Positions 1 through 29,253 of a stretch of DNA of 29,253 bases are shown here, piece after piece. The position numbers and the translations under genes were made by a program. Source of the DNA: a virus. The stretch covers positions 1 to 29,253 of the IMG/VR virus record IMGVR_UViG_3300021963_000494, one strand, 5' to 3'. The notes below the pieces were generated by a model, which did not search any database, had not been told where the DNA came from, and was given only the letters and a program-made list of their open reading frames with translations. The stretch's first letter is position 1. Each line of letters starts with the position of its first letter.

Positions 1-2
1 TC

Positions 3-545
3 ACTGGTCAAGAAAAGGTTGACTTTATTAAAGGATGTAGTGTATTCTTTATGCCTAGCTTGCGTGAGAACTATCCGTTTGCATTCTTAGAATGTTTAGG
101 TCATATGCCGTGTGTTGTATTAGATAACCAAGATTGGTCAGATAACTTTAATGAGAAATACTTTCACAAAGTAAACATCAAAGATGCCGCAGAGACTATT
201 ACAGAAATATATTGTTCTACGCAATCAGCAGAAGCATTAGACTATGTAGGTGACTTAGACGATGAAGTGTCTCAAGGATGGGTTAGTTTCTTAGATAATT
301 TTGCAGGCAAGCGTAGCAACACAAATGCCGCAAAGATTAATACGTATGAAACAATAAAGTATAGTGATTACATTAAAGATTTAAAGCGTAGTCATTTGGC
401 ACGTGAAGATTTTGAATCGGTATTAGCAAACAGATACAAATTTATCAATGTATGGTATACTGATGATAATTCTTATCTAAGTAAAGACCCAAGTTTTAAA
501 CCAAAAGAAGAGGAAGTAGGCGCAAGTCTATTTGAATTTATATGA
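3..545 (+). CDS. Glycosyltransferase, GT-B fold, C-terminal part (5' end outside window)
   Basis: The frame is open from the left edge, so the gene starts upstream; the ATG at 51 is internal. The visible 180 residues begin with FIKGCSVFFMPSLRENYPFAFLE, the typical C-terminal nucleotide-sugar site of GT4-like transferases (small residue/Ser-x-x-E followed about seven residues later by a second Glu). The remainder is an alpha-helical tail without a motif I recognise. It ends ATGA-overlapped with the epimerase gene, so both probably act in phage-directed glycan or nucleotide-sugar modification. The donor and acceptor cannot be told. Family call is fairly safe; substrate unknown. Confidence 0.6.
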   Translation, partial: TGQEKVDFIKGCSVFFMPSLRENYPFAFLECLGHMPCVVLDNQDWSDNFNEKYFHKVNIKDAAETITEIYCSTQSAEALDYVGDLDDEVSQGWVSFLDNFAGKRSNTNAAKINTYETIKYSDYIKDLKRSHLAREDFESVLANRYKFINVWYTDDNSYLSKDPSFKPKEEEVGASLFEFI

Positions 546-1375
546 AGAAAATTTTAATCACAGGTAACTCAGGCTACATCGGTAGTCATCTAACTAAATT
601 GTTAGAAGATACGTATGAGTTATACGGGTTAGACACAATGAACCCTAGAGTAGATATCAAACATTTTATAAATTGTGATATCAGAACTATGCATTACCTT
701 CAAGGAGAGTATGATGCAGTAATACATTTGGCTGCACTAGTAAATGTAGGTGAGAGTGAGAAGATGCCTAGTAACTACTATATGACCAATCTAACAGGAA
801 CTCTCAATGTACTAAATGGAATCAAAACAAAGAATTTTATATTTGCAAGTACTGGTGCCGCAGAGTATTGTCAAAGTGCATATGGCACAAGTAAGAAAGC
901 AGCCGAAGATTGTGTACGTGAATATTGCACAAAAAATAATGTGCCCTATACTATCTTTAGATTTTACAATGTAATTGGTAGTACTGTAGTAGAACCTACT
1001 AATCCAGATGGATTGTTTTATAATTTGATTCGTGCTATCCGTACTAAAGAATTTACTATATTTGGTAATGACTATGATACAGTTGATGGCACTTGTGTGC
1101 GTGATTATGTTCATGTTATGGAAATATGCGAAGCACTAAAATTAGCGATTGAGCAACCTTCCAATGACATGGAATGCTTAGGACACGGAGTAGGACACAC
1201 TGTAGGTGAGATTGTAAATCTATTTAGGGAAGTAAATGATATCAAAAACATTGACTTATTGACCAAAATAGGACCACGCAGACAGGGTGATTTGCCCATA
1301 AGTGTTTTAGGCAATCCTAGTTCCTACATGAAAAAGATGTATGAATTTAGAGACTTATTAAAAGTTGACAAATAA
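542..1375 (+). CDS. NAD(P)-dependent sugar epimerase/dehydratase (extended SDR family)
   Basis: 277 residues. N-terminal Rossmann glycine motif GNSGYIG (residues 8-14), an acidic residue ending the second strand (GLDT), AALVNVG (a relative of the family NAG region), and the catalytic YGTSK (Tyr114, Lys118), with RFYNVIG after it as in GalE/UDP-glucuronate epimerases. It is shorter than GalE (about 335 aa), mainly at the C terminus, so the substrate domain is reduced. It probably epimerises or dehydrates a nucleotide sugar in the cytoplasm for the glycosyltransferase it overlaps by 4 nt (ATGA). The last codons run into the uvsE promoter. SDR membership is confident; the exact reaction is not. 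Confidence 0.85.
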   Translation: MKKILITGNSGYIGSHLTKLLEDTYELYGLDTMNPRVDIKHFINCDIRTMHYLQGEYDAVIHLAALVNVGESEKMPSNYYMTNLTGTLNVLNGIKTKNFIFASTGAAEYCQSAYGTSKKAAEDCVREYCTKNNVPYTIFRFYNVIGSTVVEPTNPDGLFYNLIRAIRTKEFTIFGNDYDTVDGTCVRDYVHVMEICEALKLAIEQPSNDMECLGHGVGHTVGEIVNLFREVNDIKNIDLLTKIGPRRQGDLPISVLGNPSSYMKKMYEFRDLLKVDK

Positions 1376-1393
1376 TCAATTATCTGCTACACT
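1365..1393 (+). promoter_or_regulatory. Sigma70-type promoter of uvsE, predicted leaderless
   Basis: TTGACA (1365-1370), 17-nt spacer, TACACT (1388-1393). The predicted start (about 1400) falls on the ATG at 1401, and there is no Shine-Dalgarno sequence, so the transcript should have no or almost no 5' leader. It overlaps the end of the epimerase gene. Confidence 0.7.
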
Positions 1394-1400
1394 CTTGTAC

Positions 1401-2426
1401 ATGACTACACCTATCAAACGCATCGGCTTTGCGTGTAAATTTGCCGAAATCAACAAGAAGGGCGAGATCGCCAGTGTCGAGGGTCTTAACACTGGGGGTA
1501 CTACTATGGCATGGGCTAAACGCAATAAGCGTAATCTTGTAGAGGAAAAGATTATTGATGTTGCTAAGAAAAATATTCTTAATACCCATGCACTAATCAA
1601 GAAAGTAGCAAGTCTACCCGAACCATTGCGTATGTTGCGTATCACTAGTGATATGTTAAGTTTTTATACACATGAGGATTACACTGAATTCTGGCAATCC
1701 ACCGACGTTCAAAATCAACTTGCACATTGGTTTGCCCCATTGGGTAAGACTGCTAGAGAGAATAATGTACGACTAAGTTTTCACCCAGATCAATTCGTAG
1801 TATTAGCAAGTGATCGTCCAGAAGTAGTAAATAAGAGTATAGAAGAATTTGAATATCATTGTGACATGGCTCGCTGGATGGGATATGGTCAGAAATTTCA
1901 AGACATTAAAATCAATGTACATATCTCTGGTCGTGCTGGACCCGATGGTATCAGAAAAGCCTATGAAAGACTCTCGCCGGAAGCGAGAAACACACTTACA
2001 ATTGAAAACGAGGAGATTACACATGGTTTACACACAGTTCTTGAAATTGCAGATTTGGTTCCAATCGTATTGGACATCCATCATCACTGGGTTAACAGTG
2101 GAGAATATATTGACCCGAATGATGACCGCGTTAAAATGGTCATTGATAGTTGGAGGGGGAATCGGCCTACTATGCATTATTCCGTCAGTCGTGATGATGT
2201 ACTTACAGGCCATTCCAGATCATGTCGCCCCGCTCTTATTCCGTTGATAGAGAGTGGTCACAATAAGCAAAAACTACGTGCCCATAGTGACTTCTATTGG
2301 AATGACGCAGTGAATGATTGGGCATTGACATTCTTAGATAACTTTGATATAATGTGCGAATCAAAGGCAAAGAATCTTGCCAGCTTTAAATTATACGAGA
2401 AAGCAAAAGAAAATGGGTATATTTGA
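1401..2426 (+). CDS. uvsE: UV damage endonuclease UvsE/UVDE
   Basis: 341 residues from ATG 1401 (MTTPIKRIGFACKFAE). A TTG at 1365 extends the frame but lies inside the -35 box, so the ATG is preferred. Family signatures across the TIM barrel: SFHPDQFVVL, NVHISG, LTIENEE, PIVLDIHHHW, AHSDFYW and the late CESKAK. The His, Glu and Asp residues that bind the metal cluster in UVDE enzymes appear intact. UVDE nicks DNA 5' to UV photoproducts and some other lesions, starting light-independent repair of phage DNA. Its own promoter gives a predicted leaderless mRNA. High confidence in family and in likely activity. Confidence 0.93.
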   Translation: MTTPIKRIGFACKFAEINKKGEIASVEGLNTGGTTMAWAKRNKRNLVEEKIIDVAKKNILNTHALIKKVASLPEPLRMLRITSDMLSFYTHEDYTEFWQSTDVQNQLAHWFAPLGKTARENNVRLSFHPDQFVVLASDRPEVVNKSIEEFEYHCDMARWMGYGQKFQDIKINVHISGRAGPDGIRKAYERLSPEARNTLTIENEEITHGLHTVLEIADLVPIVLDIHHHWVNSGEYIDPNDDRVKMVIDSWRGNRPTMHYSVSRDDVLTGHSRSCRPALIPLIESGHNKQKLRAHSDFYWNDAVNDWALTFLDNFDIMCESKAKNLASFKLYEKAKENGYI

Positions 2427-2874
2427 TAGATTTAAAAAGAAGCCAGTAGAACAGGTAGTAGAGCCTGTTCAGGCTCTACCTGAGCCAACGGCAACTCCAA
2501 AAATGCCTAAGGTAAAGAAACCTCGCAAACCTAGAGTAAAGAAACCTACAGTAGAATTGTCTGCTAAAGAAAAGGCTACACAAGCAGGAGAGCCCTATGT
2601 TGCTGTAGTTAGTATGGAACTTGATCCTGGAAATATCAATGCAGGCGCATTTGAGTTGGATTGGAATGACAAGTTCATTCTCAATTTGATAAGAGCAGGC
2701 TATAAGATGCGTGATGATGATACCGACACCATGATAGTCGATAGATGGTGGACTGCAATTTGTCGGAATATTGCTTTAGAAGTATATGAGCAGGCCCAAG
2801 CTGATCCCTTGAACCGAGACATTCGTCCTGTGCAACAACGTGATCTAGGAAATGGGCGTACAGAGGTTAGTTGA
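2413..2874 (+). CDS. Hypothetical protein with Pro/Lys-rich N-terminal region
   Basis: 153 residues from ATG 2413, which overlaps uvsE by 14 nt; an upstream TTG at 2377 is less likely. Residues 1-8 (MGIFDRFK) are amphipathic, residues about 9-50 are a low-complexity Pro/Val/Lys linker (KVKKPRKPRVKKP), and a folded C-terminal part from about 60 contains AVVSMELDPGNINAGAFELDW and DRWWTAICRNIA. No family recognised. A basic linker next to uvsE could suggest nucleic-acid contact, but this is only a guess. A strong hairpin lies inside the early coding region (2452-2482). Confidence 0.7.
   Translation: MGIFDRFKKKPVEQVVEPVQALPEPTATPKMPKVKKPRKPRVKKPTVELSAKEKATQAGEPYVAVVSMELDPGNINAGAFELDWNDKFILNLIRAGYKMRDDDTDTMIVDRWWTAICRNIALEVYEQAQADPLNRDIRPVQQRDLGNGRTEVS
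2452..2482 (+). repeat. Hairpin-forming inverted repeat inside coding sequence
   Basis: CAGGTA-GTA-GAGCC, loop TGTTCA, GGCTCTACCTG: 11 base pairs with a 3-nt bulge, about 40 nt into the gene at 2413. It encodes the Pro-rich linker and may be a by-product of that or may slow early translation. Confidence 0.5.
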
Positions 2875-4124
2875 TGATTGCATGGCCTATAAAGCCACAG
2901 AACGTGAAGTATTCACGATGGTATTATAATTTAATTGTAAAAGCACGGGCACGTACTCTATCTAAAGAAACTTATACGGAGAAACATCATGTCATACCCA
3001 AAAGTTTCGGCGGGACTGACAAGAAAGATAACTTAGTCAGATTGACTGCAAGAGAACATTTCATAGCACATGCAATTCTTTGGAAAATGCGTTTTGAGGG
3101 TGTAGGTAATATGAAAATGGTTCATGCATTCAATGCGATGTGTATAATGAAACCAACAGAAAATCAACCTGAGAAAAAAATTAATAACAGATTATTTGAA
3201 AAAGTTAGGCTAGAACGTGTTGAATATTTAAAAACTTTAAAAGGACCCTTAAGTGCCACTTACGGTAAAAAGTTAGTTATAAGTGATGAAGGGAAACTCA
3301 ATAAGCGGGAAGCTATAAACGCATTGTGGGCAGATCCCGAACGAAGGCAAGCACTGATAGATAAAAAACGAGATTATTTTGACAGTCCGGCGGGTATTGC
3401 ACAACGCCAAGCACATAGTAAACGTGTAAAAGGGGTGCCTAGAGATCCTGATATCATAGAAAAGACAGCGAGCAAAAAACGCGGAAAGAAAGGTACTGAA
3501 ATATTTTCAGAACAAGCATTAGCTAATATGCGTGAGGCTAACAAGCATAGAGTGTACTCCGAAGAAGGCTTAGCAAAAATACGAGAGACTTCAAGAAAGA
3601 ATGGGCAACGTTCTAAATCAGAAGAACATAAAGCAAAAATAGGAGCTGCACATAAGGGAAAAGTAGGTCTTGTTGGGACAAAAAATCCTATGTTTGGTAA
3701 GAAACATTCATCCGAAACAATAGCTAAAATACAGACAACAAAAAAATTAACTGCATTAAAAAACGCAAAGCCTAAATTTGTAGGGCCCATAAAACCCAAA
3801 AATATGATTACTTTTAGGGGAGTGAATTATGCTAGTATCAGAAAAGCAAGTTTGTGTTCCGGTGTCCCGGTTGGAAAAATAAAAACACAGATAAAACATT
3901 GGGGGGAGAACCCAGATGCAGAAACAATTGCAAATATTGATTCCGGAAAACTAAAACCACCAATGACATCCTGGAATAAAGGTAGTATTGGATTGCAAGT
4001 TAGTTGGAATAAAGGTATGAAGGCACCTAAGTTTACTTGTGAATATTGTGACAAGACCGTAGGTGGAAAAACTAATTATATTAGGTATCACCATGATAAT
4101 TGTAAACTAAAAGTACTCACTTAA
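2874..4124 (+). CDS. HNH homing-type endonuclease with NUMOD3-like repeats
   Basis: 416 residues from ATG 2874, TGATG-overlapped with the preceding stop. The HNH core is residues 38-66: HHVIPKSFGG, Asn53 in KDNLVRLTAREH, then His62 and His66. The middle (about 150-300) is basic with repeated short helical NUMOD3-like DNA-binding motifs (EEHKAKIGAAHKGK, NPMFGKKHSSETIAKI). A motif TFRGVNYASIRKASLCSGV near 320 resembles the NUMOD/IENR helix-turn-helix found in homing enzymes. The C terminus has a small C-x2-C...H-x5-C cluster (CEYCDK...HHDNC). It is probably a free-standing selfish endonuclease cutting related phage DNA. No intron or split gene is evident around it. Confidence 0.88.
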   Translation: MIAWPIKPQNVKYSRWYYNLIVKARARTLSKETYTEKHHVIPKSFGGTDKKDNLVRLTAREHFIAHAILWKMRFEGVGNMKMVHAFNAMCIMKPTENQPEKKINNRLFEKVRLERVEYLKTLKGPLSATYGKKLVISDEGKLNKREAINALWADPERRQALIDKKRDYFDSPAGIAQRQAHSKRVKGVPRDPDIIEKTASKKRGKKGTEIFSEQALANMREANKHRVYSEEGLAKIRETSRKNGQRSKSEEHKAKIGAAHKGKVGLVGTKNPMFGKKHSSETIAKIQTTKKLTALKNAKPKFVGPIKPKNMITFRGVNYASIRKASLCSGVPVGKIKTQIKHWGENPDAETIANIDSGKLKPPMTSWNKGSIGLQVSWNKGMKAPKFTCEYCDKTVGGKTNYIRYHHDNCKLKVLT

Positions 4125-4140
4125 TTACCAAAAAAAAAGG

Positions 4141-4169
4141 TTGACAAATATTGAATACGGGTATATAAT
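4141..4169 (+). promoter_or_regulatory. Sigma70-type promoter
   Basis: TTGACA (4141-4146), 17-nt spacer ending GGGTA, TATAAT (4164-4169), followed by a leader with TAGGAG ahead of ATG 4203. Drives the ParB-like/GIY-YIG pair. Confidence 0.85.
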
Positions 4170-4202
4170 ACACACTTATTCAACAACTCATAGGAGTTTT
4201 TC

Positions 4203-5528
4203 ATGGCAACTGTTGTAGCATCTTCTAAGTTAGCAAAAACAAAATCACTTCCAATAGTGAAAGTCACACGTAAATCGTCATTTTCATTAGTGTTTGATTA
4301 TAACATGCGTGATAAGAATGGGCGTCAAATTAACAACATACTTGAACGTAAGCCCGGGCAATATGCACAAATTTCTATTCAAGATTTGGTTAACAAAGTT
4401 AATTCAGGTAATAACATTGATTTTATGTCAGCACTTGAACGCTATCAAAAATTAGCATTGATGTTTGACCCTAAAAATTTTCCCGTTACTAAAATGGTGT
4501 TGTTGGGGGATTTAGCTAGTGATGAAGATATTCAACGTGCATTGGATATCCCTCATGCCACACATATTTTTACTTATTTTGACGAACAACGTGTTCAGTC
4601 TATTCAGGCTGTGAAAACACCTGGAAAAGAAGAATACACAATGGTTAATGGTCAACATACCGCTACAGTTGTTGCATTGATTGTTGCATCAGGGTTGATG
4701 AAGGGATGGAGAGCAAAAGATTGGAAAAAGTTTCCAATCATGGTGTCTTACATAGAAACATTGGATCGTAGTAAGGCACGTGAAACATTTGCATTGTTGA
4801 ACGGTGAAATGTCTAAAGAGATTACAACTTTTGACCACTGGAAACAACATTACTTGTCAGTACGTTTAGATGGCAGCAAAAATCCAAAATATTTGCACAC
4901 TGCCAAGTTGATTCAAATTCTCAAGTCTTATGAATGTGTTCCATTACCAGAAGACCATGATGATGCTGGCATGCCCGGTGCTGTCACACATTTGAATGCA
5001 GTTGAGACTGCCGCAAAAAATGGTGACTATGAAAAATTAGAATTTATTTTTTCTAATCGTAATAAGTTTTGGAATAATTTGCCAGTTGATAATACTGAAT
5101 TTGGTTTCTATGGTACTTTGATTGACTTGACAGAAGAAGAAAGTATTTTGCGAAATACACAAGACTTTGAAGAATTCTTAGAGGATCTTCATGCAGTCGT
5201 TCAGAAAGTATTTTCAGGTATGCCTAAATTGAAAGGCAGTGTTACTAAAGCGTACAAAAAATATCGCTATGACCAATTTGTTGACAAGAACGCAAGTGTT
5301 CCATTCAATGTAGCTTTGTATGTGGCTTATAAAGTTTACAAAATGCTAGGTGGTACATTTGATATCGCCCCACTAAACACAATGTATGTTCACAACAAAG
5401 TTGATGTAATCAATTATCTTACTGCTGATGAACTTGCATTTATCAATAAACTTGTCCCTGCAAAAGCAAAAATCAAAACAAAAAATGTAGTTATTCCTAA
5501 AGCTACACGGAAAGCAAAAAAGGTATGA
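4203..5528 (+). CDS. ParB/Srx-fold protein with DGQHR-like motif
   Basis: 441 residues; strong promoter and TAGGAG Shine-Dalgarno before ATG 4203. The key feature is YTMVNGQHTATVVALI (about residues 146-161), which matches the DGQHR signature of ParB-like/DndB-like proteins with Asp replaced by Asn, followed by MVSYIETLDRSKARETFALLNGEMSKEIT, the usual helix-turn segment after that motif. The C terminus is Lys-rich (KATRKAKKV). Members bind or modify DNA or hydrolyse nucleotides; the precise role here is unknown. It is translationally coupled (ATGA) to a GIY-YIG-like gene, suggesting a two-protein DNA-acting unit. Family moderately sure. Confidence 0.6.
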   Translation: MATVVASSKLAKTKSLPIVKVTRKSSFSLVFDYNMRDKNGRQINNILERKPGQYAQISIQDLVNKVNSGNNIDFMSALERYQKLALMFDPKNFPVTKMVLLGDLASDEDIQRALDIPHATHIFTYFDEQRVQSIQAVKTPGKEEYTMVNGQHTATVVALIVASGLMKGWRAKDWKKFPIMVSYIETLDRSKARETFALLNGEMSKEITTFDHWKQHYLSVRLDGSKNPKYLHTAKLIQILKSYECVPLPEDHDDAGMPGAVTHLNAVETAAKNGDYEKLEFIFSNRNKFWNNLPVDNTEFGFYGTLIDLTEEESILRNTQDFEEFLEDLHAVVQKVFSGMPKLKGSVTKAYKKYRYDQFVDKNASVPFNVALYVAYKVYKMLGGTFDIAPLNTMYVHNKVDVINYLTADELAFINKLVPAKAKIKTKNVVIPKATRKAKKV

Positions 5529-5941
5529 ATTACTTCTTCTACATCATGGTGCTCACGCACAACGGTAAAGTAGGTTTTGGCATTACAGGTAATGTACATA
5601 ATAGGATTTTTGATTATATTGCCGGTTCTGCCGAATTACAATCCTTTAAGTATCTATATTACGGTACAAAAGCTGATATTACTGATATCGAAAAGAAATT
5701 GAAATCAGAATGGAAGCGTCACATGTGGAAAGTTTTTAAAGGTAACAAATGGACACTTGAAATCTTAGACAAAGATTCAGGGTTGACCGCGGAAGATATA
5801 CAAGAGTGGGTTAACAAAAAGATTGTAGAACTTAAATTACCCGTTCGTATTGTTAAAGATGAATGGTTACCTTATCAAGGTGACAAACGTGTTAAAAAGA
5901 AATACATTGACCTTAGCCCAGATATGTATCTTGAGGCTTGA
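5525..5941 (+). CDS. GIY-YIG-superfamily nuclease-like protein
   Basis: 138 residues, ATGA overlap with the upstream gene. It begins FFYIMVLTHNGKVGFGITGNVHNRI, which fits the GIY-YIG pattern (first Tyr strand, then IG/FG-I-T-x-N-x-x-x-R with the catalytic Arg). ADITDIEKKLKSEWKRH supplies the Glu helix, and GNKWTLEIL fits the last strand. It lacks extra DNA-binding repeats, so it is a single compact domain plus a tail. Similar small domains occur in phages and restriction systems. The stop codon TGA lies within the -35 box of the next promoter. Catalysis not proven by sequence. Confidence 0.6.
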   Translation: MNYFFYIMVLTHNGKVGFGITGNVHNRIFDYIAGSAELQSFKYLYYGTKADITDIEKKLKSEWKRHMWKVFKGNKWTLEILDKDSGLTAEDIQEWVNKKIVELKLPVRIVKDEWLPYQGDKRVKKKYIDLSPDMYLEA

Positions 5942-5966
5942 CAAAATCTAAATATACGTATATAAT
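5938..5966 (+). promoter_or_regulatory. Sigma70-type promoter, predicted leaderless
   Basis: TTGACA (5938-5943), 17-nt spacer, TATAAT (5961-5966). Six bases later comes ATG 5973, so the predicted +1 is the A of the start codon; there is no Shine-Dalgarno sequence. The -35 contains the stop codon of the previous gene. Confidence 0.85.
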
Positions 5967-5972
5967 ACACAC

Positions 5973-6977
5973 ATGAAATACGCACTCATTGATACCGCAA
6001 ACACTTTCTTCCGTGCTAGACACGTTGCAAGCCGTAACTCTACGTTAGAAGAAAAAATAGGCATGGCCCTTCATCTGACACTTGCTAGTGTCAATCAAGC
6101 AGTCAAACGATATGGAATTGACCATGTAGTATTCTGTTTAGAGGGGAAATCATGGAGGAAGGCCGTATACGAACCTTACAAAAAGAATCGTGTGGTTGAT
6201 GCAATGTCAGTCACTGAAGCTGAAAAAGAAGAAAACACTATGTTTTGGGAAACTTACGAAAAGTTCACCACTTTCATCAAAGATAAGACCAACGTCAGTG
6301 TCCTACGTCATCCTCAAGCAGAGGCTGATGACTTGATTGCCCGATTCATTCACTTGCACCCAGAAGATACACACTATATAATTTCGACCGACAGCGATTT
6401 TGTACAGTTAATTGCACCAAATGTCAATCAATATCAGGGGGTAGCAGGTGAACTTATCACTCTAGAGGGATACTTCAAAGAAAATGGCAAGCCAGTTATT
6501 GATAAAAAAACTAAACAGCCTAAACTGTTAGAAGATCCTAAGTACTTACTGTTTAAGAAAATTATCCGCGGTGACGCAGGCGACAATGTATTCACTGCAT
6601 ATCCCCGTGCCCCTGAGAAAGGTAGTAAGAATCGTGTCGGCATTCGTGAGGCATTTGAGGATCGTAATGCACAGGGATTCCGATGGAACACGTTCATGCT
6701 ACAACGCTGGCTTGACCATAATAACCAAGAACAAGTAGTGCGTGATTGCTATAACAGGAATCGGATGTTGATTGACTTGACGGCGCAACCCGATGACATT
6801 AAACAACTGGTTGATGAATCAATTCGCATAGGTGTTCGCACTACTACAACACCACAAGTGGGCGTTCATTTTATGAAATTCTGCGGCAAGTATGAACTTA
6901 CAAAACTTTCAGAAAATGCTGAAACATTCGCACGTTGGTTGAATGAACCATATAAGGGTAATTTGTTAGCACAATGA
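5973..6977 (+). CDS. T4 RNase H-like 5'-3' exonuclease/flap endonuclease
   Basis: 334 residues. FEN/RNase H family motifs: LIDTANTFFRAR (Asp7), EPYKKNR, AEADD (117-120), STDSD (138-142) and IRGDAGDN (Asp201, Asp204), giving the expected two-metal acidic cluster. It should remove RNA primers and 5' flaps from Okazaki fragments, to be sealed by the DNA ligase at 12022. An insertion around 155-185 (ENGKPVIDKKTKQPK) separates the last two motifs. The only plausible start is an ATG that coincides with the predicted transcription start. High confidence in family. Confidence 0.9.
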   Translation: MKYALIDTANTFFRARHVASRNSTLEEKIGMALHLTLASVNQAVKRYGIDHVVFCLEGKSWRKAVYEPYKKNRVVDAMSVTEAEKEENTMFWETYEKFTTFIKDKTNVSVLRHPQAEADDLIARFIHLHPEDTHYIISTDSDFVQLIAPNVNQYQGVAGELITLEGYFKENGKPVIDKKTKQPKLLEDPKYLLFKKIIRGDAGDNVFTAYPRAPEKGSKNRVGIREAFEDRNAQGFRWNTFMLQRWLDHNNQEQVVRDCYNRNRMLIDLTAQPDDIKQLVDESIRIGVRTTTTPQVGVHFMKFCGKYELTKLSENAETFARWLNEPYKGNLLAQ

Positions 6978-7456
6978 GCGAGAAAACAATTTTTTATAAG
7001 AAAGTAGGTCGTAGATACGTACCAGTGTATGAGTACGACCAAACACTTATGGATGCGTTTCCTGAAGGGGCACATCTTGTAATATGCTATCCCGGTGGGC
7101 AAAGCACACGTTACAATGTAAACCCTGCATATGCACCAATGATTGCGGCTGGCCGTGTAGCAGAAGATGCAATTAGTTCGGCATTAATGAAGGCTAGTGA
7201 TTTGCGCCCTGCTAGTAAAGAAAGAACATTAACAGAAGAACAAATACGTTGTTGGAAAGCATTGAGTAAAGCATTTGGTGTAGAGAATCATGCATTGCAA
7301 TGGCCTAGCGCACGTGAGGCATGTGAAGAAGCAGTCAAAGCAATGTCTGTGGAAGCAGAAAAACTATTAACTGTTCCAGCAGTTAGAAAAGCCTATGAAC
7401 ATTTCTTGTTTGTAGCAGAATTAACAAAGGATAATAAAGATGAATCTAGTAGCTAA
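6974..7456 (+). CDS. Hypothetical phage protein
   Basis: 160 residues, ATGA overlap with the flap nuclease gene. Starts KTIFYKKVGRRYVPVYEYD, contains GAHLVICYPGGQSTRYNVNPAYAP, then a helical half (LTEEQIRCWKALSKAF, REACEEAVKAMSVEAEKLL). Soluble, no membrane segment or catalytic motif visible. Position after a replication nuclease suggests co-transcription with it. Function not recognised. Confidence 0.75.
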   Translation: MSEKTIFYKKVGRRYVPVYEYDQTLMDAFPEGAHLVICYPGGQSTRYNVNPAYAPMIAAGRVAEDAISSALMKASDLRPASKERTLTEEQIRCWKALSKAFGVENHALQWPSAREACEEAVKAMSVEAEKLLTVPAVRKAYEHFLFVAELTKDNKDESSS

Positions 7457-7886
7457 ACCTATTATTAAAGGTGAATATTGGGTAGTCACAGACGGTGACA
7501 AAAAAGTAGGTAATGTAATTCAAGAGGGTAGTGATTATCAAGTAATCATGGATAATACTGTTGAAAAGTACAGTAGTACCAAAGCCATTGAAAAATCAAA
7601 ACAAATTGAGTTTGAAAAGGTAGGGAAACAAGAAAAGCAATCAGCACCTCCGTTTGCTATCTATCCTACTAGTGGTAATCGGATTTACAACAGTTTTTAT
7701 GATGTGAAACGAAAACTGCATATTTTTACTAAAACTCCCAAGAGTAAGTGTTACTATGTTGCAGGGTGGTTCGGAATCAAACAAAATGAAGAATTTGTAA
7801 AGATTTTCTGTCCAAAGTACATTTTTGTGCAACGATATGACTATACAGGTCCTTTTAAGACAGAGGATGAGGTTTTGTTAGCATAA
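7440..7886 (+). CDS. Hypothetical protein
   Basis: 148 residues, overlapping the previous gene by 17 nt with AAAGGA upstream of ATG 7440. Predicted beta-rich: EYWVVTDGDKKVGNVIQEGSDYQVIMDN, then APPFAIYPTSGNRIYNSFYDVKRKLHIFTKTPKSKCYYVAGWFGI and a C-terminal KIFCPKYIFVQRYDYTGPF. Two Cys are too far apart to call a zinc site. No family recognised. Its stop codon is part of the late motif before the next gene. Confidence 0.7.
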   Translation: MNLVAKPIIKGEYWVVTDGDKKVGNVIQEGSDYQVIMDNTVEKYSSTKAIEKSKQIEFEKVGKQEKQSAPPFAIYPTSGNRIYNSFYDVKRKLHIFTKTPKSKCYYVAGWFGIKQNEEFVKIFCPKYIFVQRYDYTGPFKTEDEVLLA

Positions 7887-7889
7887 ATA
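7882..7889 (+). promoter_or_regulatory. T4-type late promoter motif CATAAATA
   Basis: CATAAATA followed by only 4 nt (TACA) and the ATG at 7894. If used as a late promoter, transcription would start at the start codon, giving a leaderless mRNA; no Shine-Dalgarno sequence is present. Confidence 0.5.
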
Positions 7890-7893
7890 TACA

Positions 7894-8085
7894 ATGAGTC
7901 AAATTAAAAAATTTATAGATAAAGTGGCTAGTGCAGAGGCACGCCAATCCCGTGAATTATTGATTCCAATCACTGATGCTAAAGAAATGCGTGACGAAAT
8001 TATGGTATTACTTTTAGACCAAAGAGGACAGACTAATAATAAAACTGAGGATGTTACTATCGTAATGACTGGTGGCAAATGGTAA
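7894..8085 (+). CDS. Small hypothetical protein
   Basis: 63 residues (MSQIKKFIDKVASAEARQS...). Helical first half, then DAKEMRDEIMVLLLDQRG and VTIVMTGGKW. No Shine-Dalgarno sequence; the ATG lies 4 nt after CATAAATA, so it may be a late, leaderless gene. Function not recognised. Confidence 0.65.
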   Translation: MSQIKKFIDKVASAEARQSRELLIPITDAKEMRDEIMVLLLDQRGQTNNKTEDVTIVMTGGKW

Positions 8086-8088
8086 ACA

Positions 8089-8382
8089 ATGAGCAGAACA
8101 CAACCTAAAGTAATACTAGAAATAGTTGATAAAGAAACATACAAATGTGATCAAATTGTAGAGGCAGCAGGAATATGGGCTGTGTTCTATGATAACCAAC
8201 CTATCAACTTAAAAAGTCAACATTACTTAGATAGTGAAGCCGTTCCAAAATATAAAAAAACAAGTTTTAGTAATCCCGGTCATGCAAGAAATCTATGCCG
8301 CAAACTGAATACACAATTCAAAACTGATAAATTTACTGTGGTGTTTATGAACAACGGCACACGTGTTTATCCAGATGAATAA
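8089..8382 (+). CDS. Small hypothetical protein
   Basis: 97 residues, 3 nt after the previous stop, probably translated by coupling. Begins MSRTQPKVILEIVDKETYK, and has an Ile/Trp-rich middle (AAGIWAVFYDNQPINLKS). NPGHARNLCRKLNTQFKTDKFTVVFMNNG may form a small alpha/beta fold. No known family. Confidence 0.65.
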   Translation: MSRTQPKVILEIVDKETYKCDQIVEAAGIWAVFYDNQPINLKSQHYLDSEAVPKYKKTSFSNPGHARNLCRKLNTQFKTDKFTVVFMNNGTRVYPDE

Positions 8383-8761
8383 AATCAGATACAAAGAACA
8401 ACTAACTAAAACTGTAATAGACCAGTTATCTGATACTACTTGGTCATATGAAGAAGCAATAAAGAAATGGTGGTTTAATCCTCGTGGTGGATTAAGACTC
8501 ACTCAAGTTGGTGATCTGGAATTACGGTTTGCTAAAATTGAACACTATAACCACGACTTTGAAGCATCCAAAAAATATAGTTGGTATGCCTTCATTCTGG
8601 ACTTAGACAAAAAAATCAAATGTCCCTACTATATTGATGTAAATAAAAGTGATAAAGGTAATAAACCTTTTATCAGGTTATATGACAGTAGAATATCTAT
8701 GTTACTTAATTTGTACGGTGATCTAGATAGTTACTTACATTCAATAAAGGTAAAAAAATGA
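8375..8761 (+). CDS. Hypothetical protein
   Basis: 128 residues from ATG 8375, overlapping the previous gene by 8 nt (a GTG at 8363 is a less likely start). Trp-rich N-terminal half (TTWSYEEAIKKWWFNPRGGLRLTQ), then LELRFAKIEHYNHDFE and a charged C-terminal half. The style resembles small phage transcription-associated or host-takeover proteins but no family is identified. Confidence 0.65.
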   Translation: MNKIRYKEQLTKTVIDQLSDTTWSYEEAIKKWWFNPRGGLRLTQVGDLELRFAKIEHYNHDFEASKKYSWYAFILDLDKKIKCPYYIDVNKSDKGNKPFIRLYDSRISMLLNLYGDLDSYLHSIKVKK

Positions 8762-8934
8762 CAGAAGAAAAGAAAAGCAAGAACCCGTTTATTAACATGG
8801 CTAACGAAGCCAAAAAGAATAACACCGAACTTCATCCGGGCTTAGGTAAGGCTCCAAAGAAACAAGGACCTAAACCTAATTCAAAAGGATTCGGGGGAAG
8901 TAGTGTGGTAAGACGCACTGGTCGTGGCGGTTGA
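8758..8934 (+). CDS. Small basic hypothetical protein (58 aa)
   Basis: ATGA overlap with the previous gene. Sequence MTEEKKSKNPFINMANEAKK, then a Gly/Lys/Pro-rich, probably disordered C terminus (APKKQGPKPNSKGFGGSS) ending RRTGRGG. The N-terminal NPFINMANEAK helix and basic tail suggest a small nucleic-acid- or protein-binding peptide, but function is unknown. Confidence 0.6.
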   Translation: MTEEKKSKNPFINMANEAKKNNTELHPGLGKAPKKQGPKPNSKGFGGSSVVRRTGRGG

Positions 8935-8944
8935 TGTAAACTTT

Positions 8945-8972
8945 TTTACAGGCTACCGCGTTATATATATGT
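8945..8972 (+). promoter_or_regulatory. Weak candidate promoter
   Basis: TTTACA (8945-8950) followed by the AT run TTATATATATGTAGA. Spacing to the best -10 (TATATA) is about 15 nt, so it is suboptimal. The TATATAnATGTAGA stretch resembles that at the dnaK promoter. Confidence 0.3.
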
Positions 8973-9012
8973 AGACAAAACTACGAATTCATTAACTTCA
9001 AAGGAAAACAAA

Positions 9013-9243
9013 ATGAAACTAATCGCAACTCTAATCGCTACCCTAGTTACAGTATCTGCATTTGCCGCAGAGCCAGCAAAAGCACCAGCTGCCCCAGCAG
9101 CCGCCACTGCTCCAGCTACACCGGCAGCACCTGCTGGCGAAATGAAATTAGCTAAGAAGAAGGCTGACAAGGAGGCTGAAAAGAAAGCTAATCCCAAAAG
9201 CGAACCAGCTAAGGATCAAAAAGCCGAAGCTACTAAGAAGTAA
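9013..9243 (+). CDS. Small exported Ala/Pro/Lys-rich protein
   Basis: 76 residues, AAAGGA before ATG 9013. Residues 1-18 are a clear Sec signal peptide (MKLIATLIATLVTVSAFA, cleavage expected before AEPAK). The mature part is low complexity: Ala/Pro-rich to about residue 42, then Lys/Glu/Ala-rich. It is probably periplasmic and unstructured; bacterial relatives are often annotated only as hypothetical secreted proteins. No enzymatic motif. The following stretch stays open in the -1 frame (see 9248-9451). Confidence 0.7.
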   Translation: MKLIATLIATLVTVSAFAAEPAKAPAAPAAATAPATPAAPAGEMKLAKKKADKEAEKKANPKSEPAKDQKAEATKK

Positions 9244-9247
9244 TCCA

Positions 9248-9451
9248 ATAAGATACTCATTAATCAAACAAGGGGCTGATCCAAGTCTATTAGAGTTTGA
9301 TGATGAGGCTCTTTGTACTAGATATCGTAAAGTTAAAATTGTTGAAGAAGATGTAGACGATACATTATCCGAGTACGCAGAAAATAGATTACTAATTGCT
9401 AGAGTGCTTGCTCTAAAAAAGTATAGAGAAATACATGATAGAGTAGGATAG
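9248..9451 (+). other. Open reading frame without a normal start codon
   Basis: 67 codons open to TAG (9449-9451), with protein-like content: RYSLIKQGADPSLLEFDDE, then EDVDDTLSEYAENRLLIARVLALKKY. The frame is the -1 frame of the 9013 gene and is open back to 9152, but it holds no ATG, GTG or TTG before the plausible protein. It could use ATA 9248, be reached by a -1 slip on CAA-AAA-G of the upstream gene, be a decayed gene, or reflect a point error. It is the only sizeable stretch on the plus strand here without a normal gene. Confidence 0.4.
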
Positions 9452-9452
9452 G

Positions 9453-9460
9453 CATAAATA
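9453..9460 (+). promoter_or_regulatory. T4-type late promoter motif CATAAATA
   Basis: CATAAATA, 3 nt before a short ATG at 9464 and about 60 nt before the gene at 9522. The expected transcript would begin at about 9464-9466, directly on the pseudoknot described next. Confidence 0.45.
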
Positions 9461-9463
9461 ATA

Positions 9464-9493
9464 ATGCAGTTATGGGTTCTGCATAAAAACCCA
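9464..9493 (+). ncRNA. Predicted H-type pseudoknot in 5' leader, overlapping a 21-codon leader ORF
   Basis: Stem 1 is ATGCAG (9464-9469) with CTGCAT (9479-9484); stem 2 is TGGGTT (9473-9478) with AACCCA (9488-9493). The arms interleave: loop 1 is 3 nt, there is no gap between stems, and loop 3 is AAA, the geometry of a compact H-type pseudoknot. It sits 18 nt before the AGGAG of the 9522 gene. A 21-codon ORF (9464-9529) runs through it. Could stabilise the mRNA or switch translation. Confidence 0.45.
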
Positions 9494-9521
9494 ATTTTAA
9501 ACACACACATAGGAGATAAAA

Positions 9522-9797
9522 ATGTTTAACACTTTCAATTACGCCGCTATTGACGCGGTCCAAGAAGCTAAAAAGCAATTCGTAACAAATTTCGTACAAC
9601 ACGAAGGAATTGCCAAAGCAATGAACACATTCGTTGATTCCCAAGCAGATTACACAAAGCGTTATGCTGATGCAACAATGGCTTTTGCTACATCATTGGG
9701 TTTAATTTTTACAAGCAAACAGTTCTTTGACGAAGTTGCCAAAACTGTAAAGTTCCCAACAGCAGCCAAAAAAGCTGCCAGTAAGAAAGCAGAATAA
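9522..9797 (+). CDS. Phasin-like small protein
   Basis: 91 residues with AGGAG upstream. Almost entirely amphipathic helix: AIDAVQEAKKQFVTNF, then NTFVDSQADYTKRYADATMAFATSL, ending in a basic Ala/Lys tail (AAKKAASKKAE). The FVDxQxxYTK...A pattern and Lys/Ala tail resemble phasins, which coat polyhydroxyalkanoate granules, and the tail resembles PhaF/histone H1-like DNA-binding tails. Similarity is by pattern only. It has its own leader with a late motif and pseudoknot, so it may be made in large amounts late in infection. Confidence 0.5.
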   Translation: MFNTFNYAAIDAVQEAKKQFVTNFVQHEGIAKAMNTFVDSQADYTKRYADATMAFATSLGLIFTSKQFFDEVAKTVKFPTAAKKAASKKAE

Positions 9798-9799
9798 TC

Positions 9800-9886
9800 A
9801 TGTTTGCAAAATTAATAGATAGCATCCTAGAGGCTATACAGGCTATTAAGAAATATAGATCAGGACCTGGTTTAAAAGGTAGATAA
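9800..9886 (+). CDS. Very small protein (28 aa)
   Basis: ATG 9800 follows the previous stop by 2 nt; TAA at 9884-9886. Sequence: an amphipathic helix MFAKLIDSILEAIQAIKKY followed by RSGPGLKGR. Likely translated by coupling; could be membrane-associated. Small size makes this tentative. Confidence 0.45.
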   Translation: MFAKLIDSILEAIQAIKKYRSGPGLKGR

Positions 9887-9898
9887 ACCCAAACTAGA

Positions 9899-9927
9899 TT
9901 GACTGGTATTCTTAACAGTTATATAAT
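9899..9927 (+). promoter_or_regulatory. Sigma70-type promoter
   Basis: TTGACT (9899-9904), 17-nt spacer, TATAAT (9922-9927), then CAGGAG and ATG 9952. Confidence 0.8.
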
Positions 9928-9951
9928 TCACACACAAACACAGGAGACAAT

Positions 9952-10224
9952 ATGTCAGATTACACACCAAAAATGCCTGAAGTCAAATTCAGCAAAAACG
10001 GCTATGAGATTCGTAGTGATGTCCTCGGAATGGCTAAAGATTTCGTAGAAAAAGAATACAGCATGAAATTTGCTGGATGGGAATTAACTGCAATAAAGGA
10101 TCCTAAAACAGGTGAATTTGTTAGCAAAGTTGAAATGCCAGTCTTTCCTGGACTAGAACAAATCCTAGAAACTGCGGAAAAAATGTATGGTTTTGTAAAT
10201 CAAACTACTACAACTAAAAAGTAA
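9952..10224 (+). CDS. Hypothetical protein
   Basis: 90 residues with its own promoter and AGGAG. Begins MSDYTPKMPEVKFSKNGYEIRSDVLGMAKDF; middle KFAGWELTAIKDPKTGEFVSKVEMP; helical C terminus ending TTTTKK. Resembles short phasin-like or granule-associated phage proteins only in size and helix content. Followed by an AAAAAGTAATACTTA repeat and a strong terminator, so it is a monocistronic unit. Confidence 0.7.
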   Translation: MSDYTPKMPEVKFSKNGYEIRSDVLGMAKDFVEKEYSMKFAGWELTAIKDPKTGEFVSKVEMPVFPGLEQILETAEKMYGFVNQTTTTKK

Positions 10225-10237
10225 TACTTAGTATTAC
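10216..10237 (+). repeat. AAAAAGTAATACTTA gene-end repeat, copy 1
   Basis: The 15-mer overlaps the Lys-Lys-stop end of the gene; here GTAATAC-TTA-GTATTAC (10221-10237) forms a perfect 7-bp inverted repeat. Identical 15-mers lie at 10610 and 27565, and a variant at 27839. Confidence 0.7.
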
Positions 10238-10241
10238 ATTT

Positions 10242-10262
10242 AGCCCCGGAAACGGGGCTTTT
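10242..10262 (+). terminator. Rho-independent terminator
   Basis: AGCCCCG (10242-10248), GAAA tetraloop, CGGGGCT (10253-10259), then TTT. Ends the 9952 unit just before the next promoter. Confidence 0.88.
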
Positions 10263-10269
10263 CCACGGC

Positions 10270-10298
10270 TTGACAATAAATCGGTTTGGGCATATAAT
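10270..10298 (+). promoter_or_regulatory. Sigma70-type promoter, cassette copy
   Basis: TTGACA (10270-10275), spacer ATAAATCGGTTTGGGCA, TATAAT (10293-10298). The palindrome AATACATGTATT (10296-10307) overlaps the -10 and start, followed by the shared leader TTGATTGATTAAAGGAGC. Confidence 0.88.
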
Positions 10299-10327
10299 AC
10301 ATGTATTGATTGATTAAAGGAGCTTGT

Positions 10328-10618
10328 ATGAGTAACGTAGATTTTGACATTCGTGTAGCAGTCGGCAAAGATATGCAACAAAAACGTGAAATCCGTATGT
10401 ATGGTTGCACCGAAGCACAAATGCGTGAGGCTGTAGAACAAAGTCTTACTTTTCGTCATTCAGGTCCTGCTATGATGGCAGCTAGCCTTATGAGTGATTG
10501 TCAGGAAATGATTGCTTACGACAACGGCGGTTCTTACGATTTCATGGTCATTGAAGATGTTCGCCAGGCACTGAATCGTGCTAAGTGGATCCTGTTTGAA
10601 TACTGTGATAAAAAGTAA
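10328..10618 (+). CDS. Hypothetical cassette gene
   Basis: 96 residues from ATG 10328, with AAAGGAG in the leader. Starts SNVDFDIRVAVGKDMQQKREIRMYGCTEAQM, with helical RHSGPAMMAASLMSDCQEMIA and YDFMVIEDVRQALNRAKWILFEYCDKK. Possibly a small alpha/beta domain; no known family. Ends in Lys-Lys-stop inside the AAAAAGTAATACTTA repeat, as do other cassette genes. Strong early-type promoter suggests a host-takeover role, by inference. Confidence 0.7.
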   Translation: MSNVDFDIRVAVGKDMQQKREIRMYGCTEAQMREAVEQSLTFRHSGPAMMAASLMSDCQEMIAYDNGGSYDFMVIEDVRQALNRAKWILFEYCDKK

Positions 10619-10624
10619 TACTTA
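10610..10624 (+). repeat. AAAAAGTAATACTTA gene-end repeat, copy 2
   Basis: Identical to copy 1, again covering Lys-Lys-stop at the end of a cassette gene. Confidence 0.7.
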
Positions 10625-10643
10625 ATGTTGCATTACCCAAAGG

Positions 10644-10672
10644 TTGACAATAAATCACTTTGGGTATATAAT
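10644..10672 (+). promoter_or_regulatory. Sigma70-type promoter, cassette copy with flanking inverted repeat
   Basis: TTGACA (10644-10649), spacer ATAAATCACTTTGGGTA, TATAAT (10667-10672). CCCAAAG (10636-10642) and CTTTGGG (10658-10664) form an inverted repeat around the -35. Leader identical to the 10270 and 27872 copies. Confidence 0.9.
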
Positions 10673-10701
10673 ACTTGTATTGATTGATTAAAGGAGCTGA
10701 A

Positions 10702-10974
10702 ATGTCTGCACTAGTTGAATACACATTGGAACTGTACAAATCTGACAAACGTGTCAAAGGCGGTAAGCGTCTTGTGTCAAAAGAAGAATTTGCCCCAGTC
10801 ACTAGAGCCTACATCAAGGCTGTGATTGATGCTAAAACTAAATTGGGCTTCATTGTTGAACCCCATGAGACTTGGGTTACCAAGCGCAACATGATGACTG
10901 GTAAGACTTATCAAGAACGTTATGACACCCCGTATTTCTGTTCACCCTCTAGCGAATCTTTTTGGAGCAACTAA
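10702..10974 (+). CDS. Hypothetical cassette gene
   Basis: 90 residues from ATG 10702 (AAAGGAG upstream; TTG at 10684 rejected). Begins SALVEYTLELYKSDKRVKGGKRLVSKEEF, then RAYIKAVIDAKTKLGF and RNMMTGKTYQERYDTPYFCSPSSESF. Basic, soluble, no known family. Stop overlaps the start of the next gene (TAATG), so the two are coupled. Confidence 0.7.
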   Translation: MSALVEYTLELYKSDKRVKGGKRLVSKEEFAPVTRAYIKAVIDAKTKLGFIVEPHETWVTKRNMMTGKTYQERYDTPYFCSPSSESFWSN

Positions 10975-11645
10975 TGCCTAAATATCAGAAACCTGTTCTT
11001 AATTTTAATGCCGATGCTGTGTGGGGTGCGGCTTGTGCCGCTCAACGTATCAACGGTGAGTATGTGAAAGAGGGTCGAAATCAAATCGGTGAGTTTGGTG
11101 AGGTGTTGTCTACCAAACTCCGCAACCGTGATATCATGTTAGAGTTTTTGCACAATCCTGACAGGCTAACGGAAGAAGATGTTGAGCAGGCTAAAAAGGT
11201 TCGCAAGTACTACCAAGCATTCACTTTCAAAATTCTTAAAGGAATTAAATTGAGTGAGTTTGATAACACGGCAATGCTTATTAGCAACCGTGATATCATT
11301 AATGATAATTATGATGTAGCAGTTATCGCCAGTTTGCCCAGTTGCTATGAGCGTGGTGTCAAGCGGGATAATGTTGACCAACGAGTGAAATTTGCTACTG
11401 GTGGGTTCATCGGTAGGGTCGGTGACAAGGTTAATGTTACTGTTGAAATCTTGAAGACCATGTACAGTCAGAAGTGGAATACCAACTATGTGACCGGTAT
11501 CACTAGTGATGATCAGGCAGTATTTTTTGCTTACAATCACATTAACAATGTCGAAGTTGGTGAGACATATACCTTTTTTGGTACTGTCAAAGCACATGCC
11601 CATCGTGACAACTTAACCCAATTGAATCGGGTAAAGGTCGTTTGA
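10974..11645 (+). CDS. Hypothetical protein with predicted OB-like C-terminal half
   Basis: 223 residues from ATG 10974. N-terminal half is helical (DAVWGAACAAQRINGEYVKEGRN...TEEDVEQAKKVRKYYQAFTFKIL). The C-terminal part (about 140-223) is five beta segments: GFIGRVGDKVNVTVEIL, NYVTGITSDDQAVFFAY, EVGETYTFFGTVKAHA, ending QLNRVKVV, which looks like an OB fold. A single-strand or RNA-binding role is possible but inferred. Stop codon is inside the next -35 box. Confidence 0.65.
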   Translation: MPKYQKPVLNFNADAVWGAACAAQRINGEYVKEGRNQIGEFGEVLSTKLRNRDIMLEFLHNPDRLTEEDVEQAKKVRKYYQAFTFKILKGIKLSEFDNTAMLISNRDIINDNYDVAVIASLPSCYERGVKRDNVDQRVKFATGGFIGRVGDKVNVTVEILKTMYSQKWNTNYVTGITSDDQAVFFAYNHINNVEVGETYTFFGTVKAHAHRDNLTQLNRVKVV

Positions 11646-11670
11646 CATTATATCCTATATATAGTATACT
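11642..11670 (+). promoter_or_regulatory. Sigma70-type promoter
   Basis: TTGACA (11642-11647, containing the previous stop), 17-nt spacer, TATACT (11665-11670), then CAGGAG and ATG 11699. Likely drives the ligase operon. Confidence 0.82.
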
Positions 11671-11698
11671 ATACACATTCTTTCACACAGGAGTTTTT

Positions 11699-11824
11699 AT
11701 GAGCCATATCATCGCATTCATTCTAGGTATTGTTGTTGCAACAGTAGGCTTTACTGGCATTGCCAAAATGCTTGATAACGGTGTTGAGAAAACAAAATCC
11801 ATTGTGCAAGAGCAGGTTAAGTAA
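11699..11824 (+). CDS. Single-pass membrane miniprotein (41 aa)
   Basis: AGGAG then ATG 11699. Residues 3-25 are one transmembrane helix (HIIAFILGIVVATVGFTGI) with a short charged helix GVEKTKSIVQEQVK on the other side. Overlaps the next start (TAATG). A small inner-membrane phage protein; function unknown. Confidence 0.65.
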   Translation: MSHIIAFILGIVVATVGFTGIAKMLDNGVEKTKSIVQEQVK

Positions 11825-12009
11825 TGTACCACTTAATTTTACTTACCTTCATTACTGGTAATGGCATGCTTGAAATGAAACAGACTAGAATTGATACATT
11901 CTACACCGCTAGTGAATGTGAGAAATTCAAAGTGGTAGTAGAAAAAAATGCTTTGGATAAACTCAAGAAAGATTCAATAGTTGAGTTTGTTTGCCGACGT
12001 GAAGTTTAA
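11824..12009 (+). CDS. Small protein with hydrophobic N terminus and paired Cys
   Basis: 61 residues. Begins MYHLILLTFITGNGM, then DTFYTASECEKFKVV and ends VEFVCRREV. The layout (hydrophobic strand/helix, [FM]YT-x(2)-EC/ACL, late Cys) matches the 60-aa protein at 13359 on the other side of the ligase, so the two look like distant paralogs. A secreted, disulfide-bonded peptide is possible; function unknown. Confidence 0.6.
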   Translation: MYHLILLTFITGNGMLEMKQTRIDTFYTASECEKFKVVVEKNALDKLKKDSIVEFVCRREV

Positions 12010-12021
12010 AGGAGTTGTAGA

Positions 12022-13359
12022 ATGAGTGCAAGTTGGATTAATAAATTAAACGAGAGTGATAGTCGCCTTCATAAAGAAGATGTAATTTTACAGGCTCTCG
12101 AGGCAAGTGTCCTAGGCAATCGTATTAGTCAGATTTTCTTGGGCCTTACTAACGCCTGTTATAATCCCTATGTTACATTTGGTATTCGTCAAGTTCCCGA
12201 TACTGTGGGTATTGTTGACGCAGAAAATCCCTGGGATGAATTTAATACGTTGATGTATCAACTTAGCCAACGTAAGTTAACAGGTCATGCGGCACGTGAT
12301 GCCGTACAAAACATGGCTGAACGATTTGATAGTGAAGAATGGAACACATTTTTAGCACCGGTGTTGCGTAGAGACTTACGAGCAGGTATCAGTGATAAAA
12401 CTATCAACAAAATTTGTAAAGGTACTGAATATGAAGTGCCAATCTTTGGTTGTCAACTAGCAACTAATAGTGAAGGTCGTCCTGAAATGAAAGGTGTCAA
12501 ACGCCTTGAGCCTAAACTTGACGGTGTCCGTGTATTGTTGACCGCTATCCCAGATGAAGATGGCAATATTGTCACTATTTGTTTCAGTCGCAATGGTAAA
12601 CAGTTTGACAACTTTGGTCATATTGAAAATCAAGTGCGTGAGAACTTTGTAAAACTTACACATAAAGCCGCATCAAGTAACTTAAGCATGGGCTTTGTAA
12701 TGGATGGTGAAGTGATTGGTAATACTTTCCAAGAACTTATGCGGCAAGCACGCCGCAAGACTGATGTACAAGCAGAGGATAGTGTGTTCAATGTATTTGA
12801 CATTATACCAGTAGCAGCCTTCCGTGAAGGACATTGGAACGCACAACTACACAAACGCATTACTATTTTAGAAGATATGCGTAGTATTATTGATGACATG
12901 CCCAATGTTGAGTTGTTACCACATATCATGGTTGACTTAGATACGGCAGCAGGTAAGGATCAATTAGAACGATATGCTAAGGATCAAGTTAATCTTGGAT
13001 TTGAAGGCATTATGATTAAAAATTTAGATGCCCCATATGTCTGCAAACGCAGTACAGATTGGATGAAGTGGAAGCCCACTATTACTGTAGATTTGGAGGT
13101 TATCGGTGTTGAAGAAGGTACTGGAAGAAATAAGGGACGCCTTGGAGCTTTGGTTTGCGAGGGATACGATGACGGAAAACATATATCCGTCAATGTTGGT
13201 AGTGGGTTTAGCGATAGTGATAGAGATGACTATTGGAATAATAGTACTCACATCATTGGTCGGACTGCTGAAATCTTATGTGATGTAATTTCTCAAAACC
13301 AAGATGGTACCTACAGTTTGCGTTTCCCACGCTTTGTTAGATTTAGGGATGACAAATAA
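12022..13359 (+). CDS. ATP-dependent DNA ligase (T4 gp30-like)
   Basis: 445 residues, AAAGGAG before ATG 12022. The adenylation motif is EPKLDGVR with Lys165; downstream are FSRNGKQFDN (motif III region), MDGEVIG (motif IIIa), GFEGIMIKN (motif IV) and MKWKP (motif V). The OB domain ends YSLRFPRFVRFRDDK. The N-terminal helical domain (1-150) is that of viral/T4-type ligases. It joins nicks in phage DNA, working with the RNase H-like nuclease at 5973. Complete and probably active. Confidence 0.95.
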   Translation: MSASWINKLNESDSRLHKEDVILQALEASVLGNRISQIFLGLTNACYNPYVTFGIRQVPDTVGIVDAENPWDEFNTLMYQLSQRKLTGHAARDAVQNMAERFDSEEWNTFLAPVLRRDLRAGISDKTINKICKGTEYEVPIFGCQLATNSEGRPEMKGVKRLEPKLDGVRVLLTAIPDEDGNIVTICFSRNGKQFDNFGHIENQVRENFVKLTHKAASSNLSMGFVMDGEVIGNTFQELMRQARRKTDVQAEDSVFNVFDIIPVAAFREGHWNAQLHKRITILEDMRSIIDDMPNVELLPHIMVDLDTAAGKDQLERYAKDQVNLGFEGIMIKNLDAPYVCKRSTDWMKWKPTITVDLEVIGVEEGTGRNKGRLGALVCEGYDDGKHISVNVGSGFSDSDRDDYWNNSTHIIGRTAEILCDVISQNQDGTYSLRFPRFVRFRDDK

Positions 13360-13541
13360 TGTGGACTTTGGTGTATATTACTATTGCATTGATTAATGCC
13401 GAGTATGGACAAGTGTTGGTGCCAGTGGGCATGTACACTACTAAAGAAGCATGTTTAATTGGCCTTGAAAAAGGTAGAATTGAACTAATGGCAAAAACAA
13501 ATGTCAGCCCAAATGCTTTGAAATGTATACAGGATTCATAA
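13359..13541 (+). CDS. Small protein, look-alike of the 11824 gene
   Basis: 60 residues, 1-nt overlap with the ligase stop (TAATG). MWTLVYITIALINAEYGQ, then GMYTTKEACLIGLEKGRIEL and NALKCIQDS. Same architecture as the 11824 protein: hydrophobic start, YT-x(2)-A/EC motif and a late Cys. Possibly exported with a disulfide. Function unknown. Confidence 0.6.
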   Translation: MWTLVYITIALINAEYGQVLVPVGMYTTKEACLIGLEKGRIELMAKTNVSPNALKCIQDS

Positions 13542-13542
13542 G

Positions 13543-13764
13543 ATGAACGAACGAATTCGAGAACTTGCTGAACAAGCTACCGAGATTGTTGAAACGGCAG
13601 GACCACAATCAAGAGGCGGTTGGTCTAGCAGTTATGCTAGATTTGATAGAGAAAAGTTTGCCGAGTTGATTTTAAAAGATGTAGAAAATATAATATGGAA
13701 GGCAGAACCAAAACCTTTTGCTATTATATATGATATGTATAAACATTTTGGAGTTAAAAAATGA
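13543..13764 (+). CDS. Small phage protein of the MNERIxELAEQA type
   Basis: 73 residues. Starts MNERIRELAEQATEIVETAG and has FDREKFAELILKDVENII, the conserved helical core of a small protein seen repeatedly in T4-like and large phages. A second copy begins at 29209. No enzymatic motif; function unknown. Confidence 0.7.
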   Translation: MNERIRELAEQATEIVETAGPQSRGGWSSSYARFDREKFAELILKDVENIIWKAEPKPFAIIYDMYKHFGVKK

Positions 13765-13928
13765 ACGATAAAAAATTGTATACCATTCGTTGGACGCAGG
13801 TTTACCCTGATTTGCAGGAAAAGATTGACGAGTTGATGAATGATATGTTAGAATTGAGCGAGTATAAAGAAGCCAAACAGGTTATTGCAAAAATTAAAAA
13901 TGATATCAACGCTGGTACTACTAAGTGA
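13761..13928 (+). CDS. Small helical protein (55 aa)
   Basis: ATGA overlap with the upstream gene; stop TGA 13926-13928. MNDKKLYTIRWTQVYPDLQE followed by helices KIDELMNDMLELSEY and KEAKQVIAKIKNDIN. Coiled-coil-like; function unknown. Strictly coupled at both ends, supporting that it is real. Confidence 0.65.
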   Translation: MNDKKLYTIRWTQVYPDLQEKIDELMNDMLELSEYKEAKQVIAKIKNDINAGTTK

Positions 13929-14272
13929 ACGTTACTATTCAAGGGTATGATTCTAAGATTTACATTGCTAATAATTTGGTGATGGTAGAACCAGAGCATC
14001 CCACTAGTTTTAAAGTAGGTGAACAGGTTGTAATCAAATTAATTGAAGGTGAAAATTATGCACTAGTGATTGACCCACTTGACAGAGAAGCGGACCCATA
14101 CCATGAAACATGGAAGGTATCTTATCTCAAACCTAAAATTAAATATCCCGTAAATAATAAACCTTACATCAAACCACTAGAATATGATGCAGGTATCGTT
14201 GATTACATTATGATACTAGGTTGGGTGTTAATGATAATATGGTGTATTTGGATGTTTATAAAGGTTATATGA
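13925..14272 (+). CDS. Small membrane protein, GTG start
   Basis: 115 residues. GTG 13925 overlaps the previous stop (GTGA). Begins MNVTIQGYDSKIYIANNLVMVEPEHPTSFKVGEQVVIKLIEGENYALVIDPLD, a beta-rich soluble domain. C-terminal transmembrane helix (YIMILGWVLMIIWCIWMF) makes it a tail-anchored inner-membrane protein. No family recognised; a later ATG at 13981 is a possible alternative start. Confidence 0.65.
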   Translation: MNVTIQGYDSKIYIANNLVMVEPEHPTSFKVGEQVVIKLIEGENYALVIDPLDREADPYHETWKVSYLKPKIKYPVNNKPYIKPLEYDAGIVDYIMILGWVLMIIWCIWMFIKVI

Positions 14273-14466
14273 ATAAATCTAATTTTAAAATTTTACTCAA
14301 TAAGAAACTGGACGAGTTTGTTGGGAGAACCGATGATAAAGAAATTATAAAACAAGACATGTTAAAAATGATTTCTCAGTTGGCAAAAGAGTATCCGCAG
14401 TATATATATTACATGGAACAAATCATTAAAGAAGGAATAAAAAATGGTAACGGTAGTAAAGAGTGA
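14269..14466 (+). CDS. Small helical protein (65 aa)
   Basis: ATG 14269 in an ATGA overlap (an upstream TTG at 14221 rejected). MNKSNFKILLNKKLDEFVGR, then KEIIKQDMLKMISQLAKEYPQYIYYMEQIIKEGIKNG. Charged helical; overlaps the following gene by 23 nt. Function unknown. Confidence 0.6.
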   Translation: MNKSNFKILLNKKLDEFVGRTDDKEIIKQDMLKMISQLAKEYPQYIYYMEQIIKEGIKNGNGSKE

Positions 14467-15073
14467 GTGGCATCAGGTTGAAAAACGATATGGCATTGAA
14501 ATTGATGCTGATATCCTTAGTGAGATTTATCCTGACCTAAATGAAGATGAAATTCAAGCAAAACTAGATGGATTAGAATCTGGTGACGAAGATATTGACG
14601 AAGTTATCAATGATGCCTGTGATTATGGTGTTGACTTAGATTGGGATTATCTCAACGATGATGATTGGTGGACCGATCGTAAAGGTGGTTATGATATCAC
14701 CTATAGTGTTGAAGATTGGGAAGTGCGTGAAGAATATGTACCTCCTGTAACACACAAGTGTACTAAGTGCAAGTGGGAAGGTTCTAAGTTTGATGCTGAT
14801 TGGATATGGCCAGAAGATGATGAAACTGGTGAGCGTGAAGCCAAAAAAGTTTGTCCAATGTGCGAAAGTGATACTGAACTAACTGAAATTGGTGTCCAAG
14901 AAGAACAAAAAGAACTAGAGCGAAAGACTAATGCACTGAGTCATTTAAAGGACGATGAAGAAGATGATGATACTGCAACACAAGCAGAGTTGGAAGAGGC
15001 ATTGGAAGAACTCAAGCGTGAGTTTGAACGGTTAAGTGTTGAAGAAGATCCAGAAGATAAAAAAAATGTTTAA
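14444..15073 (+). CDS. Acidic protein with zinc-ribbon and coiled-coil tail
   Basis: 209 residues, GAAGGA before ATG 14444. N-terminal half is very acidic (DLNEDEIQAKLDGLESGDEDIDE, DYLNDDDWW). A zinc ribbon is formed by C106-x2-C109 (CTKC) and C137-x2-C140 (CPMC). The C-terminal 60 residues are an acidic coiled coil (EEQKELERKTNALSHLKDDEEDDD). Acidic plus zinc-ribbon composition suggests a DNA-mimic or protein-binding role, by inference only. Confidence 0.65.
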   Translation: MVTVVKSEWHQVEKRYGIEIDADILSEIYPDLNEDEIQAKLDGLESGDEDIDEVINDACDYGVDLDWDYLNDDDWWTDRKGGYDITYSVEDWEVREEYVPPVTHKCTKCKWEGSKFDADWIWPEDDETGEREAKKVCPMCESDTELTEIGVQEEQKELERKTNALSHLKDDEEDDDTATQAELEEALEELKREFERLSVEEDPEDKKNV

Positions 15074-15287
15074 AACAATTTACACAGAAGTAGAAGTTGA
15101 TGTTGACCTGTCAGACTTTGACACCGATGATCTAATTGAAGAATTAGAAAACCGCGGTTCGGGTGCTACAGAATATGGTGATGGCAAAGAAGTGTTACAA
15201 ATAATTTACGAAAAACGTAGGATGGGTCAAGACTATCAGGAAGAACTTGATCAATTAATTTGGTTAGGATTAGGAAAAATTGTATGA
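15066..15287 (+). CDS. Small acidic protein (73 aa)
   Basis: ATG 15066, overlapping the previous gene by 8 nt. MFKTIYTEVEVDVDLSDFDTDDLIEELENRGSG, then GKEVLQIIYEKRRMGQDYQEELDQLI. The DLSDFDTDDLIEELENRG pattern is common in small phage proteins of unknown function. Acidic N-terminal half, helical. Confidence 0.65.
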   Translation: MFKTIYTEVEVDVDLSDFDTDDLIEELENRGSGATEYGDGKEVLQIIYEKRRMGQDYQEELDQLIWLGLGKIV

Positions 15288-15487
15288 AACACTCATTGGT
15301 AGGTAAAAAACATACATTTGAGGATGGCAATGTAATTGAAGTTATTCAAGTTAAAGATAGAGACTATAACGAAGGCACAGAATCATTTGTAACCTATCTT
15401 ATATATACTGGTAACAGTTTGCCACGCAAACTTGTAATGCGTATGGATGAATTTATAAGCACATTCGGCCATCTGTTTGATACATAA
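15284..15487 (+). CDS. Small hypothetical protein (67 aa)
   Basis: ATG 15284 overlaps the previous stop (ATGA). MKHSLVGKKHTFEDGNVIEVIQVKDRDYNEG, TESFVTYLIYTGNSLPRKLVM and DEFISTFGHLF. Looks like a compact beta barrel with a final helix. Function unknown. Its stop is part of the late motif before the next gene. Confidence 0.6.
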   Translation: MKHSLVGKKHTFEDGNVIEVIQVKDRDYNEGTESFVTYLIYTGNSLPRKLVMRMDEFISTFGHLFDT

Positions 15488-15490
15488 ATA
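15483..15490 (+). promoter_or_regulatory. T4-type late promoter motif CATAAATA
   Basis: CATAAATA followed by 4 nt (CTAG) and ATG 15495, with no Shine-Dalgarno sequence. Same arrangement as at 7882 and, on the minus strand, at 23872. Predicted leaderless late start for the membrane protein gene. Confidence 0.5.
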
Positions 15491-15494
15491 CTAG

Positions 15495-17126
15495 ATGTTC
15501 TCAAAATTTTTTACATTCAGTAATGCCACATTATTAGTGGCATTAATACTTAGTTCCATTGCAGCCTGGTATTCAATTATCGGGCTGACCGCTATTTTTG
15601 CTGGTGCAGTTATTCCCATTATCATAATGGGTTCAGCACTAGAGTTAGCAAAGATTACAACAACAGTTTGGTTACGCAAATACTGGACAAAAGCAAGTTG
15701 GATACTTAAACTATATCTTGTCCCTGCTGTTATATTACTTGCGTTACTAACAAGTATGGGTATCTTTGGTTTCTTAAGTAAAGCACACTTAGATCAAGGT
15801 GTACCAACTGGAGATGTTGTTGCTAAGGTTGCACTGTTTGATGAAAAAATTAAAACAGAACGAGACAATATTGAGACCAGTAGAAAAGCATTGCAACAGA
15901 TGGATGCACAGGTCGATCAGATGTTGGGTCGTACAGATAGTGACAAAGGTGCAGAACGAGCCGTTGCCATTCGTAGACAACAGGCTAAAGAACGCAGTGC
16001 CCTACAAGCTGACATTGCCAAAGCACAAACTACTATAGCTAAACTAAACGAAGAACGAGCACCTATTGCTAGTGAACTACGCAAAGTAGAAGCCGAAGTA
16101 GGCCCAATCAAATACATTGCCGCATTGATTTATGGTGATAATCCTGATCAAAACATTTTAGAACGGGCAGTGCGCTGGGTAATTATATTATTGGTTATCG
16201 TATTTGATCCATTAGCACTTGTATTAGTTATAGGTGCAAATCAAAGTCGTGAATGGGATAAAGAAGAACCTCAAAATGAACAAGATGATGAACCCAACAA
16301 TGAAGAAGCATTACCTGAAGTAGCTCCTAAACAGGAAGAATCTGATCCTACTATACATTGTTACAAATGTAATACTGTATTAATTAATGCTCCTGGTATA
16401 GGTCCATTCTGTCCTAACAAAGAATGTGACGTTCTTGACGGGCCATTTGAACCAGATGTAGAACCAATTAAATTCACGGTAACATTGCCCAAAGACCTAC
16501 CAAAAGAAACAACTGTAGAAGAGGAAGAGGCTTTTCAACAGATAGAAGAACAAGCTAAGGACCCTCATTCAGTTGGCTGGATGTATACAGACACTAAAAA
16601 AGAATTGACCATTGAAGAACAAATGGCAGATACTGTAGAACCGGAACCAGTTAAAGATGATACTCCCAATTTTGAAGGGGTCAAACTAGCAGATGGTACA
16701 TGGCTACAAACAGGACCTGAGTTTACAAAATCAAAAGAAAAACTCAAATATGATGTAGATGGTGCTGGGTATGTATCATATAAAGGTAGACATATGCCCA
16801 TGTCAGTTTTTCAAGATTTATACCCAGAATTCTTTTTACAAGAAGATAATGGGCGAAAAAGTTCAACAAATTTTGGAATAACCTTTCCTAACAAAGGAAG
16901 GACCGGAGATGTGTTTGTCCGTGTAGATATTGTTCCAAACCGAGTCTACAAATACAACGGTAAGCAATGGATTGAGACTCAGAGAAATTTATCTGATACA
17001 CACTTATCAAATGAATATCTAAAATTCTTAGTTGATAAGATTGCTAGCGGTGAGTATGATCCAACTTTGTTGTCCGAAAATGAACAAGATGCTGTCCAAA
17101 ACTACATTAAAAATCAAAATGCGTGA
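15495..17126 (+). CDS. Membrane protein with coiled coil and zinc ribbon
   Basis: 543 residues. N terminus has three hydrophobic helices (about 10-30, 33-50, 72-98), then an extended coiled coil (about 115-205, KIKTERDNIETSRKALQQM...LNEERAPIASELRKVEAE), a fourth transmembrane helix (about 220-245, WVIILLVIVFDPLALVLVIG), an acidic linker, and a zinc ribbon (C289-x2-C292, C306-x4-C311). The C-terminal half is acidic then folded (YKGRHMPMSVF, FVRVDIVPNRVYKYNGKQWIE). Long membrane proteins with this order occur in T4-like marine phages without a known role. A late motif immediately precedes the ATG; it could be a virion or lysis/exclusion factor. Confidence 0.75.
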   Translation: MFSKFFTFSNATLLVALILSSIAAWYSIIGLTAIFAGAVIPIIIMGSALELAKITTTVWLRKYWTKASWILKLYLVPAVILLALLTSMGIFGFLSKAHLDQGVPTGDVVAKVALFDEKIKTERDNIETSRKALQQMDAQVDQMLGRTDSDKGAERAVAIRRQQAKERSALQADIAKAQTTIAKLNEERAPIASELRKVEAEVGPIKYIAALIYGDNPDQNILERAVRWVIILLVIVFDPLALVLVIGANQSREWDKEEPQNEQDDEPNNEEALPEVAPKQEESDPTIHCYKCNTVLINAPGIGPFCPNKECDVLDGPFEPDVEPIKFTVTLPKDLPKETTVEEEEAFQQIEEQAKDPHSVGWMYTDTKKELTIEEQMADTVEPEPVKDDTPNFEGVKLADGTWLQTGPEFTKSKEKLKYDVDGAGYVSYKGRHMPMSVFQDLYPEFFLQEDNGRKSSTNFGITFPNKGRTGDVFVRVDIVPNRVYKYNGKQWIETQRNLSDTHLSNEYLKFLVDKIASGEYDPTLLSENEQDAVQNYIKNQNA

Positions 17127-17135
17127 CCAAAATAA

Positions 17136-17164
17136 TTGACCTAAAATCAATTTAGTGTTATACT
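17136..17164 (+). promoter_or_regulatory. Sigma70-type promoter of the lipoprotein pair
   Basis: TTGACC (17136-17141), 17-nt spacer, TATACT (17159-17164), then GAAAGG before ATG 17195. Confidence 0.78.
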
Positions 17165-17194
17165 ATCATTTTAACTAAGCCGAAAGGTCATTTT

Positions 17195-17821
17195 ATGAAA
17201 CACACACTCACCGCTGTAGCTTTGGTTAGCTTGCTTGCCGCATGTTCTAGTATGAAAACGGGCAATGGCACTAATTCTAGTGATCCGATCGCTAATCAAA
17301 AACTATCCACTTCATTTACAAGTGAGAATATCAAAATTGAAACTAAGTGTTCTTGGTTCAGCTTTGGGCGTAATTGTAAAATCGTAGCAATTGAATCAAT
17401 TGGTACTTCACCTAGTTTTGGCAACACTGCTAATAACATGCGTAACGCATTGACCAGAGCCGAAATGCGCGCCACTGCTAATGTAAGTGAATTTTTGAAC
17501 AAAGAAATTACTACCAATCGTGTTAACAACACTATTGCCAAGAACATTGAAAAAGCAACAGATAAAGTCAAAGCCGGTAAGGCTGATGATAAAGCAGTTG
17601 AAATGACTGATAAAGAGGCTAACAACATTAGCCTGCGTGAGAACACCAACGATACGGTCGTGCAATTGACCGAAACTATTCAAACTTCTTCACGGGCAAT
17701 CCTTAAAGGTTTTGTCAAAGTGAAAGAAGAAGTGGTTGGTGTGCAAGAAGTTTCTGTAACTATTCGCTGGGATTTGGACAGTGAAGATGCACGTAAACAA
17801 CTTGCTCTTAAAATGAAATGA
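17195..17821 (+). CDS. Outer-membrane lipoprotein, LPP20/FlgP-like
   Basis: 208 residues. Lipobox LLAAC with Cys17 after a 16-residue signal peptide, so the mature protein is lipidated. Residues about 85-205 resemble LPP20 domains (RAEMRATANVSEFL, SRAILKGFVKVKEEVVGVQEVSVTIRWD). In bacteria LPP20-family lipoproteins include FlgP, an outer-membrane protein of sheathed or high-torque flagella. Residues 60-80 have a Cys pair (CSWFSFGRNC). Overlaps the next lipoprotein gene (ATGA), so they are made together. Could remodel the host envelope or block superinfection; this is inferred. Confidence 0.7.
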   Translation: MKHTLTAVALVSLLAACSSMKTGNGTNSSDPIANQKLSTSFTSENIKIETKCSWFSFGRNCKIVAIESIGTSPSFGNTANNMRNALTRAEMRATANVSEFLNKEITTNRVNNTIAKNIEKATDKVKAGKADDKAVEMTDKEANNISLRENTNDTVVQLTETIQTSSRAILKGFVKVKEEVVGVQEVSVTIRWDLDSEDARKQLALKMK

Positions 17822-18828
17822 AATTCTTATCTATTTTAGCCATGCTGTGTCTTACGGCATGTGCTAGCACCAAGGTAGAGAAAACTTCTAGTTCAATCAA
17901 CTACTCTACTGGGTACACACGTGTACTCGGTACTGGTCAAACTTTTGACGAGGCAAAAACTAACGCCTTCAATACTGCAATTGAAATCGTAGTAGGTTCG
18001 GTTTTAATATCCGACAAACAGTCAAACAATAATCAACTTGTACGTGATGAAATTGTTAAGGCAAGTGCAGGTTACGTTGATGACTACACTATCATTAGTG
18101 AATCAAAAACTAGTAGAGGATATACATTAGTAGTTGATGTTAAAGTCAAGAACAGTAAGATTGCCGAACGTGTATTGAGTGTAGGCAAGTCAGAAACCAA
18201 TCTAAAAGGTGAGGCACTTAATGCTCAATATCAAACCTATCAACAAGATAGGGTTTCAGGTGATGCGTTACTTTCTGGTGTGTTGAGTTCATATCCAAAA
18301 CATGCATTCAATGTTTCTAATGTTAAGATTGATTGTGGAAATCAAACTGCGCCATGGTGTTTTAAATTGGATAGGCAAGGCAATGCTCTGATTGAGGTGC
18401 CTTATAAACTAAGTTGGAACTACAATTTCTTACGTGCGTTTAATGAGGCACTTAGTTTAACCACTGATGCTAAAAATTACGGTGCAGATGTTATTACGGT
18501 TATGAGTAAAGATCCAAAAGCATTATTGCTCGGCAGTACAGATAAGTATTATTTTACTGATGTTAACCGATTTAAAATGATACAATCTACCTTTGTCGGG
18601 GACATTCATGTTGTTGCTAATGTTATGGACAATGCGGGTACTGTGTTATATACTAGTTGTTCCAACCCAGTATATCAAAAACGATATAGTGAGAGACAGT
18701 TTATGTTGCATGGCAATGACAAATGGGAAGGCAGAGTAATGGTAAAGATTAATAAAAATAGTAACTATGATGCTATCCTAAAGAAAGCCACAAAAGTTGA
18801 ATTAAGTTATTCAAGCACGGATTGCTAA
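17818..18828 (+). CDS. Outer-membrane lipoprotein with FlgT_N-like domain
   Basis: 336 residues; lipobox LTAC with Cys15. Residues about 35-125 have the pattern of the FlgT N-terminal domain: FDEAKTNAFNTAIEIVVGSVL, a variable turn, RDEIVKASAGYVDDYTIISES and GYTLVVDVKVK. The C-terminal 200 residues are beta-rich with a Cys pair (CGNQTAPWC) and another (SC near 283). Together with the LPP20-like gene it parallels the FlgP/FlgT pair of Vibrio, but no flagellar gene is nearby. It may be a phage-borne host-envelope factor. Family assignment is by pattern. Confidence 0.6.
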   Translation: MKFLSILAMLCLTACASTKVEKTSSSINYSTGYTRVLGTGQTFDEAKTNAFNTAIEIVVGSVLISDKQSNNNQLVRDEIVKASAGYVDDYTIISESKTSRGYTLVVDVKVKNSKIAERVLSVGKSETNLKGEALNAQYQTYQQDRVSGDALLSGVLSSYPKHAFNVSNVKIDCGNQTAPWCFKLDRQGNALIEVPYKLSWNYNFLRAFNEALSLTTDAKNYGADVITVMSKDPKALLLGSTDKYYFTDVNRFKMIQSTFVGDIHVVANVMDNAGTVLYTSCSNPVYQKRYSERQFMLHGNDKWEGRVMVKINKNSNYDAILKKATKVELSYSSTDC

Positions 18829-18873
18829 AATTCAGATTTTTAATTGTTCCAAAATAAAAAGATAAGTAATTTA

Positions 18874-20100
18874 ATGTCCGAAGAATTAAAATCAACCAAT
18901 CATTGTAGCTTTTGCGGCGCAAATAAAGAGTCAGTCAAGAAATTGATTGTGGGGGAACAAGTAGCTATATGTAGCGATTGTGTAGAATTATGTGAGGAGC
19001 TTATCACCGATGATTCTAATCAGCCCGTAGAAGATCGAGGTCCAGAGTATGATCCAGAATCTATTAAAGAGTATTTGGATCAGCATATCATAGGACAAGA
19101 TAGTGCTAAAATGGTACTTAGCGTAGCCATTTCAAATCACTATAAACGTATCAACAATCCTCCTAAAGATTTAGAGATACAAAAAGGCAATGTTCTTATT
19201 GTAGGACCTACAGGTTCAGGTAAAACTTTACTTGCTAAGACAGCGGCAAAATATCTCAAAGTGCCCTTTGTTGTTGCTGATGCTACTAGTCTGACCGAAG
19301 CCGGGTATGTAGGTGATGATGTTGAATCAATGATATCTATGCTGTTAAATGCCGCAGGTGGAGATAGGCAACTAGCAGAACGCGGTATTGTGTTTGTTGA
19401 TGAAATTGATAAGATTGCCCGTAAAGGAGAAAGCACCAGCATCACCCGTGATGTAAGTGGTGAGGGTGTTCAACAAGCCTTACTTAAATTAGTAGAGGGA
19501 ACCATATGCAGAGTTCCTGGCCAAGGAGGTAGGAAACATCCTGGTGGCGATATGATTGAAATCAATACCAAGGATATATTGTTTATTGCAGGTGGCGCAT
19601 TTGTAGGATTGAAAGATGTAATCGCAAATAGAGTAAATGGTACATCTATAGGATTCCAAGCGAATATTAAAGAGAATAAGATTGAAGGTGATCTAAGCAC
19701 CGTGAGTCCCGATGATCTTACTAAGTACGGAATGATTCCAGAATTTATTGGTCGTTTTACTACTACAGTTAGTATTCAGGAACTAAATAAGGATCAATTG
19801 ATACAAATCCTAACCGATGTAAAGAACAACTATGTGAGCCAATACAAGTACCTGTTGAAACTAGATGACATTGAACTCAATTTCAACAAGGATGCATTGG
19901 ATCAAATAGCTGAAAATACACTTACATTGAAAACAGGTGCTAGGGGATTACATACTGAGATTGAACGGGTGTTGATGTGTCATATGTACAATACCAAGAC
20001 ATATAGACAAAATAAAATTAAAATACTAAATATAGATAGAGATCAAGTTAAAAACCCTAAACCTATATACCATGAGCCAAGGAAGACGAGTACAAGTTAA
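18874..20100 (+). CDS. clpX: ATP-dependent protease unfoldase ClpX
   Basis: 408 residues from ATG 18874 (a TTG at 18844 rejected, as family members begin just before the zinc motif). N-terminal zinc domain C11-x2-C14...C33-x2-C36. Walker A GPTGSGKT (111-118), pore-1 loop GYVG (144-147), Walker B VFVDEID (Asp176, Glu177), RKH-type loop GGRKHPGG, the ClpP-docking loop IGF (259-261), arginine finger EFIGRF (Arg294) and sensor-2 GARGL (Arg357). All key parts are intact, so it should unfold ssrA-tagged and other substrates and feed ClpP. The RBS is weak. Its end overlaps the bS21 gene by 29 nt. Length is close to E. coli ClpX (424). Confidence 0.97.
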   Translation: MSEELKSTNHCSFCGANKESVKKLIVGEQVAICSDCVELCEELITDDSNQPVEDRGPEYDPESIKEYLDQHIIGQDSAKMVLSVAISNHYKRINNPPKDLEIQKGNVLIVGPTGSGKTLLAKTAAKYLKVPFVVADATSLTEAGYVGDDVESMISMLLNAAGGDRQLAERGIVFVDEIDKIARKGESTSITRDVSGEGVQQALLKLVEGTICRVPGQGGRKHPGGDMIEINTKDILFIAGGAFVGLKDVIANRVNGTSIGFQANIKENKIEGDLSTVSPDDLTKYGMIPEFIGRFTTTVSIQELNKDQLIQILTDVKNNYVSQYKYLLKLDDIELNFNKDALDQIAENTLTLKTGARGLHTEIERVLMCHMYNTKTYRQNKIKILNIDRDQVKNPKPIYHEPRKTSTS

Positions 20101-20290
20101 TGACAATAATTGGGAGAAGGCATTACGGAAGCTGAAAAAGAAAATTACAGATTCCGGATTACTTCAAGAAGTCCGTGACCGTCAAGAATATGTAAAACCA
20201 ACTATCAAACGAAAATTGGCTAAGAGTCAAGCCAAACGTAGATGGAAAAAACATCTACGTGAACAAGAACTCCCCAAGAAACTATTTTAA
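20072..20290 (+). CDS. rpsU: Ribosomal protein bS21
   Basis: 72 residues. WEKALRKLKKKITDSGLLQEVRDRQEYVKPTIKRK aligns with bacterial bS21 ([33 protein letters not shown]), and the C terminus is the expected basic helix (QAKRRWKKHLREQEL). bS21 sits on the 30S platform near the anti-Shine-Dalgarno and aids mRNA binding. Viral bS21 genes are known from aquatic phages. The start overlaps clpX, so it is co-expressed with it. It probably enters host ribosomes during infection; selectivity for phage messages is inference. Confidence 0.9.
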   Translation: MSQGRRVQVNDNNWEKALRKLKKKITDSGLLQEVRDRQEYVKPTIKRKLAKSQAKRRWKKHLREQELPKKLF

Positions 20291-20305
20291 CCAAATATAA
20301 TAGAT

Positions 20306-20337
20306 TATTTTACGCAGTGATGTAAAATAGATATATA
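20306..20337 (+). promoter_or_regulatory. dnaK promoter with overlapping inverted repeat (possible operator)
   Basis: -35 TTTACG (20309-20314), 17-nt spacer, -10 TATATA (20332-20337). A perfect inverted repeat TATTTTAC-N8-GTAAAATA (20306-20313 and 20322-20329) covers the -35 and spacer, as a repressor site would. No CIRCE or sigma32-like sequence is seen. Confidence 0.55.
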
Positions 20338-20339
20338 CA

Positions 20340-20387
20340 TGTAGATGCTGTAACAAGGTCTACAGAAAATCTTGCTTTTTAAAGGAG
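20340..20387 (+). promoter_or_regulatory. ROSE-like RNA thermometer in the dnaK leader
   Basis: Helper hairpin TGTAGA-N13-TCTACA (20340-20364), then the thermometer core CTTGCTTTTTAAAGGAG (20371-20387). UUGCU pairs with AGGA through U-A, a G-G mismatch, C-G and U-A, extended by two A-U pairs, hiding the AAGGAG Shine-Dalgarno sequence. This is the conserved U(U/C)GCU design of ROSE elements, which control small heat-shock genes. ATG is at 20395. Confidence 0.72.
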
Positions 20388-20394
20388 AAACAAT

Positions 20395-22275
20395 ATGAGC
20401 AAAGTCATCGGTATCGATTTGGGTACCACAAATTCATGCGTAGCCGTTATTGAAAACGGAATCCCCAAAGTAATTGAAAATAGTGAAGGTGCTAGAACTA
20501 CACCATCAATCGTAGCATATACTTCTGATGAAATTTTAGTAGGTGCAAGTGCTAAACGACAAGCAATTACAAATCCAAAGAACACAATCTATGCGGCTAA
20601 GCGACTAATCGGTCGTAAGTTTAAAGAACAAGCTGTTCAAAAAGATATAGACTTGATGCCATATACCATCGTTGAAAACGAAAACGGTGATGCATGGGTT
20701 CAAGCACAAGATAAAAAGTTAGCACCCCCACAGATTAGTGCCGAAGTACTACGTAAGATGAAAAAGACAGCCGAAGACTATCTTGGTCATGAAGTCACGC
20801 AAGCAGTTATTACTGTGCCTGCGTACTTTAATGATAGTCAACGACAAGCAACTAAAGATGCAGGTCGTATTGCTGGACTAGAAGTATTACGAATCATCAA
20901 TGAACCCACAGCTGCCGCTCTTGCATACGGCGTGGACAAACAAGACAAAAGGGATCGAAAGGTCGCAGTGTATGACTTAGGTGGTGGTACATTTGATGTA
21001 TCTATCATTGAGTTAGCGGACGTTGATGGTGATAAACAAATTGAAGTCTTAAGCACAAACGGAGACACTTTCTTGGGTGGTGAAGACTTTGACCAACGCA
21101 TCATGGACTTCTTGGTTGACGAATTCAAGAAGGATCAAGGAGTTGACTTGACCAAAGATGTGTTAGCATTGCAACGTTTGAAGGAAGCCGCAGAGAAGGC
21201 TAAGATTGAACTAAGTAGCAGTAGTCAAACAGATGTTAACTTACCGTACATTACAGCAGATGCAAGTGGTCCAAAACACTTGAATGTTAAATTGAGTCGT
21301 GCCAAACTAGAAAGCCTAGTTGATGAACTAATCCAGCGCAGTATTGAACCTTGCAAAATTGCTATGCGTGACGCTGGTGTAACTAATAGTGATATTGACG
21401 AAGTTATTCTAGTTGGTGGCATGACACGCATGCCTAAAGTACAAGAAACAGTTGAAAGTTTCTTTGGTAAAGCACCACGCAAAGATGTTAACCCCGATGA
21501 AGCAGTTGCCGCAGGCGCTGCCATTCAAGGTGACGTATTAAGCGGTGGACGCAAAGACGTATTATTGCTTGACGTTACACCATTAAGTTTGGGTATTGAA
21601 ACATTAGGTGGAGTATTCACTAAAGTTATTCAAAAGAATACAACTATTCCAACTAAGGCTTCACAGACATTTAGTACTGCCGAAGATAATCAACCTGCAG
21701 TTGATATCAAGGTAGGACAAGGTGAGCGTGAATTATTCAAACATAACAAGGTGTTAGGAGATTTCAAATTAGATGGTATCGCCCCTGCACAAAGAGGTGT
21801 ACCTCAAATTGAAGTAACATTTGATATTGATGCTAACGGTATTATGCACATCAGCGCCAAAGACAAAGGCACAGGTAAAGAAAACAAGATTACCATTAAA
21901 TCTGACAGTGGCTTAACCGAAGCAGAGATTAAGAATATGGTCAGCGAAGCAGAAGAAAATGCTGAGGCTGACAAGAAGCAGGTTGAATTGATACAAGCAC
22001 GTAATGGTGCAGAATCAACTATGCATGGCTTTAGTAATGACTTGAAAAAGTACGGAGATAAAGTCACACCAGAAGAAAAGACAAAAGCAGAAGATGCAGT
22101 GAAAGCTGTTGAAACTGCAATTGATGGTGACGATGTTGAGAAAATCAATCAATCTGTAAAAGATTTGTATGAGGCTATTGGTCCAATTACCAAAGTCAAA
22201 TACGAAGAGGAGCAAAAATCAAAGGAAGATCCTGTGGTTGATGCAGAAGTTAAAGAAACAGCTACAACTGTTTAA
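20395..22275 (+). CDS. dnaK: Chaperone DnaK (Hsp70)
   Basis: 626 residues, near the E. coli length (638). ATPase domain signatures: [61 protein letters not shown]. The linker and substrate domain begin [17 protein letters not shown]; the lid and a charged tail follow, ending [17 protein letters not shown]. All family motifs are intact. It should fold or disaggregate phage or host proteins; no dnaJ or grpE is seen here, so it likely uses host co-chaperones. Expression is controlled by a ROSE-like leader. It forms an operon with hsp20. Confidence 0.98.
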
Positions 22276-22284
22276 CTTAAATAA

Positions 22285-22337
22285 ATCGGGTGCCGCATGG
22301 TGCGGGCCCGATATGTCATAACTTGCTTATTAAGGAG
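22285..22337 (+). promoter_or_regulatory. ROSE-like RNA thermometer before hsp20
   Basis: Helper hairpin ATCGGG/CCCGAT with inner CCGCA/TGCGG (22285-22312), then core CTTGCTTATTAAGGAG (22322-22337). UUGCU faces AGGA with a single G-G mismatch, plus two A-U pairs and loop AUU, burying the Shine-Dalgarno sequence of ATG 22345. Same architecture as in front of dnaK, although most of the sequence differs. Confidence 0.78.
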
Positions 22338-22344
22338 AAACAAC

Positions 22345-22794
22345 ATGACAAGAGAATTAACATTACGTTCATTAGACATTCCCGCAGTTCATAGATTTGG
22401 TATAGGATTTGATTCTATGCTAGATGAATTGATGCGTATGAATGCTACACAATCAAACAATAACTATCCACCTTATAACGTGGTACAAAACTCAGAGGAC
22501 AATTTTTCAATTGAAATTGCAGTTGCCGGGTTTAACGAAGGTGAAATTGAAGTTACACTTGAAAACAATGTGTTGACTATTGCAGGCAATAAAGCACATA
22601 ATTTAGATAGTCCACCGAAAGAGTACCTACATCGAGGTATTAGTTATAGAAACTTCCAGCGTGAGTTTATTTTGGGCGAACACGTAGTAATTAAAGATGC
22701 AGAGAATACCAATGGCATTCTAACTATTACATGTGAGCGAATTGTCCCTGAAGATAAAAAGCCCAAGAGTATTGCAATAAAATACAATAAATAA
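22345..22794 (+). CDS. ibpA: Small heat-shock protein, IbpA-like (Hsp20)
   Basis: 149 residues from ATG 22345 (a TTG at 22327-ish would fall in the thermometer; the frame upstream is ignored). Matches IbpA closely: GIGFDSMLDEL, YPPYNVVQNSEDNFSIEIAVAGFNEGEIEVT and YLHRGISYRNFQREFILGEHV, with the C-terminal I-x-I motif (SIAIKY) that locks oligomers. It should hold unfolded proteins for DnaK. Co-transcribed with dnaK; its own translation is gated by a ROSE-like hairpin, the same control used for bacterial ibpA. Confidence 0.96.
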   Translation: MTRELTLRSLDIPAVHRFGIGFDSMLDELMRMNATQSNNNYPPYNVVQNSEDNFSIEIAVAGFNEGEIEVTLENNVLTIAGNKAHNLDSPPKEYLHRGISYRNFQREFILGEHVVIKDAENTNGILTITCERIVPEDKKPKSIAIKYNK

Positions 22795-22800
22795 TATAAT
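22772..22800 (+). promoter_or_regulatory. Candidate sigma70 promoter of clpS
   Basis: TTGCAA (22772-22777), 17-nt spacer, TATAAT (22795-22800), the -35 inside the end of hsp20. An AATAAATA late-like motif overlaps (22786-22793). Confidence 0.5.
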
Positions 22801-22816
22801 ACATCATTGTAAATAA

Positions 22817-22840
22817 AAGTGTGTAGGGAACTACACACTT
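22817..22840 (+). promoter_or_regulatory. Perfect 10-bp leader hairpin before clpS
   Basis: AAGTGTGTAG, loop GGAA (GNRA-type), CTACACACTT, ending 3 nt before the AAAGG of clpS. No T run follows, so it is not a normal terminator; more likely an mRNA stabiliser or a translation control site. Confidence 0.55.
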
Positions 22841-22856
22841 CCTAAAGGTAACTAAA

Positions 22857-23168
22857 ATGGCAAGTCAAACAGAAACAAAAGTAAGAATTAAACCCGATTT
22901 CAAAATGCCTGAACCCCCGATGTTCAAGGTCATTTATATGAATGATAATCACACTAGTATGGAGTTTGTTGTATCTACTTTAATTGAACATTTTAATTAC
23001 ACCGAAGATACTGCTGAAAATATTACTACTGGAATCCACGAACAAGGTAGTGCAGTAGTAGCTGTATTGCCCTACGAGATTGCCGAGCAAAAAGGTATGG
23101 AAGTTACTTTAGAAGCCCGTAGTCAGGGTTTCCCATTACAAGTAAAAATTGAATCCGAAGAAAATTAA
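22857..23168 (+). CDS. clpS: ClpS adaptor for N-degron substrates
   Basis: 103 residues. A flexible N-terminal extension of about 20 residues, then the ClpS core MFKVIYMNDNHTSMEFVV. The residues that recognise N-terminal destabilising residues are present: Asn29-Asp30 in MNDN and His61 in GIHEQG, with Met35 in the gate position. ClpS normally delivers substrates to ClpA, not ClpX; no clpA is in this window, so it may act on host ClpA or on a phage ClpA elsewhere. Convergent with the next gene (4-nt overlap at the ends). Confidence 0.93.
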   Translation: MASQTETKVRIKPDFKMPEPPMFKVIYMNDNHTSMEFVVSTLIEHFNYTEDTAENITTGIHEQGSAVVAVLPYEIAEQKGMEVTLEARSQGFPLQVKIESEEN

Positions 23169-23860
23169 ATGACTATCTCTATGCGTTTGGCATAGTAAGG
23201 TTCACGATCATATTTGGTATTATTTAAATAGTTGATATTGTTTAACACAGTATCAACTAATTTATTATGTGTTCCGTAAACCCATTTAGTTACCTTGTGT
23301 TCGGTATCTTTATATAAGACGTATCCGGGATATACATCTTCATCATTGGTGTCACACTCACCAAAATACAGTTCCCTAAAAGGAACGCAATTACTCATAA
23401 TTACAATCTTCTTTACGTCGGCATGCAATTGTAATTTTTCTAGTGTTTTTTCTAAATAACTTATATCTTCAAACCTATAGCACTTAGCGTGGAAATCATC
23501 TACAATGCTATTATTCTCATAATTTTTGTACCACCCATTGATACCAATGAATGCTACACCATCTACTACAACAACATTATTGTGTAAGTAGATTACATTT
23601 TTGAAATTACTACAGATTTTTTGAATTTCTTTAACTCTAATTTCCCTTGAGTTAATATCTATATTTTCTAGCCAACCGTCTATATAAAATACCCCGTGAT
23701 ACATGCCACTAAGTTGACTAAAGACCTTGTATAGTGTCTGCAAATCACTTGAAATATTGCCGGGTATAAGGCAAAAAAGGCTGGTTGGTTTACCAGACCA
23801 ATCAAATTCCTCTGCTGATTTTAAATTTAAATCACTAATAACATCAAAGCCAAATATCAT
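23165..23860 (-). CDS. Metallophosphoesterase-fold protein with degenerate active site
   Basis: 231 residues. The order of elements matches calcineurin-like phosphoesterases: FGFDVISDLNL (canonical D-x-H), CLIPGNISSD (GD), a middle helix and strand VAFIGINGWY, IVIMSNCVPF (canonical H before a Pro loop) and VYGTHNK (canonical GHxH). Most metal ligands are changed: first His to Asn, second-motif Asp to Asn, NHD absent, third His to Asn. Likely a pseudoenzyme or one with a different metal set. ATG follows CATAAATA-CATA, so it may be a leaderless late gene. Confidence 0.6.
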   Translation of the reverse strand: MIFGFDVISDLNLKSAEEFDWSGKPTSLFCLIPGNISSDLQTLYKVFSQLSGMYHGVFYIDGWLENIDINSREIRVKEIQKICSNFKNVIYLHNNVVVVDGVAFIGINGWYKNYENNSIVDDFHAKCYRFEDISYLEKTLEKLQLHADVKKIVIMSNCVPFRELYFGECDTNDEDVYPGYVLYKDTEHKVTKWVYGTHNKLVDTVLNNINYLNNTKYDREPYYAKRIEIVI

Positions 23861-23864
23861 TATG

Positions 23865-23872
23865 TATTTATG
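23865..23872 (-). promoter_or_regulatory. T4-type late promoter motif CATAAATA (minus strand)
   Basis: Minus-strand CATAAATA, 4 nt (CATA), then ATG at 23860. It immediately follows the terminator of the upstream minus-strand gene, making a terminator-promoter junction. Confidence 0.5.
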
Positions 23873-23873
23873 A

Positions 23874-23897
23874 AAAATAGGGCTTTCGCCCTATTTT
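23874..23897 (-). terminator. Hairpin terminator
   Basis: On the minus strand AAAATAGGGC-GAAA-GCCCTATTTT, a perfect 10-bp stem with a GAAA loop and an A/T-rich lower stem giving a U run. Lies just past the stop of the 23899 gene. Confidence 0.85.
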
Positions 23898-23898
23898 A

Positions 23899-24189
23899 TT
23901 AGGCTGTTTTCTTAGTTCGAGGCTTGGTTGTTTTTGTTGCAGTACTGGCTGCTTTGGGCGTTGCTGCCTTTTTAGCAGGTGCTTTCTTAGCCGGTGCTTT
24001 CTTAGCTGGAGCAGCTTTTACAACTTCGGGTTCCGGTGTTGCAACTACTTCAACTGTAGCAGGTGCTACAACTTCTTCAACTTTTGCTGGTTCTGCTACG
24101 GGTTGAACAGCTGGTTTTTCCTTACTAACTGATTTAATAAGAACCCAGGCCAAGCCCGCAACAATAATAACTCCAATGACTATTTCCAT
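23899..24189 (-). CDS. Membrane-anchored Lys/Ala/Pro-rich protein
   Basis: 96 residues, AAAGGAG before the ATG (minus strand 24189). Residues 2-18 are a transmembrane anchor (EIVIGVIIVAGLAWVLI). Residues about 25-60 are Pro/Val/Glu-rich, and 58-96 are a histone H1/PhaF-like tail with APAKKAPAKKAPAKKAA repeats. The basic tail would be expected on the cytoplasmic side, where it could bind DNA near the membrane. Function unknown; a terminator follows. Confidence 0.7.
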   Translation of the reverse strand: MEIVIGVIIVAGLAWVLIKSVSKEKPAVQPVAEPAKVEEVVAPATVEVVATPEPEVVKAAPAKKAPAKKAPAKKAATPKAASTATKTTKPRTKKTA

Positions 24190-24245
24190 AGTTTTTCTCC
24201 TTTAACTGTTTATTTAGATGTAGGACACCAACCTGATATTTTTCT

Positions 24246-24253
24246 GATAAATA
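24246..24253 (+). promoter_or_regulatory. T4-type late promoter motif GATAAATA
   Basis: GATAAATA then 5 nt (TTAGT) and ATG 24259, no Shine-Dalgarno sequence. The predicted start is the A of the ATG. Confidence 0.48.
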
Positions 24254-24258
24254 TTAGT

Positions 24259-24753
24259 ATGCGTCTAGTATCCCTTTATTCTTTAGAGGAGTTAATGGAT
24301 TTTCCATTACCTAGTATAACCTATCAAAAACGGTTAATGTACAGACCATCTAAAAACGATGTGTATCATACATATGAATTATTGAACTATTATATTTTCA
24401 ATAATGATTTAAAAATCCCAAAAATATACTTAGCTCCTAGATGTAGGAAGTACTGGGGAATGTGTCTAGGAGATATTGATAAACATAGTACTGGTAGTTA
24501 TTGTGAAATACGATTAATGGACAAATGGTTTTGTCCACAATGGATGATAACTACACTAGCACACGAAATGGTACATCAACATCAATGGGATATAGAAGGG
24601 CCCAAAAGATATCGTAGGGGCAAAGATCATTTAATGAGTCATGGTCCTACATTTTTTAAGTTTCGTCAAACAATGAATGACTATAATATCCCATTAAAAA
24701 CGGCGCATTCTATGCGCCGTTGGTTTAAGCATCAAAATATCTTTAAGTGTTAA
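24259..24753 (+). CDS. SprT-like zinc metalloprotease
   Basis: 164 residues. Zincin core LAHEMVHQHQWD (His102, Glu103, His106) with the third ligand in MSHGPTFF (His128), the SprT pattern. In eukaryotes, SprT-domain proteases such as Spartan cut proteins cross-linked to DNA; in phages the role is unknown, but DNA-repair or protein turnover fits its neighbours. No C-terminal zinc ribbon of full SprT is seen. A terminator for the opposite gene lies inside its 3' end, and the two stops overlap by 4 nt. Confidence 0.85.
   Translation: MRLVSLYSLEELMDFPLPSITYQKRLMYRPSKNDVYHTYELLNYYIFNNDLKIPKIYLAPRCRKYWGMCLGDIDKHSTGSYCEIRLMDKWFCPQWMITTLAHEMVHQHQWDIEGPKRYRRGKDHLMSHGPTFFKFRQTMNDYNIPLKTAHSMRRWFKHQNIFKC
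24699..24721 (-). terminator. Terminator of the minus-strand gene, embedded in the SprT coding sequence
   Basis: Minus strand: AACGGCGCA-TAGAA-TGCGCCGTT followed by TTT. Perfect 9-bp stem. On the plus strand it is codons for TAHSMRRW, so the same bases serve coding and termination. Confidence 0.75.
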
Positions 24754-25895
24754 TCACGCTTCTTGCGTGTTGCTTCTTCACTGCCTGGTTCTAATTCAGG
24801 TTCTTTTTGTTTCTTAGTTGGTTTTGCTGTTGAAGTACTAGATTTAGTAACTACATTCCCGTTAACGTCTACTAATACAACGTCCTTATCACCCTTCTTG
24901 CCTATACCGCGTGAAAGTGTTACACCTAATGTGCGTAGTCCGGGCAATGGATTATTACGAGTACTGTCATTACGAATTAACCATACCATTAAATGAGTTT
25001 CAGGAATGTCTTCTTTCTTAGCAATAACAGCATGTGCATCAACCTTGATGTTGTTATCATCTTGTGTGAAATGTTGCGGCTTAAATGTTTGTATGACCAC
25101 TCCACCTTTAGGGCTTATATCACTTCCAAACACAGCATTTAAAGCCTCTTCTGGTGTAGGCTCTACTACGATTTCTTTACTTAGTTTATACACAGGGGTA
25201 GATTCTCCTGTGCGATTATTCTTCTTTTGACCAATAACTTGCAATTCAATAGTGCCGTCATCCTTGAGTTTTTTGATAATTTCTTTAGCCTTTGCACCAA
25301 ACAAACTATCAGCACTTTCCCACATATCAGCATTTAATTCTTTAATACTGATAGGCAAATGTCCACGTTCGCTACGTAATACAACATCGGCTTTTTTACG
25401 TTCTGCGGTGTCACGCCCGGCAACATCAACTGAAGTGCAATTTTTAATCGTTAGCTTTTTACCTCTTGGATCTTCAAATGTAACATTAGCTGACCCGTAT
25501 TTTTCTACGACACTTTGAATAATACTGGCTAATTCTATTTCATTTGCTACGCCAGCACTATTTTCACCTTGCTTACCTTCATCTTTTACAACAACTGCAA
25601 CTGGACTATTTTTAAAGATAATGCCACCCAAACTGCTTATACCAGGATCAGGACTGTAAGTGGGCATTGATTTTGGTAGTTGACGCTTTAATGCAATTAG
25701 AATGTCATTCAATACTTGTTTTCTAAAATCATTCTTTTTCTGACCATCAGGTATTTGAACCAATACATTGATTTTATTTCCATTGATCTTTGGATTTTCA
25801 TGGCCCAAGCTAGTCAATGCATTGACAATATCGTCTCTGGATACGGGTATTTCCCCATCTTCTACCAAAGGGCTTGTAAATTCAGTGTATCTCAT
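24750..25895 (-). CDS. Hypothetical protein with possible PD-(D/E)XK-like core
   Basis: 381 residues. N-terminal [15 protein letters not shown], then a domain with [17 protein letters not shown], a beta hairpin and [19 protein letters not shown] (residues about 160-185), which reads like the Asp...(I/E)-x-K strand pair of PD-(D/E)XK nucleases, followed by [19 protein letters not shown]. The C-terminal part has beta strands ([23 protein letters not shown]) and ends with a disordered Lys/Glu tail. No Shine-Dalgarno sequence; a late motif with a leader hairpin lies 50 nt upstream. The nuclease idea is tentative. Confidence 0.6.
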
Positions 25896-25913
25896 GTAAA
25901 ATGTCTCTTAGAG

Positions 25914-25940
25914 TTAATGAAGTGATAATTGTATCACCAT
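25914..25940 (-). promoter_or_regulatory. Leader mini-ORF and 5' hairpin before the 25895 gene
   Basis: Minus strand: after GATAAATA-CTTA comes ATG, an 8-codon ORF to TAA, containing the inverted repeat GTGATA-CAAT-TATCAC (25922-25937). A late transcript would begin directly on this hairpin. Confidence 0.35.
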
Positions 25941-25944
25941 TAAG

Positions 25945-25952
25945 TATTTATC
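25945..25952 (-). promoter_or_regulatory. T4-type late promoter motif GATAAATA (minus strand)
   Basis: GATAAATA on the minus strand, 4 nt before a mini-ORF ATG and about 50 nt before the ATG of the 24750-25895 gene. Candidate late promoter. Confidence 0.42.
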
Positions 25953-25975
25953 GCAAATTTATTTTAAGGATGTAT

Positions 25976-26566
25976 ATGAGTTTAGTGCCAATGGTTTTAG
26001 AACAAACAAGCAAGGGTGAACGTAGCTATGATATTTATAGTCGTTTGCTTAGGGACCGTGTAATTTTGCTTGAGGGCGAAGTACACGACCACATGGCAAA
26101 TCTAATTGTTGCCCAGTTGTTGTACCTTGAAAGTGAGGGAGATAAAGATATCTCCATATATATTAATAGCCCCGGTGGTAGTGTAACTGCTGGTATGGCA
26201 ATCTATGATTGTATGCAATTCGTCAAGCCTGATATCCATACAATTGTTATGGGTCAGGCATGCTCTATGGGTAGTTTACTTTCACAAGCAGGTAGCCCGG
26301 GTAAGCGTCATATGCTTCCAAATGCACGACATATGATCCATCAACCTTCAGGCGGCGCACGTGGTCAAGCAACAGACATGGAAATTCAAGTAAAAGAGAT
26401 TTTGCAAATGAAACGAACCTTGACAGAAATCTATGTCAATCACAATAGCATGGGTAAAACATTTGTAGAATTGTCAAAAGACATGGAACGTGACTTTTAC
26501 ATGAGCGCCCAAGAATCTGTAGACTATGGTCTTGCAGACAAAATACTTACCTCTCGTACTACTTAA
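25976..26566 (+). CDS. clpP: ClpP protease
   Basis: 196 residues from ATG 25976, with AAGGA 5 nt upstream; an ATG at 25970 and a longer frame from 25901 are less likely. Starts [25 protein letters not shown], which aligns with the mature N terminus of E. coli ClpP (ALVPMVIEQ), so the usual 14-residue propeptide is missing. Catalytic triad Ser97 (ACSMGS), His122 (MIHQPSGG) and Asp173 (ERDFYMS) is complete. It should form the tetradecameric chamber and dock the IGF loop of the phage ClpX. Confidence 0.97.
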
Positions 26567-26575
26567 GTATTCAGT

Positions 26576-26604
26576 TTGACAATAAATAGGTTTGGGTATA
26601 CAAT
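26576..26604 (+). promoter_or_regulatory. Sigma70-type promoter
   Basis: TTGACA (26576-26581), spacer ATAAATAGGTTTGGGTA, TACAAT (26599-26604). Same spacer type as the other cassettes. Drives the 26631 pair. Confidence 0.82.
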
Positions 26605-26617
26605 ACGGTTATTCACT

Positions 26618-26625
26618 GATAAATA
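26618..26625 (+). promoter_or_regulatory. T4-type late promoter motif GATAAATA
   Basis: GATAAATA then 5 nt (GTTAT) and ATG 26631; no Shine-Dalgarno sequence. With the sigma70 promoter just upstream, the gene could be read from both early and late promoters. Confidence 0.45.
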
Positions 26626-26630
26626 GTTAT

Positions 26631-26813
26631 ATGAAACTCAACGAAATTTCCAAGCCTAGTAGAAAAGCAATTTTTGAAAGCCTTTGTTCCGATACTGAAC
26701 AGCCTTTCACCACTGTTACATTACAGGAAATTGCTGAATCTATTTCCAAATTTGATGATTCCGACCCTGGCATGACCGTTGATGAAGCCCTTGACTGGCT
26801 TAAAAACGCATGA
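26631..26813 (+). CDS. Small protein upstream of RelE/YafQ-like gene (possible antitoxin)
   Basis: 60 residues from ATG 26631 (an upstream TTG at 26592 rejected). MKLNEISKPSRKAIFESL, then FTTVTLQEIAESISKF and MTVDEALDWLKNA. Acidic, helical, with size and position typical of an antitoxin 16 nt before a toxin-like gene. No DNA-binding motif is obvious. Confidence 0.55.
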   Translation: MKLNEISKPSRKAIFESLCSDTEQPFTTVTLQEIAESISKFDDSDPGMTVDEALDWLKNA

Positions 26814-26829
26814 AGGGTGGAATCAATAA

Positions 26830-27573
26830 ATGCTTAGAGTATTAGGCGCCGGACCAAACAGCGAACTTGCCAAAACAATAGATAAATTCACCGACCAGCG
26901 TGATCGGATAAAAACTGAATTATCTAAGTTCCTACAGTGGAAAAACAAAACACCTTATAACGGGTCTTTACCCGGGCTACCTGGCTTCGGCGATAGTGAC
27001 AGAAAATTTAGATCGGGTGGTAATTTTGGTTCTAAGTTACCCGGTATTTCACATGCACATTTAACACACAACCTTAGCATTGTGTATTTTGTTGACAAAG
27101 AAACAAACACTATACGATTATACGGTGTTTACAGCCATGATGACATTGGTACCGGAAGTCCTCCTGATTTAAAACGACAAGACCAAATGGGAGGTCGTTG
27201 GGCTAATATGAAGTTTGATGCTAGTATACAGCCTACTGCACTTGGCCCTTCAACAAAGACAATCACACAAAAACCGGTATCGCAAGGCAAACCAAACTAT
27301 GCGCCTAAGCCAAAACAACCTGTAGCAAGTACCACAGTGCAACAAGAAGAATCTCCTTTTGTGCAAATGTCTAAGCAGGTAGATAGTTTTTGGCCTGATC
27401 GTAACCTGTTCAAACAGTTACAAAATGCACGTTCAAAAACAGAACAATTAGCCGTGATCAATGGTGAAGTAAATTATATCAATGTGATAACTAAACGCCA
27501 CTCTCTATACCCTAACCAAATGCAATATGTAAGAGGGTTGCAGGCACTATACAATGCACTTACCAAAAAGTAA
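26830..27573 (+). CDS. Protein with RelE/YafQ-like toxin-fold domain
   Basis: 247 residues. Helix KTIDKFTDQRDRIKTELSKFLQWKNKT leads into KLPGISHAHLTHNLSIVYFVDKETNTIRLYGVYSHDDIGTG (about 70-110), which follows the YafQ/RelE order: L-x-G, HaHL, (L/S)IVY, strand, then G-x-x-SH-x-x-L/I. The His residues fit a nuclease site. Residues 140-180 are a Pro-rich linker, then a helical C terminus. An mRNA interferase is possible, but the C-terminal half and the phage setting make it unsure. Confidence 0.5.
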   Translation: MLRVLGAGPNSELAKTIDKFTDQRDRIKTELSKFLQWKNKTPYNGSLPGLPGFGDSDRKFRSGGNFGSKLPGISHAHLTHNLSIVYFVDKETNTIRLYGVYSHDDIGTGSPPDLKRQDQMGGRWANMKFDASIQPTALGPSTKTITQKPVSQGKPNYAPKPKQPVASTTVQQEESPFVQMSKQVDSFWPDRNLFKQLQNARSKTEQLAVINGEVNYINVITKRHSLYPNQMQYVRGLQALYNALTKK

Positions 27574-27579
27574 TACTTA
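27565..27579 (+). repeat. AAAAAGTAATACTTA gene-end repeat, copy 3
   Basis: Identical 15-mer covering Lys-Lys-stop, as at 10216 and 10610. Confidence 0.7.
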
Positions 27580-27588
27580 AGTAGTAGG

Positions 27589-27617
27589 TTGACAATAAAT
27601 CACTTTGGGTATACAAT
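27589..27617 (+). promoter_or_regulatory. Sigma70-type promoter, cassette copy
   Basis: TTGACA (27589-27594), spacer ATAAATCACTTTGGGTA, TACAAT (27612-27617), then AAAAGGAG and ATG 27647. Confidence 0.88.
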
Positions 27618-27646
27618 AGAGGCTTCTGTAGTGAAAAGGAGCTTTT

Positions 27647-27847
27647 ATGTCTTACATCGTTTTCAAGCACAATAAAGAATACGGTCCTCGTAAGGGACTT
27701 GAGGGTCCATTTCACTACCCCAATGGTCAGGTTCTGTACTACGATCCTAAAGCAGGTGAGTACTACGATCCTCGTACCGACTTCTATGTTGACCGTGACG
27801 AGGTCGCATTGTTGCAAAATTCCATCTTTGATGTACTCAAAAAGTAG
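27647..27847 (+). CDS. Small cassette gene
   Basis: 66 residues, AAAGGAG before the ATG. SYIVFKHNKEYGPRKGLEGPF, then an aromatic, Asp/Tyr-rich middle (YPNGQVLYYDPKAGEYYDPRTDFYVD) and a helix DEVALLQNSIFDVLKK. The Lys-Lys-stop end lies in a repeat variant. Function unknown. Confidence 0.65.
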   Translation: MSYIVFKHNKEYGPRKGLEGPFHYPNGQVLYYDPKAGEYYDPRTDFYVDRDEVALLQNSIFDVLKK

Positions 27848-27855
27848 TACTTTTT
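27839..27855 (+). repeat. Gene-end repeat, variant copy
   Basis: AAAAAGTAGTACTTTTT: AAAGTA-G-TACTTT palindrome over Lys-Lys-stop, related to the 15-mers above. Confidence 0.6.
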
Positions 27856-27871
27856 ATCTCATGCCCAAAGG

Positions 27872-27900
27872 TTGACAATAAATCACTTTGGGTATATAAT
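27872..27900 (+). promoter_or_regulatory. Sigma70-type promoter, cassette copy with flanking inverted repeat
   Basis: TTGACA (27872-27877), spacer ATAAATCACTTTGGGTA, TATAAT (27895-27900). CCCAAAG (27864-27870) and CTTTGGG (27886-27892) flank the -35. Palindrome TACATGTA at 27900-27907, then the shared TTGATTGATTAAAGG leader. Confidence 0.9.
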
Positions 27901-27931
27901 ACATGTATTGATTGATTAAAGGGGCACATAA

Positions 27932-28204
27932 ATGCGTACAAAAACAGTTATCGAAGGTTTCAAAAATTCACAGAAATTCCGTGTAATTTTCAAAGGCGAC
28001 GGCAGTGAAAATGACGTTGGTATGTATTTGACTATCAAGCAAATGACCGAAATGTTTGCTACCGTCAACGCCCGAACATTGTGCTGGGACGCAATGATTA
28101 GGTTAGCAGTTGAACGCCGTATTGCTAAGTCACTAAACGAACCAATTCCAAGTGGTCTCGGTACTACTATTCGTGGCAAGCAAATTCAAGTTGATTTGGT
28201 TTAA
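27932..28204 (+). CDS. Small cassette gene
   Basis: 90 residues, AAAGGGG leader. RTKTVIEGFKNSQKFRVIFKGDGSENDVGMYLTIKQMTEMFATV, then RTLCWDAMIRLAVERRIAKSL. Basic, probably alpha/beta; a nucleic-acid-binding role is possible. No family recognised. Confidence 0.65.
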   Translation: MRTKTVIEGFKNSQKFRVIFKGDGSENDVGMYLTIKQMTEMFATVNARTLCWDAMIRLAVERRIAKSLNEPIPSGLGTTIRGKQIQVDLV

Positions 28205-28214
28205 GGAGTATAGT

Positions 28215-28370
28215 ATGAAATACGAAACAGCCATCAAAGTCCTGCTCAAAGAATGTGAATTTTTAGGTCAGAATATCTCAGACCTGTTGCAAGATATTGC
28301 ACAAAACGGTCGTATGATGTATAGCGAAAAAGTAGTACAAGCCGCAAATGTGTACAACAGCCGCGGTTGA
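28215..28370 (+). CDS. Small helical protein (51 aa)
   Basis: AAGGAG then ATG 28215 (a 28152 start is rejected). KYETAIKVLLKECEFLGQNI and DLLQDIAQNGRMMYSEKVVQAANVYNSRG. Two helices; its stop TGA lies inside the next TTGACA. Function unknown. Confidence 0.65.
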   Translation: MKYETAIKVLLKECEFLGQNISDLLQDIAQNGRMMYSEKVVQAANVYNSRG

Positions 28371-28395
28371 CAATAAATCACTTTGGGTATATAAT
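28367..28395 (+). promoter_or_regulatory. Sigma70-type promoter, cassette copy
   Basis: TTGACA (28367-28372), spacer ATAAATCACTTTGGGTA, TATAAT (28390-28395), then CAGGAG and ATG 28431. The -35 contains the preceding stop codon. Confidence 0.9.
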
Positions 28396-28430
28396 AGAGT
28401 CTTATTCAGTCAAACAACAGGAGTTTTCAA

Positions 28431-28883
28431 ATGAGTACACGTTCAATTATTGGTGTGATGCACGGTGACAATTGTAAAGCAGTTTATTGTCATTTTGACG
28501 GCTATTTGTCACACAATGGTCGTATTTTGCAAGAACACTATGATTCACCTAAAGCAAACAACCTTATTGCACTAGGTAATATTTCTAGTCTTGCACCCAA
28601 TATAGGTGAAAAGCATCCCTTTGAACCTACACATGACATGCACCCCAAACTTTGGGAACGCAAGTATGGCAACATGACTACATTCTATGGTCGTGACCGT
28701 GAAGAAGAAGGTCAAGAGTTTAAAACATACACCAGCAAAGAATCATTAGTTGAACATTTCAACAATGTCTGGGCTGAGTTTTGCTACATTATGAAAGACG
28801 GTGTTTGGTATATGTTTGACCAAGACAATACTGAATTGCGTTTGTTGTCAGAAGAATTGGCTAAAGTTACTGAGGAAGTTTAA
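28431..28883 (+). CDS. Conserved phage hypothetical protein
   Basis: 150 residues, strong promoter and AGGAG. Starts STRSIIGVMHGDNCKAVYCHFDGYLSHNGRIL, a pattern seen in many phage and plasmid hypothetical proteins, with conserved HFDGY and later REEEGQEFKTY and EFCYIMKDGVWYMF. Beta-rich, soluble. Function unknown; it overlaps the SWIM-domain gene by 1 nt (TAATG), so the two may act together. Confidence 0.75.
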   Translation: MSTRSIIGVMHGDNCKAVYCHFDGYLSHNGRILQEHYDSPKANNLIALGNISSLAPNIGEKHPFEPTHDMHPKLWERKYGNMTTFYGRDREEEGQEFKTYTSKESLVEHFNNVWAEFCYIMKDGVWYMFDQDNTELRLLSEELAKVTEEV

Positions 28884-29212
28884 TGGAAGCAGTAGTAGAA
28901 ACAACAGTATGGAATGATAGCAACCTTGCTAATCACATATACCTTCTTGACGGTACTAAAATGCTTGCGTACATCAAGGTTGGTTCTACTACTCCATTCT
29001 ACTTTAAGAACCCGATTACTATCGACAAGCGTGGTCGTAAATTTCAGTCATTGAAAGTTAACCCTTTCAAAAAGATAAAAGAAAAATCTACTGTGATTAA
29101 AGTGTCTGGTAGTAAAGGTAATGTGTATAGTATTGATACCGTAGACAAAACATGTACATGTCCCGGATTTACATTTCGTGGTAGTTGCAAACACATTAAA
29201 GAATTGGTATGA
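28883..29212 (+). CDS. SWIM zinc-finger protein
   Basis: 109 residues. The C-terminal SWIM motif is C91-x-C93-x8-C102-x-H104 (CTCPGFTFRGSCKHI). The N-terminal part (LAYIKVGSTTPFYFKNPITID...FKKIKEKSTVIKVSGSKGNVYSI) is basic and beta-rich. SWIM domains bind DNA or proteins and occur in transposases and SWI2/SNF2-linked proteins; here it stands alone, so a DNA-binding adaptor role is inferred. ATGA overlap with the next gene. Confidence 0.85.
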   Translation: MEAVVETTVWNDSNLANHIYLLDGTKMLAYIKVGSTTPFYFKNPITIDKRGRKFQSLKVNPFKKIKEKSTVIKVSGSKGNVYSIDTVDKTCTCPGFTFRGSCKHIKELV

Positions 29213-29253
29213 ACGAACGAATTAAAGAACTGGCTGAACAAGCTGGATATCTA
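29209..29253 (+). CDS. MNERIxELAEQA-type protein, 3' end outside window
   Basis: ATG 29209 overlaps the SWIM gene stop (ATGA). Visible MNERIKELAEQAGYL matches the start of the 13543 protein, so it is a second copy of this small family. Truncated by the window edge. Confidence 0.65.
   Translation, partial: MNERIKELAEQAGYL

Follow-up and report, generated by a model that had tools for sequence, protein, structure and literature searches.

Does a phage control its own chaperone genes through folded RNA leaders, and if so, what opens them? The question is raised by an IMG/VR virus fragment of 29,253 bases (the window, meaning the whole stretch of DNA that was analysed), which encodes ClpX, DnaK, Hsp20, ClpS and ClpP along with phage replication proteins, for example an ATP-dependent ligase. 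ROSE leaders are folded RNA switches by which bacteria induce small heat-shock proteins upon heating, and the original prediction placed ROSE-like leaders before both hsp20 and dnaK. These two-hairpin leaders are confirmed here, and their occurrence in phages is far wider than that prediction stated. They belong to a genuine family of ROSE-type elements located on phage chaperone genes, and comparison of their sequences suggests a shared protein reader. T4-like cyanophages are abundant in the ocean. Their hsp20 is a core gene (PMC3037559), and no description of its control was found in the open-access literature searched. If true, a ROSE leader on hsp20 would let temperature or folding stress act directly on infection, and the idea is simple to test in cultured phages.

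Two ROSE-type leaders in one phage fragment

The features of the two genes and their leaders are as follows.

20340-20397, plus strand: dnaK leader, two-hairpin ROSE-type element, by comparison with relatives
20340-20364, plus strand: dnaK leader hairpin I, the AU-rich helper with bulged G at 20347; covaries in relatives
20371-20387, plus strand: dnaK leader ROSE core, CTTGCTTTTTAAAGGAG / CUUGCUUUUUAAAGGAG, with bulged G at 20374; dnaK ATG at 20395
20395-22275, plus strand: dnaK (Hsp70); Pfam HSP70, 1.6e-258
22285-22350, plus strand: hsp20 leader, two-hairpin ROSE-type element, by fold, Rfam and covariance model
22285-22312, plus strand: hsp20 leader hairpin I, the GC-rich helper, by fold; its stem covaries across phages and its bulge is G or A
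22292, plus strand: bulged G of hsp20 hairpin I, in a stem-G-CC context
22314-22319, plus strand: TGTCAT, outer stem of hsp20 hairpin II, paired in the fold with ATGACA (22345-22350) at the start codon and second codon
22322-22337, plus strand: ROSE core of hsp20 hairpin II, CTTGCTTATTAAGGAG, by pattern, covariance model and Rfam ROSE_3
22345-22794, plus strand: hsp20 (IbpA-like small heat shock protein, 149 aa); Pfam HSP20, 1.6e-16; start backed by relatives

The hsp20 leader shows the features by which ROSE-like thermometers are recognized, namely U(U/C)GCU opposite the Shine-Dalgarno sequence, one or more 5' hairpins and a small heat shock gene behind the leader; the dnaK copy widens this last feature. 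In the core, CUUGCUU pairs imperfectly with the Shine-Dalgarno AAGGAG (22332-22337) around a bulged G at 22325, and CTTGCTTATTAAGGAG lies 7 nt upstream of the hsp20 ATG (22345). Single-sequence folding is supportive (z -3.1). Rfam ROSE_3 (RF02523), which has the same general layout as the phage elements, down to the unpaired G of hairpin I, matches 22284-22350 at 29.5 bits (E 0.02), the top score of all Rfam families in the window and below the 43-bit gathering cut-off. The leader of one relative (L015) scores 53.7 bits and is the only one of 30 phage records above the gathering score. An in-frame ATG also occurs upstream, at 22297 within the helper hairpin, and would give a 165-aa ORF; relatives favour the 22345 start.

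The dnaK leader by itself folds no better than shuffles (z -0.2), so the case for its element stands on comparison: a covariance model (R1) built from 27 leaders matches it at 20341-20397 with E 5e-9. The original prediction had given both leaders a GC-rich helper hairpin and a UUGCU/AGGA pairing with a G-G mismatch. The GC-rich helper holds for hsp20 but not for dnaK, where the helper is AU-rich; the pairing is present in both leaders, but nearest-neighbour models show a single bulged G in place of a fixed G-G pair. In the comparison by folding and covariance that it proposed, folding bears out hsp20 but not dnaK, whereas covariance bears out both.

Covariation and architecture across phages

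Pairing is retained in 95.7% of cells in the R1 match set, compared with 45-63% in slid controls, and two-sided changes occupy 149 cells versus 49 shuffled. Covariation falls mostly in the helper, and core pairs vary chiefly from G-C to G-U or from A-U to G-U. Helper loops are misaligned in the MAFFT alignments A1 and A2. A3 was limited to leaders whose helper stem has 6 bp, and the 100% helper pairing that it shows stems partly from that selection; A4 gives a fairer count than A3, though it was fitted to the model and shares some members with A3.

Start-codon pairing of at least 5 bp occurs in 54% of 195 hsp20 leaders versus 14% shuffled, and the pairs of this stem vary between phages (TGTCAT/ATGACA, TTGTTC/GAACAA and TGATTC/GAATCA). 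Among dnaK leaders the excess is only slight (29% versus 22% shuffled). At 7-20 nt upstream of the helper, 115/195 hsp20 and 109/120 dnaK leaders have a motif resembling TATAAATA or TATAAT (20 and 12 in shuffles), a promoter-like placement suggesting that the mRNA probably starts at hairpin I. Many dnaK and A-type leaders (see below) carry an extra stable hairpin like GGGCATAGTGCCC between helper and core (for dnaK, for example, L137, L154 and L213).

Isolated window cores have a nearest-neighbour energy of about zero at 20-25 °C. For hsp20 hairpin II together with its start-codon stem, the energy is -8.7 kcal/mol at 20 °C and weakens to -2.1 kcal/mol by 48 °C. Shine-Dalgarno accessibility computed with ViennaRNA is flat with temperature and is uninformative, as the E. 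coli ibpA positive control equally fails.

Spread among phages

The two-part layout is present throughout 80 loci retrieved by searching viral contigs with Hsp20, with differing helper stems, and in MAFFT columns of the hsp20 leaders the T, G, C and T of U(U/C)GCU and the start codon are invariant. Leaders retrieved with DnaK as query encode U(U/C)GCU in 63 of 78 cases and U(U/C)ACU in most others. Among unique phage leaders, a matching core and helper purine are found in 195/211 for hsp20 (the remainder mostly mis-started or mis-parsed), and 120/127 dnaK leaders have the element. Cultured phages with the element include the Synechococcus phages Syn30, syn9, S-SSM5, S-SM1, S-PM2, S-IOM18, ACG-2014f and S-SRM01, as well as Kyanoviridae phage C48C1, Pelagibacter phage HTVC103P and Pseudomonas jumbo phage PA5oct. 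Bacterial genomes queried by Hsp20 peptide patterns yielded no relative.

Several genomes depart from the general arrangement. The core of S-B68 is rearranged, with GAGG still paired. The annotated hsp20 start of S-SRM01 (NC_070963.1; L169:381-432) falls inside the helper hairpin; translation more likely begins past the ROSE core, with the ATG at position 432 of the locus. A 525-kb phage (record of L118, G025) has two distant hsp20 copies (63996 and 469828), each with a ROSE leader. In L095, L097 and L101, hsp20 directly follows dnaK with a plain ribosome site and without a ROSE leader of its own.

Restriction to chaperone genes

The pattern TTGCTN3-8AGGAG has exactly 2 sites in the 29 kb of the window, compared with 0.21 expected, a count reached in 3/100 shuffles. 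R1, which was built from relatives, matches the window solely at the dnaK leader and at the hsp20 leader (E 2e-6), so pattern and model agree with the earlier observation that the motif is confined to the two chaperone genes. Across 55 sources (465 kb), all 64 R1 matches with E up to 1 are hsp20 or dnaK leaders, the E. coli match among them being the ibpB leader. Whole phage records of 54-525 kb mostly have one or two strong matches, at hsp20 and, in records that have it, dnaK. Scanning ~3 Mb of phage DNA by pattern plus helper gave 306 unique sites, comprising 202 hsp20, 99 dnaK, 3 groES, 1 phasin-like and 1 apparent chance site; these proportions are biased because loci were fetched around hsp20 or dnaK, and other genes there seldom match. 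The whole-record and ~3 Mb scans thus did not find the motif on many unrelated phage leaders, the outcome named beforehand as counting against the prediction. The phage stress regulon that it proposed is supported at the level of a leader common to hsp20, dnaK and groES.

The groES leaders with the element (L147:3124, L155:5950 and L259:1446) have the A form described below and precede canonical groES, followed by groEL in 2/3. Solitary gp31-like co-chaperonins in the other phage genomes examined are without the element. Scanning 80 bacterial dnaK loci with R1 gave a single weak match, at the dnaK leader of an alphaproteobacterial MAG (L461:1449-1503, E 0.48). A weak R1 match before psbD in syn9 appears chance-like on inspection. 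One full ROSE-type leader precedes a 91-aa phasin-like ORF (L418, minus strand, start 1558; G009:C1:13380-13439) with a weak Pfam Phasin_2 match (E 0.035), in a phage that also has the hsp20 element.

A coupled G-to-A switch in the bulged purines

The bulged purine of both hairpins is G in most phages and A in one clade, whose cores read U(U/C)ACU. With the purine letter left free in the leader parser, core and helper read G/G in 153 hsp20 leaders and A/A in 42, the few G/A calls being cyanophage parsing errors; dnaK leaders read G/G in 89, A/A in 31 and G/A in 1. The three groES leaders are A/A and all come from A-type phages. Among 126 unique two-gene genomes, the combination of hsp20 core, hsp20 helper, dnaK core and dnaK helper is GGGG in 85, AAAA in 28 and AAGA in 1 (L139); the others are parse failures or wrong starts, save three whose hsp20 follows dnaK leaderless.

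Multiple independent switches were considered and rejected, as the data fit one clade once mis-started ORFs are removed. The AU test allows a single clade of A-type Hsp20s (p 0.62), and the G-to-A switch is therefore one event, unreplicated. The counts are consistent with one event touching at least 4 unpaired sites (6 with groES) that are otherwise almost unchanging. Such coupling across separate leaders of the same genomes points to a shared reader, whereas a thermometer acting only in cis gives no reason for it.

Hsp20 as candidate reader

In E. coli, IbpA reportedly binds the leader of its own gene and represses translation; Arg93 is required for this, and an aromatic side chain at residue 34 is suggested to be needed for leader binding as well (PMC10474464). 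Phage Hsp20s have Arg at the first position in 214/216 (the rest Lys), with variable neighbouring positions, and Tyr at the position of IbpA Tyr34 in 212/216 (the rest Phe); E. coli IbpB has Gln and Phe at the respective positions. Arg at the IbpA-93 position may be a common feature of small heat-shock proteins at large. Because these residues are kept and the geometry of the E. coli helper is the same, IbpA-like Hsp20 is the leading candidate for the reader of phage ROSE leaders. IbpA position 54 is Ala in G-type phages (Ser in 2) and Thr (44) or Ser (2) in A-type phages, a difference that tracks the RNA letter and may reflect clade ancestry. Ser at this position is found in the mixed genome L139 and in L267. 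RNA reading by small heat-shock proteins is a recent, little-tested idea in bacteria, and the natural G-to-A switch over several leaders provides a ready genetic handle on it.

Proposed mechanism and alternatives

We consider it likely that the leaders are ROSE-type switches opened by heat and probably by loss of a bound protein, likely Hsp20, and that they make up a chaperone regulon. Hairpin I would be a stable helper, and hairpin II would mask the Shine-Dalgarno sequence, and in hsp20 also the start codon, via weak and imperfect U(U/C)GCU-AGGAG pairing. Translation would be low without stress and would rise once hairpin II opens, by heat and probably also by release of bound protein. In the manner reported for E. 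coli IbpA and its leader, the phage's own IbpA-like Hsp20 may bind the twin bulged-purine motif and be released when drawn onto misfolded protein. Copies of the element on hsp20, dnaK and groES would then form one post-transcriptional chaperone regulon that is on when infection or heat overloads folding. The temperature response, the binding of Hsp20 and derepression by misfolded protein are steps that we infer. A fuller version, to which we lean slightly less than to its negation, is a complete phage chaperone regulon in which Hsp20 is both chaperone and sensor on hsp20, dnaK and groES-groEL, and in which the reader evolved together with all its RNA sites as these changed from G to A within a single lineage.

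A pure cis RNA thermometer, with heat alone melting hairpin II, no protein reader and a helper that just aids folding, is a serious reading that we nonetheless doubt. Reporter and in vitro work shows the two-hairpin ROSE-like elements of Pseudomonas ibpA to act like this (PMC3669281), and the UUGCU/AGGA core is conserved; however, the bulged purine of the helper and those in leaders of separate genes going from G to A in step, and the drifting stem bases beside a constant bulge, are left unexplained. The earlier description of a regulon working purely at the RNA level is doubtful, as the coupled switch and the retained IbpA residues make a protein reader at least as likely. It is unlikely that the reader is not Hsp20 but another factor, such as phage RegA, an RNA-binding protein of the host or the ribosome. 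Any shared reader would suffice for a coordinated switch, and hsp20 adjoins regA in several cyanophages, but the element goes with Hsp20 in cyanophages, in PA5oct and in the Pelagibacter phage, binding of the equivalent leader by E. coli IbpA has been reported (PMC10474464), and the Hsp20 residue at IbpA-54 goes from Ala to Thr along with the RNA letter, though this may be ancestry.

We give very little weight to the idea that the 5' hairpin serves mRNA stability or the timing of late genes and senses no stress. Hairpin I does begin right after a late-promoter-like motif, yet such a hairpin would be expected on many late genes rather than confined to chaperone genes, and it leaves the Shine-Dalgarno-pairing core and the start-codon stem unexplained. 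Chance resemblance or unselected common ancestry is scarcely credible: although the motif is short and the dnaK leader does not stand out in folding, this explanation is contradicted by the covariation, by conservation over very divergent phages and hosts, and by gene specificity.

Relation to known RNA thermometers

The open-access literature searched yielded no earlier description of phage ROSE elements, and subscription literature may hold one. Among 5.39 million open-access papers, none joins 'cyanophages' with 'RNA thermometers', and a paper on cyanophage Hsp20 (PMC3827213) does not mention the leader. The phage elements share two hairpins, U(U/C)GCU opposite the Shine-Dalgarno sequence, a small heat-shock gene and a short leader with the Pseudomonas ibpA thermometers (PMC3669281), but are also found on dnaK and groES, have A as the bulged purine of both hairpins in one clade, and include a start-codon stem in many hsp20 leaders. 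The E. coli ibpA and ibpB leaders have a similar core (CUCGCU..AGGAG) and helper (stem-G-CC-N4-GG), and E. coli IbpA autorepression (PMC10474464) finds its likeness in a phage IbpA-like protein with Arg93 and Tyr34 equivalents. E. coli IbpA acts on other heat-shock proteins via sigma-32 (PMC10474464), whereas phage dnaK and groES bear the element themselves. Phage RNA thermometers already listed are lambda cIII, SPbeta blyA and the sigma-70 fourU (PMC11182007), which are likewise phage leaders but are single cases, not of the ROSE type and not on chaperone genes. In ROSE-G (PMC12857270), too, a UGCU-type motif facing the Shine-Dalgarno sequence has a bulged G, but the motif is CUGCU with opposing G bulges and the genes are those of bacterial ABC transporters.
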